Assembly (NCBI GenBank): GCA_014763715.1
Contig: JACXUV010000004.1
Coordinates: 1 to 64,000, forward strand
Direction of reading: 5' to 3'
Length of the DNA stretch: 64,000 bases
DNA from: Rhodobacterales bacterium
GTDB taxonomy: Bacteria; Pseudomonadota; Alphaproteobacteria; Caulobacterales; Hyphomonadaceae
Part shown: positions 1 to 64,000 of the stretch, piece after piece
Layout of the letters: every line of letters begins with the position of its first letter
How positions within the stretch are numbered: the stretch's first letter is position 1
The notes under the pieces: generated by a model
Databases searched by the model: none
Seen by the model: the letters and a program-made list of their open reading frames with translations, nothing else
What the model was told of the DNA's origin: nothing
Position numbers and translations under genes: made by a program

Positions 1-117
1 TTTGTCGATGCGAACCTGACGGGCCTTATCGGCTGGCAGGATGCTGACTTTGAAGGCGCCTGCGCGTCACAACGCACCCTGCTGCCACGCGGCCTGCATC
101 TTCCGGAATGTCAGTAA
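1..117 (+). CDS. C-terminal end of a pentapeptide-repeat-like protein (partial)
   Basis: The window opens inside a reading frame that runs to a TAA at 115-117, leaving 38 residues. The visible residues include ANLTG and ADFEGA, the A(N/D)(L/F)xG pattern of pentapeptide-repeat right-handed helices, and the tail has two cysteines, as many such proteins do. A strong terminator follows 23 bases later, which supports a real gene end. The start, the full length and the function cannot be seen. Identification rests on a short stretch only. Confidence 0.5.
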   Translation, partial: FVDANLTGLIGWQDADFEGACASQRTLLPRGLHLPECQ

Positions 118-140
118 GACCGGGATATCATTGAACAATC

Positions 141-180
141 AAAGCCCGCCCGGAGGTCTCATCCGGGCGGGCTTTTGTTT
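141..180. terminator. Bidirectional intrinsic terminator
   Basis: A GC-rich hairpin has its left arm at 141-154, a 7-base loop, and its right arm at 162-175. It is followed on the plus strand by a T-rich run ending at 180. It ends the partial gene at 1-117. The aspS stop codon on the minus strand begins at 182, so the same hairpin can also end aspS, although its T run in that direction is weaker. Confidence 0.8.
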
Positions 181-2012
181 CAGGACTTCACCTGCGGTGC
201 GAGGCGGATGTTCAGTTCGCGCAGCTGGCGCTCATCCACCGGGCTCGGAGCGCCCATCATCAGGTCGCGTGCCTGCCCGTTCATCGGGAACAGGGTCACG
301 TCGCGGATATTCTCGGCGTCTGCCAGTAGCATCACGATCCGGTCCACACCCGGCGCAATACCACCGTGCGGAGGTGCGCCATGGCGGAAGGCATTCAGCA
401 TGCCACCAAACTCGGCTTCCACGACCTCCGGACCATAACCCGCCATCTCGAATGCCTTCAGCATCAGGTTCGGGCGGTGGTTACGAATTGCACCGGAAGA
501 CAGCTCGATGCCGTTACAGACGATGTCGTACTGGAAGGCCTTGATGTCGAGGATCTCGTCATCCGTCTTGGCCGCTTCCAGCGCTTCCATGCCGCCTTGT
601 GGCATGGAGAACGGGTTGTGGCTGAAGTCGATCTTCTTGTTGTCCTCATCCCATTCGAACATCGGGAAGTCGACGATCCAGCAGAAGCGGAACACACCCT
701 GCTCGATCAACTCCAGTTCGGCCCCGATCCTGTTGCGGGCGGCACCGGCCAGTTTGTAGGCGTCGCCTTTCTTGCCGGCGGAAAAGAACACGCCATCCCC
801 GGCGCCAAGCCCCATTTTCTCCAGAAGAGCGGCCAGATGGTCTGGCGCGAAACCTTTCAGGGCCGGGTCCTGGCTGTCCACACCACCGCCATCGGCGTCT
901 TTCAGGCGCGCATAGCCAAGGCCAGGAGCCTGCATCTCCTTCTTGGCCCATTTGTCCATGTCGTCGAAGAACTTGCGGGATTTCTCGGCAGCAGCCTTGG
1001 GCGCCGGAATTGCGATGACCTTGCCACCGCCCTTGATGATCTTGGCGAAGATCCCGAAGCCAGTCTTTTCTTCGTCCACGAAGAATTCGGTCACGTCCAC
1101 CAGCTCCAGCGGGTTGCGCAGGTCCGGCTTGTCGGAACCGTATTTGGCCATCGCTTCGGCATAAGGAATGTGCGGGAACGGCTCTGCAGGAACGGTACGT
1201 CCCTTGCCTTCCCAGTCCGCAAACTCCTCGAAAACACCTCGCATCACAGGCTCGATTGCGTTGAACACGTCGTCCTGGGTTACGAAGCTCATCTCGATAT
1301 CGAGCTGGTAGAATTCACCCGGCGAGCGGTCTGCGCGCGCATCTTCATCGCGGAAACACGGCGCGATCTGGAAATAGCGGTCGAAGCCGGAAACCATCAG
1401 GAGCTGCTTGAACTGCTGCGGCGCTTGCGGAAGCGCATAGAACTCACCGGGATGCAGGCGCGACGGCACCAGGAAGTCGCGGGCGCCTTCCGGGCTGGAG
1501 GCCGTCAGGATCGGCGTCTGATACTCGGTGAAGCCCTGCTCAAGCATGCGGCGGCGAAGGCTGGCGATAACATCGCTGCGCAGCTTCATGTTCTTGTGCA
1601 GCGTCTCACGACGCAGGTCGAGATAGCGATGCTTCAGGCGGATATCTTCAGGATAGTCCGGCTCGCCGAACACCGGCAGCGGCAGCTTTTCGGCAGCGCT
1701 TTCGATGATGAGGGACTCGGCAGGAAGCTCCACTTCCCCAGTCGGCAGTTCCGGATTTACCGCCTCGGCATCGCGCGCAATCAGCTTGCCTGTGACGGTC
1801 AGCACGCTCTCTGCGGAGGCGCGCTTCGCGTCCTCATAAAAGGGCGCATTCGGGTAGACCACGACCTGCGTCAGGCCGTAATGGTCGCGCAAATCGATAA
1901 ACAGGGCACCAGCATGCTCGCGGCGGCGGTGAAGCCAGCCGGAAAGCTTGACGGTTTCGCCAACATGGGTCTTGCGAAGCTCCCCGCAGGTGTGGGTGCG
2001 ATAGGCGTGCAT
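180..2012 (-). CDS. aspS: Aspartyl-tRNA synthetase, predicted non-discriminating (Asp/Asn)
   Basis: Cytoplasmic class II synthetase that charges tRNA with aspartate. The 610-residue product has the full bacterial layout: an N-terminal OB-fold anticodon-binding domain (about 1-110), the catalytic core with motif 2 around [10 protein letters not shown], the bacterial GAD insertion (about 290-420), and motif 3 near the end ([12 protein letters not shown]). In the OB fold, His33 in the segment HRRREHAG sits where non-discriminating enzymes have histidine and the E. coli type has leucine. Such enzymes also make Asp-tRNA(Asn), which GatCAB then amidates, and gatB, gatA and gatC lie further along this window. 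GGAG precedes the ATG at 2010-2012. The family assignment is certain; the dual specificity is inferred from one key residue. Confidence 0.97.
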
Positions 2013-2105
2013 CGGATCAGTCTCCGGAAAGGTCGGTCCAGTAAATGTTTACGGGAGGCATTCGCCTCTCGCATTTGTTCTGGCGATGCGATACGCAAGC
2101 CCGCG

Positions 2106-3272
2106 ATGACTGACAACACCCTGACTCCCATTACTGAGCAGTCGGCCCTCGAAGATTTCTGCGGAAAGCTGGCCGAAAGCGACTTTATCTGCGTCGACAC
2201 CGAGTTCCATCGGGAAACGACCTATTGGCCGGAACTCTGCCTTGTGCAGGCTTCTGCCCCCGGCGTGGAAGGTCTTGTCGACCCTCTTGCCGAGGATTTG
2301 GACATTGGCCCCTTCCTGAACCTCATCGCGGCCGACAATCGCGTGAAAGTGTTCCACGCAGCCCGTCAGGACATCGAAATATTCAATCGCCTGATCGGCC
2401 ACCCGCCCGGGCCAATTTTCGACACACAGGTCGCGGCTATGGCGCTCGGCTATGGCGACTCGATTTCCTACGACAATCTGGTCCAGCGCGTGCTGCGGCG
2501 ACAGATCGACAAATCCAGCCAGTTCACAGACTGGATGCGTCGGCCGCTGTCCCAGAAGCAGCTCGTTTATGCTCTTGGCGACGTCACTCACCTGCGCGAC
2601 GCCTATCTGATCATGCGGGAAAAACTGGAAACCAGCGGCCGCCTGCCATGGGTGCAGGAGGAAATGGCCGACCTGGAAGATCCGGCGAAGTACGACACCG
2701 ACCCGGCAAAGGCCTGGCAACGTCTGAAATTGCGGACCCAGAAGAAGGATTATGCGGCCCTGATCGTTGCAGTTGCAGCATGGCGGGAACAGCTCGCACA
2801 GGATCTGGACAAGCCTCGTCGGCGGATCCTGAAAGACGATGCCATTCAGGAAATCGCCAGCCAGAAACCGCGCAGCGAGAATGACTACAATCAGCTCCGC
2901 GCCGTTCCGAATGGCTTCATCCGCTCCAAGCATGGCCAGGGCCTGATAGAGGCGGTTCAGGCAGCCCTAGACAATCCCTCTGATTTTGTGCCGGATCTTG
3001 AGCCCCGCAAACAGAACGCTCAAATCCCGGCAGGCGCCCCCGAATTGCTGAAAGTGCTTCTGAAGCACGTTTCAGATGAAAACGATGTCGTCCCCCGCCT
3101 GATCGCGAATGCCGCCGATATCGATCGCATTGCCCGAGGTGAAACCTCAGAGGACATTCCGGCCATGAATGGCTGGCGATACGAGATGTTCGGCCGAAAG
3201 GCGCAAGCTCTTCTCTCCGGCAAGCTGGCTGTGTCTTTCGAGGGCGGTCAGGTTCGCCTGTTCGACGTCTGA
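2106..3272 (+). CDS. rnd: Ribonuclease D
   Basis: 3'-5' exoribonuclease that trims tRNA and other stable RNA precursors. The 388-residue length is normal. The DEDDy exonuclease residues are visible: DTE near residue 19, HAARQD, and the YALGDVTHLRDAY segment with the tyrosine and last aspartate. An HRDC domain follows (about 210-290, around ILKDDAIQEIA and RAVPNGF). The ATG at 2106 was chosen because homology begins there; the frame happens to stay open far upstream across the antisense of aspS, and that part is not coding. The gene is divergent from aspS and converges on ppx with a single base between the two stop codons. Confidence 0.93.
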   Translation: MTDNTLTPITEQSALEDFCGKLAESDFICVDTEFHRETTYWPELCLVQASAPGVEGLVDPLAEDLDIGPFLNLIAADNRVKVFHAARQDIEIFNRLIGHPPGPIFDTQVAAMALGYGDSISYDNLVQRVLRRQIDKSSQFTDWMRRPLSQKQLVYALGDVTHLRDAYLIMREKLETSGRLPWVQEEMADLEDPAKYDTDPAKAWQRLKLRTQKKDYAALIVAVAAWREQLAQDLDKPRRRILKDDAIQEIASQKPRSENDYNQLRAVPNGFIRSKHGQGLIEAVQAALDNPSDFVPDLEPRKQNAQIPAGAPELLKVLLKHVSDENDVVPRLIANAADIDRIARGETSEDIPAMNGWRYEMFGRKAQALLSGKLAVSFEGGQVRLFDV

Positions 3273-3273
3273 C

Positions 3274-4755
3274 CTAACCAATCCGGATTTCAGGCTGAAG
3301 GCGCAGCGCATTGGCCGTCTGCGCCAGGCGCCGGGACACAGTTTCGGAAATCATGGCCTGATCCGCCTTGCTGACATTGAGGCACAGTTTGTCCCCATCT
3401 CGAGAGAGTGTCGCCCGGCGAAGGATCGGCCCTGACCGTCCGGAAAAGACGGCACCGAGGCGCATTGCGCTGCCAAGCTGCTTGGCTCTCTCTGCCTGAG
3501 GCTCGGATGTCAGGCCAACATACTCGCCAGGGCGCTTGAAATCCTTCTGGTACCGACACCCCACGGAATATGCGATCATGGCACGCTCAGCATGGGTAAC
3601 CCCATGATAAGGCGCGCGCAGTGCCTGGTCGTAGGCCATCAGTGCCCGGTGATCCGGATGGAAACGGCCCGCACTATCTGCCATCATGCAGGCGGCGCGT
3701 TCAATCCGGAGGTCAGCGGCCGGGGAGCCGAACAAGTCCGCTTCCGGAGCAAATGCAGGTGCGATAAAATCATGCAGAGCCTGCCCGAAGGCGATCTGGT
3801 TGTGATCAAGACGGACAAACGCTATCACGCCATCGAGCAGAGGGTCTGAAACCGCTGCGCCCGTGAGATCGGTCAGCACGCCTTCACGTAAGCCGGCAGA
3901 GGAAACCGACATTCCCTCAAGTTTGCTGGCGGCCAGAACTTCCTCCAGCACAATGGCGGCAATCGGCATATGGCGCGCTCGCCGCTTGTCGATGGATTCT
4001 AGTGTTGAGCGTGCAGCCGCATTGTTCAGTGAGTCGATACAAAGTTTTGCTGTCCGCGCAATCTGCCCCTGGTTCATCTGGTATCCATGCAGGACCTGGA
4101 GTGCGTAATTCTCCACCTCCATGTTTATCTTGGCAAACGTCCTCCACGCACCGCCGACGGCAAAAAATCGCCCCTTCGCACGCGGCAGAACAGCGGATTT
4201 CTTCAGTTCGGAACGGACGGCCTTGCGAAGTTCTTTTGCATCATTCCCAATCTCGATCAGGGATAACGGACCGAGCATCAGGCTCTCTCCTTTCGCCTTG
4301 CCTTTCCCGATCTGCATGAACTCGAGACTGGAACCCCCAAGGTCTCCGATAATGCCCTGCGGCTCATGAAAGCTGGCTTCAACGCCAAGGGCCGACAAGC
4401 GCGCCTCATCTTCTCCAGACAGGACAGAAACTGGTCGCCCCAGCACACGGTTCGCCTTGCGGATAAAATCAGGCCCATCATCAGCAGCACGCACAGCCGC
4501 TGTCGCGACGGCCAGAAAATTACGTAAATTGAGGGCCTTCAGGATTGCCCGGTATCGCGCGAGTGCAGATAGGGCTGCCTCTTGCCCCGGACCTGACAGT
4601 TTTCCGGTCTTGGACAATCCCACCCCCAAACCGGCCATGACCTTTTCGTTGAATGTCGGCAGCATCGATGCGCCGAGCACATCGAAGATCACGAGGCGCA
4701 CGGAGTTGGAGCCGATATCAATGACGGCGGCACGGTGTGAGTTCGGGAAAGGCAT
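3274..4755 (-). CDS. ppx: Exopolyphosphatase (Ppx/GppA family)
   Basis: Hydrolyses terminal phosphates from inorganic polyphosphate and possibly pppGpp; Ppx and GppA cannot be told apart from sequence alone. The 493-residue protein starts with the actin-like phosphate-1 loop (IDIGSNSVRLVIFD), has GDLGGSSLEF as the phosphate-2 loop around residue 140, and has a C-terminal HD-like helical region with the HGVTHAERA segment. Its ATG overlaps the ppk stop codon (ATGA), so translation is probably coupled and the synthetic and degradative enzymes share a transcript. Confidence 0.92.
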   Translation of the reverse strand: MPFPNSHRAAVIDIGSNSVRLVIFDVLGASMLPTFNEKVMAGLGVGLSKTGKLSGPGQEAALSALARYRAILKALNLRNFLAVATAAVRAADDGPDFIRKANRVLGRPVSVLSGEDEARLSALGVEASFHEPQGIIGDLGGSSLEFMQIGKGKAKGESLMLGPLSLIEIGNDAKELRKAVRSELKKSAVLPRAKGRFFAVGGAWRTFAKINMEVENYALQVLHGYQMNQGQIARTAKLCIDSLNNAAARSTLESIDKRRARHMPIAAIVLEEVLAASKLEGMSVSSAGLREGVLTDLTGAAVSDPLLDGVIAFVRLDHNQIAFGQALHDFIAPAFAPEADLFGSPAADLRIERAACMMADSAGRFHPDHRALMAYDQALRAPYHGVTHAERAMIAYSVGCRYQKDFKRPGEYVGLTSEPQAERAKQLGSAMRLGAVFSGRSGPILRRATLSRDGDKLCLNVSKADQAMISETVSRRLAQTANALRLQPEIRIG

Positions 4756-6926
4756 CAGCCCTTGCTCCCTTTCGGTTGCAAGCGGGGCGGAAGGCTGACC
4801 TCGAGAGCACTGCCGCGTCCCGACAGGCTGGGATTGTTCATGAAGTATCGGTGCGCAGAGAAACCTGCCCCATCCGGGTCAGCTTTTGCCCGGACATAGG
4901 ACCCGTCTTCGTGCATCAGCCAGCTCTGCATCTCATCGTTCAGGTTTGCGACCATGATCTGGTTCAGGACTTGCCGGTGAACCGTTGGGTTCTCGATTGG
5001 CACAAGCGCCTCAACGCGTCGGTCGAGATTGCGCGGCATCCAGTCAGCCGACGAAATGAATACTTTTGCATTCGGAGACGGAAGCGCCTCACCGTTGGCG
5101 CAGCAGAGGATGCGCGAATGCTCCAGAAAACGCCCGACTATACTCTTGACACTGATATTATCGGATAAACCGGGCACACCCGGACGAAGGCAGCAAATCC
5201 CCCTGACGACAAGATCGATAGGCACACCTGCCTGGCTTGCCTTGTAGAGTGCATCAATCACATCTCCATCGACCAGAGAGTTCATTTTAGCCCATATCCC
5301 GCTGGGCTTCCCCTTCCTCGCGGCACTTGCTTCTGTCTCAATCATCTTGAGGAGGTTTGACTTCAGGTTCAGTGGCGACATTGAGATCTTTTCGAGCTCA
5401 GGCCCCACCTCCGGCGGCTCACGATAGGCTGTAACGAAGTTGAACAGCCTGTTGGCATCCCGGCCGAGCGCTGGATCAGCCGTAAACAGTGAGAGGTCGG
5501 TGTAAATCTTGGCATTTACGGGGTGATAATTGCCCGTGCCGAAATGGGTATATGTCCGAAGTTCACTGCCCTCCCGGCGCACCACCAGAGACACTTTGGC
5601 GTGCGTCTTGTACTCTATAAATCCGTACACGACCTGAACACCCGCGCGTTCGAGATCACGTGCCAGGCGAAGGTTCGCTTCCTCATCGAAACGGGCCTTG
5701 ATCTCGACCAGCGCGGTCACGTTCTTGCCATTCTCGGCCGCCTCAACCAGCGCAGCGACAATGGGGGAGTTGTTCGTGGTCCGATATAGCGTCTGCTTGA
5801 TCGCGACGACCTGCGGGTCCGATGCTGCCTGGCGGATAAATTCCACAACCACGTCGAAGCTCTCGAATGGGTGATGGACCAGGATGTCCTTCACCCGGAC
5901 AGCTGCAAAGCAATCGCCTCCCATTTCACGGATTCGCTCTGGATACCGCGGTTCATAAGGAGGGAATTTCAGGTCCGGGCGATCATCGACAATCAACTCC
6001 GACAGCTGCGCCATGCCCAGGATGCCATCATAGAGCACTACATCGGCATTCTCCGCGCCAATCTCGCGCGTAATGAATTCCCGCAAGTGCTGAGGGGCAC
6101 TGGACTGCATGCGCAGTCTGACAATTCGCCCCCGCCGGCGCTGCTTCAGCAACACTTCGAATTCACGGATGAGATCCTCTGCCTCTTCCTCGATCTCGAT
6201 ATCGCTGTCACGCACGATCCGGAAAAGGCACCGGCTCCGCTCCTTGAACCCTGGAAACAGGTCCCCGATGAATAGACCGATGACGTCTTCCAGCGGAATG
6301 AAACGCAGGACGCCCTTGTGCCGGCTTGGGAGGCGGATGAACCGCCGCACAAATGCCGGCAAGGGAACGATACCGATATGTCCCTCATCGCCATGCATGG
6401 AGACCAGGTCCAGGGCAACCGAAAAGCCGAGGTTCGGAATGAAGGGGAACGGATGGGCCGGGTCGACCGCCAGCGGCGTCAGGACCGGAAATATATGACT
6501 ACGAAAGAATTCGTCGAGATCGGTCAGGTCTTTCTTGCTGAGATCCGATGCTGAAAGCACCCGGATATTCTCGCCCTCAAGTTCATCTTTCAGCTGCCGC
6601 CAGCGAGCCTGCTGTTCGGCAATCAGTTTGAGAGACAACTCCTCGATCTGCTCCACCTGCACGACAGGCGTCAGCCCCTCCTGGCTACGCTTTGTAACAC
6701 CAGCCCGGACTTGCTCTCGCAGGCCAGCATAACGGACCATCTCGAACTCATCGAGATTGCTGGCAGAAATCGAGAGAAAGCGCAGCCGCTCAAGCAGTGG
6801 ATGGTTCGGATTGGCGGCCTCCTCAAGGACGCGCCTGTTGAATTCCAGCCATGAAAGCTCCCTGTTCAGGAAACGCTCTGGTGAAGACATCAACTGCTTC
6901 ACTGTCTTGGCGACACCCTCCGGCAT
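4755..6926 (-). CDS. ppk: Polyphosphate kinase 1
   Basis: Reversibly polymerises the gamma-phosphate of ATP into polyphosphate. The 723-residue protein has the family N terminus ([13 protein letters not shown], from about residue 18), the two phospholipase-D-like catalytic domains, the KTHAK motif holding the autophosphorylated histidine, and the second histidine in [15 protein letters not shown] lies about 6 bases before the ATG. It follows hdaA by 29 bases and is coupled to ppx by a 1-base overlap (ATGA), placing it third in a DUF2066-hdaA-ppk-ppx operon. Confidence 0.97.
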
Positions 6927-6955
6927 GGAAATCCCCTTCTGTCGGCCCCGGTCGA

Positions 6956-7681
6956 TCAGTTCGTTGGCGGCTCGTCTGGTTCAGCCAGCCCCATCGCCTC
7001 CAATACCTCTTTTGCCAGAGGAACAGAAGGCGCGCGTCCTGTTGTTGTGACACCATGACTTAGCTTTTCGGCGAAGGCCTCAATCGCTTCGTAGGTGAGG
7101 TCAAGACGAGGTGACAAATAAGCGATGACTTCAGGTTCCAGTTTCAGGAAATGGCGTGCAGCCGCTGCCTGCAGCCTGCCGATGAGCATGGGCTCATCCG
7201 GCGGGAGAACTTCCGCAATCGGCATGGAATTCAGCCGCGACTTGAGGTCGGCAGATGTCACAGGCCACTGCGATGGGCTGTTGGAAGAGGCAAGCAAAAG
7301 GCGCCCCCCTTCCTTGGCTGTCTGGTTGATGAAAGTCAGGAGCTTTTCATTCGCAGCAACCCTGTCTGTATCGTCTATAGCGACGAACTGACCGGCCAGT
7401 GCATCCAGCTGCGCAGACTTAAGCCTGGAGAAATCAGAGGCCGTAAAATAGGTGCCGCCTGTCTCATCACACCAGGCACGGAGCAGCGTGGTCAGACCGC
7501 TACGAAACGGTCCTGTGACGCAGAACACGGCTGTAGGCCACTTGGCCGGCTGACGAATGACGCTGACTGCCGCCTGATTTGACGGCGTAACCACGAGCTG
7601 CCCAAAACGCAGCGGCCCTGCCGGAAAGGCAAAACTCAACTGGTCTGGCTGTCCGGTCGGTACAAGAGGCCGCTTGCTCAC
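6956..7681 (-). CDS. hdaA: HdaA, regulatory inactivator of DnaA
   Basis: DnaA-related AAA+ protein that, with the sliding clamp, stimulates ATP hydrolysis by DnaA and so limits replication initiation. The 241-residue product carries a clamp-binding motif at its N terminus (QLSFAF, residues 14-19), then an AAA+ fold. The P-loop, GPFRSGLTT at about 57-65, has leucine where the catalytic lysine is expected; HdaA proteins are known to have degenerate P-loops. The GTG at 7679-7681 was chosen because it overlaps the stop of the upstream gene as GTGA. A longer start at 7720 would overlap that gene by 43 bases. The gene sits directly upstream of ppk. Confidence 0.85.
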
Positions 7682-8700
7682 GGAATCCCTGCAGCAGAAA
7701 CAGCCGAGCGGAGCACCCAACCCGCTTGCGGCTCATCTCCTAGTGCCACGCCACGCTGCAGCAGATCATTCTGCAAGCGTTGCGGGTCGCCCAGGTAAGC
7801 GAAAGTCACGACAGCCCCATCACGCGCGACGGCTGTTGTACGGAAATCGGAAACGAGCGGTGAACGCGCCAATGCGCCCCGCAACGTGTTCCATTCAGCG
7901 AGTGATGTGTAACGCACGGTCGCCTTGGCCTGCGTCCGCTCTCCCCCGCGGATAATCGAGGCGCGCTTCCAGTTCTCCTCGAGAAGCCCAACCATGGCAG
8001 TGGAGGCCTCGTCCAGTGTCGGGACAGGCGAGGTGATTCCAATCGCTTCAGTACCTGCGGCCGTTACGGTCGACACGCTCACACGCCAGGCGCCATCACG
8101 CCCCATCAGCTCAGCCAGCACACCCCGGCGCGCCCGCAGGCTTCCGGCCTCGGGAGAAATGGCATTCCAATCGCTATAGGCCGAGTAACCGGCAAGGTTG
8201 GCCGTCACATATGGCGCAAGCGCCCCCGGATTGGCTGGGCCCAGCACCTCCCGCCACTCAGCTTCAAGATCGGCAGATGAGGCGAGCGGAACCATGAGGC
8301 TGAGCGGGGCCTGAGTGTCGACATAAGGCACATTCAGGCCATCAAGATGAGCCCGCACCATGCGCGGATTGTAGACGACACGAAGAGTCCCTTTGTAACG
8401 CCCGGCACCGGCCGTCTCTTCCTGGACATCAACTGCTGCAGAGAGGCGGTTGGCCAGCTCACCATCCACCGGGACACCACCTGCTGCGATACGATCTTCG
8501 GCAAGCGTAATCTTGTTGATCAGGATATGCGCGCCAGTAAGACGCGCAGCAGCCATGGCCTGCTCCCGGGCCTGAATCAGCGTCGGTGCCGTTTCGTCCA
8601 CTTCGAGATTGGGGATCGTATAGACATCCTGCGTATCCGCGGCGGCACCGAAAACAGCAAACAGTGCTGCGAGCGCAGAAGCAAGAAACATACGAATCAT
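7678..8700 (-). CDS. DUF2066 domain exported protein
   Basis: Unknown function. The product is 340 residues long. It begins with a signal peptide (MIRMFLASALAALFAVFGAAA), then the DUF2066 pattern: VDETAPTLIQAREQAMAAAR near residue 35 and VYNPRMVRAHL near 115. DUF2066 genes are commonly found next to hdaA in alphaproteobacteria, which fits here because this stop codon overlaps the hdaA start. The ATG at 8698-8700 was chosen because GAGGAGG lies about 9 bases upstream and the signal peptide begins there. The protein is probably periplasmic. Confidence 0.8.
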   Translation of the reverse strand: MIRMFLASALAALFAVFGAAADTQDVYTIPNLEVDETAPTLIQAREQAMAAARLTGAHILINKITLAEDRIAAGGVPVDGELANRLSAAVDVQEETAGAGRYKGTLRVVYNPRMVRAHLDGLNVPYVDTQAPLSLMVPLASSADLEAEWREVLGPANPGALAPYVTANLAGYSAYSDWNAISPEAGSLRARRGVLAELMGRDGAWRVSVSTVTAAGTEAIGITSPVPTLDEASTAMVGLLEENWKRASIIRGGERTQAKATVRYTSLAEWNTLRGALARSPLVSDFRTTAVARDGAVVTFAYLGDPQRLQNDLLQRGVALGDEPQAGWVLRSAVSAAGIP

Positions 8701-8726
8701 GGTCAGAGACCTCCTCGGTTGGCGAC

Positions 8727-8754
8727 CTTGTAGCAAGTCCGGCCCGGAGCTCAA
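8727..8754 (-). promoter_or_regulatory. Possible promoter of the DUF2066-hdaA-ppk-ppx operon
   Basis: Read on the minus strand, TTGAGC (8754-8749) and TACAAG (8732-8727) are separated by 16 bases, ending 26 bases before the DUF2066 ATG. It lies in the 107-base divergent gap shared with purM. Sequence match only. Confidence 0.3.
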
Positions 8755-8807
8755 ACCGCGCACGGCACTGGCAGAGTCGAATTCCCCATGCTAACGCGCG
8801 AGGCATC

Positions 8808-9833
8808 ATGAGCGACCCTTCCAAGACTTCTCTTTCTTATCGCGACGCTGGTGTCGATATTGAGGCAGGCGAACGCCTTGTCGACGCTATCGGCCCGCTG
8901 GCCAAAGCAACCCGCCGCGCTGGCGTCATGGGCGGCCTGGGCGGCTTCGGCGCCTTGTTCGACCTCAAGGCTGCCGGCTACTCGGATCCGATCCTCGTAT
9001 CAGGCACGGATGGGGTCGGCACCAAGCTGATGCTGGCTTTCGAAACCGGCATTCACAACACTGTCGGCATCGATCTTGTCGCCATGTGTGCGAACGATGT
9101 TCTCGCACAGGGCGCTGAACCCCTGTTTTTCCTGGATTATTTTGCAACCGGGAAGCTAGAGGAAGGGATCGCCGAAGCGGTTATCTCCGGTATTGCGGAA
9201 GGCTGCCACCAGTCCGGTTGCGCGCTGGTTGGCGGTGAAACCGCCGAAATGCCCGGCATGTACCCGCCCGGCCATTACGATCTCGCGGGCTTTGTTGTCG
9301 GCGCTGTGGACCGTGACAAGGTGCTTCCCCGTATGGACACCATGGTTGCCGGGGACCTACTCATCGGCATCGCCTCCTCTGGGCCGCATTCGAATGGTTA
9401 CTCCCTGATCCGCCGGATCGTGGAGCGCGAGGGGCTTTCCTACGATTCCGCCTCTCCTTTCTCGAGCCAGACGCTGGGCGAAGCGCTGCTCACGCCGACC
9501 CGGCTGTATGCAGGTGTTGCGCTGCCGCTGATCCGCAAGGGGCTGGTCAAAGGTCTCGCCCACATCACAGGTGGCGGCCTGACAGAGAACACGCCGCGTA
9601 TGTGTCCTGACCATCTGGTTCCGGTCATCGAGCGCAAGGCCTGGACGCCACCGCCCGTCTTCGAGTGGCTACAATCTGCAGGTAATGTTGCAGAAGACGA
9701 GATGCACCGTACCTTCAATATGGGCATCGGCCTGGTCTTCACCGTTGCGCCGGAAGACGCTGATACAGTCTGCGCCATCCTGCAGACAGCGGGTGAGTCC
9801 CCCGTCATTCTGGGGCGTCTTGCTGCCGCATGA
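8808..9833 (+). CDS. purM: Phosphoribosylformylglycinamidine cyclo-ligase (AIR synthase)
   Basis: Closes the imidazole ring in purine synthesis, making 5-aminoimidazole ribotide with ATP. The 341-residue length is normal. The N terminus has the family opening SYRDAGVDIEAG, GTDGVGTKL for substrate and ATP binding, and the GGETAEMPGMY loop; HITGGGLTENTPR lies in the C-terminal domain. The ATG at 8808 fits the family start, so the longer open frame upstream is not used. purN follows with a 4-base overlap (ATGA), so the two pathway genes form an operon. Confidence 0.97.
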   Translation: MSDPSKTSLSYRDAGVDIEAGERLVDAIGPLAKATRRAGVMGGLGGFGALFDLKAAGYSDPILVSGTDGVGTKLMLAFETGIHNTVGIDLVAMCANDVLAQGAEPLFFLDYFATGKLEEGIAEAVISGIAEGCHQSGCALVGGETAEMPGMYPPGHYDLAGFVVGAVDRDKVLPRMDTMVAGDLLIGIASSGPHSNGYSLIRRIVEREGLSYDSASPFSSQTLGEALLTPTRLYAGVALPLIRKGLVKGLAHITGGGLTENTPRMCPDHLVPVIERKAWTPPPVFEWLQSAGNVAEDEMHRTFNMGIGLVFTVAPEDADTVCAILQTAGESPVILGRLAAA

Positions 9834-10426
9834 CGCGCCTCAAGCTTGCCATTCTGATCTCTGGCCGTGGCTCCAATATGGAAGCCCTGCTGCAGGCGGC
9901 TGAGGATCCCGGCTACCCCGCACAGCCTGTTCTGGTTGCCTCGAACCGGCCGGATGCGAAGGGGCTGGAAACGGCGGCTTCTGCAGGAATTGCTACAGCA
10001 TTCGTCGACCACAAGCTTTACGGCAAGGACCGCGAAGCGTTTGAGCGCGCGCTGGACGCCATCCTCGAGGAAGCCGGTACGGAGATCATCGCGCTGGCCG
10101 GATTCATGCGCGTTCTGACGCCCTGGTTTGTCGACAAATGGGCCGGGCGGATGATCAACATCCACCCCTCTCTTTTGCCTAAATACAAGGGCTTACACAC
10201 GCATCAGCGCGCCATTGATGCGGGTGATGCCGAAGGCGGCTGCTCAGTCCATTGGGTTTCGGCCGGCGTGGACGATGGCGAAGTCATTGCGCAGGCGCGT
10301 GTACCGATCCAGCCAGGCGATACGGAAGAAACGCTGGCCGCGCGCGTCCTGGTCGAGGAGCACAAGCTCTACCCGCAGGCATTGGCCATGGCTTGCCAGC
10401 GATTACTGGCGACTAAACCGGACTAA
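9830..10426 (+). CDS. purN: Phosphoribosylglycinamide formyltransferase 1
   Basis: Transfers the formyl group of 10-formyl-tetrahydrofolate to GAR in purine synthesis. The 198-residue protein shows the GRGSNMEAL phosphate-binding loop near residue 11, the AGFMRVL segment, and the catalytic region NIHPSLLPKYKG with the conserved Asn and His; a late aspartate lies in VDDGEVI. Translationally coupled to purM by an ATGA overlap. It ends head-on with ndk, and a shared hairpin lies between them. Confidence 0.97.
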   Translation: MTRLKLAILISGRGSNMEALLQAAEDPGYPAQPVLVASNRPDAKGLETAASAGIATAFVDHKLYGKDREAFERALDAILEEAGTEIIALAGFMRVLTPWFVDKWAGRMINIHPSLLPKYKGLHTHQRAIDAGDAEGGCSVHWVSAGVDDGEVIAQARVPIQPGDTEETLAARVLVEEHKLYPQALAMACQRLLATKPD

Positions 10427-10455
10427 AGAAAAAGCCCGCCGGATCACCGGCGGGC
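10427..10455 (-). terminator. Intrinsic terminator of ndk
   Basis: A 9-bp perfect GC stem (10434-10442 with 10447-10455) has a 4-base loop and, read on the minus strand, a following U tract (TTTTTCTTT). On the plus strand the run after the stem is poor, so purN may use it only weakly. Confidence 0.8.
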
Positions 10456-10486
10456 CAATTCGGACTATAGCAGACTATAGCGTGCT

Positions 10487-10909
10487 TCAGCCGGCGATGT
10501 CGGCTTCCGAGAAGAATTGCGCGATTTCGATCGCGGCGTTCTCTTCGGAGTCGGACCCGTGGACCGAGTTCTCGCCGATCGATTTTGCGTAGAGCTTGCG
10601 GATCGTGCCTTCGTCAGCGTCGGCCGGGTTCGTGGCGCCCATGACTTCGCGGTATTTCGCGACAGCGTTTTCGCCTTCCAGAACCTGGACGACCACCGGG
10701 CCGGAAGTCATGAATTCAACCAGCTCACCGAAAAACGGACGCTCGGAGTGGACCGCGTAGAAGCGCTCGGCCTGTTCCTGGGTCATCTTGATGCGGCGCT
10801 GGCCGATGATGCGCAGGCCGGCTTTCTCGATGACGGCGTTGACGGCGCCGGTCAGGTTACGCTCGGTTGCGTCAGGCTTGATGATGGAAAAGGTGCGCTG
10901 GACAGCCAT
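10487..10909 (-). CDS. ndk: Nucleoside diphosphate kinase
   Basis: Balances nucleoside triphosphate pools by phosphate transfer through a phosphohistidine. The 140-residue length is typical. The active-site histidine is His117 in NSVHGSDS, and the N-terminal [10 protein letters not shown] nucleotide-binding segment is intact. It is monocistronic, with its own promoter at 10951-10979 and its own terminator at 10427-10455. Confidence 0.98.
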
Positions 10910-10950
10910 GGGAGGAGTTCCTGTTGTGCGGAAATTGGAGTGTTGGCGGG

Positions 10951-10979
10951 CCTATAGCGGCGCCGGCACGCCGGAGCAA
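10951..10979 (-). promoter_or_regulatory. Predicted housekeeping promoter of ndk
   Basis: On the minus strand, TTGCTC (10979-10974) and TATAGG (10956-10951) are spaced by 17 bases. The extended -10 reads GCTATAGG, close to the Caulobacter housekeeping pattern GCTANAWC. It lies about 42 bases before the ndk ATG. Confidence 0.5.
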
Positions 10980-11055
10980 GGACAGAGCGCCGCCTTGCGC
11001 AATCCGATTGCAGAGACTAGGGCGCTCGGAGCACACAATCCGTAAGGTTCCGATC

Positions 11056-11391
11056 ATGAGCACGCTGCCGCCCTGCCCGAAATGTGGCTCCACCTACACC
11101 TATGAAGACGGCACGATGCTGGTCTGCCCCGAATGCGCCAACGAATGGTCTGCCACCGAGACTGCCTCATCGGACGAGAAAGTCGTGAAGGACTCCAACG
11201 GCAATCCGCTGGCCGACGGCGACACGGTGACGGTCATCAAGGACCTGAAGGTGAAGGGCAGCTCTCTGGTCGTGAAACGCGGCACCAAGGTGAAGAACAT
11301 CCGCCTCGTCGACGGCGATCACGACATCGATTGCAAGATCGACGGCATCGGCCAGATGGGCCTCAAGTCCGAGTTCGTGAAGAAGGCTTAA
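11056..11391 (+). CDS. yjdM: YjdM/PhnA-family zinc ribbon protein
   Basis: Small 111-residue protein with an N-terminal zinc ribbon, Cys7-x2-Cys10 and Cys24-x2-Cys27, followed by the YjdM core ([19 protein letters not shown] and a conserved [18 protein letters not shown] stretch). Named PhnA historically because it lies near phosphonate genes in E. coli, but it is not a phosphonatase and its role is unclear. Its TAA shares the palindrome TTAA with the holC stop codon on the other strand. Confidence 0.9.
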
Positions 11392-11861
11392 GAGCCCGCC
11401 TCTTTCCAGCCGCCGCTGCTGGTCTGCTGGAAGTAGCGGGTGACGAGGCCGGCATCTTTCGCGGCCTTGAAGGCCTCACGGGCTGCGCCGCGGGCATCCA
11501 TGTCGCCATCGTCGAACATCATCATGCAGCGCGTATAAGGTGCGTCGACAGGCGCTTTCACGCCGTCCATCAGGAACAGTGCGGAAGCGCCGTTCACATT
11601 GTCAGCCTTGGCAGAGATCAGCACCGGCTGGCGCGCAGCATCGAGGCCCGGCGCCTCAGCCTGGCCATGCGGCAGGAAGGACGCGTCGTCATAGGTCCAG
11701 AGGGCGGCATCGAGCGCCGCCCGCCGGTCTGCATTCGGGCTGACGGCCAGCACGCGCCAGCCGACCTCCAGGCATTTGGACATGAGGGGCGCCGCCGCCT
11801 GCTCCAGCGTGGTGCGGGAGAGGTGGTAGAACCACCACTCAGGCTTCGGCGCCTCGCTCAA
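11388..11861 (-). CDS. holC: DNA polymerase III chi subunit
   Basis: Clamp-loader accessory subunit that in the family links the replisome to single-strand binding protein. The 157-residue product shows [14 protein letters not shown] at the start, the repeated A(A/L)LW region, and [15 protein letters not shown]. It lies just downstream of pepA on the same strand with a 3-base gap, the usual holC-pepA arrangement of alphaproteobacteria, and ends inside the stop codon of yjdM on the opposite strand. Confidence 0.88.
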
Positions 11862-11864
11862 ATC

Positions 11865-13328
11865 CTACTCCTCGTAATTGTCGGCGATCCAGCGATCCAG
11901 CAGGCGCGGGCCGAAGCCGGACGCCCAGCTGACGTCCAGCGCTGCCTTCTCGCCTTCGACCCAGGCGGCGCCTGCGATGTCCAGGTGTGCCCACTTCACG
12001 CCGTCTTTCACAAAGCGCTTCAGAAACTGCGCCGCCGTGATCGAGCCGGCTGCACGGCCACCGATATTGCGCATGTCCGCGAATTTCGACTTCAGCAGCG
12101 CGTCATATTCCGGGCCCATCGGCAGACGCCAGACGCGCTCGCCTTCTGTCAGGCCAGCCTTGGTCAGCTCATCCGCCAGATCGTCGCTGTTCGTGAACAG
12201 GCCGGCATGGTGGTGGCCAAGCGAGACCACGATGGCACCGGTCAGCGTGGCGAGGTCCACGATAGCTTTCGGCTTGAAGTGCTCCTGCGCGTACCAGAGC
12301 ACATCGCAAAGCACGAGACGGCCCTCGGCGTCTGTGTTCTGGACTTCGATCGTCTGGCCGGAGGCCGACTTCAGGATGTCGCCCGGGCGGATGGCATTGC
12401 CGTCCGGCATGTTCTCGACGAGGCCGATCAGGCCCACGACGTTGACCTTGGCCTTGCGCTCGGCCAGCGCCTTGATCGCGCCGGTCACAGCGGCTGCGCC
12501 GCCCATGTCGCCACGCATCTCTTCCATGCCCGGGCCCGGCTTCAGCGAGATGCCACCCGTGTCGAAGCAGACGCCCTTGCCGACCAGGATGACCGGATCC
12601 TCGCCATCCTTGCCGCCATTCCATTTCATGATGCCGAGCTGGCTTTCACGGGCAGAACCCTGCCCCACGCCAAGCATGGAGTTCATGCCGAGCTTGGCCA
12701 GCTGCTTCTCGCCAAGCACTTCGACCTCGACGCCGATCTCGGCCAGTTCCTTGATCTTCGCCGCGAAGCTTTCCGGGTAGAGGTCGTTCGGTGGCGTGTT
12801 GACGAGGTCACGCGCCAGAACGGTGCCTTCAGCGGCCGCGTTCAGCGGGGCGAAAGCGGCTTTGGCGGCCTTGGCATCGTCCAAGACGAAGGCAACGGAG
12901 GTAAGGCTCGGCTTCTGGTCGGGCTTCAGCTTGGTGAAATAGGTGTCAAAGCGATAGGCAGCGAGTTTCGCGCCAACGCCCATCCGGGCCGCGTCTTCGG
13001 CAGAATCGGCATGGATCGCCAGGGATTTGAAACCGCTCATGTTGAACGCCTTGACCAGGTTGGCGCCCAGCCCTTCCAGAACGCGGGCATCCCGCTTCTT
13101 CGGCTTGCCGCCACCGATCAGGATGGCACGGCGCGCGTCTGCGCCTTTCGGCAGGACGACAACAGCCTGCTGGTCTTTCTTGCCGGTGAAGCGGCCGTCG
13201 ATGGCCGCGGTGAGCAGACCGCCCGTCGACTCGTCCAGAGAAGCCGCTGCAGCCGGCAGGCCGCCGTCTTCATCGACAATAAATGCAAATACGTCAGCCT
13301 TGGCGGCATCGGTGAAGGTGATTTTCAT
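11865..13328 (-). CDS. pepA: Leucyl aminopeptidase (M17)
   Basis: Cytoplasmic two-metal aminopeptidase. The 487-residue protein has the M17 signature NTDAEGRLVL near residue 335 and the metal and substrate residues in GKGVCFDTGGISLKPG and MRGDMGGAA. An ATG at 13343 is possible, but the one at 13328 fits better: GGAG lies about 11 bases upstream and the family sequence begins MKITF. holC follows immediately; lptF diverges on the other side. Confidence 0.95.
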   Translation of the reverse strand: MKITFTDAAKADVFAFIVDEDGGLPAAAASLDESTGGLLTAAIDGRFTGKKDQQAVVVLPKGADARRAILIGGGKPKKRDARVLEGLGANLVKAFNMSGFKSLAIHADSAEDAARMGVGAKLAAYRFDTYFTKLKPDQKPSLTSVAFVLDDAKAAKAAFAPLNAAAEGTVLARDLVNTPPNDLYPESFAAKIKELAEIGVEVEVLGEKQLAKLGMNSMLGVGQGSARESQLGIMKWNGGKDGEDPVILVGKGVCFDTGGISLKPGPGMEEMRGDMGGAAAVTGAIKALAERKAKVNVVGLIGLVENMPDGNAIRPGDILKSASGQTIEVQNTDAEGRLVLCDVLWYAQEHFKPKAIVDLATLTGAIVVSLGHHHAGLFTNSDDLADELTKAGLTEGERVWRLPMGPEYDALLKSKFADMRNIGGRAAGSITAAQFLKRFVKDGVKWAHLDIAGAAWVEGEKAALDVSWASGFGPRLLDRWIADNYEE

Positions 13329-13381
13329 GTGAGGAATCTCCATTTGAGACGGAAACTAAGCATCGACGCGCGCAGCGCAAC

Positions 13382-13410
13382 TCGTTAGGCAGGGAAAATA
13401 TGCCCGTTAA
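13382..13410 (-). promoter_or_regulatory. Possible promoter of pepA-holC
   Basis: Minus-strand hexamers TTAACG (13410-13405) and TAACGA (13387-13382) are spaced by 17 bases, 54 bases before the pepA start, inside the 121-base divergent gap with lptF. No equally good plus-strand pair was seen for lptF. Confidence 0.3.
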
Positions 13411-13449
13411 CTGCCAGTTTCTGCTTTATTTCCCGGCACGTGACCCCCG

Positions 13450-14592
13450 ATGACGAAAGTACAGTCCTATCTGTTCTACGAGGTCCTGCGGGCGGTTGCG
13501 ATCATCGTCGGTGGCCTCGCCCTGCTTGCCCTGCTGGCGCAGGGCCTGTCGCGCACGGACCTGATTCTGGAAAACCGGCAGTCGGCGCTGACCTATTTCT
13601 ATATCGTCATGCTGGGCGCGCCGCAGATCATCGCCCTGCTCACGCCGCTCGCCCTGTTTGTGGCGAGTGTCTGGTCCCTGAACCGCATCCACAAGGATAG
13701 CGAGATCGTGGTCGCGCAGGCAGCCGGCATGACGCGCTGGCAGATCGCCTCGCCGATCATGCGGCTGGCCGTCTTCTGCGTGATTGCGCATCTTGGTGTG
13801 AACCTGTGGGTTCAGCCGATGGCGCAGCGCGCAATGCGGGAAACCGTCGCCGTGGCGCGCGCGGACCTTGCCGCCGCACTGATCCGGCCCGGCCAGTTCA
13901 CGACGAATGGGGAGCGCCTCACCTTCTATGCGCGGGAACAGGTCGGCGGGGAGCTGCGTGGCGTGCTCATCTCCGACATGACGGATCCGGCAAACCCGAC
14001 AGACATCCTGGCCCGCAGCGCCGCACTGGTCGAAGTGGACAACCACCCGACCCTTCTGCTGCGCGATGCGCTGAGCATGCAGCTGGACGAAAACCAGCAG
14101 CTCGCCATCCTGGAATTCGCGCAATACCCCTTCGACCTCAGCGAATACATGCAGGAGGACTCGGACCTGGCCCTGAAGGCCTCGGACAAATTCCTGCATG
14201 AGCTCGTCTTCGTCGACCGGACGAACTATTTCGAGCTGAAGGATGCCGACAAGCTGCAGGCGGAAGCGAATACGCGCCTGACTTCGCCCCTGCTCAATAT
14301 CGTCATGGCACTCATCGCCATCATTGCCGTGTTGGGGGGCGACTTCAGCCGCAAGGGCTACGCCAAGCGTATTGCTGTGGCATCCGGCGCAGCGATCATG
14401 GTGCTCATCGTACAGCTGGCCGCACAGTCGGCCGCAGAGGACGACCCGGCGATGAACATAGTGCTCTGGATCCTGCCCATCGGCGTCACGGCGGGGCTCA
14501 GCTATGTCTATTTCTCGCGTGGGCGCCACCTGGGAAAGGTGGAGCGGCCGCACATTGAGCTGTTCCGCGGCGCCGGAGGAGCAAACGCCTGA
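13450..14592 (+). CDS. lptF: LPS export ABC transporter permease LptF
   Basis: Inner-membrane subunit of the LptB2FG transporter that extracts LPS and feeds it to the periplasmic Lpt bridge. The 380-residue protein has the YjgP/YjgQ layout: membrane segments near residues 15-35, 55-75 and 100-120, a large periplasmic beta-jellyroll domain (about 130-260), then three more helices (about 275-360). RIHKDSEIVVAQAAGM is the cytoplasmic coupling region. It is joined to lptG by a TGATG overlap. lptD, normally next in alphaproteobacteria, is found 26 kb away. Confidence 0.93.
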   Translation: MTKVQSYLFYEVLRAVAIIVGGLALLALLAQGLSRTDLILENRQSALTYFYIVMLGAPQIIALLTPLALFVASVWSLNRIHKDSEIVVAQAAGMTRWQIASPIMRLAVFCVIAHLGVNLWVQPMAQRAMRETVAVARADLAAALIRPGQFTTNGERLTFYAREQVGGELRGVLISDMTDPANPTDILARSAALVEVDNHPTLLLRDALSMQLDENQQLAILEFAQYPFDLSEYMQEDSDLALKASDKFLHELVFVDRTNYFELKDADKLQAEANTRLTSPLLNIVMALIAIIAVLGGDFSRKGYAKRIAVASGAAIMVLIVQLAAQSAAEDDPAMNIVLWILPIGVTAGLSYVYFSRGRHLGKVERPHIELFRGAGGANA

Positions 14593-15713
14593 TGCCGTTC
14601 GGTTCACGCATCCAGTTCTATATCCTGCGTGAGTGCCTCTCTGGCCTGGCGCTGGTGCTGGGCATCCTGCTGGTCGCCATCCTCATGATCGACGTGGTCG
14701 AGCAGCTGCGCACGGTCGGCAGTGATGTGAACCTCACCCTGTTCAGCGCCCTGCAGCTGTCACTGTTCAAACTGCCGCAGATCCTGGAGCAGACCCTGCC
14801 TTTCGGCCTGCTGGTCGCGTCCATGATGGCCTTTACGCGCCTCAACCGGCGGTCTGAGCTGTCGATCATCCGCGCGAGCGGTATTTCGGCCTGGCGCTTC
14901 CTGGCGCCGGTTATCGTGCTGGGACTGGTTGTGGGCATTGGAACCACGACGATTCTGAACCCGATTGCGGCCAAGCTGACCGAATCCTTCGAGGTCACCC
15001 GCGCCCAGATCCTGGACAAGGGCCGCACCGCCATGGCCGTGTCGGACACCGGCGTCTGGCTGCGCCAGGGAGACGACACGAGCCAGATTGTCATCCATGC
15101 AGAGCATGTCGACCAGGGCGGCGTGGTGCTGCGGAATGTGAAGATGATCGAGGAAGAGCGCCTCTATTCGGGCAGCCAGCCGACCAGCGACTTCGCCTTC
15201 GCGCGCCGGATCGACGCCGAACGGGCGACCCTGCGCGACGGCTTCTGGCAGCTGGAAAACGTCATTGAGAACATTCCGAACCACGCGCCGGAGCGCAAGA
15301 CGAACCTCGCCATTCCCTCCTCGCTGGATGCGGTGACGCTGTTCGACAAATTTGCCTCGCCCAACACGATCGGTTTCTGGCGGCTGCCGCGTTTTATCCG
15401 CCAGACACAGTCTGCCGGCCTTGATGCCTCACGCTACCGGATGCGCTGGCACGCCCTGATGGCGACCCCCGCCCTATTCGTTGCCATGTCGCTGATCGGA
15501 GCCGTTGTGTGCCTGCGTTTGCAACGCATGGGGGGCACATCGCAGCTGCTGGCCATTGGTGCCCTTGCGGCCATCGGCCTCTATTTCTTCACCCAGTTTT
15601 CGACCAGTCTCGGGGCCACAGGTGCAGCGCCGCCTATTGTTGCAGCCTGGAGCCCACCGCTTTTTGTGCTGTTCTGCACGCTGGCATACATCGCTTACCG
15701 GGAAGACGGCTGA
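14592..15713 (+). CDS. lptG: LPS export ABC transporter permease LptG
   Basis: Partner permease of LptF. The 373-residue protein has the same six-helix plus periplasmic-domain plan: N-terminal helix around residues 14-34, LNRRSELSIIRASGIS as the coupling helix near 85, and C-terminal helices at about 285-370. Its start overlaps the lptF stop by one base. Immediately downstream is topA rather than lptD, one of two matched breaks in conserved gene order in this window. Confidence 0.93.
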   Translation: MPFGSRIQFYILRECLSGLALVLGILLVAILMIDVVEQLRTVGSDVNLTLFSALQLSLFKLPQILEQTLPFGLLVASMMAFTRLNRRSELSIIRASGISAWRFLAPVIVLGLVVGIGTTTILNPIAAKLTESFEVTRAQILDKGRTAMAVSDTGVWLRQGDDTSQIVIHAEHVDQGGVVLRNVKMIEEERLYSGSQPTSDFAFARRIDAERATLRDGFWQLENVIENIPNHAPERKTNLAIPSSLDAVTLFDKFASPNTIGFWRLPRFIRQTQSAGLDASRYRMRWHALMATPALFVAMSLIGAVVCLRLQRMGGTSQLLAIGALAAIGLYFFTQFSTSLGATGAAPPIVAAWSPPLFVLFCTLAYIAYREDG

Positions 15714-15726
15714 CGCGCATCCAGCC

Positions 15727-15756
15727 TTGACATGGCCTCACCGACGCGGCCATCAC
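15727..15756 (+). promoter_or_regulatory. Possible promoter of topA
   Basis: A consensus TTGACA (15727-15732) is followed, after about 16 bases, by GCCATCAC (15749-15756), a partial match to the Caulobacter-type -10 GCTANAWC. It lies in the 68-base gap where lptG meets topA, so it could give topA its own transcription after the rearrangement. Confidence 0.35.
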
Positions 15757-15781
15757 TCGCGCCCTTGGAGAGGTACCCTCA

Positions 15782-18358
15782 ATGAAGCTTGTCGTCGTCG
15801 AGTCGCCCGCGAAGGCCAAAACGATCAACAAATACCTCGGCAAGGACTATAAGGTCCTGGCCTCGTACGGACATATCCGGGACCTTCCCTCGAAGAATGG
15901 CTCCGTCGACCCCGACAATGATTTCGAGATGGTCTGGGAGGCTGACTCCAAGTCCTCCAAGCGGATCTCCGACATCGCCAATGCGCTGAAAGATGCCGAC
16001 ACGCTGATCCTCGCGACCGACCCTGATCGCGAAGGGGAAGCCATTTCCTGGCACCTTGTGGAAGCGCTGAAGAAGCGCCGCGCCCTCAAGAAGGACATTC
16101 AGGTCGAACGGGTCGTCTTCAACGCCATCACCAAGAATGCCGTCACGACGGCCATGGAGCATCCGCGCCAGATTGATGCGGAGCTGGTGGACGCCTACCT
16201 CGCCCGCCGGGCGCTGGACTATCTGGTCGGCTTCAACCTTTCGCCGGTCCTCTGGCGCAAACTGCCGGGCTCACGCTCGGCCGGCCGGGTGCAATCGGTT
16301 GCCCTGCGCATCGTCTGCGACCGTGAGAACGAAATCGAGATGTTCAAGCCGCAGGAATACTGGTCCGTTGCGGCTGACCTGCGCGCCCCCGATGGCACGG
16401 ATTTCCAGGCCCGCCTGCACGCGCTGGACGGCACGACGCTGAAGAAGTTCACGCTGGGCGACAAGGGCGCAGCAGACAAGGCGCTCGAAGCGGTACGCGT
16501 CGGCGGATATTCCGTCACCTCAGTTGAGGCCAAGCCCGTCAAGCGTAACCCGGCCCCGCCCTTCATCACCTCGACGCTGCAGCAGGAAGCCTCCCGCAAA
16601 CTTGGCTTCAATGCCAAGCGCACCATGCAGGCCGCCCAGAAGCTCTACGAGGAAGGCCGCATCACCTATATGCGTACCGACGGCGTCAACATGGCTGAAG
16701 AAGCCTATGTGGCAGCCCGCTCGATGATCCAGTCGAACTATGGTGCGCGCTACCTTCCGGAAAAGACGCGCTACTATTCCTCCAAAGCCAAGAACGCCCA
16801 GGAAGCGCACGAAGCCATCCGCCCGACGGACTTCAACCTGCGCCCCGAACAATACAGCGGCGACGATGACCTGCGGAAACTTTATACGCTGGTCTGGCGC
16901 CGCGCGGTGGCCTCCCAGATGGAAGCCGCGATCTTCGAGCGTACCACTATCGACCTGATGTCGAAGGACAAGCGCGCGCAGCTCCGCGCCAGCGGCCAGG
17001 TCCTCGTCTTCGACGGCTTTATCAAGCTCTACACCGAAGGTCATGACGCAGGCGACGATGACGAGGATGGCGAGAACCGCCTGCCGAAAATGGCGGAAGG
17101 CCAGCATGCAGACCTGCTGAAAGCCGATGCGGCCCAGCATTTCACCACGCCGCCGCCGCGCTATACCGAGGCCTCTCTGGTCAAGCGCCTGGAAGAACTC
17201 GGCATTGGGCGCCCGTCGACCTACGCCTCCACACTCTCGACGCTTGAAGACCGTGGCTATGTCCGTATCGAGAACAAGGCACTGGTCCCGGAAGACAAGG
17301 GACGGCTGGTTACGGCCTTCCTTGAAAACTTCTTCCAGCGCTATGTCGAATACGATTTCACGGCCGGCCTCGAAGAGCAGCTGGACGTCATTTCAGATGG
17401 CAAGCTGAACTGGAAAGTCTTCCTTGAGCAATTCTGGAAGCAGTTTGCATCCGACATCGAACAGACCAAGGACCTGCGCGTTTCCCAGGTTCTGGACGCC
17501 CTGAACGAGGCCCTTTCCGCGCACGTCTTCCCGGATCATGACGCAGATGGAAACCTCATTGCGAATCCGCGTCTTTGCCCGCTTTGCAAGGAAGGCGAGC
17601 TTTCCATCAAGGTGGGCCGTTACGGCGCCTTTGTCGGCTGCTCGCGCCACCCGGAATGCAAATACACGCGCCAATTCTCTTCCGATGGCGACGACAGCGC
17701 TGGATTCATTGATCCGGATGGAAACGAACTGGGCGTTCACCCGGAAACGGGCGAAACCATCTGGCTGAAATCCGGACGCTTTGGGCCTTATGTCGAAATG
17801 GCGAACGGCGAAAAGCCGAAGCGTGCCTCCCTGACAAAGAACGACACACCACAGACGCTGACGGTGGAGCGCGCCGTTGAACTCCTCTCGCTGCCGCGCG
17901 AAGTCGGTCCGCACCCGGAGGATGGCGAGATGATCTACGCCAATTTCGGCCGCTTCGGACCGTATGTGCAGCACCTGAAGACCTATGCGAATCTGAAGGA
18001 CCCTGCCGATGTCTTCAATATCGGCATCAACCGTGCCGTGGCGCTGATCGAGGACAAGAAAGCTCGTGGCGCGAAGCGCGGCGCGGCAACTCCGCTGAAG
18101 ACGCTGGGCGATCACCCCGATGGCGGCGCGATCGAGGTCTATGAAGGCCGCTACGGTCCTTATGTGAAGCATGAGAAGACCAACGCCACGCTGCCAAAGG
18201 AAGTGACGCCGGATAGTGTGACTCTGGAACAGGCGATCGAGCTGATCAACGCCAAGGCGTCGAAGGGCGGGACCAAGAAAAAGGCCCCCGCCAAGAAGAA
18301 AGCGCCAGCGAAGAAAAAGGCTCCTGCAAAGAAGGCCAAGAAGTCTGACGAAGGCTGA
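15782..18358 (+). CDS. topA: DNA topoisomerase I
   Basis: Relaxes negative supercoils by single-strand cleavage. The 858-residue protein has the TOPRIM domain (VVVESPAKAKT at 4-14, DPDREGE at 80-86) and the nucleophile Tyr296 in RITYMRTDG. The C-terminal part has one four-Cys zinc ribbon (CPLCKEG...GCSRHPEC), then three topoisomerase C-terminal repeats recognisable by GRFGPYV or GRYGPYV near residues 665, 725 and 790. It finishes with a lysine- and alanine-rich tail built of repeated KKKAPA units, as in many high-GC alphaproteobacteria. It starts the relocated block described in the findings. Confidence 0.97.
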   Translation: MKLVVVESPAKAKTINKYLGKDYKVLASYGHIRDLPSKNGSVDPDNDFEMVWEADSKSSKRISDIANALKDADTLILATDPDREGEAISWHLVEALKKRRALKKDIQVERVVFNAITKNAVTTAMEHPRQIDAELVDAYLARRALDYLVGFNLSPVLWRKLPGSRSAGRVQSVALRIVCDRENEIEMFKPQEYWSVAADLRAPDGTDFQARLHALDGTTLKKFTLGDKGAADKALEAVRVGGYSVTSVEAKPVKRNPAPPFITSTLQQEASRKLGFNAKRTMQAAQKLYEEGRITYMRTDGVNMAEEAYVAARSMIQSNYGARYLPEKTRYYSSKAKNAQEAHEAIRPTDFNLRPEQYSGDDDLRKLYTLVWRRAVASQMEAAIFERTTIDLMSKDKRAQLRASGQVLVFDGFIKLYTEGHDAGDDDEDGENRLPKMAEGQHADLLKADAAQHFTTPPPRYTEASLVKRLEELGIGRPSTYASTLSTLEDRGYVRIENKALVPEDKGRLVTAFLENFFQRYVEYDFTAGLEEQLDVISDGKLNWKVFLEQFWKQFASDIEQTKDLRVSQVLDALNEALSAHVFPDHDADGNLIANPRLCPLCKEGELSIKVGRYGAFVGCSRHPECKYTRQFSSDGDDSAGFIDPDGNELGVHPETGETIWLKSGRFGPYVEMANGEKPKRASLTKNDTPQTLTVERAVELLSLPREVGPHPEDGEMIYANFGRFGPYVQHLKTYANLKDPADVFNIGINRAVALIEDKKARGAKRGAATPLKTLGDHPDGGAIEVYEGRYGPYVKHEKTNATLPKEVTPDSVTLEQAIELINAKASKGGTKKKAPAKKKAPAKKKAPAKKAKKSDEG

Positions 18359-18450
18359 TCAGGTCTTCAGCAGATTTCAGAGTCTGACCGTTGCGCCCCT
18401 TTCCTTTCGCATCCCTGATGAAGCGTGTTGCTGAGACACGAGCGCTCATC

Positions 18451-19179
18451 ATGAGTGACGCAGGAAAGTTCCTGTTCATCAGCGCCATTGCGATTTTCGT
18501 GCTGGGAGCATCCCTGACGCTCCGGGCTCGTGCGGGCATGAAACCCGCCGAAGCGGCCCTTCCGCAAACGGCATCTGTCATGACCATGACAGCCCGCCCG
18601 GATGCAATAACCGCCACACCGAATGTGTTTGTGGCGAAGCCTGCGCCCACTGGCTTCCTGAAGCAACTTTCCGCCTGCCCCGGCCTCTCCACAGCAAAAG
18701 CCGCCGACGTCGATCCGGACCTTACAGTTCGCGACTTCAAGCCCTTTGTGGAAGCTGCCGGGTCCGTCAGGCTGGCGACAGCGCCCGTCGGTGGCGGCTG
18801 CTATTCATCCGCCTTCGGCATGCGGAACGGACGCCTGCACAAGGGTGTCGACTATTACAGTAATGAAGCCGTTCCCGTTTATGCCGCCGCCGCTGGCAGG
18901 GTGCGCACCCGGGCCTTCCGGGGTGACTATGGCAACATGATCGTCATCGAGCATGGGAACGGCGTGTATACCCGCTACGCGCATCTGGAATCCTTTGCCG
19001 GGCCTGATGTGGGCGACCTTGTGAACCCCGGTGACGTGCTCGGCACCATGGGCAACACCGCTGTCTCCACGATCCCGCGCCACCTGCACTACGAAGTCCT
19101 GACAGGCACCTGGCAGCTCCGCCTCGGCTCCTTCGCCCTGACACCAGTGGATGTGATGGCCCTGCCCGAAGCGGAGTAG
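18451..19179 (+). CDS. M23 (LytM-type) peptidase, membrane-anchored
   Basis: Predicted zinc endopeptidase acting on peptidoglycan in the periplasm. The 242-residue product has one N-terminal membrane segment or uncleaved signal (KFLFISAIAIFVLGASL), a linker of about 90 residues, and a C-terminal M23 domain. All zinc ligands are present: the His and Asp of LHKGVDYY, and HLH in RHLHYEV. It is therefore probably active rather than a degenerate activator. The ATG at 18451 is one of three in-frame candidates (18391, 18418, 18451), none with a clear ribosome-binding site. It lies between topA and rnr. Confidence 0.85.
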   Translation: MSDAGKFLFISAIAIFVLGASLTLRARAGMKPAEAALPQTASVMTMTARPDAITATPNVFVAKPAPTGFLKQLSACPGLSTAKAADVDPDLTVRDFKPFVEAAGSVRLATAPVGGGCYSSAFGMRNGRLHKGVDYYSNEAVPVYAAAAGRVRTRAFRGDYGNMIVIEHGNGVYTRYAHLESFAGPDVGDLVNPGDVLGTMGNTAVSTIPRHLHYEVLTGTWQLRLGSFALTPVDVMALPEAE

Positions 19180-19228
19180 AGACGGGATACCGCAAATCCT
19201 GCGCGCAATTCCTGCCGATTCGGCCTAT

Positions 19229-21508
19229 ATGGGCCGTATGACATTCCCTGATCGCCAGACTGTTCTGGACTTCCTACGTGAAAACCCGAGCGCGACCACC
19301 AAGCAGGAAATTGCCCGCGGCCTGAAGCTGAAAGGCCGGGAGCGCGCCATCCTGCGTGAAATCCTCCAGGAGATGGAGGCCGACGGCACACTGGAGCGCA
19401 CCGGCAAACGTGCCTGGGCGCAGGCTGACCGGCCACCGCCCACAGGTGTCGTCGAATTCACCCATCTGGACGATGATGGCGAGCTGATCGGCAAGTCCGT
19501 CGGCGACAATGGCCTGTTCGGGCCGGAGATCCGCTATGCTGGCCCCTCGGGCAAGCCGAAAGCCAAGGCGCCCGCCATTGGGGACCGCGCGCTCTGCAAG
19601 ATCTCGGAACGTGACGGCGAGTGGCTGTGCCGCGCCATTACCGTGTTCGAGAAAAAGCTCTCGAACCGACTTGTCGGCCTCTACAGCCAGACCAATCGCG
19701 GTGGCAAGGTCACCCCCTCGTCCCGCAAGGAAAAGCGGGAGTTCGTGATCCAGGAAGCCGACCGGAAAGGCGCGCAGGATGGCGATCTCGTGATCGCCGA
19801 GCCGAAACCTGTCGGCCGCCGGCAGTATGGGCCGGCCTTCGGCGTTGTGGTGGAGGTGATCGGGCATATTACCGATCCGCGCTCGGCCAGCCTGCTGGCG
19901 ATCCATGCGCATGACATCCCGACCGAGTTCCCGGAAGACGCGCTGGAACAGGCCCGCAACCCGAAACCTGCGGCGACGGAACGCGAAGACCTGACCGCTA
20001 TCCCGCTGATCACCATCGACCCGCACGATGCCCGTGACCATGATGATGCCGTCTGGGCAGAAGAGCTGGACGACGGCTGGCGTGTCATTGTCGCGATTGC
20101 CGACGTGGCGGCTTATGTCACTGAAGGCTCACCGCTCGACAAGGAAGCGCTGAAGCGCGGCAACTCCACCTACTTCCCGGATCGCGTCGTGCCCATGCTG
20201 CCCTTCGAGCTGTCGGCAGATGAGTGTTCCCTGCGTGAGAACGAACTGCGCCGCTGCATGGCGGTGGAGATGGTCTTCGACAAGTCCGGCACCAAGCGCA
20301 CGCACCGCTTCATCCGTGGCATGATGAAATCTGCCGCCAAGCTCTCATATGAGGAAGCGCAGGCGGCCATTGATGGAAAGCCCGGCGGTAAAGCCGGTGA
20401 GTTGCTGGAGACAGTCCTCAAACCGCTCTGGGGCGCGTACGCTGCGCTTTCCAAGGCGCGCGACAAGCGTAGCCCGCTTGACCTGGACCTGCCGGAACGA
20501 CGGATCATCTTTGACGACAAGGGCGAAATCCAGGGCATCATCGCCAAGGAGCGGCTGGAAGCACACCGCCTGATCGAAGAGATGATGATTCAGGCCAACG
20601 TCGCGGCTGCCGAAACGCTGGAGGCGAAGAAGAGCCCGCTCGTCTACCGTGTCCACGATGTCCCCACCGAAGCGAAGATCTCAGCCTTTGCTGAGTTTCT
20701 GCAGACCATCGACATCAAGTGGCATATCGGCGAGCGCCCGCAGACACACCGCTTCAACAAGCTGCTCGAAGACATTCGCGGCGGGGTGTATGATGAAATG
20801 GTCACGCAGATGGTACTGCGCTCTCAGGCACAGGCGATCTATTCGGAAGAGAACCTTGGCCATTTCGGTCTGAACCTCGCCAAATACGCTCACTTCACTT
20901 CGCCGATCCGGCGCTATGCTGACCTGATCGTGCACCGCGCCCTGATCCGGGCGCTGAAGCTTGGCCCCGATGGCTTGAGCGATCAGAATGCCGTGCGGCT
21001 CGAAGAAATCGCTGAGCACATCACGACTACCGAGCGACGATCCATGGCGGCTGAGCGCGAAGCGACCGACCGCTACCTGGCTATTTTCCTGGCTGACCGG
21101 GTCGGCGCAGAGTTCGAAGGCCGCATCATGGGCGTGACGACCTCGGGCCTGTTCGTCGCGCTCGCTGGCTCCGGCGCTGACGGTTTCATCCCGATCTCGT
21201 CGATCTCTGACGATTACTGGGTCTTCGATGATGCCGCCATGGAGATTTATGCTCGCGGCAGCGGTATGACCTATTCCATGGGGCAGACGGTGCGCGTGCG
21301 CCTGAAGGAAGTGACGCCGCTACAAGGCGGGCTCTTGCTGGAAATGCTGTCGGAGCCGCTCCCGGCACCGAAAGGCCGGGCAGCTGCACGCAAGGCGGCT
21401 GATGCGGGCGCACGTTCCCCTCGCGGCAGGGGTGGACCTCCACGCCGTGGCAAGCCCAAATTCAATAAAAAGACGCTTCCCAAGCATAAGCGGAGGAGCC
21501 GGAAGTGA
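19229..21508 (+). CDS. rnr: Ribonuclease R
   Basis: Processive 3'-5' exoribonuclease of the RNB family that degrades structured RNA. The 759-residue product has an N-terminal winged-helix region, cold-shock domains (about 65-240), the RNB catalytic block with DPHDARDHDDAVW near residue 268 supplying the metal-binding aspartates, an S1 domain (about 625-705), and a basic Arg/Lys/Gly tail. A second ATG at 19238 could be the true start. Its TGA overlaps the GTG of the following Nudix gene. Confidence 0.96.
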   Translation: MGRMTFPDRQTVLDFLRENPSATTKQEIARGLKLKGRERAILREILQEMEADGTLERTGKRAWAQADRPPPTGVVEFTHLDDDGELIGKSVGDNGLFGPEIRYAGPSGKPKAKAPAIGDRALCKISERDGEWLCRAITVFEKKLSNRLVGLYSQTNRGGKVTPSSRKEKREFVIQEADRKGAQDGDLVIAEPKPVGRRQYGPAFGVVVEVIGHITDPRSASLLAIHAHDIPTEFPEDALEQARNPKPAATEREDLTAIPLITIDPHDARDHDDAVWAEELDDGWRVIVAIADVAAYVTEGSPLDKEALKRGNSTYFPDRVVPMLPFELSADECSLRENELRRCMAVEMVFDKSGTKRTHRFIRGMMKSAAKLSYEEAQAAIDGKPGGKAGELLETVLKPLWGAYAALSKARDKRSPLDLDLPERRIIFDDKGEIQGIIAKERLEAHRLIEEMMIQANVAAAETLEAKKSPLVYRVHDVPTEAKISAFAEFLQTIDIKWHIGERPQTHRFNKLLEDIRGGVYDEMVTQMVLRSQAQAIYSEENLGHFGLNLAKYAHFTSPIRRYADLIVHRALIRALKLGPDGLSDQNAVRLEEIAEHITTTERRSMAAEREATDRYLAIFLADRVGAEFEGRIMGVTTSGLFVALAGSGADGFIPISSISDDYWVFDDAAMEIYARGSGMTYSMGQTVRVRLKEVTPLQGGLLLEMLSEPLPAPKGRAAARKAADAGARSPRGRGGPPRRGKPKFNKKTLPKHKRRSRK

Positions 21509-22266
21509 GCCCTGACGGTGACAAGCCAAATCGCGATAGCAGCCAGCAGATAATTGCATCCGCCTTCGACAAGGAAGGCGAGGATGATGTCATCCTGAAG
21601 AATCAGCGCTCTCCCCGGCCGAAGGACGCCGCGACTCTCATCCTGGTGCGCCGCGACGCAACGAAGCCTCGGGTCCTGATGGGCAAGCGGTCTGGCGGGC
21701 ACGTTTTCATGCCGGACAAGTACGTCTTCCCTGGCGGCCGTGTGGACCCCGATGATGGTCGCGCTGTCTCCTGGTGTGAACTCACGCCTGACGTCGAAGC
21801 CAAACTCCGAATCAATTCCCGGCGCCAGCCCCGGGCGTTCGCCCTGACGGCGATTCGCGAAACCTTCGAGGAGACAGGCCTGCTGGTCGCCCGGCCGGCA
21901 GAAATGCCAGTGACCGCCCCCAAAGGCTGGGACCGCTTCCATGAGCTGGATGCCGCCCCGCATCTATCACCGCTGACGCTTATTGGCCGGGCTATCACGC
22001 CGCCCTATCGGCCACGCCGTTTTGATGCCCGTTTCTTCATGGCTGAAGCCGAAGAAGCCCTGATAGATGAGCGGCCGCCGGTGGATGGTGCTGAATTGTC
22101 CGATCTTCAATGGGTCACCCTGGACGATGCGCAAAGCCTCGACCTTCCCAGCGTCACACGGTTCATGCTGGGCGAGATCGACGCCCGGCTGAAAACCAGG
22201 AACTACAAGGAGGGGCCGCCCTTCCTGCGCTGGACCCGGACCGGCCACAGTACCGAAAGGCTATAA
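21505..22266 (+). CDS. Nudix hydrolase, NUDT7/19-like
   Basis: Predicted diphosphohydrolase of unknown substrate, 253 residues. The Nudix box is split: PGGRVDPDD at about residue 75 and AIRETFEETGLLV at about 114. An insert of about 30 residues separates the glycine part from the RExxEE part, as in NUDT7/8/19-type enzymes that act on CoA derivatives or related compounds. The start GTG overlaps the rnr stop (GTGA), so the two are coupled. This rnr-Nudix-rpmG order is common in alphaproteobacteria. Confidence 0.82.
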   Translation: MSPDGDKPNRDSSQQIIASAFDKEGEDDVILKNQRSPRPKDAATLILVRRDATKPRVLMGKRSGGHVFMPDKYVFPGGRVDPDDGRAVSWCELTPDVEAKLRINSRRQPRAFALTAIRETFEETGLLVARPAEMPVTAPKGWDRFHELDAAPHLSPLTLIGRAITPPYRPRRFDARFFMAEAEEALIDERPPVDGAELSDLQWVTLDDAQSLDLPSVTRFMLGEIDARLKTRNYKEGPPFLRWTRTGHSTERL

Positions 22267-22280
22267 GCAGCAACGGGTGC

Positions 22281-22309
22281 TTGACTTCGCCCGCGCACCC
22301 CGCCATTAA
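22281..22309 (+). promoter_or_regulatory. Possible promoter of rpmG
   Basis: TTGACT (22281-22286) is followed after 17 bases by CATTAA (22304-22309), 43 bases before the rpmG ATG. A close -35 with a moderate -10. Confidence 0.35.
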
Positions 22310-22352
22310 GCCGCTTTCCGATTTCAGACGCTAGCACAAGCGAGCCCGAGCC

Positions 22353-22520
22353 ATGGCAAAACCCGCCACCATCAAGATCCGCCTCAACTCGACGGCAGAC
22401 ACCGGCTTCTTCTACGTGACCAAGAAGAACCCGCGCAACATGACCGAAAAAATGGTGAAGCGGAAATATGATCCGATCGCCAAGAAACACGTCGAATTCA
22501 AAGAAGGCAAAATCAAGTAA
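22353..22520 (+). CDS. rpmG: Large ribosomal subunit protein bL33
   Basis: Ribosomal protein of 55 residues, starting [14 protein letters not shown] and containing [13 protein letters not shown] and [14 protein letters not shown], all diagnostic for bL33. It has no cysteines, so it is the zinc-independent form usual in alphaproteobacteria. The gene lies alone between a possible promoter at 22281 and a strong bidirectional terminator at 22545-22575. Confidence 0.97.
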
Positions 22521-22544
22521 TTACTTGATCCTTATGGACTTTTG

Positions 22545-22575
22545 AAAAGCCCGCTCCTCACCGAGCGGGCTTTTT
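22545..22575. terminator. Bidirectional intrinsic terminator between rpmG and the MFS gene
   Basis: A perfect 12-bp stem (22545-22556 with 22563-22574), a 6-base loop, and T runs on both strands. The MFS stop codon on the minus strand begins at 22577, directly next to the stem, the same tight packing seen at aspS. Confidence 0.88.
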
Positions 22576-23798
22576 CATTGCACCTCATCCCGGTGCAGAT
22601 AGCGCGTCTTGCGAATAGCCGGGAACAGGAAGGCCCACGCGGCCGCCACGCCGATAGCGGCAGCGCCGCCCGCCACCACCGTAAAGACGGCACCCAGGAA
22701 GTGCGCCATGAACCCTGCCCGCGCTTCGCCCAGCTCATTCGACGCACCCAGGAATACGGAATTCACGGCATTCACCCGGCCGCGCACCTCATCCGGGGTC
22801 CACAATTGCAACAGGATTTCGCGGATATAGACCGAGACCATGTCGAACGCGCCGATCAGGGCCAAGGCGAAAATGGAGAGCCAGGCCAGCGTCGAAGCCC
22901 CGAATACCATCGTGGCAAGCCCGAACAGGGCAACACACACGAACAGGATGATGCCGGCATGGTCACGGATAGGAAACGCCGTGATGATCCCGATCATGAT
23001 CACAGCACCGACACCGGGTGCTGCCCGCAGGAGACCCAGGCCTGAAGGGCCAAGCTCCAGGATGTCCCGCGCATAGATGGGCAACAGGGCCACTGCCCCG
23101 CCCAGCAGGACTGCGAACAGGTCCAGCGAGATGGCACCCAGCACCACCTTTTCCTTCCAGACATAGGAGAAGCCGCCCAGAAGCGTCCGGAGCGTTGTCG
23201 GCTCCTTGCTGCTCCTCTGGGCCGGTTTGGGAATGGTCAGGATCATGGATCCGGAAACGAGGAACAGGCCCACGGCCGTCCCGTAGGCAATCGGTGCCCC
23301 GACACCGTAGAGTAGGCCGCCCAGCACCGGGCCCAGAATGGAGGCGAGCTGCCAGGAGGCCGTAATCCAGCCGACAGCATTCGCGAAATCTTCCTTGGGA
23401 ACCAGATTGACTGCCAGACTGGATGAGGCCGGGGAATAGAAGGCCCGCGCCACGCCGAACACCGTCAGAGCCGTGAGAACCCAGAACGGGTTGAAATGCC
23501 CTGACAGCGCGAGGCCCAGAATGGCGATTGCGCACCCCATCTCGACGAAGACGGCGAGCCCCATCACATTCCGCCGGCCAAACCGGTCAGCCGTCACGCC
23601 CGTCACCACCACAAGCACAAGTGCCGGCAGGAACTGGACGAGGCCGATCCAGCCCAACAGGGCCGCATTCTGGGTGAGGTCGTAGATCTGCCAGCCGACC
23701 GAGACCGATACGACCTGCGCCCCAAGCGAGGTGCAGAAGCGCGAAAAGAAATAGCGGCTATAGGCCGAATGCCGGAACGCCGAAAACCTGTCGGTCAC
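22575..23798 (-). CDS. MFS transporter, MFS_3/EntS-like exporter
   Basis: Inner-membrane major facilitator protein of 407 residues with about 12 predicted helices. The first loop has the MFS motif GVTADRFGRRNVM near residue 67, and the N terminus (FRHSAYSRYFFSRFCTSLGAQ) resembles the EntS-type drug and siderophore exporter group. The substrate is unknown. The start is GTG at 23796-23798 with GGGGA and AAGG upstream. It has its own terminator and lies downstream of divK-pleD on the same strand, separated by 54 bases. Confidence 0.85.
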   Translation of the reverse strand: MTDRFSAFRHSAYSRYFFSRFCTSLGAQVVSVSVGWQIYDLTQNAALLGWIGLVQFLPALVLVVVTGVTADRFGRRNVMGLAVFVEMGCAIAILGLALSGHFNPFWVLTALTVFGVARAFYSPASSSLAVNLVPKEDFANAVGWITASWQLASILGPVLGGLLYGVGAPIAYGTAVGLFLVSGSMILTIPKPAQRSSKEPTTLRTLLGGFSYVWKEKVVLGAISLDLFAVLLGGAVALLPIYARDILELGPSGLGLLRAAPGVGAVIMIGIITAFPIRDHAGIILFVCVALFGLATMVFGASTLAWLSIFALALIGAFDMVSVYIREILLQLWTPDEVRGRVNAVNSVFLGASNELGEARAGFMAHFLGAVFTVVAGGAAAIGVAAAWAFLFPAIRKTRYLHRDEVQ

Positions 23799-23852
23799 GC
23801 CTTATCCCCAAAGCTGTGCGCCGTCTGTGGGCACAGCCGGACGCCAAGTCAA

Positions 23853-25220
23853 TCAGGCGGCTGTGCTCTCGACCCGGTTCCGGCCAGTTGTCTTGGCCTG
23901 ATAGAGGGCCTGGTCGGCCCGTTTGGTAAGGTCGGCAATCGTATCCTGCTCGCCAGCAATCGTGGAAACGCCAACGCTGACTGTTACGGGGATCTTGAGG
24001 CCAGCCCTGCCGACATCGAACGGCGCAGCAGCCACTGCCCGGCGGATGCGCTCAGCGGCTGCACAAGCGCGGTCCCCTGGCGTTTCCGGCATGATGACCA
24101 GGAACTCTTCCCCACCAGGCCGGCAGACAATGTCCATGGGGCGAACATTCTCACGCAGCCGGTTGGCGATTTCCTGAAGCACCTCGTCACCAGCATCATG
24201 GCCATAGGTGTCGTTCACGGATTTGAAGTGATCAATATCAGCCATCATGACCGAGACAGGGCGCCCGCCCATGACCGCCCGCTGCATGTATTGGTGCAGC
24301 TGGCCCATCATGTAGCGCCGGTTGTACAAGCCGGTCAGCTGGTCGATCATCGACAGCTCCAGCCCCTTGTCCACACGGCGGCGAAGCATCTCGATGTAGC
24401 GAGCACGGCGCGCCTGCGTGCGTACGCGGACCAGCAGCTCCTGTTTGTCGACCGGCGTCAGGATCACATCGCTTGCGCCAATCTCCAGCCCTTTGGCCGC
24501 ACGTGCCCGGTCGTCTGCATCGCAGATCAGGAGGATCGAAATGGCCCGCGTCGCCTCAGTGACCTTGAAGTGTGCGCACAGCTTCAGGGCATCAAAGGAT
24601 TTGCTGGTCAGAGAGAGGATCAGCAAGTCCACACCGAGGCTGGACAGATCGCCCATCGTCCCGGCCTCTGCGAGCGTGACGACGGTGTGCCCCGCCTCAC
24701 GCAGAACAGCCGCAAGGCGCGCCGAGGCGCGTGGGTTGTCATCGACGATGAAGATCCGGGCCGGCTGGTCGGATTCATCTTTGGCGGACTCGAAGTCGAG
24801 CCCTCCTCCAAGGCCATTCGCCTGCCGTTGCCTCAGTTCGGACGCCACGGCGTTATAACGCATCAGGGCGCCGACACGCGACATCAGCGCGAAATCATCG
24901 ACAGGTTTGGTCAGGAAGTCTTCCGCGCCAGCCTCCAGGCCGCGCACCCGGTCTTCCGTATCGCTGAGCGCAGTGACCATGACGACAGGAATAAAGGCGG
25001 TCTTCGGATCCTGTTTCAGGAGACGGCAAACCTCATAGCCATCCATCCCGGGCATCATCACATCCAGCAGGATGATATCCGGCAGCTCAGCCTTGGCCAC
25101 CTCAAGGGCCTGAGGGCCATTTTCAGCCTGGATGACCGTATAGTACTGGGCTTCGAGCTTGGCCTGCAGCAGGCGGCGGTTGGCTTCAATATCGTCGACT
25201 ACAAGGATCCGCGCGCTCAT
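23853..25220 (-). CDS. pleD: PleD, response regulator diguanylate cyclase
   Basis: Makes cyclic di-GMP on phosphorylation and in Caulobacter drives the swarmer-to-stalked transition. The 455-residue protein has a REC domain with phospho-acceptor Asp53 ([13 protein letters not shown]), a second degenerate REC domain (about 155-275) whose acceptor position reads LLILSLTS without an aspartate, and a C-terminal GGDEF domain with GGEEF. The allosteric inhibition site RxxD is intact as RPMD, five residues before GGEEF. The ATG overlaps the divK stop (ATGA), so the two are translationally coupled. Confidence 0.95.
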
Positions 25221-25606
25221 GCGGCCTCCTTGGGCATGAGCGACTCCACCGCCTTGATAAAGGTCATGATCTGGATCGGCTTGGAGAGATATCCCTCACA
25301 ACCGGCTTCGCGGACACGTTGCTCATCCGCACGCATGGCGAAAGCCGTGACGGCCAGAACCGGAATATGGGCGACCTTCTCGTCATCCTTGAGCCAGCGC
25401 GTGATGTCGAGGCCGGAAACCTCAGGCAGCTGGATGTCCATGATGATGAGGTCTGGCTGTTCCCGGCGGGCAATTTCAACCGCCTTGGCGCCATCCCGGC
25501 ACTGGTAGGTTTCATAGCCGTAAGCGTCGAGCAGGTCGCAAAACAGGCGCATGTTGAGTTCATTGTCCTCAACAACCAGCACTTTCCTGGTTTTTGCGTC
25601 CGTCAT
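25217..25606 (-). CDS. divK: DivK, single-domain cell-cycle response regulator
   Basis: Single-domain CheY-like regulator which, in Caulobacter, is phosphorylated by DivJ and PleC and ultimately lowers CtrA activity. 129 residues: [10 protein letters not shown] at the acidic pocket, Asp57 in [12 protein letters not shown] as phospho-acceptor, and a conserved lysine in YLSKPI. The ATG at 25604-25606 is chosen over one at 25618 because GGGGA lies 4-8 bases upstream and DivK proteins begin close to the first beta strand. A CtrA-like promoter lies upstream (25658-25688). Confidence 0.93.
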
Positions 25607-25657
25607 TTTTCCCCACATTTACGAGCGATTCGGGCCGGCACTTACCGTACCAGACCA

Positions 25658-25688
25658 GCTATACGCTAAAAGCTTAACGGGTGTTTAC
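25658..25688 (-). promoter_or_regulatory. CtrA-like box and promoter upstream of divK
   Basis: On the minus strand the sequence reads GTAA-N7-TTAA (25688-25674), a 7-of-8 match to the CtrA consensus TTAA-N7-TTAA. A -10-like TATAGC (25663-25658) follows, 17 bases after the hexamer overlapped by the box. A CtrA box across the -35 is the usual arrangement of CtrA-activated promoters, and divK is a reported CtrA target in Caulobacter. The predicted transcript starts about 45 bases before the divK ATG. Confidence 0.5.
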
Positions 25689-25715
25689 GGATGCTCGCGA
25701 TTGCCCGCAGATGCA

Positions 25716-25730
25716 GAACATGGCATGAAC
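25716..25730. promoter_or_regulatory. LexA-type SOS box at dinB
   Basis: GAAC-N7-GAAC (25716-25719 and 25727-25730) matches exactly the alphaproteobacterial LexA operator, a direct repeat written GTTC-N7-GTTC on the other strand. It ends 9 bases before the dinB ATG used here and covers an upstream alternative ATG at 25725. Confidence 0.65.
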
Positions 25731-25739
25731 ATAGCCGCC

Positions 25740-27014
25740 ATGACACTGCTCTGCCGGGACTGTTTTCACTTCGATCATCAGGACGGAAGCGTCTGCCCGG
25801 CCTGTAACAGCTGGCGTGTTGTCTCCCATCCCGCCCTGCACAGGCTGGGCGTCGCGCACATTGATTGTGACGCCTTTTTCGCCGCGATCGAAAAGCGAGA
25901 CAATCCGGACCTGAAAGACAAGCCGATCATTGTTGGCGGTGGCGAGCGGGGCGTCGTGCTCACCTGCTGCTATATCGCCCGGCTGTACGGCGTACGGTCG
26001 GCCATGCCGATGTTCCAGGCACTCAAGCTCTGCCCCGAAGCCACCGTCGTGCAACCCAGCCGGCACAAATATTCCGAAGCGGCTGCATGGGTGAGAAACA
26101 AGATGGAAGCGCTTACCCCGCTGGTCCAGCCAGTCTCCATCGATGAAGCCTATCTGGACCTCACCGGCACTGACACAATCCACAAGGCCCCGCCCGCCGT
26201 CTCCCTTGCCCGTCTGGCCGCAGAAATCGAGCATGACCTTCAGATCACCGTCTCCATCGGGCTTTCGTCGAACAAGTTTCTGGCAAAGACGGCCAGCGAA
26301 CTCGACAAGCCTCGGGGATTTGCCATCATCGCCCCCGAGGACGCGGAAGCACTCCTTGCGCCCAGACCCGTCGGCTTCCTCCACGGCGTCGGCCCAAAAT
26401 TCGCTGCCAAGCTGGAACAGGACGGCTTCGAAACGGTCGGCGACCTCCAGCAAGCCGAGCTCAAGGCACTGATTGGGCGCTATGGCGAAACCGGCATGTG
26501 GCTGAAACGGGTCGCACACGGGCAGGACAATCGTCCGGTACGCACGGACGAAGAGCGCAAATCCGTTTCAACGGAAACCACTTTTCGGACAGACATCGCA
26601 GACCATGCGACGCTTGAAGACCAGCTTTGGCAGCTCTGTGTCAAAACCTCCGACCGCGCGAAAGCAATCGGTGTCGTTGGCGGCGTCGTGACGCTGAAAC
26701 TCAAGACATCGGATTTCAGGCCCCTGACCCGGCGCATCTCCCTGTCCGAGCCAACACAGATCGCCCAGACGATATTCAGAGCTGCTCGCCCGCTGCTCGC
26801 GAAGGAAACAGATGGGCGGAAGAAATACCGCCTGATCGGCATCGGCCTGTCTGAATTGGCGGACCATCGCGCCGATGAGGCGGACCTGCTTGATCCCCGA
26901 ATTGCACGTCGTGCCGCCGCAGAGAGAGCGTCAGATGCCGCCAGGGCGAAGTTCGGCAAGGATGCCGTCATCACCGGGCGGGCTGCACGTATGCATAAAG
27001 AACCCGGCCAATAG
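25740..27014 (+). CDS. dinB: DNA polymerase IV with N-terminal zinc ribbon
   Basis: Y-family translesion polymerase. The 424-residue product starts with a four-Cys ribbon (Cys5, Cys8, Cys19, Cys22) that E. coli DinB lacks, then the palm with HIDCDAFFAAIE and SIDEAYLDLT holding the catalytic carboxylates, a helix-hairpin-helix thumb (GFLHGVGPKFA) and a little-finger domain (about 250-370). The ATG at 25740 was chosen because an exact LexA box covers the earlier ATG at 25725, so a repressed promoter there would start transcription downstream. Neither start has a clear Shine-Dalgarno sequence. Divergent from divK. Confidence 0.9.
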   Translation: MTLLCRDCFHFDHQDGSVCPACNSWRVVSHPALHRLGVAHIDCDAFFAAIEKRDNPDLKDKPIIVGGGERGVVLTCCYIARLYGVRSAMPMFQALKLCPEATVVQPSRHKYSEAAAWVRNKMEALTPLVQPVSIDEAYLDLTGTDTIHKAPPAVSLARLAAEIEHDLQITVSIGLSSNKFLAKTASELDKPRGFAIIAPEDAEALLAPRPVGFLHGVGPKFAAKLEQDGFETVGDLQQAELKALIGRYGETGMWLKRVAHGQDNRPVRTDEERKSVSTETTFRTDIADHATLEDQLWQLCVKTSDRAKAIGVVGGVVTLKLKTSDFRPLTRRISLSEPTQIAQTIFRAARPLLAKETDGRKKYRLIGIGLSELADHRADEADLLDPRIARRAAAERASDAARAKFGKDAVITGRAARMHKEPGQ

Positions 27015-27084
27015 ACGTGTTGCGCTTGCGGCCCAACGCGGCGTGCGGCAAGTCTTCGGCTGAACCAATACCGGAGACAAACTC

Positions 27085-27546
27085 ATGAGCACACCAGAAG
27101 CACGCCTCGACGCCCTCGGCATCGCCCTGCCGGAACCGATGAAGCCCGTCGCGACCTATGTTCCCTACGTGATCACCGGCAATCTCCTGTTCATCTCCGG
27201 ACAAGTCAGCGCAACGGCAGAGGGCCGCATGCTGGGCCGTCTTGGCGAGAACATGGAGCTTGCAGCGGGCCAGCACGCTGCACGCCAGTGTGGGATCAAT
27301 ATCCTCTCGCAGTGCAAGGCCGCATTGGGTGACCTCTCGCGTGTGAAGCGGATCGTAAAACTGGGCGGCTTCGTCAACGCACACCCCGACTTCACAGACA
27401 TTCCTCAGGTCATCAATGGCTGTTCTGACCTGATGGTAGAAGTCTTTGGCGATGCAGGTCTGCACGCCCGGTCCGCTGTCGCCTGCCCCGTGCTGCCGCT
27501 TGGTGTCGCTGTTGAGGTGGATGCCGTTATCGAGTTTGCCGACTAG
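27085..27546 (+). CDS. RidA family protein (enamine/imine deaminase)
   Basis: 153 residues, YjgF/YER057c/UK114 family. RidA speeds the release of ammonia from reactive enamines and imines made by PLP enzymes such as threonine dehydratase. The C-terminal region HARSAVACPVLPLGVAVEVD has the conserved arginine of the substrate pocket, and ITGNLLFISGQVS is the typical N-terminal strand. The length and SGQVSATAEGRMLGRLGENM point to the longer RidA subgroup common in alphaproteobacteria. Leads a run of closely spaced plus-strand genes. Confidence 0.88.
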   Translation: MSTPEARLDALGIALPEPMKPVATYVPYVITGNLLFISGQVSATAEGRMLGRLGENMELAAGQHAARQCGINILSQCKAALGDLSRVKRIVKLGGFVNAHPDFTDIPQVINGCSDLMVEVFGDAGLHARSAVACPVLPLGVAVEVDAVIEFAD

Positions 27547-27548
27547 CC

Positions 27549-28283
27549 ATGGCGACCCCGTTCGACCCCCGCAAGTTCCGGTATGCACACCGCGGCCTGT
27601 GGTCGGCGAACGGGCCGCCCGAAAACTCGTTGGAAGCCTTCCGGCGAGCCCGAGCGGCCGGGCTGGGCATCGAATTCGATGTCCGCCCGGCGCGGGACGG
27701 CACCCCTGTCGTCTTCCATGACGATGCCCTTGACCGGATGACGAACCGCTCCGGCAAATCCGAAGACCTCAATGCAAAAGAGCTCGGGCGCCTTGCACTT
27801 GCGGGCTCGTCCGAACACGTACCGACATTTCTCGAACTTCTGCGGATCTGGCCCTATCAGCTGCCCTTGCTGACTGAGCTGAAAATAGACGGCAAGACAG
27901 ATCCGGAAGCCTTTGCCCGGCGCGTCGGAGATCGTCTCTCCCATTGGAAAGGCTTTGCCGCAGCGATGAGCTTTTCCGAGAAAGCTGTCCGCGCCGTGCC
28001 GATGGGGCTGATGCGAGGGCAATTGATCGCCTCCTCCGCAAAGATTGGCGAAGGCAATTTCGACGGCGTCCTGCAACGCGCAATCGACGACCGGATCGAC
28101 TATCTCGCTGTCCATACGAGCGATATCGAACGCGCTGCACTGAAATCGCAGGGCAGCAATCTTCCCATTGTGGTCTGGACCGTCCGGACCGAGGAAGATC
28201 TCGATCGTTGCAAAACGCAGAACGCCGCCGTGATCTTTGAACATCTCTCCCCGGATCTGGTTTCGAAGCGCCTGAACACCTAG
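27549..28283 (+). CDS. Glycerophosphodiester phosphodiesterase family protein
   Basis: Predicted UgpQ-type enzyme that hydrolyses glycerophosphodiesters to glycerol 3-phosphate and an alcohol. In the 244-residue TIM barrel the family residues are in place: AHRG near residue 14, PENSLEAF, IEFDVRPARDG with metal-binding Glu and Asp, and VFHDDALDRMTN with the catalytic His. No signal peptide is seen, so it is probably cytoplasmic. It starts two bases after the ridA stop. Confidence 0.87.
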   Translation: MATPFDPRKFRYAHRGLWSANGPPENSLEAFRRARAAGLGIEFDVRPARDGTPVVFHDDALDRMTNRSGKSEDLNAKELGRLALAGSSEHVPTFLELLRIWPYQLPLLTELKIDGKTDPEAFARRVGDRLSHWKGFAAAMSFSEKAVRAVPMGLMRGQLIASSAKIGEGNFDGVLQRAIDDRIDYLAVHTSDIERAALKSQGSNLPIVVWTVRTEEDLDRCKTQNAAVIFEHLSPDLVSKRLNT

Positions 28284-28293
28284 ATTGGGAGCC

Positions 28294-29457
28294 ATGGACG
28301 AGACGACATTCCGCATCGACATCGTTCCCGGGCTCGCGGACGTCACGCCTGATGAATGGAATGCCGTGGCAAACCCGCCCGGCCTGCCGCGCGATCCCTT
28401 TCTCAGCTGGGAGTTTCTGGAGGCTCTTGAAAGCTCCGGGGCGGCGACGCCAGACACCGGCTGGATTCCCCGCCATATCCTTGTTCGCGATACCCACGGC
28501 GTCCTGCGCGGCGCCATGCCCCTCTACGGCAAGACGCATTCCCAAGGCGAATTTGTCTTCGACCATTCCTGGGCCGATGCCTTCGAACGTGCAGGCGGCT
28601 CCTATTACCCGAAACTCCTGAGTGCAGTTCCCTTTACGCCTGTGACTGGCCGCCGGCGTCTCGTCCCCCCCGGTCCTGATGAGGCCCGCATCAAGACCCT
28701 TCTGCTCAATGCCGCTGTCAGCTTCGCAGAACAGAACAAACTGTCGTCCCTGCACATCAACTTCATCGATGAAGATGATTCCGTATCTCTCACCCTCAAC
28801 GGCATGCTCTGCCGTACCGATCAGCAATTCCACTGGTTCAACAATGGCTATGAGAGCTTCGAAGATTTTCTGGCGGAGCTGTCTTCGTCGAAGCGCAAGA
28901 ATTTGCGGAAGGAGCGGGCCAGGGCACAAGAAGGGCTGGATTTCGTCCACATTACCGGCAGCGACATCACTGAAGAGCATCTGGACCGTTTTTTTGAGTT
29001 CTACATGGACACGGGCAGCCGGAAATGGGGCTCCCCCTATCTGAACCGGAAAACCTTCTCGCTTCTGCGTGAACGAATGGCTGACGACATGCTGTTCGTG
29101 TTTGCCATGGAAGGTGGCGAGGCGATTGCCGGTGCCCTGAACATGATCGGCTCTGACACGCTCTATGGCCGCTACTGGGGCACGATCGACCCACGCCCGA
29201 TGTTGCACTTCGAAACCTGTTATTATCAGGCAATCGATTACGCCATCGAGCACGATCTGGCCGTTGTGGAAGCGGGTGCGCAAGGCGGACACAAGCTCGC
29301 CCGCGGATATGTTCCTGTGCTGACATATTCAGCTCACTGGATCGCTCATCCCGGATTGCGGGATGCCGTGGCGGACTATCTTGAACATGAGCGAACCGCC
29401 GTGGAACAAGACCTGGGCTACCTGACTGACCGCACCCCCTTCAAGAAGGGCGAATGA
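28294..29457 (+). CDS. GNAT-fold protein of the DUF482/COG3146 family
   Basis: 387 residues, FemAB/GNAT-like acyltransferase family of unknown substrate. The hallmark C-terminal segment VVEAGAQGGHKLARGYVPV and the following SAHWIAHPGL are present, as are DRFFEFYMDTGSRKWG and YGRYWG. GGGAG lies three bases before the ATG at 28294. A TTG at 28285 is also open but less likely. Its stop overlaps the next start as ATGA. Confidence 0.82.
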   Translation: MDETTFRIDIVPGLADVTPDEWNAVANPPGLPRDPFLSWEFLEALESSGAATPDTGWIPRHILVRDTHGVLRGAMPLYGKTHSQGEFVFDHSWADAFERAGGSYYPKLLSAVPFTPVTGRRRLVPPGPDEARIKTLLLNAAVSFAEQNKLSSLHINFIDEDDSVSLTLNGMLCRTDQQFHWFNNGYESFEDFLAELSSSKRKNLRKERARAQEGLDFVHITGSDITEEHLDRFFEFYMDTGSRKWGSPYLNRKTFSLLRERMADDMLFVFAMEGGEAIAGALNMIGSDTLYGRYWGTIDPRPMLHFETCYYQAIDYAIEHDLAVVEAGAQGGHKLARGYVPVLTYSAHWIAHPGLRDAVADYLEHERTAVEQDLGYLTDRTPFKKGE

Positions 29458-29876
29458 TAATGCGGGCCGTCTTCGGCACCTATTTCATGATAGAGGAAGC
29501 ACTCGTCGTCGCATCACTTCTAACCGATGGCGGCTTCGATGTGTCCGTCGACAATTATGGTCACGCGACCATCGACCCGATGATGATCCCGGCACTCGGC
29601 GGCATTCGACTTAGCTTGCCGGCAGCTCAACTTCGCGAAGCCCGCAGCTATGTGGCTGATATGATCCATTCATCACAAGGCCGGCTGGAGCTGGAGTTTG
29701 GCATCCCCTTGCCCGCTGCCATCGCGGAACACTTCCGGTGGCGCACATGGATCATGGCAGTATTGAGCGTCCCCACCCCGGTTCTGATGGCTGGCCTGGC
29801 GTTGATTTGGGGGCTGCGAACGCGCAAACTGGAAGCCCTCGCAGACGATAATCAAGGAAAGGCCTCTTCCTCTTGA
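29454..29876 (+). CDS. DUF2007 family small membrane protein
   Basis: 140 residues, unknown function. The N-terminal half fits DUF2007 (putative signal-transducing) proteins: a ferredoxin-like fold beginning MIEEALVVASLLTDGGFDVSVDN, followed by a predicted helix. One transmembrane segment is seen near the C terminus (WIMAVLSVPTPVLMAGLAL), placing the small domain at the inner membrane. It is coupled at both ends: ATGA with the upstream gene and TTGA with the HIT gene. Confidence 0.7.
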   Translation: MIMRAVFGTYFMIEEALVVASLLTDGGFDVSVDNYGHATIDPMMIPALGGIRLSLPAAQLREARSYVADMIHSSQGRLELEFGIPLPAAIAEHFRWRTWIMAVLSVPTPVLMAGLALIWGLRTRKLEALADDNQGKASSS

Positions 29877-30307
29877 CCCTCCACGACAGTTACGACCCGA
29901 ACAACATCTTTGCGAAAATCATTCGCGGGGAGATGCCCTGCATCAAGGTCTATGAAGACGAGGTCGCCTTGGCCTTCATGGATGTCTTTCCACAAAGCGA
30001 GGGCCACACGCTGGTCATTCCGAAACTGGTCCAGGCACGCAACTTCCTCGACATGCCGTCAGACTATCTCGGCCAGTACATGCTGAAGGTGCAGAAAGTG
30101 GCCCGCGCCGTTGAGGCGGGGCTGAAACCGGACGGCCTGCTGGTGACCCAGTTCAATGGCGCACCGGCCGGGCAAACCGTATACCACCTGCACTTCCACA
30201 TCATTCCGCGCTGGGAAGGCAAGCCGCTCGGCCGCCATGCCGAGGGCGGCATGGCGAAACCGGAAGATCTGCAGCCAATCGCAGAAAAAATCCGGGCTGC
30301 GCTCTGA
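29873..30307 (+). CDS. HIT family hydrolase
   Basis: Histidine-triad nucleotide-binding protein of 144 residues, cytoplasmic, likely acting on purine nucleotide phosphoramidates or similar. The triad is His105, His107 and His109 in HLHFHIIP; the N-terminal NIFAKIIRGEMPC and VYEDEVALAFMD segments are diagnostic. The start codon is TTG and overlaps the previous stop (TTGA). Converges on gatB with three bases between stop codons. Confidence 0.92.
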   Translation: MTLHDSYDPNNIFAKIIRGEMPCIKVYEDEVALAFMDVFPQSEGHTLVIPKLVQARNFLDMPSDYLGQYMLKVQKVARAVEAGLKPDGLLVTQFNGAPAGQTVYHLHFHIIPRWEGKPLGRHAEGGMAKPEDLQPIAEKIRAAL

Positions 30308-30310
30308 GGC

Positions 30311-31822
30311 TTAAACCCCGAGCTTGGCTCGCAGGATCTCGTTGACGGCTTTCGGATTGGCCTTGCCACCGGAAGCCTTCATCACCTGACCGACGAACCA
30401 GCCGAGGGTTTGCGGCTTTTCTTTCACCTTCTCGGCCTGTTCCGGATTGGCGGCGATGATCTCGTCGACAACTTTCTCGATGGCGCCGGTATCTGTCACC
30501 TGTTTCAGGCCATGCTTCTCGACGATATCAGCAGGTTTTCCTTCACCAGAGATCATCCGCCCAAAGACGTCCTTGGCGATCTTACCGCTGATCGTATCAT
30601 CGGAAATCAGCGCGATCAGGCCACCGAGGTCCTCGGCAGAGACCGGGCTCTCAGACAGTTCGAGACCTTCCTTGTTCAGATAGCCGAACAGTTCCTGCGT
30701 CACCCAGTTCGCGGCGAGCTTGGCATCGCGCCCCTTCGCAACCGCCTCGAAGAAGGCAGCCTTGTCGGCATCTGCCGTCAGAACACCCGCATCATAGCGC
30801 GACAGACCGTACTCGCTTTCAAAGCGTGCCCGCTTCTCATCCGGAAGCTCAGGGAGTGTCGCGCGGATCTCGTCGATCCATGCCTGCTCCACTTCCAGCG
30901 GAAGGAGATCAGGGTCCGGGAAGTAACGGTAATCGTGCGCATCTTCCTTCGAGCGCATGGAGCGGGTCTCGCCCTTGTTCGGATCGAACAGACGGGTTTC
31001 CTGATCCACTTTGCCGCCAGCCTCGATGATCTCGATCTGGCGGCGCGCCTCATACTCGATCGCCTGCTGAATGAAGCGGAACGAGTTCATGTTCTTGATT
31101 TCGCAGCGCGTTCCGAGATGGCTGAAGTCACCGGTCTCGCGGTACTTCTCGTATTGGCCCGGCTTGCAGACCGACACGTTCACGTCGGCACGAAGGTTAC
31201 CCTTCTCCATGTCACCGTCACAGGTACCGAGGGCAATCACGATGGCGCGCAGCTTCTTCACATACGCCGCAGCCTCTGCCGGGGTACGCACATCCGGACG
31301 GGAAACGATCTCCATCAGCGCAACGCCGGAGCGGTTCAGGTCCACATAGGTGGAATTCGGATCCATGTCGTGGATCGACTTGCCCGCATCCTGCTCAAGG
31401 TGCAGCCGCTCAATCCGGCAAGTGAAGGAATACGCCTCGCCGCCATGCGCCGGCTCGACATCCACCTCGATCTCGCCTTCGCCCACAATCGGATGTGCGA
31501 ACTGGCTGATCTGATAGCCCTGCGGCAGGTCAGGATAGAAATAGTTCTTCCGGTCAAACCGGCTGTAATGATTGATCTGCGCCTTAAGGCCGAGACCCGT
31601 GCGGATCGCCTGCTCCACACAAAAACGGTTCAGAACGGGCAGCATGCCGGGCATCGCGGCATCAACGAGAGAAACGTTGCAGTTCGGATCGGCGCCAAAA
31701 GCGGTGGCAGCCCCGGAAAACAGCTTGGCGTTGGAAGAAACCTGAGCGTGGACTTCGAGGCCCATCACCAGCTCCCAGTCACCCGTGTCGCCCTTGATCG
31801 TGTAGGGGGTGCGTACAGACAT
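30311..31822 (-). CDS. gatB: Asp-tRNA(Asn)/Glu-tRNA(Gln) amidotransferase subunit B
   Basis: Kinase and tRNA-binding subunit of GatCAB, which activates Asp-tRNA(Asn) or Glu-tRNA(Gln) with ATP and amidates it using ammonia from GatA. The 503-residue protein has the GatB N terminus ([22 protein letters not shown]), the cradle motif [18 protein letters not shown] near residue 85, and a C-terminal YqeY-like tail (about 355-500). It is on the same strand as gatA and gatC but separated from gatA by a divergent small gene. Confidence 0.97.
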
Positions 31823-32023
31823 CGTTCCCTCGATTAGTCACAGCAGAATCCGGTCCTTCTACCCCCCTGCAGCCAGCCCTGTCGAGCCATGCTGACACTG
31901 TGATTCACGTTGAAGACGCGGTGGACCGGGCCATCCGAAAAACTAGGGGGTTTTCCTTAGCCTCAATGTGCGGCAAGTTGACACGATTGCTTCGGGGAGG
32001 AAGCAAGAAGGGAAAAGAGAACA

Positions 32024-32410
32024 ATGCTCTTCAAAATGATACTTGATAATGCGACTGAGGACGAACGCCACATTGCCCGCGGGTTCCTTCGTCACATCGT
32101 TGCGGGGTTCACAATCGGGCTGATCTTCGGGGGCGGCATGTTCGGGGCGTTGTTCCTGACCCTTGGCAAACTCGACATGAACATCCCGATCCTGTTCATC
32201 CTCGCAATGCTGCTGCAATTCGGCCCGATTGGCGGTCTGATCGGGGCTGGCATTCACGTCACCCGGATCACGGATCGCGGCGAGAAAGCCAGCGAAGACG
32301 ACGATGAATCGCAGGGCGGAACCAAAGCGCCTGCGATGCTGAACACGATAGAAGCGGCCCCGGCTCGCAGGAATACGCCTAAAGCTTCCCCTGTTCCTTC
32401 GCCCGCCTGA
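32024..32410 (+). CDS. Uncharacterised small membrane protein
   Basis: 128 residues, not recognised. Two hydrophobic segments, around residues 25-47 (VAGFTIGLIFGGGMFGALFLTL) and 54-78, are followed by an acidic then Pro/Ala-rich cytoplasmic-type tail. The start ATG has an A/G-rich leader (GGGAAAAGAG) 4-13 bases upstream. Its last 32 bases overlap the end of the convergent gene at 32379-32834. It lies between gatB and gatA, transcribed against them. No function can be suggested. Confidence 0.6.
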   Translation: MLFKMILDNATEDERHIARGFLRHIVAGFTIGLIFGGGMFGALFLTLGKLDMNIPILFILAMLLQFGPIGGLIGAGIHVTRITDRGEKASEDDDESQGGTKAPAMLNTIEAAPARRNTPKASPVPSPA

Positions 32411-32834
32411 CACGTTCTGCCCTGGCAGCCATCCGGTCCTTGATTGGTGCGGCCTGCGAAACGCGTGTCGGGGCGTTTGCCTCTTCAGAGGGCTTTTCAG
32501 GCTCCGGCTCTGCCTCCAGCTTGCCGTCGGCAATAAGCTGCTTGCGCCGTGCCGCAACCCGCGCAGCACGCGCTGACTGCGCGGCGGAGGGCTTAGGCGA
32601 GAAAAAGCCGCCGGACTGTCCGGGAATATCCGGATGGTCGATGCGGGCAGCATCCCGGCGTTTCAGGATGCCATCAATTCGCCAGGATACGTAGGCCGCC
32701 ACAAGAACCGCCGCGAAAACGATCGGCGTCATCTTGGGGTCCATCAGGCTGTAGCCGTTCTGCGCCAGCAGACCAGCCATCAGCAGAAGGGCAATCAGCA
32801 GGAGTGCCCCGAAAAGAGCGAGAAAACGGGTCAT
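32379..32834 (-). CDS. Uncharacterised membrane protein downstream of gatA
   Basis: 151 residues, not recognised. Two membrane segments are predicted (residues 3-24, LALFGALLLIALLLMAGLLA, and about 35-52). A charged Ala/Arg/Lys-rich tail follows, with a PSAAQSARAARVAARRKQ helix that could form a coiled coil. The ATG at 32834 is preferred over the longer frame because it begins the membrane helix and lies 10 bases after the gatA stop, so it is probably the last gene of the gatA transcript. Confidence 0.62.
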   Translation of the reverse strand: MTRFLALFGALLLIALLLMAGLLAQNGYSLMDPKMTPIVFAAVLVAAYVSWRIDGILKRRDAARIDHPDIPGQSGGFFSPKPSAAQSARAARVAARRKQLIADGKLEAEPEPEKPSEEANAPTRVSQAAPIKDRMAARAERVRRAKEQGKL

Positions 32835-32844
32835 GGTGGAAATC

Positions 32845-34317
32845 CTACCACCATTTCTCCGGTCTGGCCACGAAACCAGCTGCGCGTTCCAGTTCCCCAC
32901 CGACCCGGAAACAAGCAGACTCATCCAGCACCTTCCCGATGACCTGCAGGCCAAGCGGAAGACCATCAGCCGACAGGCCCGCAGGCACGGAAATCCCCGG
33001 CAGACCGGCGAGGTTCGTCGTCACGGTGAAGACGTCGTTGAGATACATTTCCACCGGATCGCCGCTCTTTTCGCCAAAGGCAAACGCCGGCGACGGGCAA
33101 GTCGGCGTCAGGATCGCATCGCAGCTTTCGAATGCCTCGACAAAGTCGTTCAGGATCTTCGTGCGAACCTTCTGGGCACGGAGGTAATACGCATCATAAT
33201 AGCCGGACGAGAGCACGTAGGTGCCGATCATGAGGCGGCGCTGAACCTCGCGGCCAAAGCCGTTTGCGCGAGTGGCCTCATAGGTCTGCGTCAGGTTGTT
33301 GCCATCAACGCGGGCGCCATAGCGCATGCCGTCATAGCGGGCGAGGTTCGAGGAGGCTTCGGCCGGCGCCACGATGTAGTAAGCTGGCAGCGCGTATTTT
33401 GTATGCGGCAGGCTGATGTCAACGATCTCTGCGCCAGCGGCCTTCAGCCACTCAATGCCCTGGTTCCAGAGCGCATCTATTTCTTTAGAAAGACCATCCA
33501 TGCGGTATTCCTTCGGGATACCGATGCGCATGCCTTTAACGCCTTTGGAAACGTCGGCACGCCAATCCGGCTGGTCGACTTTCAGGGATGTCGAATCCTT
33601 GGGATCGTGGCTGCACATCACGTCCAGGAGGATGGCAGAGTCCTCAACCGTCTTTGCGATCGGTCCTGCCTGATCCAGCGATGACGCAAACGCCACCATG
33701 CCCCAGCGGCTGGCCCGGCCATAGGTCGGCTTGATGCCCACCGTGCCGGTGAAAGCCGCAGGCTGGCGGATGGAGCCGCCGGTATCCGAAGCCGTCGCCG
33801 CCAGGCAAAGATCACCCGAAACAGCAGCAGCGGAGCCGCCGGACGAACCGCCAGGTGTCAGGCCTGCATTGTCGCCATTCCGGCGCCAGGGATTGATCGG
33901 CGGCCCGAAGCGGGAAGTCTCGTTGGATGAGCCCATGGCGAACTCGTCCATGTTGAGCTTGCCCAGCATGACGGCGCCTTCGTCCCACAGGTTCTGCGTG
34001 ACGGTCGACTCATAGGTTGGCGTGAATTCGCCCAGAATGTTGCTGCAGGCGGTCGTACGCACGCCCTTGGTACAGTAGAGGTCCTTCACCCCAATCGGGG
34101 CGCCCTCCAGCTTGCCACCTTCGCCTTTTGCAAGGCGGGCATCTGCTGCATCCGCCATCTCCAGCGCCTTTTCCGGCGTTTCGACAACATAGGCATTGAG
34201 AACGCGAGAAGCTTCGATTGCCTGGACAAAGTCCTGAGTAATCTCCCTGGACGAGAATTTCTTCGCCTTCAGGCCATCCAGGGCGTCTGCAAGGGTCAGC
34301 TTCGTCAGGTCGGTCAT
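32845..34317 (-). CDS. gatA: Asp-tRNA(Asn)/Glu-tRNA(Gln) amidotransferase subunit A
   Basis: Glutaminase subunit of GatCAB. The 490-residue amidase-signature protein has the catalytic Lys78 ([12 protein letters not shown]) and the serine-rich signature [14 protein letters not shown] followed by [12 protein letters not shown], which hold the cis-Ser and nucleophile. Its length is normal. gatC lies upstream on the same strand but is separated by two plus-strand genes, so the complex is encoded by three separate transcripts or by one interrupted by antisense genes. Confidence 0.97.
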
Positions 34318-34456
34318 CGTAGCGTGTCTCCGGGAATTCTGCCCGCCTGCTATGACGGCTTGTGGCGAAAGTTCAAGTCTCTGTGAGAGTGCTTGTCAGC
34401 CAGATATCAGTTCGGCACACCATAGTGTGACTGGATTTCACCAGAAGGAGATGGCC

Positions 34457-34933
34457 ATGCGCCTCAGTCTGACACTTGCCGCAACAATGTTCGCCCTGGC
34501 TGGCTGCGCCTCCACAGCTGACACCGAACCCAAGCCGAAAGGCGTGGCAAAATACGAGAATGACCCGCGCCTCGGTGAGCAGGTCGATAAAATCTGTTTT
34601 GCCAACAATATCGACAGCTTCGGTAACAACACCCGCGATACCTTCACGTTGCGCGAAGGCAGGGATTACTACCTCGTCGAGATCTTCGGTTCGTGCCCGG
34701 CGCTTGATCATGCCGTCACGATGAGAATCGACAGCTCGATGAGCTGCCTGCGTGATGGCGACCATGTCATCGTGTCCGAAAGCCTGACTGGCGGCAGCAA
34801 TCAGCCCTTCAGCACGTCCCGCTGCCTGGTGAAATCCATCTACAAATGGGACCCCAAGGCTGAAAAGGCCGAAGACGCTCAAGACAGCGACGCTACGGAA
34901 GCGGAAACGAGCGAGACCGACAAAGAATCCTGA
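34457..34933 (+). CDS. DUF6491-type lipoprotein
   Basis: 158 residues. The signal peptide ends in a lipobox, ALAGC with Cys17, so this is a predicted lipoprotein. The mature part resembles DUF6491: ICFANNIDSF, LREGRDYYLVEIFGSCPAL, and a late CLV segment with four conserved cysteines likely to pair. The last 25 residues are Glu/Asp-rich. The ATG at 34457 fits AAGGAG six bases upstream; an ATG at 34451 is too close to that site. Lies between gatA and gatC on the opposite strand. Function unknown. Confidence 0.7.
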   Translation: MRLSLTLAATMFALAGCASTADTEPKPKGVAKYENDPRLGEQVDKICFANNIDSFGNNTRDTFTLREGRDYYLVEIFGSCPALDHAVTMRIDSSMSCLRDGDHVIVSESLTGGSNQPFSTSRCLVKSIYKWDPKAEKAEDAQDSDATEAETSETDKES

Positions 34934-34967
34934 TGCCGAGGGACGCACGGCATGCTATCTGGCGGCT

Positions 34968-35351
34968 ATGCTCCCGGAAAATCAGGCCTCGTTGGTCGAG
35001 GTGAAGCAATCTCCCCTACACGGCCGCGGCCTGTACGCGGCCGCCAACATTTTATCAGGATCGCAGATCGGCAGCTGGCCCGTGCTGGTGCTGGACACAG
35101 CGGATACAGCGCAGCTGAAGAACACACGCCTGTACCACTATGTCTTCTATGTCGATGAGACGGCCGATGGCGCCATGCGAGCGGCCGTCGCCTTCGGGCC
35201 GATATCCATGTGCAATCACAGCGCAGCACCGAATGCGACCTTCGAGGTCCATGGTGATCAGGCCATAGTCACTTTATGCGCCGCCAGAGACATCCAGGCG
35301 GGCGAGGAAATCCTCATAGATTATGGTGATTTTGCCGCCGAGGCGGTCTGA
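34968..35351 (+). CDS. Small SET-domain protein
   Basis: 127 residues, little more than a bare SET fold. The motifs of SET lysine methyltransferases are visible: SPLHGRGLYAA near the start, MCNHSAAPNATFEVHG (NHS of the pseudoknot), and GEEILIDYGDF at the end with the catalytic-type tyrosine. There are no pre- or post-SET cysteine clusters. The substrate is unknown; bacterial stand-alone SET proteins can methylate ribosomal or chromatin-like proteins. It ends three bases before the gatC stop on the other strand. Confidence 0.8.
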   Translation: MLPENQASLVEVKQSPLHGRGLYAAANILSGSQIGSWPVLVLDTADTAQLKNTRLYHYVFYVDETADGAMRAAVAFGPISMCNHSAAPNATFEVHGDQAIVTLCAARDIQAGEEILIDYGDFAAEAV

Positions 35352-35354
35352 AGC

Positions 35355-35642
35355 CTATTCGACAGACTTGGGCACCACAAAGAAACCGTCTTCGGTACGC
35401 GGCGCATTGGCCAGAACCTGATCCTGAATGTTGCCATCCGTGACCACGTCATCGCGCATCGGCAGTGCCGTCTCGACGACGGATGTCAGGGGCTCGACAT
35501 CCGACACATCGACTTCGTTCAACTGGTCAATCCAGCCGAGAATGCCGTTTAGTTCACCTGCGAGTTCTTCCAGATGCGCCTCATCGACAGCGATACGCGA
35601 CAGGCGGGCGACCTTGCGGACATCATCCTTGGTGACACTCAT
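35355..35642 (-). CDS. gatC: Asp-tRNA(Asn)/Glu-tRNA(Gln) amidotransferase subunit C
   Basis: Small subunit that wraps around GatA and stabilises GatCAB. 95 residues, beginning [17 protein letters not shown], with [19 protein letters not shown] and MRDDVVTDG typical of the family. GGAG lies 5-8 bases before the ATG at 35642; the much longer open frame upstream is not used. Divergent from ruvX with a 73-base gap. Confidence 0.95.
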
Positions 35643-35715
35643 GGAACTCTCCGGAATTGCTGCGGCCCGAATACGCCATAGGCAACGCCCCATCAAGGCG
35701 CTATGTGGGCTGCCC

Positions 35716-36174
35716 ATGCCAGTCGTTGATGTCGCCGATTTTCCTTCTGCCGGTCCCCTGCTCGGGTTGGATCCCGGGACGAAGACAATCGGTGTGGCCT
35801 CCTGCGATGCCCTGCGCATGATTGCCAGCCCTGTCGAGACTATTCCGAAAGGCCGCAAACTGGCGCCAGTTCTGGACCGCCTGTTTGCGCTCTACGACGA
35901 TCGCAAGGCGGTTGGCCTCGTGCTCGGCCTGCCATTGAACATGGATGGCAGCGAAGGCCCGCGCGTCCAGTCCGTCCGCGCCCTGGCCTGGAACATCCTG
36001 AAGTATCGCGACGTACCGATTCTCCTGCAGGACGAGCGGCTTTCCACTGCCGAGGCCGAATGGGCCATGCTGGAGGCGGATCTCTCCCGTAAGCGCCGCG
36101 CTGAAAGAATCGACGCCTCTGCTGCGGCCATCATCCTCAAATCAGCTCTGGAATGCCTGGAACGCAACGCATGA
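35716..36174 (+). CDS. ruvX: RuvX/YqgF family Holliday junction resolvase-like protein
   Basis: 152 residues with an RNase H-like fold; YqgF proteins are proposed Holliday junction resolvases or pre-16S rRNA nucleases. [12 protein letters not shown] carries the first catalytic aspartate (Asp19), [13 protein letters not shown] follows at about residue 75, and [11 protein letters not shown] plus [11 protein letters not shown] hold the later acidic residues. The ATG at 35716 fits the family start. Its stop overlaps the AEC gene start (ATGA). Confidence 0.9.
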
Positions 36175-37097
36175 GTGGCTTCCTCTACGCCCTTCTCCCC
36201 GTCATTGCGATTGCAACCCTCGGCCATGTCCTGTCTGTCCGGAAATGGATTCCGACAGAAAGCTGGCGCGCAATCGAACGCCTTTCCTATGTGGTCCTGT
36301 TTCCAGCACTGATCGTGCGGACCCTAGCCAATGCCCCCTTTGAAACAGCACCCTGGCGGCTGGCGGGGGCGCTTATCCTGGCCCAGTTCGCTCTGGCCGG
36401 TGTTGGCCTGCTCGCCCGCTTCCTGCCGGGTATGCCCCGGCCTGCCATCGGCTCGATCATCCAGTCCAATGTCCGCTGGAACACGATGATCGGGCTTTCC
36501 ATCGGCAGCCTCCTCTTCGGACAGGAGGGCCTGGCCCTGGTGACCATCGCAGCTGCCGCCATGATCCCGACAGCGAATGTCCTCTCCGTCTATGCCCTCA
36601 TCGCGCATGCAGACCAGCCACATGGCCCCGCTCCGAATCCGCTGCTCGCGCTCCTCAAGAACCCGATTGTCATTGCGTGCATTGTGGGCCTCTGCGTTGC
36701 CGCTGCAAATATCGAGCTGCCAGAGCTGCTGGACGACAGCCTGCGTATCCTTGGCGATGCCGCGCTCGCGCTAGGCCTGTTGTCAGCGGGCGCAGGCGTG
36801 GACCTGTCCGCCCTGAAAAGAGCCGGGCCACGAACGCTCGTCTGGTCCCTGGTCAGGCTTATCGGCCTACCGGCGTTTGCCGTCGGCTTCGGCCTCCTGC
36901 TCGGCTTGTCAGGCATCCCACTCACGATTGCTGTCATCTGCGCAGCCACGCCGACCGCGACTTCGTCCTATATCCTCGCCCGGGAACTTGGCGGGGATGC
37001 ACCTCTTGCGGCCAACCTGATCGCTGTCGAGACGGTTCTGGCAATGCTCACAATGCCGCTTCTCTACTTTGCGGTGACGCACCTTACCGCTGTCTGA
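36171..37097 (+). CDS. AEC-family transporter
   Basis: 308-residue integral membrane protein of the auxin efflux carrier family, with about ten hydrophobic helices in two five-helix repeats. Conserved features include [24 protein letters not shown] and the C-terminal [22 protein letters not shown]. Substrates in bacteria range from malonate and malate to amino acids, and the sequence does not decide. It overlaps ruvX by four bases and precedes pyrB by 55. Confidence 0.85.
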
Positions 37098-37152
37098 GGG
37101 CTTGAAGCGCGGCGGAATCGGGCCTAAACCGCGAAAAATCGAAAGGGCCTCC

Positions 37153-38100
37153 ATGACCAGGGCGGCATATCACTACAGCTTCGATCATGAGCACCTGCTC
37201 AGTATTGAAGGGCTTTCTCCTCTCGATATCACCCACATTCTGGATCTTGCAGACAGCTACGCCGAGGCAACTCGCGCGGGGATACGTCCGGATCCTGTCC
37301 TCAAGGGCAAAGTGGTCGTGAACCTGTTCTTCGAGAACTCAACCCGGACGATGAGCAGCTTCGAGATTGCCGCCCGGCGTCTGGGCGCGGATGTCATCTC
37401 CATGCCTGTTGCCGCCTCCAGCGTCAAAAAAGGCGAAACGCTGATCGATACGGCGATGACGCTGAACGCCATGCGGCCGGACGCCCTGATCGTAAGGCAC
37501 TCCGCCTCCGGTGGCCCTAAACTCCTTTCCCGCAAGGTAGACTGCGCCGTTATCAATGCAGGCGACGGAACGCACCAGCACCCGACGCAGGGCCTGCTCG
37601 ACACGCTGACAATCCGGCGCACCAAAGGGCACATCGAAGGCCTGAAAGTCGTCATCTGTGGTGACATTGCCCATTCCCGCGTCGCCCGGTCCACCACGCA
37701 GGCACTCCACCTGATGGGAGCGGAAGTACACCTCTGTGCACCACGCACCCTGCTGCCGTCCGGCACGGAGACCTGGGGCGCAGCCAGTGCAACAACCGAT
37801 TTCGACAAGGCCCTGAAAGGCGCCGACATCGTCATGATGCTGCGCCTGCAGCTGGAGCGCATGGACGGTGCCTTCCTGCCGAGCCGTCGCGAATATTTCC
37901 GCTTCTTCGGTCTTACCCAGGAACGCCTCGCCCTGGCCAAGCCGGACGCAACCGTCATGCACCCCGGCCCTATGAACCGCGGTATCGAGATCGAAAGCGC
38001 CATCGCCGATGGCGACCGCTCCGTCATTACGGAACAGGTTGAAATGGGGGTCGCCGTGCGTGAAGCCGTGCTCCACCTGCTGGCAGGAGGCCGCACATGA
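37153..38100 (+). CDS. pyrB: Aspartate carbamoyltransferase catalytic subunit
   Basis: Condenses carbamoyl phosphate with aspartate in pyrimidine synthesis. The 315-residue protein has FFENSTRT at 59-66 for carbamoyl phosphate, the SVKKGET loop around 95-101, HPTQG, and HPGPMNRG near the C terminus. AAAGGG precedes the ATG by six bases. It overlaps pyrC' by four bases (ATGA). No regulatory pyrI is present; the partner is instead the inactive dihydroorotase next door, as in the Pseudomonas-type ATCase. Confidence 0.96.
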
Positions 38101-39389
38101 GCCTCAGTATCTACAATGCCCGTCTGTTGGACCCGGCAACCGGCCTCGATGAAGTTGGCGCGATCTTTGTGGATCGCGGCAAGATCAGGGAAGTTTCAAA
38201 GGGCCAGACCAAGCCCCATGCCGACGCGAAAGTCTCCATGGACGCGGGCAGCCTATGCCTTGCACCTGGCCTGGTGGACCTGCGCGTCAAAACCGGAGAG
38301 CCTGGCGACGAGCAGAAGGAAACGCTGGCCACGGCGTCCCGGTCAGCGGTTGCTGGCGGCATAACCAGCTTCGTCGTCATGCCGGATACGCGTCCGGTCA
38401 TCGATGACGTAGCGCTTGTCCGCTTCATCGCCGACCGCGCCAAGGCAAGTGCCGCAGCACGGATCTACCCGGCTGGCGCGCTGACGACAGGCCTCAAGGG
38501 CGAGGCGATGGCCGAGATTGGCCTGATGTCAAAGGCAGGCGCGGTTGCCTTCTCGAATGGCGACTTGCCGGTTGCCAATGCCTCGATCCTGAAACGCGCG
38601 ATGGCGTATGCCGCAAGCCTCGGCGCGACGATTATTTCCAGGCCCGACGAACGCACACTCGCAGGATCAGGCGCCATGAACTCTGGCGAACTTGCCGGAC
38701 GTATGGGGCTGTCCGGAATTCCCGTCGAGGCTGAATGGATCGGAGCCATGCGTGATACGGCACTTGCCGAAGCGACCGGCTGCACGCTCATTCTCGATCA
38801 GGTGTCCACACCACGCACGATTGCCATTGCTCAGGCCGCCCGCGGGCGCGGCGCAAAGGTCTTCACGACTGCAGCGGCACACAGCTTCTTCTTCAATGAG
38901 CGCGATGTCGGTGACTACCTCACTTACTGCAAGGTCAATCCGCCGTTCCGGAGCGAAGAGACCCGCCTTGGTCTCATTGACGCGCTGAAGCGTGGCGAGA
39001 TCGATGCCGTCGTCTCCGCACACGACCCTCAGCCGCCGGAAGAAAAGCGCCTTCCCTTTGGCGAAGCGGCCTTTGGCGCGGCCGGGCTTGAGACTGTCCT
39101 GCCGGCCATGCTGAGCCTCGTCCATGATGGCCCGCTCAGCCTGCTCGAGGCGCTCGCCCCGATCACTTGCCGTCCTGCTGACATGCTGGGCCTCCCGCAA
39201 GGCCGCCTTGCCGCAAATACACCAGCAGACCTGATCCTGTTCGATCCGGGCAAGCCCTGGCTCTGTGAACGCGAGCATCTGCGGTCGCGGTCGACCAATT
39301 CCCCCTTCGACGGGCGTCGGCTGCAAGGCCGGGTATTGCGCACTTTTGTTGGCGGCGAAGAAGTCTTCACGCACGAAAGCATCGCCTGA
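38097..39389 (+). CDS. pyrC': Dihydroorotase-like protein PyrC', predicted catalytically inactive
   Basis: 430-residue amidohydrolase-fold protein of the dihydroorotase family. Active enzymes carry D-x-H-x-H-x-R after PGxxD for the metal pair and substrate; here the segment is [10 protein letters not shown] (61-70), so both histidines and the arginine are replaced. The later metal-site region reads VVSAHDPQP instead of the usual TDHAPH. In Pseudomonas-type ATCase, such a dead PyrC' is a structural subunit needed by PyrB, and its gene overlaps pyrB by four bases, exactly as here. A separate active pyrC would be needed elsewhere in the genome. Confidence 0.88.
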
Positions 39390-39448
39390 GAAGGCTTGCC
39401 CCGATCCCTATCCATGCCTACCACTTAGGCGCGATTCTGGAGTAAGGC

Positions 39449-40081
39449 ATGGCCGCGTATCTCGTTTTTCCACTTGCTGCAGTGATTGGCTATCTGGCCG
39501 GATCCATTCCGTTCGGCCTGTTGCTGACCCGGATGGCCGGGCTGGGCGATATCCGCGAGATCGGATCCGGTAATATCGGCGCGACCAATGTGCTGCGGAC
39601 AGGCAGAAAGGACCTCGCCCTGGCAACCCTGCTGCTCGACAGTTTCAAGGCGGGCCTGGCCGCCCTGGCCTTTGGCGCGATTGGAGGACGCGAGATGGGC
39701 CTCGTGGCCGGCATGGCCGCCTTTGTCGGGCATTGTTATCCGGTCTGGTTGGGCTTCAAGGGCGGTAAGGGCATTGCGACATTTGCAGGCCTATTGCCTT
39801 TTGTCTCCCTACCCGCCTTCGCGGTCGCCGCATCCATCTGGCTGCTTGTTTTCGCAATCAGCCGCATCTCTTCACTCGCCGCCCTGACCGCCGCCGCGCT
39901 TGTCGCCCCAGGTACGTGGTTCGTCGAAACCCTGATGCACCAGCAGCATAACTGGTTCATCCTTAGCGGCCTGGCAGCATTGTCCGCCTTCGTCTTTTGG
40001 ACACACCGGGCCAATCTCAGCCGCCTGCTCAAAGGAACTGAACCCCGTTTCGGCGCCTCCAAGGCGAAACCCGGCGCATGA
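39449..40081 (+). CDS. plsY: Glycerol-3-phosphate acyltransferase PlsY
   Basis: Inner-membrane enzyme that transfers acyl from acyl-phosphate to glycerol 3-phosphate, the first step of phospholipid synthesis. 210 residues, five predicted helices. The three family motifs are clear: GSIPFGLLL, GSGNIGATNVLRTGRK, and the glycine-rich FKGGKGIAT after GHCYPVW. Overlaps dprA by four bases (ATGA). Confidence 0.95.
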   Translation: MAAYLVFPLAAVIGYLAGSIPFGLLLTRMAGLGDIREIGSGNIGATNVLRTGRKDLALATLLLDSFKAGLAALAFGAIGGREMGLVAGMAAFVGHCYPVWLGFKGGKGIATFAGLLPFVSLPAFAVAASIWLLVFAISRISSLAALTAAALVAPGTWFVETLMHQQHNWFILSGLAALSAFVFWTHRANLSRLLKGTEPRFGASKAKPGA

Positions 40082-41175
40082 TTTCAGAGACAGAACGGCT
40101 CAACTGGATTCGTCTCGCCAGAACACACGGCATAGGCCCCGTCAGTTTCTTTCAACTGCTCCGCCGGTTCGGCTCAGCCGGGGCCGCTCTTGAAGCTCTC
40201 CCTGAACTCTCCAACCGCTCCCGCAGCAGCCGGCGTCTGCAACCGCCAGCCCCAGAGGAAGTGGAACAGGAACTGAAAGCCGTTGAGCGATACGGCGCTC
40301 GTATCGTTTTGAGTTCAGAACCGGATTATCCGCCCCTTCTGACAAATCTTGAACCGCCGCCCCCTCTTCTGACCCTGCTCGGCAAGGCAGAGCTTGCAAC
40401 CCGTCCGACTGTCGCCCTCGTAGGCGCGCGAAATGCCTCTGCAGCTGGGCGCAAAATTGCGCGGGACATGGCGGCAGAGCTTGGGCGCAACGGCTTCACC
40501 ATTGTTTCAGGGCTTGCGCTCGGGATCGATGGAGAGGCCCATGCTGCCAGCCTCCAGACCGGTACCGTGGCCGTTCTTGGCGGCGCTATCGATCACGTCT
40601 ACCCGCCTCAGCACCAGCGCCTTTATGCAGAGATTGCCGCTTCAGGCCTGATCGTGTCTGAGAGCCCTTTCGGATACCGCGCCAAGGCGCAGGATTTTCC
40701 CCGCCGCAATCGTATCATCACCGGCATGTCCATTGGGGTCGTCGTGGTTGAGGCCGCCGAACGTTCCGGCTCCTTGATATCGGCCCGCGTTGCAGGGGAA
40801 CAAGGGCGTGAAGTCATGGCCGTTCCTGGCTCCCCCCTAGATCCACGCGCAGCCGGGACAAACAGCCTTCTGCACCAGGGCGCCACTCTGGTTCGCCATG
40901 CAGATGACGTTATGGAAATCCTGACAAGCCTCGATCGTCGTCAGGTGTCAGCGCCGCCACCCCGCCCGTTTGAGTATGCCGCCGAAGCCAGCGAACCTGA
41001 TGATTCGGAAATCGAGAGGGTTCTCTCCGCTCTCTCCCCACATCCGATGCCAATCGATGAGATCGCACGCGCCAGCAGCCTGCCGGCAGCGCGGTGCGCG
41101 GCGGTCTTGCTGGAGCTTGAGATAGCCGGTGAAGCACAGACTTTGCCGGGCGGTCTTGCCGTAAAGGCATTCTGA
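40078..41175 (+). CDS. dprA: DNA-processing protein DprA
   Basis: Loads RecA onto incoming single-stranded DNA during natural transformation. The 365-residue protein has an N-terminal SAM-like region (about 1-65), the Rossmann core with ALVGARNASAAGRKIA, IVSGLALGIDGEAH and FPRRNRIITGMS, and a C-terminal winged helix (about 305-365). Typically followed by topA in alphaproteobacteria, but here a 168-base gap and then lptD follow, the second half of the matched gene-order break. Confidence 0.95.
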   Translation: MISETERLNWIRLARTHGIGPVSFFQLLRRFGSAGAALEALPELSNRSRSSRRLQPPAPEEVEQELKAVERYGARIVLSSEPDYPPLLTNLEPPPPLLTLLGKAELATRPTVALVGARNASAAGRKIARDMAAELGRNGFTIVSGLALGIDGEAHAASLQTGTVAVLGGAIDHVYPPQHQRLYAEIAASGLIVSESPFGYRAKAQDFPRRNRIITGMSIGVVVVEAAERSGSLISARVAGEQGREVMAVPGSPLDPRAAGTNSLLHQGATLVRHADDVMEILTSLDRRQVSAPPPRPFEYAAEASEPDDSEIERVLSALSPHPMPIDEIARASSLPAARCAAVLLELEIAGEAQTLPGGLAVKAF

Positions 41176-41343
41176 AGCATTATTCTGCTGTGGCCATGCT
41201 GCACCGGGCTGGTGATGAAAGTTCAGACATCCGCGCTCGGTGGCTGGACGATACCGGGGACAGCCTCTAAGCCTCGGAAACCGAGACAGAATTCCGTAAT
41301 CCGCAGCTATAGTGCTGCCGGGGTAAAACCGAGGTAGCCCGAT

Positions 41344-43533
41344 TTGGCCAACTGGTATCACTACGCCGCCGCTCTGGCTCTTGCAGCCACGCCCTCTTTG
41401 GGGGCGATGGCGCAGGAAGACAGCCAGGCACCTGATACCAGTACCCCTTCCGAGCAAGTGGTGCTTGAGGCGGATTATGTTTACGAATTGCGTGAAGAGA
41501 ACTCGATCGTTGCGGAAGGCAATGTTGAAGCCCTGTACGATGGGCGGATCCTGCGCGCAGATCGGCTGATCTACAACCGGACTACCGAGCGTGTCCGGGC
41601 ATCTGGCAATGTCGTGATTATCGACACGGATGGTACCCAGCAGTTCTCCGACGAAGTCGAAGTCGGCTCAAACCTGTCAGACGGTTACGCCATCGGCTAC
41701 TCGGCCCGCCTTCAAGATGGCTCCACCATTGTTGCGAACTCTGCCATCCGTCAGACGGATGGCATCAATGCCATGGATCAGGTCATCTATACGGCCTGCC
41801 CGATTTGCGAAGCGAAGGGCGGAACGCCGACCTGGTCCCTGCGTGCCCGCCGCGCTGTTCTGGACCAGGAAACCCAGATGATTTCCTACCGGGACGCTGT
41901 TCTGGAAGTCCTTGGCATTCCGGTTTTCTATTTTCCCTATCTCGCCCACCCGGATCCGACTTCTGACCGCCGCTCCGGCCTGCTGATTCCGTCAGCCGGC
42001 TTTTCTTCCAAGTTGGGGGCATTCTACCAGCAGCCATACTATTGGGCGCTCTCGGACTCGTCAGACCTGACCATCTCCCCGATGCTGTCAGAGAACGTCA
42101 ATCCGATGCTCGAGCTGGATTATCGCAAGCGTTTCTACTCCGGCTCCATCAACCTCAATACCAGCATTACCCGCGAAAAGGACTTCGACAGCGACGGGAT
42201 CAAGTTCGGCGAAGAGAAATGGCGCGGACACCTCTATGGCAGTGGCCGTTTTGCCCTGACAAGTGAGTGGCAGTGGGGCTTTGGTGTCGAGACCCAGACC
42301 GATGATCTCTATGACCGCCGATACGACATTGACGGACAAGGCCAAAAGCGCGGCCTCTATCAAAGTCAGCCGCGCCGCCTGCTCTCACAGCTTTACGCCG
42401 TTGGACAAGGTGACAGCTATTACACCGATATAGCCCTTCTATCCCTACAGGGGCTTCGGGCCAAGGATACGGACGGCAGCCTGCCGACGGTTACACCGTT
42501 GATGTTCAGTGAAAAATACTGGGACTTCGGCAAATACGGCTTCGCCAGCGTAAATGCGTCTACAGCAATCATCAGCCGCGATGTCGGAGAAGACAGCCAA
42601 CGTGTCACAGTCGGTGCCGATTGGTCGACTTACAAGATCCTTCCCGGCGGCTTCACATTCGAACCCTTCGCCGAACTGCGCGGTGACTATTACAATCTCG
42701 ATGAAACTCAGTCTGGCGAAGACAATGTCTCCCGTGTCGTCGGCAATGCCGGAACGCGTATCGCCTATCCAATGATCCGCCCCGGCAAGACAGTCGACAT
42801 CATGCTCGAACCGGAAGTCATGGCGGCGTGGGGAACATCGAACTCAAACGACCCCGCGCTACCTAATGAAGACGCACTGCTCTTCGAAATGGACGAAACA
42901 GTCCTGTTCGATGCGAACAGCGTTGCTGGCTACGACCTTTTTGAAGGTGATGGCAAGATATCGGCCGGCCTGACGGCACGCGCGGTCTGGAAAGAAGGCC
43001 CCGAACTATCAGCCACTTTTGGCCGCCGCTGGCGGTCGCGCTCAGATGATACGTTTGACACGGTCTCAAACATTGACGGCACAACATCAGACTGGGTGGC
43101 CGCAGCAACCGCAGATTTCGGTAGCCCCCTGCGTATCGACACGCGGGTACGCCTCGACGATGAAGGCTTGGAGCTGAACCGGATTGATGCACGGGTGACA
43201 ACAAGCACCAGCCGTTTCCGCGCGTCCGGACAATATTACAAAGTCAGCGACCGGCTGAATTCATCCGGAACCGAGGATGAAGGCATTTTCCTGAATGGCG
43301 AGTTCCGCGTGACTAAAAACTACTCGCTTCTGTTTGGCCAGCTGCGCGACATTGCCGATAACCGTAACGCCAGGAAACAGATCGGAATCGCCTATGAAGA
43401 CGATTGTTCGCGTCTGGAACTGGTTTATAGCCGGTCGGAACTGAGAGACCGCACACAGGGCCCTTCCGAGAACATCCAGATTCGTTTCTCGCTTAAAACG
43501 CTGGGTCAGTTTGGCTCGAGCCAATTCGATTGA
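41344..43533 (+). CDS. lptD: LPS-assembly protein LptD
   Basis: Outer-membrane translocon that inserts LPS into the outer leaflet. The 729-residue protein begins with a signal peptide (cleavage predicted after AMA, about residue 23), a short OstA/LptA-like jellyroll (about 38-150, ending with CPIC), and a large C-terminal beta barrel. The CPIC pair and a cysteine near the C terminus (DDCSRLEL) could form the disulphides the family needs. The start codon is TTG, with GAGG about 10 bases upstream. surA, pdxA and rsmA follow in the usual order. Confidence 0.92.
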   Translation: MANWYHYAAALALAATPSLGAMAQEDSQAPDTSTPSEQVVLEADYVYELREENSIVAEGNVEALYDGRILRADRLIYNRTTERVRASGNVVIIDTDGTQQFSDEVEVGSNLSDGYAIGYSARLQDGSTIVANSAIRQTDGINAMDQVIYTACPICEAKGGTPTWSLRARRAVLDQETQMISYRDAVLEVLGIPVFYFPYLAHPDPTSDRRSGLLIPSAGFSSKLGAFYQQPYYWALSDSSDLTISPMLSENVNPMLELDYRKRFYSGSINLNTSITREKDFDSDGIKFGEEKWRGHLYGSGRFALTSEWQWGFGVETQTDDLYDRRYDIDGQGQKRGLYQSQPRRLLSQLYAVGQGDSYYTDIALLSLQGLRAKDTDGSLPTVTPLMFSEKYWDFGKYGFASVNASTAIISRDVGEDSQRVTVGADWSTYKILPGGFTFEPFAELRGDYYNLDETQSGEDNVSRVVGNAGTRIAYPMIRPGKTVDIMLEPEVMAAWGTSNSNDPALPNEDALLFEMDETVLFDANSVAGYDLFEGDGKISAGLTARAVWKEGPELSATFGRRWRSRSDDTFDTVSNIDGTTSDWVAAATADFGSPLRIDTRVRLDDEGLELNRIDARVTTSTSRFRASGQYYKVSDRLNSSGTEDEGIFLNGEFRVTKNYSLLFGQLRDIADNRNARKQIGIAYEDDCSRLELVYSRSELRDRTQGPSENIQIRFSLKTLGQFGSSQFD

Positions 43534-43685
43534 TTCGTCCCGGTTGCCCCGAAAACGCCGTGAATACTAAATATCCGTAAGATATCAGGGCCGACTGCGG
43601 GCCTGCGTTGCGCATGGCCGCTGGATTAGTATGGTCAACTCGGATACCTGCCTGATGGTTCACAGGCACGAATTGGAGACCTTGG

Positions 43686-44930
43686 ATGGTTCGCAAACTC
43701 ATCGCCGCCACAGCACTTCTGGCCCTGCCCTTTGCCGGATCTGCCTACGCGCAGGACTCCACAACGAATGGCAGCCTCACGCTGGAAGCCGTTGCAGCCG
43801 TCGTTAACGACCAGCCGATCTCCTTCACCGATGTGCGCGCCCGGGCCCGCATGCTGCTGCTCAGCCTCGGTGGCCAGCAACCGACCCAGGAACAGGTGCA
43901 GCAAATCACTGGCCAGGCGTTGGAGCAGCTGATTGATGAGCGCTTGCAGCTGGAAAAAGCCGCAGAATTTGACCTGACAATCAGCAAGGAAGAAATTGAC
44001 GGTGCCGTCGAGAACATGGCGTCACAGTCCGGCATGACGGGTGCGGATCTGAAATCGCAGCTGCTGGCTGCTGGTATCGATCCCTCCAGCCTTGAAGAGC
44101 AAATGCGCGCAGAGCTGGCCTGGAACCACGTCATGAGCGGGCTTTATGGCTCACGTATCCGGATTTCCGACAACCAGGTTGATGACCAGATCGAGCAGCT
44201 ACGCGCGGCCGCGAAGAAAACCCAATACCGGATTTCAGAAATCTTCCTTTTTGCGCCCGATCCGGAAACCCGGGCACAGGCTGAAGAAGCAGCGCACTCC
44301 ATCATCGAACAGCTGAAAGCTGGCGCTGACTTTCGTGTAGCAGCTCAACGCCTCTCCTCCGCTCCGACCTCAGCAACCGGGGGCGATATGGGATGGGTTT
44401 CAACGTCTGACCTCTCTCCAGACCTCGCCCCCGCCATTGAAGCAGCAGCAGGCCCGGGCCTGCTGGACCCGATTGTGGTCGAGAACGGCGTCTACATCCT
44501 CTACATCCAGAACAAGCGGGAACCGGCAGAAGCCACCACCAAGGTCGACCTGATCCGCCTGATCACGCGCGATGCCACAGATGAGCATCTGAAAGCGGCG
44601 ATGGAAAAGATCAAATCCTGCGATGACGTGCAAAGCGTTGCCAATACGACGCCCGGTCTGCGCGCTCAGCCGCTGGAAGACATCAATGTCGACGAGCTCG
44701 GACCAGAAGGAAAATCAATGGTCGAGAATGCCGAGATTGGACAACCAACCGATATCTTCGCTGTCAGTGGTGGTCTCGGCACCATGTATGTCTGCCGCCG
44801 TGAAGAAGGTGCGGAAGCGCTACCGTCACGGGATGACCTCAAAAGTAGCCTCAAGGGGCGCGAGCTGAGCATGATTTCGGAACGCGAGCTGCGCAACCTG
44901 CGCCGCGACGCAACGATTATCTACCGCTAA
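43686..44930 (+). CDS. surA: SurA-like periplasmic chaperone and peptidyl-prolyl isomerase
   Basis: Escorts outer-membrane barrels such as LptD through the periplasm. 414 residues: signal peptide ending SAYA, an N-terminal helical chaperone domain (VVNDQPISFTDV, EQLIDERLQLEKA), then a parvulin domain with TQYRISEIFLFA and GGDMGWVSTSDLSPDL (about 175-275), and a weaker second parvulin-like part. GGAG lies 7 bases before the ATG. The 152-base gap after lptD may hold a separate promoter. Confidence 0.9.
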   Translation: MVRKLIAATALLALPFAGSAYAQDSTTNGSLTLEAVAAVVNDQPISFTDVRARARMLLLSLGGQQPTQEQVQQITGQALEQLIDERLQLEKAAEFDLTISKEEIDGAVENMASQSGMTGADLKSQLLAAGIDPSSLEEQMRAELAWNHVMSGLYGSRIRISDNQVDDQIEQLRAAAKKTQYRISEIFLFAPDPETRAQAEEAAHSIIEQLKAGADFRVAAQRLSSAPTSATGGDMGWVSTSDLSPDLAPAIEAAAGPGLLDPIVVENGVYILYIQNKREPAEATTKVDLIRLITRDATDEHLKAAMEKIKSCDDVQSVANTTPGLRAQPLEDINVDELGPEGKSMVENAEIGQPTDIFAVSGGLGTMYVCRREEGAEALPSRDDLKSSLKGRELSMISERELRNLRRDATIIYR

Positions 44931-44968
44931 GGCTTGCGTGCGGGCACTTTTGGCGCGACATCCCGCTC

Positions 44969-45973
44969 GTGAGCGAGCCAATGCCTCTTCCCCTTGTCCT
45001 TTCCATGGGCGACCCTGCCGGGGTGGGCCCTGCCATTACGGCTACCGCCTGGAAGGCCCTCAAGGGCGATCTTTCGCACGCTTTTTATGTGATTGGGACC
45101 CCGGAACTTTACGCCGGATATTGCCCGATACAGGTCATCTCCGCCCCAGACGAGACGGCGGCCGTATTCAACACGGCCCTTCCTGTTCTGCCAGTTGGCG
45201 CACTGCCTCCTATTACACCCGGACAGCCTGATCCGAATGCAGCGACCGCAATCATTGCCGCCATCGAAACAGGGGTGGCGCATGTCCGCGCCGGAATGGC
45301 CGCCGGGCTCGTCACGAACCCGATCAACAAGGCCCTACTCTACCGTGCGGGCTTCAAACACCCAGGCCACACGGAATTCATCGCCGAACTATGCCGTCCG
45401 CAGGGGGATGAAGCGCTTCGCCCTGTCATGATGCTGACGGGTGGTGGCTTACGCGTTGCCCTGGCGACCATTCACCAGGCGCTTGCGACGGTGCCCGAAA
45501 GCCTGACACAGGAAGGCCTGATCGAACTGGGTACGATTGTCCATGAAGCCCTGAAATCTGATTTCGCCATTGCTTCACCACACATTGCCTTCACGGGCCT
45601 CAACCCGCATGCAGGCGAAGGCGGCGCACTGGGGCGTGAAGAGATCGACACGATCAACCCTGCCGCCGCAGTACTCCGCTCACGGAACATAGACATTACA
45701 GATGCCCGTCCAGCTGATACCGTATTCGCGGAAGCCCTTTCAGGGGCTTATGATGCCGTCATCGCGATGACGCATGATCAGGGACTGATCCCAGTCAAGA
45801 CGCTGGACTTCTGGGGCGGGGTCAATATGACACTCGGCCTGCCCATCGTCCGCACAAGTCCAGATCACGGCACAGGTTATGACGCGGCAGCCGCAGGCAC
45901 CGCGCGCCCCGACAGCTTGATCGCCGCCATACGGTCGGCGGCCATGGTCGCAAAAAACAGGCAAACAATATGA
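44969..45973 (+). CDS. pdxA: 4-hydroxythreonine-4-phosphate dehydrogenase
   Basis: Oxidises 4-phosphohydroxy-L-threonine in pyridoxal phosphate synthesis. The 334-residue protein has LSMGDPAGVGPAI at the start, VTNPINKALLYRAGF, and metal-binding histidines in HPGHTEFIAE and MTHDQGLIPVKTLDF. The start is GTG at 44969 or ATG at 44981. Its stop overlaps rsmA (ATGA). The run surA-pdxA-rsmA is conserved across proteobacteria. Confidence 0.96.
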   Translation: MSEPMPLPLVLSMGDPAGVGPAITATAWKALKGDLSHAFYVIGTPELYAGYCPIQVISAPDETAAVFNTALPVLPVGALPPITPGQPDPNAATAIIAAIETGVAHVRAGMAAGLVTNPINKALLYRAGFKHPGHTEFIAELCRPQGDEALRPVMMLTGGGLRVALATIHQALATVPESLTQEGLIELGTIVHEALKSDFAIASPHIAFTGLNPHAGEGGALGREEIDTINPAAAVLRSRNIDITDARPADTVFAEALSGAYDAVIAMTHDQGLIPVKTLDFWGGVNMTLGLPIVRTSPDHGTGYDAAAAGTARPDSLIAAIRSAAMVAKNRQTI

Positions 45974-46806
45974 GCGATCAGAACGATCCCGAACTGACAC
46001 AGGCTCCCGCGCGCAAAGCGCTGGGCCAGCATTTCCTTTTCGATCCCAGCATCCTTCACCGGGCCGCAACCGCTGCAGGCGCGCTGGAAGGGCGTACAGT
46101 CATCGAGGTCGGCCCCGGCCCCGGCGGGCTTACACGTGCCATCCTGAAGGAAGGCGCTGCCAAGCTGATCGCAGTCGAAACCGACCCGCGCTTTGCCACG
46201 GCCCTGCAGGAATGGCCAGAAGCCCAAGACGGGCGGCTCATGGTCATCGAAAAAGACGCCCGCAAGGTGAAGTGGGAAAAGCTTCTCTCGGAAGCGGGCG
46301 CAGAAACGCCCGCCATGATCATTGCCAACCTGCCCTACAATGTCGGCACGGTTCTGCTGATTGACTGGCTGAAAGCCGGCTCATGGCGCGGGGAAATGGC
46401 GCTGATGTTCCAGAAAGAAGTTGCCCAGCGGATTTGCGCCGCTCCGGGAACGGAACATTATGGGCGCCTGGCCGTACTCGCACATGCCGTCACCCGCCCG
46501 CACATCGCATTTACGCTTCCGCCCGGCGCCTTCAAGCCGCCGCCGAAGGTGGACAGCGCCGTGGCCGTACTGGAGCCCTTGCCGGAAGGCGAACGCTTCC
46601 CTCATCTGGATAAGCTGGAACAGGTTGCTGGCGCGGCATTCGGTCAACGCCGGAAGATGCTGCGGGCTGCTCTCAAGCCATTTGCCAAAAAGCATGGCCT
46701 GAAAGCGGATGAATGGCTGAAGGACCTGGGAATAGATCCAACTGCCCGCGCGGAGACCCTGACTCAGGAAGAGTTCCAGCGCATGGCCTCTTCACTGGTC
46801 AAATAG
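45970..46806 (+). CDS. rsmA: 16S rRNA (adenine1518-N6/adenine1519-N6)-dimethyltransferase
   Basis: Dimethylates two adenosines near the 3' end of 16S rRNA late in 30S assembly. 278 residues with KALGQHFLFDPSIL near the start, the SAM-binding GPGPGGLTRAIL around 43-54, and the catalytic NLPYNVGTVLL. A family C-terminal domain follows from about 200. Coupled to pdxA by a four-base overlap and converging on katG. Confidence 0.97.
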   Translation: MSDQNDPELTQAPARKALGQHFLFDPSILHRAATAAGALEGRTVIEVGPGPGGLTRAILKEGAAKLIAVETDPRFATALQEWPEAQDGRLMVIEKDARKVKWEKLLSEAGAETPAMIIANLPYNVGTVLLIDWLKAGSWRGEMALMFQKEVAQRICAAPGTEHYGRLAVLAHAVTRPHIAFTLPPGAFKPPPKVDSAVAVLEPLPEGERFPHLDKLEQVAGAAFGQRRKMLRAALKPFAKKHGLKADEWLKDLGIDPTARAETLTQEEFQRMASSLVK

Positions 46807-46810
46807 CACG

Positions 46811-46847
46811 CAAAAAAGAAACGGCGTTCCGGGTTCCCGAAACGCCG
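46811..46847 (-). terminator. Intrinsic terminator of katG
   Basis: Inverted repeat of 12 bases per arm (46822-46833 and 46836-46847) with one mismatch. On the minus strand it is followed by a long U tract (TTTCTTTTTTG). On the plus strand the hairpin lacks a good T run, though it lies just after rsmA. Confidence 0.75.
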
Positions 46848-46868
46848 CTTCTGTAATGAGACAATCGA

Positions 46869-49289
<2,421 letters not shown>

Positions 49290-49298
49290 TCATCAAGG

Positions 49299-51452
49299 CT
49301 ACATGCCGGCGAGAACAGCCAGCAGAAGCAGCGCCACGATATTCGTGATCTTGATCATCGGGTTCACAGCCGGTCCGGCCGTGTCCTTGTAGGGATCACC
49401 GACCGTATCGCCCGTCACGGCAGCCTTGTGGGCTTCAGAACCTTTGCCGCCATGATGGCCGTCTTCGATGTACTTCTTGGCATTGTCCCATGCGCCACCA
49501 CCCGATGTCATCGAGATGGCCACGAACAGCCCCGTCACGATCACACCAAGCAGCATGGCACCGACAGCTGCAAACGCTGCGCCCTTGCCCGCAATCGCCA
49601 GGATCACGCCGAACAGAACGATCGGTGAGAGCACCGGCAGCAATGACGGCACAATCATTTCCTTGATGGCTGCCTGGGTCAGCAGGTCAACGGCGCGGCC
49701 ATAATCCGGCTTCACCTCGCCCTTCATGATCCCCGGCATTTCGCGGAATTGACGGCGAACTTCCTCGACCACAGCCTGGGCCGCGCGGCCCACAGCCATC
49801 ATCGACATGCCGCCGAAGAGGAATGGCAGCAGACCTCCGAACAGAAGGCCAACCACGACGTACGGGTTGGCGATGGAGAAGTTCACGACAACCCCGTCAA
49901 AGAAGGAGCCTTCAGTGGCGCGTTCCGTAAAGTATCTCAGATCCTCCGAATAGGCGGCGAACAGGACCAGCGCGCCGAGGCCTGCAGATCCGATGGCGTA
50001 GCCCTTGGTCACGGCTTTCGTCGTGTTTCCCACAGCGTCGAGGGCATCCGTCGTGTCACGCACTTCCGAGGGAAGCTCCGACATTTCAGCGATACCACCT
50101 GCATTGTCCGTCACCGGGCCGAACGCATCGAGCGCAACGATCATGCCCGCCAGCGCAAGCATCGTGGTCGTCGCGATGGCCACACCATAGAGGCCGGCGA
50201 GGTTATAGGTGGCGATGATGCCCGCAATGATGGTCAGCGCCGGCAGTGCCGTCGACTCGAGCGACACGGCGAGACCCTGGATCACATTGGTGCCGTGACC
50301 GGACTCCGACGCCTTGGCGATTGACCGCACGGGGCGGTATTTCGTCTCGGTGTAGTAAGCCGTGATGACCACGATAAGGCCCGTCACAACGAGCCCCAGA
50401 AGGCCGCAAAGGAACAGGTCCATCCCAGTGATTTCACCGGATAGACCGAGGGCCGTTGCAGCACCGTCAAGAACGCCGAACCCTGCAGGCAGAACCTGGC
50501 TGATAACGAGTGCGAGCGCACCGATCGACAGGACGCCCGTCACGATCAGGCCCTTGTAGAGTGCCCCCATGACGTCTGTCTTGCCGGGGCCGAGATTGAC
50601 GAAATAGGTGCCGATGATCGAGGTGATGATGCACACGCCGCCGATGGCGAGCGGGAGCAGCATAAGGTCACCCAGGTAGCTGGCGTCCGCGAAGTAGATC
50701 GCACCAAGGACCATCGTCGCAACCAGCGTCACGGCATAGGTCTCGAACAGGTCAGCCGCCATGCCTGCGCAGTCGCCGACATTGTCGCCGACGTTATCGG
50801 CGATGGTCGCAGCGTTGCGGGGGTCATCTTCCGGAATACCGGCTTCGACCTTGCCGACCATGTCGCCACCAACGTCCGCACCCTTGGTGAAGATGCCGCC
50901 GCCGAGACGCGCAAAGATCGAGATCAGGGATGCGCCGAAACCAAGCGCGACGAGGGAATCGATGATTTCCCGCTTCTGGTCTTCCTCAGTCAGGCTGAGC
51001 CCCATGACCATGGTCAGGAAGCCGTAATAGAGGACGATGCCAAGTAGAGCGAGGCCAACAACGAGCATGCCGGTAACCGCACCGGACTTAAACGCCATCT
51101 TGAGTCCGGCATTAAGACCGGATTTCGCCGCCTCGGTTGTGCGGACGTTGGCCTGCACCGACACTTTCATGCCGATGAAACCTGCGGCACCTGACAGGAC
51201 AGCGCCGACAATGAAGCCGAGCGGCTGCTGCCAGCTCTGGAATGCCAGTCCCAAGAGGACAACAACCACGACACCGACAATTGCGATGGTCCGGTACTGG
51301 CGGCCCAGATAGGCGTTCGCGCCTTCCTGAATAGCCGAAGCGATTTCGCGCATTCGCGCGTCACCCGCGGGGGCGGACTGGATCGAACGGGCCTGAATGA
51401 ACCCGTACAAAACCGAGATTACGCCCGCTGCGAGAGCGAGATAATACCACAT
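49299..51452 (-). CDS. hppA: Membrane-bound proton-translocating pyrophosphatase, K+-independent type
   Basis: Couples pyrophosphate hydrolysis to proton pumping across the inner membrane. The 717-residue protein has about 16 membrane segments and the diagnostic pyrophosphate-binding motifs [33 protein letters not shown] near residue 220, and a late [14 protein letters not shown]. In the segment [10 protein letters not shown] a lysine occupies the position that separates K+-independent (Lys) from K+-dependent (Ala) enzymes. AAGGAAACAAGG precedes the ATG. It lies downstream of a truncated thiL. Confidence 0.96.
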
Positions 51453-51481
51453 GAACCTTGTTTCCTTCCCTAGCCAAATCG

Positions 51482-51499
51482 AACCGGTTTTGCCCGGTT
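51482..51499. repeat. Inverted repeat upstream of hppA
   Basis: AACCGG and CCGGTT are separated by six bases, about 30 bases before the hppA start. Without a U tract on the minus strand it is not an obvious terminator. Confidence 0.35.
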
Positions 51500-51580
51500 T
51501 CTTCCTGAGCTTTCGTTATTATGGGTACTTTGCTGCCACCCCCTGACGTTACGTGCAAGATGCCTCACGTTTGAAGCGAG

Positions 51581-52285
51581 TCAGACCAGACCCAGTTCAG
51601 CCATGCTCGAAGCCGAGAGTTTCCGGTATGCAAGAATGCGGGCGTCACCCAATAGTCCGTCAGAAACATCCATTGATGCCGTCGCGTATTTCCGCAGGAG
51701 GTCAACGATACCGGGTGGGGCCAATGCGGGCTCCCTGTAGCGCCCCACAAATGGATCATCCATCTGCCCCACCTTGAGAGCCCTGAATCCCCTGCACGCA
51801 GCCCCGATCTGCCCCGTTACCCAGAGCACGTCACCAGCTTTTGCACCGCCACGCCGGACCGGCCCCTCCGGTCCGCAGGTGCCCGTTAGAGTAAGAGACA
51901 GAAACAGACCTTGCGGGCTGGCGGTCGTGTCCCCGCCGATGAGAGAGGCGCCCCAGCGAGCCAACTCCTCCCCCAAAGCCGCAGCGAAACGGGCAAGCTG
52001 GTCCTCTTCACGGCCTGTTGGCCAGCCCAGAGTTAGCAGGGCCTCATGGGGGCGCCCGCCTTTTGCGAGAATATCCGAGACATTGGTCCGCACCAGTTTG
52101 CGTGCCACAGTCTCAATCGGGTCATCGGGCAGGAAGTGTACGCCTTCCACCAGCGCATCCGTCGTGACGATCATGCGGCCGCTGGCCGATAGCTCCGCCA
52201 CATCGTCACGCAATGCCGCCGCCCCTGGCGCAGACACCAGAGGCGCAAAATAACGGGAGATCCAGTCGCGTTCGCTCACGTCCAC
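51581..52285 (-). CDS. thiL: Thiamine-monophosphate kinase, C-terminally truncated
   Basis: ThiL phosphorylates thiamine monophosphate to the active cofactor. The N-terminal two thirds are well preserved in these 234 residues: DDVAELSASGRMIVTTDALVEGVHF, NVSDILAKGG, SLIGGDTTAS and MDVSDGLLGDA. The usual length is about 310-330 residues. Here the frame ends shortly after MDVSDGLLGD, so the C-terminal domain with the GG(E/D)DYE motif is missing. Only 128 bases separate the stop from hppA and no other frame there continues the family, so this is a deletion rather than a simple frameshift. It may be a decaying gene. The start is GTG. Confidence 0.75.
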   Translation of the reverse strand: MDVSERDWISRYFAPLVSAPGAAALRDDVAELSASGRMIVTTDALVEGVHFLPDDPIETVARKLVRTNVSDILAKGGRPHEALLTLGWPTGREEDQLARFAAALGEELARWGASLIGGDTTASPQGLFLSLTLTGTCGPEGPVRRGGAKAGDVLWVTGQIGAACRGFRALKVGQMDDPFVGRYREPALAPPGIVDLLRKYATASMDVSDGLLGDARILAYRKLSASSMAELGLV

Positions 52286-52337
52286 TTAGCCATTTTCAAG
52301 GAAGCGTGACGTGCGGCTCGCCTGAACGCAAGGGCGA

Positions 52338-53297
52338 TCAGAGCCCTTCGCGGCCAATGGCGTAGAAACGTTCTGCCCGCTGGCGGCGCAATTCAGCCGG
52401 AGACAGCCCATCCAGCTCTTTCAGCGCTTGCTCAAGCGCCTTGGATGCCGTCGCCATGGCCCGCTGCGGGTCACGGTGCGCGCCCCCTACAGGCTCCTTG
52501 ACCACGTCGTCGATCACCTTCGTGCGCAGCAGGTCCGGCGCCGTGATCTTCATGGCATCCGCGGCATCCTTCGCCTTGGCCGCATCGCGATACAGGATGG
52601 ACGCACAGCCTTCCGGTGAGATCACCGAATAGATCGCATGCTCCATCATCAGCACCTTGTTGGCTGCCGCGATGCCGATGGCCCCGCCGGACATGCCCTC
52701 ACCGATGATCAGCGTGACGAACGGCACACCCAATGTCAGGCCGCGCTGCGTACCACGAGCGATTGCCTCGGCCTGACCACGCTCTTCCCCACCTTTACCA
52801 GGATATGCCCCGGCGGTGTCAGGGAAACTGAGGACAGGCAGATTGAACTTCTCGGCAAGGTCCATCAGGCGAACGGCCTTCCGGTAGCCTTCCGGGTGAG
52901 CCATGCCGAAATTGTGCTTCAGGCGTTTTTCGGTTGTACGGCCCTTTTCGTGTCCCATGATGACGACCGGACGGCCCTTGAACCGTGCCAGGCCACCGAT
53001 CACAGCCTCATCATTGCCATAGACGCGGTCGCCGGCGAGTTCCTCGAAATCCTCGAAGACATTTTCGATGAAGTCGCTGAAATGAGGCCGGTCCGGATGG
53101 CGGGCCACCTGTGTCTTCTGCCAGGCGCTGAGATCGGAATACGTATCCTTGAGCAGCTTCTGCGACTTCGCCTTCAGCTTGGTCAGCTCATCCGAAAGCG
53201 ACGGTCCGTCCTTGCGGCCAGACAGCGTTTCCAGCTCGGCGATCTTGGATTCCAGCTCTGCGATCGGCTTTTCGAATTCGAGATATGAAACTTTCAT
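52338..53297 (-). CDS. accA: Acetyl-CoA carboxylase carboxyltransferase subunit alpha
   Basis: Forms the carboxyltransferase with AccD, giving malonyl-CoA for fatty acid synthesis. 319 residues, with the family N terminus YLEFEKPIAELESKIAELE, DRPHFSDFIENVFEDFEELAGDR, the oxyanion region FPDTAGAYPGKGGEERGQAEAIA, and GEGMSGGAIGIA. The ATG at 53297 is chosen over a GTG at 53318. It lies downstream of the tad genes on the same strand, but its role is unrelated to them. Confidence 0.96.
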   Translation of the reverse strand: MKVSYLEFEKPIAELESKIAELETLSGRKDGPSLSDELTKLKAKSQKLLKDTYSDLSAWQKTQVARHPDRPHFSDFIENVFEDFEELAGDRVYGNDEAVIGGLARFKGRPVVIMGHEKGRTTEKRLKHNFGMAHPEGYRKAVRLMDLAEKFNLPVLSFPDTAGAYPGKGGEERGQAEAIARGTQRGLTLGVPFVTLIIGEGMSGGAIGIAAANKVLMMEHAIYSVISPEGCASILYRDAAKAKDAADAMKITAPDLLRTKVIDDVVKEPVGGAHRDPQRAMATASKALEQALKELDGLSPAELRRQRAERFYAIGREGL

Positions 53298-53342
53298 GGG
53301 CTGCAAAGTAGCAATCACCGGCTGACTCGCCTAGTGCCGACG

Positions 53343-54275
53343 TCAGAACAAGATGCCCTGCATTTTTGCGACCGCCGGCAGGATCAGAACGCCCAGAAGG
53401 ACCGGAAAAACGAATAAAATCAGTGGAAGCGTCAGCTTTGCCGGCAAAGCCATTGCTTTTTCCTCTGCCAGCAGGATCCGGCGCTGGCGCATATCTGCCG
53501 AGAAAATGCGCAATGTGGCCCCGAGACTCGTCCCCATTTCCTCCGCCTGACGCAACATTGTGGCCAGCGATCCCGCCTCCTCCAGATTCATCCGGTCAGC
53601 AAAGGAGCGCCACGCCTGTTTGCGCGATTTACCCGCCCGCAGCTCCAGTGAGAGGGTTTTCATGTGTCCGGCGATGATTGGGTGACGCATCTCCAGTTCT
53701 TCACCCACACGCTGTACCGAAGCGTCGAGACTGAGCCCCGCCTCCACGCAGGCAACCATAAGGTCCATCATGTCCGGAAACCCGAGAGAGCACTGGCTTT
53801 GCCGGGCGGAGATCAGATGATCCACATAAAACGAGGGTCCGATCAGGCCGATGATCAGGAGTGCGACACTTGTCATCAGGGGAACAGTTGTCGGCATATC
53901 TGCGAAATACGGCAACGCAAACAACAGTCCGACTTGCGGGACGATCACACACACAAGACGCGCCAGGTAATACTGCCCGACCGCACTCGGATGCGTGAGG
54001 CCTGCCAGCGCCAGACGCGCGCGCGCCTCACTGACCTTCTCTTCATCTGTCGGCGCCACCTTGCTGGAAACCTGCAGGACCAGATTATCCACTGGGCTGA
54101 TATGTTTGCGCGGTTCCATGAATTGCGTGCCGCGGCGCTCCAGCCGGCGCTCCACCTCTTCCTTTGCCTTGGCGCTGCGCCAGACAGACAAGAGGCCCGG
54201 CACGGCGACCATCACCGCCACCCCCAGCATGAGCGCCGGCAACCAGATGTCAGACAAAGGAAGATCGGAAAACAT
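53343..54275 (-). CDS. tadC: Tad pilus inner-membrane platform protein TadC
   Basis: GspF-type platform protein that, with TadB, anchors the Flp/Tad pilus motor. 310 residues: a membrane segment at 13-30, two more around 110-155, the GspF core (FPDMMDLMVACVEAGLSLDASV and the later LATMLRQAEEMGTSLG), and a C-terminal hairpin of hydrophobic segments. Last gene of the cpaB-C-D'-E-F-tadB-tadC run, nine bases after tadB. Confidence 0.92.
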   Translation of the reverse strand: MFSDLPLSDIWLPALMLGVAVMVAVPGLLSVWRSAKAKEEVERRLERRGTQFMEPRKHISPVDNLVLQVSSKVAPTDEEKVSEARARLALAGLTHPSAVGQYYLARLVCVIVPQVGLLFALPYFADMPTTVPLMTSVALLIIGLIGPSFYVDHLISARQSQCSLGFPDMMDLMVACVEAGLSLDASVQRVGEELEMRHPIIAGHMKTLSLELRAGKSRKQAWRSFADRMNLEEAGSLATMLRQAEEMGTSLGATLRIFSADMRQRRILLAEEKAMALPAKLTLPLILFVFPVLLGVLILPAVAKMQGILF

Positions 54276-54284
54276 ACGACCAGC

Positions 54285-55268
54285 TCACATCTTGAAATTG
54301 ATCATTTTGCGCATGACCAGATTGCCGATGAACATCCAGGTAAACAGGCCCGCAAAGGAATACTGGATCAGCGGCTTGTCGATCACGTCGCCATAGAAGG
54401 TCGGCTGCAGCAGATGGATGGCCAGCATCACGATAAATGGCGCGGAGGTCAGGATCATGGCCGACGTCCGTCCTTCTGACGAAGCAGCTCGAACCTTCAG
54501 GCGCATGGTCTGCCGCTCACGGATCGTTGAAGACAGGGCCTTCAGCAACTCGGTCAGGTTACCGCCAGTTTTTTCCTGAAGCCTGACGGTGGCCGCGAAC
54601 AATTCAACATCCGGGTCGCCGCCCCGCTCCGCCATACGCTGCACGGCATTCGTCAGTGACATGCCGTAGGACACTTCATCTGCCGCCATGCCGAATTCCG
54701 TTCCGATCGGATCCGGCATTTCACGTGCGACGAGCGCAATAGCCGTGGCGACTGGATGCCCCGCCTCAAGACTGCGGCAGGCAATCTGCATGGCATCAGG
54801 TAGCTGCTTGGCCAGTTTGGCAAGGCGCTTCCCGGCGACCATCTTCAATGCAATGAGGGGCGCCAACGCAAAGATTGCACAGGCAATGGCACTTGCTGTC
54901 AAAACACCGCCAGCCAGTTTCCAATAGGCAAATCCCGCAACAAGACCCGCGACACCTGACATCGCGAACCAGCGCGCGGGCTGGTATGGCAAGCCGGACC
55001 GGACAACCAACTGGTTGAACCATTGCAGCGGCATTGCAAAATTGCCCAGCTCGTCGAGGCCCCGGCTCTTGCGCAGCTCGATCATGGCCTCATTCGTATT
55101 CTCGAACCGCTCCTTGAACTGAAGACGCTGGTTGACGATACGCTGGGTCTGCGCCGTCGTGAAAAGGCTCATGACAGCCTGCAGCGCCAGAAAGATCGCC
55201 CCGACCGCCATGACCATGGGGATCACAAGCGTCAGACTCATACTGGAGAGATCAGGCAGACCGAGCAC
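54285..55268 (-). CDS. tadB: Tad pilus inner-membrane platform protein TadB
   Basis: 327-residue GspF-type protein, partner of TadC. Membrane segments lie near 10-32, 97-150 and at the C terminus. The core has LPDAMQIACRSLEAGHPVATAI and LFAATVRLQEKTGGNLTELL, typical of TadB. The start is GTG at 55268, with a G-rich site upstream and a 9-base gap after cpaF. Confidence 0.93.
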   Translation of the reverse strand: MLGLPDLSSMSLTLVIPMVMAVGAIFLALQAVMSLFTTAQTQRIVNQRLQFKERFENTNEAMIELRKSRGLDELGNFAMPLQWFNQLVVRSGLPYQPARWFAMSGVAGLVAGFAYWKLAGGVLTASAIACAIFALAPLIALKMVAGKRLAKLAKQLPDAMQIACRSLEAGHPVATAIALVAREMPDPIGTEFGMAADEVSYGMSLTNAVQRMAERGGDPDVELFAATVRLQEKTGGNLTELLKALSSTIRERQTMRLKVRAASSEGRTSAMILTSAPFIVMLAIHLLQPTFYGDVIDKPLIQYSFAGLFTWMFIGNLVMRKMINFKM

Positions 55269-55277
55269 TTATGCCCC

Positions 55278-56666
55278 CTAGAAACGCGTCGATGGATCGA
55301 AGAGACCCGGCGGCATGTGCACACCGCGACGTTCCATCTCGTCCAGGAATTTCGGCCGCAGCCCCGTGGCAGCGAAGTGGCCTTCCACCTTGCCCTCATC
55401 GGACGTGCCGGTCCGCACGAACTGGAAGATTTCCTGCAGCTGTACGACTGAGCCTTCCATGCCGGTAATCTCGGCGATGGACATCACGCGACGCGAGCCA
55501 TCAGACAGACGCGATGCCTGAACGATGAAATTCACGGCAGATGCGATCTGCCCACGGATTGCCTGCTCCGAAATCTTCATGCCGCCAATCATCACCATCT
55601 GCTCAAGACGTGTGAGCGCATCGCGCGGATTGTTGGCGTGAATTGTCGCCATGGAGCCTTCGTGGCCTGTGTTCATAGCCTGAAGCATGTCGAACGCTTC
55701 CTCGCCGCGCACCTCGCCCAGGATCACCCGGTCTGGCCGCATGCGCAGGGCGTTCTTCACCAGTTCCCTCTGGCGAATCTCACCCTTGCCTTCAATATTC
55801 GGCGGGCGGGTCTCCATCCGGGCCACGTGGGGCTGTTGAAGTTGCAGCTCGGCAGCATCCTCAATCGTGATCAGGCGCTCGTCCGGGCTGATGGCGGAAG
55901 ACAGCGCATTCAAAAGCGTCGTCTTGCCTGAACCCGTACCCCCGGAAATCACTGTTGAGGCCCGGCACTTCACGGCTCCAAGGATGAAGTCAGCCACCGG
56001 CCGGGGGATGGCCCCGAACTCGACCAGCTTGTCGATGGTCAGGGGGGACTTGGAGAATTTCCGGATCGACACCAACGGCCCGTCGATCGCGATCGGCATC
56101 ACGGCCGCGTTCACACGGCTGCCATCTGCCAGACGCGCATCGACCAGAGGCTGGCTCTCGTCCACCCGGCGGCCGACGGCCGACACGATGCGCTGCACGA
56201 TCCGCAACAGGTGATCATTGTCGGCAAAGCGCACAGGTGCGACCTGCAGCTTACCATGCCGCTCCACATAAACCTGGTCGCAGCCATTGATCAGGATATC
56301 CGCGATGGAATCGTCTTTCAGGAGAGGTTCGATCGGGCCAAGCCCTGTCATCTCGTCCATCACGGCATCCGCGAACGAAGCCTCTTCCGCGGCGGACAGC
56401 GCCATGTCTTCCTTGCGAATGATATCCGCAATAATGCCCCGCACACGGCGGCGCAGCGTTTCATCATCCAGCTTCTCAAGCTTCGAGAGATCCAGCTCGT
56501 CGATCAGCTTGGCGTGGATCTTCAGTTTTGCCTCAAGCAGGTCAAACCCGCCGGTCTCCTGTTTGCCCCGCGACGGAGCGGCTGGCGGCTGGGGTGCTGG
56601 CGTTTGCACCTGTCCCTGCGGCTCCGGCATTGCGGGAGCGGCATTAGAAAATCCAAAACGGCTCAT
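55278..56666 (-). CDS. cpaF: Tad/Flp pilus assembly ATPase CpaF (TadA)
   Basis: Secretion ATPase that powers pilus extension and retraction. 462 residues: a proline-rich N terminus, an N-terminal helical domain, then the ATPase core with Walker [16 protein letters not shown], the Asp-box region [22 protein letters not shown], and the Walker B-proximal [23 protein letters not shown]. Overlaps cpaE by four bases (ATGA). Confidence 0.96.
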
Positions 56667-57859
56667 CCGCGGCGCCTCCGCTTACCTTCCACCGGTTTGG
56701 CGGTCTGCATCTCTTCCGGCAGCATCATCTGAACAAGCTTGGCTACATCAGCGACCAGCGGGCTTTTCTGCACGACTTCAGCAATCGGACGGCCAAGGTT
56801 GACTGCCGTACGCGCAGCATCCCAGTCTGACGTAATGGTGCTATCAATCTTGCGATCGATGGCCCCCTCTGCCTTGTCCAGGGCGAATTCCGCCCGCAGG
56901 CGTTTCTTCTGGAACATGCGGTTCAGGACCAGTTTTGTCGGCACCCGATCCCGGCGAAGGACATCAACCTCGCGCGCCATGTCGGCAGCGGCATGAAGAC
57001 TAGGCACGGTCAGCTCACTGATCACAATGGCTTCATCCACTGCGCCTAGAACAGCCTTGGTCCACGGCATCATGTGGCGTGGCATATCCAGTATCGTAAA
57101 CTCAAAAACTCCACACGCCACATCCAGCAGACGCAGGATGGCAGGTTCCGTCGCCAGGGCATCACCGTCCGGATCGCGCGGCGCCGCGATGATCGATACG
57201 CCACTTTCATGCTGGTAGCACCATGCCGCCAACAAGCGTGGATCAAGCCGCTCAGGCGATGCCGAAAGGGCTGTCAGGTCCAGCTTGGGCACAGCTTCCA
57301 GGAAGGAGGTCGTCATGCCATCGGCCACATTCAGATCCACCAGACACACGCGGCCCGGCCCGAAACGGCGCGCCAGTTCAAACGCACTTTCGATTGCGAT
57401 CGTGGTGACGCCTGCGCCACCCACAGCACCGCGAAACGCCCAGCAGACACTGGACCCGCCTACGCCACCAGTCGTGACCTCACGAAACCTTTCCACGGCC
57501 TCCGTTATATCCGAAGGGCTGGAAGAGGCTGGCAACACATCAGACATGTCCAGCTTCATGAGCGCACGCACCATGTTGCCGGGAATCTGGTCTGAAAGGA
57601 CAATCACCGCCGTTGACGGACGGTCCATGGCAAGCTTGAGCAGGAGCTCATCCCATCCCGGAACGCCCTGCTCCAACAGCATGACGCCGCCGCCATACTT
57701 CATGGCCGCCTCGGAAGCGGATACCCGGCTGAGGTCAGCAAGCTCCACACAATGCGGCTGCAGCGCGACAAGACGTGTATCGCTGACCAGCGCAGCAAGA
57801 TGCGGAATGATATAATCTGAACCCGTGCGCGGGGCTTCGGCAGGGACTGGCTGTGTCAT
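56663..57859 (-). CDS. cpaE: Pilus localisation/assembly protein CpaE (TadZ)
   Basis: 398-residue MinD/ParA-like protein which in Caulobacter places the pilus apparatus at the pole. An N-terminal receiver-like domain without a clear phospho-acceptor (about 20-130) precedes the ATPase-like domain, whose deviant Walker A reads FRGAVGGAGVTTIA. The usual signature lysine is not present. LVDLNVADGMTTSFLEA follows. The ATG at 57859 was chosen because the small lipoprotein gene ends one base before it. Confidence 0.88.
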   Translation of the reverse strand: MTQPVPAEAPRTGSDYIIPHLAALVSDTRLVALQPHCVELADLSRVSASEAAMKYGGGVMLLEQGVPGWDELLLKLAMDRPSTAVIVLSDQIPGNMVRALMKLDMSDVLPASSSPSDITEAVERFREVTTGGVGGSSVCWAFRGAVGGAGVTTIAIESAFELARRFGPGRVCLVDLNVADGMTTSFLEAVPKLDLTALSASPERLDPRLLAAWCYQHESGVSIIAAPRDPDGDALATEPAILRLLDVACGVFEFTILDMPRHMMPWTKAVLGAVDEAIVISELTVPSLHAAADMAREVDVLRRDRVPTKLVLNRMFQKKRLRAEFALDKAEGAIDRKIDSTITSDWDAARTAVNLGRPIAEVVQKSPLVADVAKLVQMMLPEEMQTAKPVEGKRRRRG

Positions 57860-57860
57860 G

Positions 57861-58133
57861 TTATGAGCTCTCCCCGCTGCTGCCGAGACCGGATGCAGGC
57901 AATTCCTTGCGCTTGCCTTCATTCAGTGCCCGAACGGCATTGGCCGCACGCACACCAGAGGAAGACTGGTTCGCCTCGGAATTCGGAACCGTTACATCAC
58001 GGATGGATTGCTCGGCGATATTGGCCGCATTGGCGCCGCCCAGCAGGTACTGGTCCTGATGATCGTAGGATGCACAGGCCGGTAGAACACCCAGAAGAAT
58101 GACTGGAAGGCCGTATTTGAAGTGTTTCAACAT
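57861..58133 (-). CDS. Small lipoprotein in the cpaD position, a shortened CpaD-like protein
   Basis: 90 residues. GAGAGGAA precedes the ATG at 58133; a signal peptide ends with a lipobox, VLPAC (Cys20). The rest, GGANAANIAEQSIRDVTVPN and then RAANAVRALNEGKR, resembles the C-terminal part of CpaD, where an N-x-A-x-Q...R pattern is common. CpaD is usually about 200-230 residues, so most of the protein is absent. It lies exactly between cpaC and cpaE, where cpaD belongs. It is either a minimal CpaD or a different secretin-associated lipoprotein. Confidence 0.65.
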   Translation of the reverse strand: MLKHFKYGLPVILLGVLPACASYDHQDQYLLGGANAANIAEQSIRDVTVPNSEANQSSSGVRAANAVRALNEGKRKELPASGLGSSGESS

Positions 58134-58149
58134 GGTCGTTCCTCTCAAC

Positions 58150-59442
58150 TCAGTAGTCACCCGGCGGGATCACCGTCTTGTTCATCACAAGGAGTTCCGC
58201 CTCAGTCGGTTCCGCGAAGGCATCAAGCGGCGATGCCAGCATGTCCGGATGAGCGGCTGGCTGGACCAGGCGCGGTGTTACGATAATCACCAGTTCGCTT
58301 TCATTGCGCTGATAGCGTTTGGATGAGAACAGGGCCCCAAGCACCGGCACATTGCCCAGCCATGGCGTCTGCCGCACGTCATTCGAGTAATCGTTCTGCA
58401 GCAATCCGGCGACGGCAAATGCCTGACCATCCCGCAGCTCGATTGTCGTGTCTGCTCGGCGCACCGAAATCCCGGGGATCTCTATGTTGGAGGCGCGGAT
58501 ACCGTTATTACGATCCAGTGCCGACACTTCCGGACGCACCCGGAGGTTGACCAGTCCATCACCAAGAACGGTTGGTGTGAAGTCCAGCCCGACCCCGAAC
58601 TTCTTGAACTCCACCGTGATCTCACCATTGCGCGAGGAAATAGGGATCGGGAATTCGCCGCCAGCCAGGAAGCTTGCGGTATCCCCTGACAAGGCAACAA
58701 GGTTCGGCTCTGCCAAGGTCCGGACGACGCCCTTTTCCTCAAGCGCACGCAGGCGGATATCGATGTTTTCGTTTCCGACATTGGTGAACAGGGCAACCGT
58801 CTTCTCGGTAAGACCGGACACCGTGCCCGACTCAGTTGACGACACGACATCATTGGCGTCGATCGTGTTGCCGAAGCCGATCTCTTTCACTGTGTTGCGG
58901 CTGGCTTCCAGGAAGCGTACTTCCAGCAGGACCTGCTGGCTCTGGCCAATGGACAAACCATTCGCCACACCGCCCGGCACATAGCGCTCCGCAACCTGAA
59001 GGGCCATCTCTGCCGCGGCAGCCGTGGTGATCTTGCCATCCAGGAAGATGCCATCGTGAACCGGGTAGACCTGAATATCTTCACCCGGCAGCAGGTTGGT
59101 GAGGTCTGTCCGCAGCTCATCCAGACCGATTTCGACCTCTACATTGATCAGCTCCGCAATCTTTCCGCTGGAGCCGTAGATCAGAACGGTGGTGGATCCC
59201 GGCTGCTTGCCGCGCAGGAAGAATGACTGGTTGGACGTGGCCATTGCCTCAGCAATGTCCGGGTCAGCAACGACGAGTGTGGTGAAGGGTTCATCGGCCT
59301 CCACAACAGCGGAGCGCCCCTTTTCGACGATCAGCATGTCAGCATCCGGCCCCGCTGTACGCTGTGTCCATGCTGTCGCCTGCAGCGATGCGAACATGGC
59401 GGCCAGGCAACCGGCCAGCATCATGCGATTGAAACGTCCCAT
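58150..59442 (-). CDS. cpaC: Tad pilus secretin CpaC (RcpA)
   Basis: Outer-membrane secretin through which the pilus passes. 430 residues: signal peptide, an N-terminal BON/secretin-N-like domain (ADMLIVEKGRSAVVEADEPF, VADPDIAEAMATS), a second at about 110-190, then the secretin core with LAEPNLVALSGDTASFLAGGE, VGLDFTPTVL, and WLGNVPVLGALFSS near the end. Overlaps cpaB by one base. Confidence 0.95.
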   Translation of the reverse strand: MGRFNRMMLAGCLAAMFASLQATAWTQRTAGPDADMLIVEKGRSAVVEADEPFTTLVVADPDIAEAMATSNQSFFLRGKQPGSTTVLIYGSSGKIAELINVEVEIGLDELRTDLTNLLPGEDIQVYPVHDGIFLDGKITTAAAAEMALQVAERYVPGGVANGLSIGQSQQVLLEVRFLEASRNTVKEIGFGNTIDANDVVSSTESGTVSGLTEKTVALFTNVGNENIDIRLRALEEKGVVRTLAEPNLVALSGDTASFLAGGEFPIPISSRNGEITVEFKKFGVGLDFTPTVLGDGLVNLRVRPEVSALDRNNGIRASNIEIPGISVRRADTTIELRDGQAFAVAGLLQNDYSNDVRQTPWLGNVPVLGALFSSKRYQRNESELVIIVTPRLVQPAAHPDMLASPLDAFAEPTEAELLVMNKTVIPPGDY

Positions 59443-60320
59443 CAGTCCGTCACCTTCTTAGGAGGATTACCCTGGCTGACAGGAGCCGACACTTCCGTCT
59501 CCTGACTGCCATTGATGACGCGCACCTGCGTCGTGGTCCTGCGCACCGGGGAGCGAACAACCGCGGGGGCTGGTTTCGTCTCCTGCGTCGCAACGATCAG
59601 TTCAGCCTCTTCATCCCGGCCAATCAGGGAAAGCCCAAGCGCACCGCGCTGGCTTGCGGCACCAAGCGCCAGCGCGCCTTCTGGTGTCACTTCCAGTGTG
59701 ACCGTGTTCGACGGCATCGCCCCTTCAAGATTCGGGTCGAACGTCTGATCTACTGCCAGCACAAAGACGCTCTTGAGGACCGGGCGCGCGATCAGATCGC
59801 CCGAGATCCGCATGTCCTCATTGCCACGGGCATATGTGTCGCTCCGGCCTTCGCGGGGAATGAACTCGTTCACATCCACGCGGTCCCCGGGCAGCACGAA
59901 GCCTGCAACGCCCGTGTCGCTTCTCACAACAATGGAGACCGCCCGCATACCCGGCTTTATAGACCCGGCCAGCGTCAGCGTCGCGCCGCTCATGTCCAGC
60001 TTGCTGACATTCACGGGCTCTCCCGCAATGATCAGTCCGCGCGAGTAGGCCTTCTCCGGCAGCGTATCCTCGGCGCTCAACGTGCCTTCCGGCACAATGT
60101 CCTGCGGCCACTCCACGCGCTTCAGCATGGATGGGTCGATCTGCTCTCCGGTCTCGATTGTCCGTGCCGCAACCATAATGCCTGCCACCTGCACGGCTGG
60201 CGCGCCCATCTGGGCTTCCGCGCGCGTGCCATTGTCCGACATGTAGTACCTGCCAAGCCAGACAGCGCCTGCCCCAAGCACCACGGACAATCCCAGACTG
60301 ATTAAGGGTGTTGTCTTCAT
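59442..60320 (-). CDS. cpaB: Flp pilus assembly protein CpaB (RcpC)
   Basis: 292 residues: an N-terminal membrane anchor (LISLGLSVVLGAGAVWLG), a SAF domain (VMVAARTIETGEQI-type, about 45-110), and the RcpC/CpaB domain with VLPGDRVDVNEF near residue 145. Predicted periplasmic, at the base of the secretin. GGGAG precedes the ATG. First gene of the cpa cluster. No pilin gene pilA or prepilin peptidase cpaA lies upstream; only 246 non-coding bases do. Confidence 0.93.
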   Translation of the reverse strand: MKTTPLISLGLSVVLGAGAVWLGRYYMSDNGTRAEAQMGAPAVQVAGIMVAARTIETGEQIDPSMLKRVEWPQDIVPEGTLSAEDTLPEKAYSRGLIIAGEPVNVSKLDMSGATLTLAGSIKPGMRAVSIVVRSDTGVAGFVLPGDRVDVNEFIPREGRSDTYARGNEDMRISGDLIARPVLKSVFVLAVDQTFDPNLEGAMPSNTVTLEVTPEGALALGAASQRGALGLSLIGRDEEAELIVATQETKPAPAVVRSPVRRTTTQVRVINGSQETEVSAPVSQGNPPKKVTD

Positions 60321-60434
60321 CGCTCCCTCACTGCGCCGGTCAGCGCAACTGCTCCGTCTGTCATGATTAGGACGTAGACGGTAAGGTCTCTTGAAGACGT
60401 GCAGAAAAATCTGGAAATCCGCCGGAAGGGCGCA

Positions 60435-60461
60435 TTAACCAAAGAACAAGGTGAATTAACC
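60435..60461. promoter_or_regulatory. Two TTAACC half-sites upstream of cpaB
   Basis: TTAACC occurs at 60435-60440 and 60456-60461, 21 bases apart, which is two helical turns. TTAA(C) is the half-site recognised by CtrA, but the normal spacing is 11 bases, so this is only a weak candidate. The 246-base gap (60321-60566) holds no other feature that could be supported. Confidence 0.25.
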
Positions 60462-60566
60462 TGGTGCAAACCATAAAGGCGAAATTGCCCGACAAGAGCA
60501 GTATCGGTCGTGCACACCCAATGGGTGCGCCGCCTTTCAATCCATTAGCGTATCCGACAGGAGGGC

Positions 60567-61556
60567 CTAGCCCTCCATCAGCACCCTGGCATAGTCCGCC
60601 GCATCGACATTGCCGCCACTGACAACCACGCCAATGGCTTTGCCCTTCATCTCATCCGGCAGGCAGGAGAGCGCGCCTGCCAGCGCAGCTGAACCGCCCG
60701 GCTCTGCCACAATCCGCAGGTAACGGAAGGCGGCCCGCATCGCATCGGCCACCTGTGCATCGGAAACAACCAGGCCGCCCGAGAACAACCGGCTGCCGAT
60801 CGCAAATGTCAGGTCACCCGGCGCCTGGGTCAGAATGGCATCGCAGAAGGAGCGCGTTCCCGGCGCATTGCGCTCAATATGGCCGCTCTTCAGCGAACGG
60901 GTCCAGTCATCGTGGCCCACGGGCTCGGCGACCCATATATTGGTCTCGGGCGAGCGCCCCTCCATCGCCAGCGCAATACCGGAGGCAAGCCCGCCGCCAC
61001 CGGCAGGAATGACGACATGGTCAAGCGTCACGCCCGCTTCCGCCATCTGATCCGCGAATTCGAGGCCAGCCGTTCCCTGCCCGCTGATGATATCGGGATC
61101 ATCGAAACTGGGTACCAGCACCGCCCCGCGCTCCGCTGCGATCTGGGCGGAGATCTCTTCCCGGCTCTCGGTATTCCGGTCGTAGAGGCGGATTTCAGCT
61201 CCATCCGCCAGCACACCCTCCACTTTCACCGCAGGGGCATCGGACGGCATCACGATCAGGGCCGGCATGTTCAGGAGGCGCGCCGCACGAGCCACACCCT
61301 GGGCGTGATTGCCGGACGAGAAGGCGACCACGCCTGCGGCGCGCTGCGCCTCAGGGATCTGCCGCAACCGGTTGGTCGCCCCGCGGATCTTGAAGCTGCC
61401 GGTTTCCTGAAGGCACTCGGCCTTCACATAGACACGCGCGCCCGCAAGCGCATCCAGAGTGTCATGGCGCAGGACGGGTGTCGTGCGGACAAGGCCGCGC
61501 AGCCGCTCGGCAGCGGCAACGACGTCGGAATATGCAGGAAGGGAATCAGAAGCCAT
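60567..61556 (-). CDS. Threonine/serine dehydratase-like PLP enzyme
   Basis: 329 residues, fold type II PLP enzyme related to catabolic threonine deaminase (TdcB) and serine racemase. Lys56 in GSFKIRGA binds PLP; SSGNHAQG contacts the substrate carboxylate, and PAGGGGLASGIAL is the phosphate-binding glycine loop. There is no C-terminal ACT domain, so it is not the regulated biosynthetic IlvA form. The start codon and ribosome-binding site lie inside a perfect inverted repeat. It is downstream of galU, 39 bases away. Confidence 0.85.
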   Translation of the reverse strand: MASDSLPAYSDVVAAAERLRGLVRTTPVLRHDTLDALAGARVYVKAECLQETGSFKIRGATNRLRQIPEAQRAAGVVAFSSGNHAQGVARAARLLNMPALIVMPSDAPAVKVEGVLADGAEIRLYDRNTESREEISAQIAAERGAVLVPSFDDPDIISGQGTAGLEFADQMAEAGVTLDHVVIPAGGGGLASGIALAMEGRSPETNIWVAEPVGHDDWTRSLKSGHIERNAPGTRSFCDAILTQAPGDLTFAIGSRLFSGGLVVSDAQVADAMRAAFRYLRIVAEPGGSAALAGALSCLPDEMKGKAIGVVVSGGNVDAADYARVLMEG

Positions 61557-61580
61557 GGCGCTCCATAGCGCGCCATGGCT
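61551..61580 (-). repeat. Perfect 11-bp inverted repeat over the start of the dehydratase gene
   Basis: The arms are 61551-61561 and 61570-61580, with an 8-base loop. Read on the minus strand, the ATG lies in the 3' arm and the GGAG ribosome-binding site lies at the loop edge, so a hairpin in the mRNA would hide the start. It also lies 16 bases after the galU stop, so it could reduce read-through. Confidence 0.6.
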
Positions 61581-61595
61581 TTCAGGAAAATCGGC

Positions 61596-62468
61596 TTAGA
61601 GCGAGGCGGCGAATTTCTTCACCAGCGCGCGCGCACCTTCGGCAGTTTCTGCATTGTCGACCGCATGCGCGAGCACAGCTTCGAAATAACCGACCTTGGA
61701 CCCGCAATCATATGGCGCGCCTTCGAACTCATAGGCGTAGAAGTCCTGCGTCTCCATCAGGCGGGCCATGGAATCGGTCAGCTGGATCTCGCCGCCCGCG
61801 CCCTTGCCCTGATCGGCCAGCAGGCCGAAGATTTCCGGCTGAAGGATATAACGCCCGGTGATGGCCAGGTTCGACGGCGCAGACTCGACCGGCGGCTTCT
61901 CCACCATGCCGGACATGCGGATCAGGCGGCCATCGCGCTCCACCGGCGCGATCACGCCATAGGAAGACACACGCTCCTGCGGCACCGGATCGACCGCGAT
62001 GATGTTGCCGCCGACCTTGTCATAGGCCTCGGTCATCTGTGCGAGGCACGAAGGCTGGCCCTTCACGATCACGTCCGGCAGAAGGATTGCGAACGGCTCA
62101 TTGCCAATGATGTCGCGGGCACACCAGATGGCGTGCCCCAGGCCCAGTGGCTCCTGCTGGCGCACGAAGCTGGCGGTCCCGGCCGGCAGGCGGGTCGCTT
62201 CCACCTGCTCCAGGATCTTGTCCTTGCCTTTGGCCTTGAGTGAGGTCTCGAGTTCGTAAGAATGGTCGAAATAGTCCTCGATGGCGCCTTTGTTGCGGCC
62301 CGTCACGAAGACGATGTGCTCGATACCAGCCTCAAGGGCCTCATCCACCACATACTGAATGGCCGGACGGTCGACGACCGGCAGCATTTCCTTCGGGATT
62401 GCTTTCGTTGCCGGCAGCACCCGTGTACCGAAACCGGCGACCGGAAGGACAGCCTTTCTTACGCGCAT
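61596..62468 (-). CDS. galU: UTP-glucose-1-phosphate uridylyltransferase
   Basis: Makes UDP-glucose for polysaccharide and glycolipid synthesis. 290 residues with the nucleotidyltransferase signature GFGTRVLPATKAIPKEMLPV near the start, FVTGRNKGAIEDYFD, and QEPLGLGHAIWCA. The end is typical of alphaproteobacterial GalU. The ATG is at 62468. Followed on the same strand by the dehydratase gene. Confidence 0.96.
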   Translation of the reverse strand: MRVRKAVLPVAGFGTRVLPATKAIPKEMLPVVDRPAIQYVVDEALEAGIEHIVFVTGRNKGAIEDYFDHSYELETSLKAKGKDKILEQVEATRLPAGTASFVRQQEPLGLGHAIWCARDIIGNEPFAILLPDVIVKGQPSCLAQMTEAYDKVGGNIIAVDPVPQERVSSYGVIAPVERDGRLIRMSGMVEKPPVESAPSNLAITGRYILQPEIFGLLADQGKGAGGEIQLTDSMARLMETQDFYAYEFEGAPYDCGSKVGYFEAVLAHAVDNAETAEGARALVKKFAASL

Positions 62469-62576
62469 AACAATTCCATTTCTCGTGTGTCAGGTGAAAA
62501 CGTCTCTGCCTGATAAGCAAATTGCCTGCCAAGGTCACCCGTGGGGACCTGACTGAACGCATACTCCGGCAATGTG

Positions 62577-62855
62577 TCAGCCGAATGTAATCAGGTAAAA
62601 GCCCGCCACAGTCATGGACAGGCACAGGATAGCAAGCGTCGCCAGCGTCGCCCGGACCGAAATGCGGTGCGGCCTGTGAAGGCGTTCTGCGAGGTAAGAC
62701 TGCAGCTTCCGGGCGGGTGAGCCGGTGCCATGAGCCTTGAGATCGCCATACTGCCATCCAGCCGCTTCGGCAGGAGTCTTAGCGGCTTCCTGAGCGGCTT
62801 CACGCCCGGAAAGGGCGTCCTGTTGGAAGTCTTGAGGGGCTTTGAGGGCAGACAC
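62577..62855 (-). CDS. Uncharacterised small single-pass membrane protein
   Basis: 92 residues, not recognised. The N-terminal 65 residues are polar, with two helix-like stretches rich in Ala, Gln and Glu. The C-terminal segment SVRATLATLAILCLSMTVAGFYLI is one clear membrane helix, so the protein is probably tail-anchored. The start is GTG with AGGAG six bases upstream, which supports a real gene despite its size. Confidence 0.6.
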   Translation of the reverse strand: MSALKAPQDFQQDALSGREAAQEAAKTPAEAAGWQYGDLKAHGTGSPARKLQSYLAERLHRPHRISVRATLATLAILCLSMTVAGFYLITFG

Positions 62856-62941
62856 GGCAATCTCCTGCAGATTACCGTCCCTTCTGCCATCCCAGTCACT
62901 AAGGCTTGGCTAACGCCGCATAAAAGAATGCGCTTTCCGGC

Positions 62942-63709
62942 CTAGAGCGGCATCAGCAGATGACCGCCATCCACTACGATATTGGAGCCGGTCATGTAGC
63001 TGCCCGCATTTGACGCCAGCAGCAGCAGCGCCCCATCCAGTTCCTGATGCTCGCCAAAGCGTTTCATGGCGATACGCTTGCGCATTTTGTCGCCCGCATC
63101 GGAGTCGAGATAATCGGAGTTGATGTCGGTCTTGTAGTAACCGGGCGAAATCGCGTTCACGCGAATGCCATAGCGCGCATTTTCCAGCGCCATCTGGCGG
63201 GTCAGATGCTCGACCCCTGCCTTGGACACGCAATAGGCCGTGGTCATCATCTGCGGTTGCAGGCCCGTGATGGAAGCGATGTTGATGATGGAGCCCGGCA
63301 CGCCAGCGTCGATCATGGCATTCGTGCCGTGTTTGCCGACCCGCCACACACCGTTGAGATTGGTGTCGATCACGGCATTCCAGTCATCCTCGCTCTGCTC
63401 GCGGAACCAGGTGTCGCGCGACATGCCGGAATTGCTGATGATGATGTCACAGGGGCGGCCGATGGCTTCCTTGATCTCCGCGAATGCGCCGCTGACGCTG
63501 GCATCAGAGGTCACGTCCATCTCCACAGGCAGGGCCCGGCCGCCGGATTTGCTGATCTCTGCCGCCAGCGATTCCAGCCGGTCCATCCGGCGCGCGGCAA
63601 CGACGACATCCGCACCGGCCTTTGACAAAACTTTCGCAAAATGACGGCCAAGACCGCTTGAGGCGCCAGTCACCAAAGCTGTCCTGTCAGCAAGACTAAA
63701 CAAATTCAT
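62942..63709 (-). CDS. SDR-family oxidoreductase
   Basis: 255-residue classical short-chain dehydrogenase. TGASSGLG at 14-21 binds the cofactor, and the catalytic triad is Ser146, Tyr159 and Lys163 (AYCVSK). ARRMDRLESL after the second strand suggests NADP(H) preference. SPGYYKTDIN and the C-terminal NIVVDGG are family-typical. The substrate is unknown; such genes occur in fatty-acid, PHB and many other pathways. AAGGAG precedes the ATG. Divergent from pntA. Confidence 0.88.
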   Translation of the reverse strand: MNLFSLADRTALVTGASSGLGRHFAKVLSKAGADVVVAARRMDRLESLAAEISKSGGRALPVEMDVTSDASVSGAFAEIKEAIGRPCDIIISNSGMSRDTWFREQSEDDWNAVIDTNLNGVWRVGKHGTNAMIDAGVPGSIINIASITGLQPQMMTTAYCVSKAGVEHLTRQMALENARYGIRVNAISPGYYKTDINSDYLDSDAGDKMRKRIAMKRFGEHQELDGALLLLASNAGSYMTGSNIVVDGGHLLMPL

Positions 63710-63732
63710 GCCCCAATCTCCTTATTTCGCAC

Positions 63733-63762
63733 TTGCACAACGCAAGATTCTGTCGCTACTCC
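63733..63762 (+). promoter_or_regulatory. Possible promoter of pntA giving a leaderless mRNA
   Basis: TTGCAC (63733-63738) and GCTACTCC (63755-63762) resemble the housekeeping -35 and extended -10 of Caulobacter-type promoters, with an 18-base hexamer spacing. The start of transcription would then fall at or next to the ATG at 63770, which has no Shine-Dalgarno sequence. Confidence 0.3.
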
Positions 63763-63769
63763 TAACAAC

Positions 63770-64000
63770 ATGAAAATATCAGTGCTGAGGGAACGACGTT
63801 CCGGTGAAACCCGTGTGGCGGCTACACCAGAGACGGTCAAGAAGTTAGTGGCTGCAGGCCACTCGGTTACAATTGAGTCTGATGCCGGCAAAGTCTCCGG
63901 CTTTATGGACTCCGCCTATGAGGAGGCAGGCGCATCCATTGCGAAGGATGCCGCTGCAGCCGTCCAGGGGGCAGACATCGTCTTCAAGGTCCGCGGACCG
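63770..64000 (+). CDS. pntA: NAD(P) transhydrogenase subunit alpha, N-terminal part (partial)
   Basis: The window ends after 77 codons. The visible part reads MKISVLRERRSGETRVAATP and continues KKLVAAGHSV and IVFKVRGP, matching the AlaDh/PNT N-terminal domain of transhydrogenase alpha, which handles NAD(H) in proton-driven NADPH production. Alanine dehydrogenase shares this domain, but RERRSGETRVAATPE fits PntA better. The downstream domains and pntB are outside the window. Confidence 0.85.
   Translation, partial: MKISVLRERRSGETRVAATPETVKKLVAAGHSVTIESDAGKVSGFMDSAYEEAGASIAKDAAAAVQGADIVFKVRGP

Follow-up and report, generated by a model that had tools for sequence, protein, structure and literature searches.

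A 250-bp gap truncates thiL in one draft genome of a genus that otherwise encodes full-length ThiL

We found that the thiL gene of a 3.55-Mb draft genome (G000; 128 contigs, completeness 100, contamination 0.27) lacks 250 bp that are present in nine aligned congeners, while 36 congeners encode a full-length thiL, no second copy was found in the genome, and the rest of the gene has not decayed. The gene lies in a window of 64,000 nucleotides on contig C35, which is the whole stretch analysed here, and the genus used for comparison is, by inference, Hyphomonas. Our leading explanation, to which we give about an even chance, is a recent loss-of-function deletion of 250 bp in this one genome that has left a young thiL pseudogene. 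Such a deletion would leave ThiL without the second half of its C-terminal domain and put the last codons out of frame, and the resulting product of 232–234 residues would be inactive. A recent loss-of-function deletion is thus the most likely reading, and an artefact or a minority variant comes close behind it.

The thiL frame and the 250-bp gap

The list of open reading frames (ORFs) places thiL on the minus strand at 52285..51581, between accA and hppA, as a frame of 234 residues with a GTG start that consists of 219 normal ThiL residues followed by 15 residues in a shifted frame. The alignment with congeners points to a second GTG, at 52279, as the probable true start; the GTG chosen by the ORF caller, at 52285, lies two codons upstream of it. 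The retained part (51629..52279, minus strand) covers the entire N-terminal AIRS domain and the beginning of the C-terminal domain as far as SMDVSDGLLGDARILA, and it includes the motif MDVSDGLLGD. The short protein matches the NCBIfam thiL model TIGR01379 with 168 bits over residues 5–219 (model positions 2–222 of 320), falling below the curated equivalog cut-off of 184.15, and it scores 90.9 bits against a cut-off of 204 with NF004354, the shortest ThiL model matched (273 positions, of which 23–211 are covered). Pfam searches recovered the N-terminal AIRS domain (PF00586, residues 31–136, 2.4e-20) and no match to AIRS_C (PF02769) at E values up to 1. The 311-aa ThiL of congener G006 is full-length, scores 213 bits with TIGR01379 and carries both domains, its AIRS_C match reaching 29.8 bits over a cut-off of 23.1. 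A preliminary description made from the sequence had reported a thiL frame of 234 residues without its C-terminal part, and the TIGR01379 score, the absence of AIRS_C and the congener alignment all confirm it.

Alignment with the nine congeners revealed one large gap in thiL, with 250 bp missing relative to 9 of 9, flanks that align cleanly on both sides, and a junction at 51628..51629 (minus strand). A loss of 250 bp is one base more than a whole number of codons, so the deletion and the frameshift are a single event. The preliminary description, which favoured a deletion over a frameshift, was therefore right about the deletion but not about the reading frame, as the deletion itself causes a frameshift. 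Beyond the junction, the tail YRKLSASSMAELGLV and its stop (51581..51628, minus strand) are formed from the last thiL codons and the bases downstream of the normal stop. The normal gene end, PETLGFEHG (the last nine codons) and its stop, is kept out of frame within this tail at 51626–51597, the normal-frame stop itself occupying 51599–51597. No continuation had been seen in the 128 bases before hppA; the end of the gene instead survives inside the ORF, in another frame.

Sequence context and soundness of the assembly

The gap could alternatively be an artefact of assembly or consensus, or a minority deletion picked by the assembler, in which case the organism's own thiL would be intact. We consider this a serious possibility, though one that stays below an even chance, and the assembly is indeed a draft in many contigs. 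Against it, the thiL site lies approximately 52 kb inside a 149-kb contig, and the two ends of the missing piece, judged on congeners, share an apparent microhomology of 0 bp for six of the nine and of 2 bp for the other three. Because this likeness amounts to at most 2 bp, there is no repeat to collapse. No direct repeat was found in the present sequence either, an observation of little weight since a collapse would leave one copy anyway.

A further argument against an artefact is that G006 and G004 each have a region of about 80 kb collinear with the window, with gene order shared along the window. We compared ORFs of at least 100 aa from these two 80-kb regions with the window. Coverage fell below 0.9 for six of the 57 rows from G006 and for six of the 58 from G004, each of them corresponding to thiL (coverage 0.66 and 0.70, respectively), to the two window edges, or to short, overlapping or start-site frames. 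Among G006 and G004 ORFs of 200 aa or more within the window, only thiL is cut short relative to both genomes; the other ORF of at least 200 aa with coverage below 0.9 is a 203-aa G004 frame whose match falls into three pieces and ends in a gene that is open at 10924–11391. The flagged in-frame stops all fall in upstream extensions of intact ORFs (one such ORF being that of 610 aa at 180–2012, which we read as aspS), in intergenic or antisense frames, or at the edges of the window. We therefore rejected general frame damage, thiL being the single gene affected.

Both neighbours of thiL are intact. Upstream lies accA (52338..53318, minus strand), the usual neighbour for the genus: all 16 congeners compared have it on that side of thiL, adjacent in 5 and separated by approximately 1.8 kb in 11, including all nine aligned. 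In the genome studied here only 52 bp (52286–52337) separate the two genes, and the approximately 1.8 kb of the nine aligned congeners is missing there. This gap holds a 583-aa ORF in G036, with partial, sub-cut-off matches to amidohydrolase families; the other ten congeners of this type were compared by gap size only, most having like sequence just ahead of thiL. The preliminary description had noted accA in place of nusB, the former correctly placed but normal for the genus, and had taken nusB to be missing. The latter claim fails, because contig C49 carries nusB next to ribH. Loss of nusB was therefore rejected; the gene is also distant from thiL in the single-contig genome G036 (1,984,266 for nusB versus 2,226,780 for thiL, about 240 kb apart).

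Downstream lies hppA (49299..51452, minus strand), encoding a 717-aa H+-translocating pyrophosphatase. Its leader (51453..51628, minus strand) overlaps the 3′ end of thiL, shows 92–95% identity to eight congeners, and is far more conserved than thiL itself; the deletion spares it except for a conserved GTTAACC edge. The leader contains GTTAACCTnCCGGAAAC...CTCGGCTTCGAGCATGG, followed by ACTCGC-N7-GnGAG and TTGC, elements that are largely kept in 17 aligned sequences. A search for known RNAs in the leader gave no Rfam match at gathering score and two hits far below it, and the covariation term was only −0.21 kcal/mol, with two-sided changes in 8 of 32 predicted pairs. The leader is probably a promoter or operator of hppA that overlaps thiL.

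The hppA gene itself is heterogeneous. Relative to G006, its identity is 97–98% in three neighbouring 150-bp windows and 85–97% in others. Elsewhere in the genus, the G035 copy is near that of G007 (pS 0.160) and not that of G064 (0.411), the near twin of G035 at accA (0.041). These mixed identities suggest that hppA is a mosaic within the genus as a result of recombination.

Age and distribution of the truncation

We then considered the age of the event from the codons that remain. None of the 71 retained-part residues that are invariant in 19 congeners is changed in this thiL. Over the 157.7 non-synonymous sites of these 71 codons, a simple Poisson estimate limits neutral drift to about 0.019 changes per site at the 95% level. 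A wider set of 53 sequences, in which the G012 gene is counted twice, gave 46 columns with 90% conservation, and these too are all unchanged. Measured against G031, the most distant of the nine and an outgroup by distance only, without a tree, thiL pN is 0.189, versus 0.191–0.215 for the eight other congeners. Its pN to the eight close congeners (0.144–0.169) exceeds all values among those eight (0.004–0.140); since tadB and tadC lean the same way, a longer branch seems a better reading than decay of thiL. Synonymous difference in thiL between these species is 0.63–0.74, near saturation. Old decay of thiL was rejected on the basis of the unchanged conserved residues and a pN to G031 that is not raised. 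Since the retained codons have not decayed, the loss should be young, and on this comparison of codons the deletion would be recent relative to the separation of the species, or else absent from the organism altogether. The lack of decay is also what would be expected under an artefact, where the real gene is intact.

The same conservation would be compatible with a protein of 232–234 residues that works as a minimal ThiL, either because it can do without the lost strands or because the new tail or a partner protein takes their place. We regard this as highly improbable. The gene does sit in its usual place, and all of the genus-invariant residues of its retained part are kept, but a young deletion explains that conservation equally well. 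The tail, moreover, is a shifted-frame readout of DNA that the genus conserves in another frame and beyond the gene, and none of 36 congeners has a short ThiL.

Across the genomes compared, 60 of 61, including 36 of 36 congeners, pass the full-length ThiL cut-off, the genome studied here being the sole exception. It is again one of just two exceptions in a sample of 398 genomes from across the order, each at least 95% complete, of which 396 exceed this cut-off; such rarity fits an artefact. The preliminary description had proposed that a short ThiL shared by relatives would mark a stable variant, and the outcome is negative in the genus: the truncation, as far as these sequences go, is not a genus-wide variant but an exception of one genome. 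Going by the listed E-values, the second exception in the order would be G254, a 1.8-Mb genome with a best E of 2.1e-27, and its position below the cut-off would be a point in favour of a minimal ThiL.

Ranked by best single match, five genomes of the order-wide sample, G254 and four of genus g22, are weaker than the present thiL (E 9.8e-49). The four g22 genomes (G087, G128, G137 and G183) have best single matches between E 1.2e-38 and 9.9e-43 and two matches each, and the order-wide tally presumably joins the match pieces of such genomes. The thiL genes of G254 and these four genomes may be divergent, interrupted or truncated. Because these five score lower by best match, a weak or broken ThiL is perhaps not unique to the present genome in the order. 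Nothing on a truncated thiL in Hyphomonas was found among the literature matches listed.

Thiamine supply and the lost domain

A second thiL, which the preliminary description had suggested looking for, was not found in the genome with either TIGR01379 or AIRS_C. The other matches are SelD, assigned by family score, and proteins that we read from frame layout and sequence as PurL (two AIRS_C matches within one 586-aa frame) and PurM. A search for the lost 93 residues, with the corresponding part of the G006 protein as query, recovered G006 itself, G004 and G036 but nothing in the present genome at E values up to 10, so the missing fragment of a minimal ThiL is not supplied from elsewhere in the genome.

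The genes for making thiamine phosphate (TMP) are kept. thiC lies directly behind a TPP riboswitch (the one found under stricter filters), thiD and thiE are present, and thiG is present at 364.5 bits by Pfam, with no NCBIfam match at 1e-10. Downstream of thiC is a 478-aa gene (L113, 9040–10476 on contig C78) with weak, sub-cut-off matches to ORC-CDC6-like and AAA ATPases; the same spot holds other ORFs in G004 and G036, judged by their first residues only.

Alternative sources of thiamine diphosphate (TPP) were looked for through two protein families. No match to thiamine pyrophosphokinase (TPK_catalytic) was found in the present genome, and one weak, sub-cut-off hit (in G004) appeared among seven congeners. 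The ThiB-type model TIGR01254 exceeded its cut-off in 0 of 8 genomes; the hit in the present genome reached 35.8 bits versus a cut-off of 93.4, and phosphonate-binding families scored somewhat better, also below cut-off. With no TPK or ThiB over cut-off and the TMP-making genes kept, TPP should therefore come from ThiL, on which the genus would otherwise rely for conversion of thiamine phosphate to thiamine diphosphate. ThiL looks indispensable here. For comparison, a thiL deletion mutant of Pseudomonas aeruginosa is reported to be viable only with about 5 mM TPP (PMC13254938).

If the deletion is present in a living organism, its carrier would need TPP or another TMP kinase, and the deletion could be tolerated because TPP or TMP is imported or another kinase substitutes. 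We think it very unlikely that such a route exists here. TPP import is known in some bacteria, for example through ThiBPQ of E. coli, and uptake had been raised in the preliminary description, but the ThiB-type results above speak against it. So do the lack of a TPK match, the position of the only TPP riboswitch found, ahead of thiC, and the assignment of the other AIRS-family proteins to SelD, PurL and PurM. Loss of thiL has been suggested for some Proteobacteria in one survey (PMC11346370), which classes some genomes as 'NthiL-others', lacking thiL despite other thi genes. The present genome resembles these strains in that the genes for making TMP are present and the final kinase is not whole; unlike that survey, which concerns presence and absence, our case is a truncated gene that is whole in 36 of 36 congeners.

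A free-living bacterium with no other thiL than the short allele would be at a severe disadvantage; this point, like a pathway logic that requires ThiL, favours an artefact or minority variant. The cost of a fixed, real deletion is our main reason for giving an artefact a chance of about one third.

We also examined what the deletion would do to the protein. The lost part is equivalent to the C-terminal 93 residues of the full-length congener protein (311 aa) and takes with it 12 columns conserved at 90%, including GDDY, which the short protein lacks. The C-terminal domain of the full-length H. atlantica protein, modelled with a mean pLDDT of 90.1, contains seven strands, at residues 152–156, 202–205, 224–228, 256–260, 279–286, 290–295 and 298–300, and the break falls at residue 218, so that the last five strands come after it and are lost. 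With the same 14 sequences as input, the model of the short protein reached an overall pLDDT of 69.5, with block means of 31–45 over residues 201–234 and values below 50 at residues 203–234. Its first 30 residues are also poor (blocks of 42–49), so low pLDDT is not limited to the broken domain, and AlphaFold confidence is merely an indirect sign of folding. In solved ThiL structures (PMC6416309), ATP is bound where the subunits of the dimer meet, and the TMP/TPP site lies within a single subunit, between its two domains. With that site built from both domains, a product that has lost most of its second domain should not bind TMP, and the models suggest that it should not fold its substrate-binding domain. 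The minimal working ThiL raised in the preliminary description is thus disfavoured by the poor model of the short protein and the absence of a parallel in the genus, even though the retention of the TMP synthesis genes would suit it. Taken jointly, a functional minimal ThiL or an unrecognised TPP route that freed thiL to decay has only a slim chance of being correct.

The short protein therefore resembles known ThiL (TIGR01379; PDB 3C9R–3C9U, 5CC8 and 3MCQ) over residues 5–219, aligned to model positions 2–222 with 46 of 46 conserved residues present, and differs from it in lacking the last 93 residues, GDDY and five of seven C-terminal strands. As a recent deletion, the locus is like a young bacterial pseudogene produced by an out-of-frame internal deletion, being intact in congeners, without a second copy found and otherwise undecayed; unlike a typical young pseudogene, it affects a step that is expected to be essential in the absence of a TPP source. 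If the gap is an artefact, surveys of vitamin dependence should not list this genome among those without ThiL. A real deletion, by contrast, would make the strain a natural thiL mutant in which the searched part of thiamine synthesis is intact, and it would offer a ready test of whether TPP or a substitute for the TMP kinase arrives from outside.
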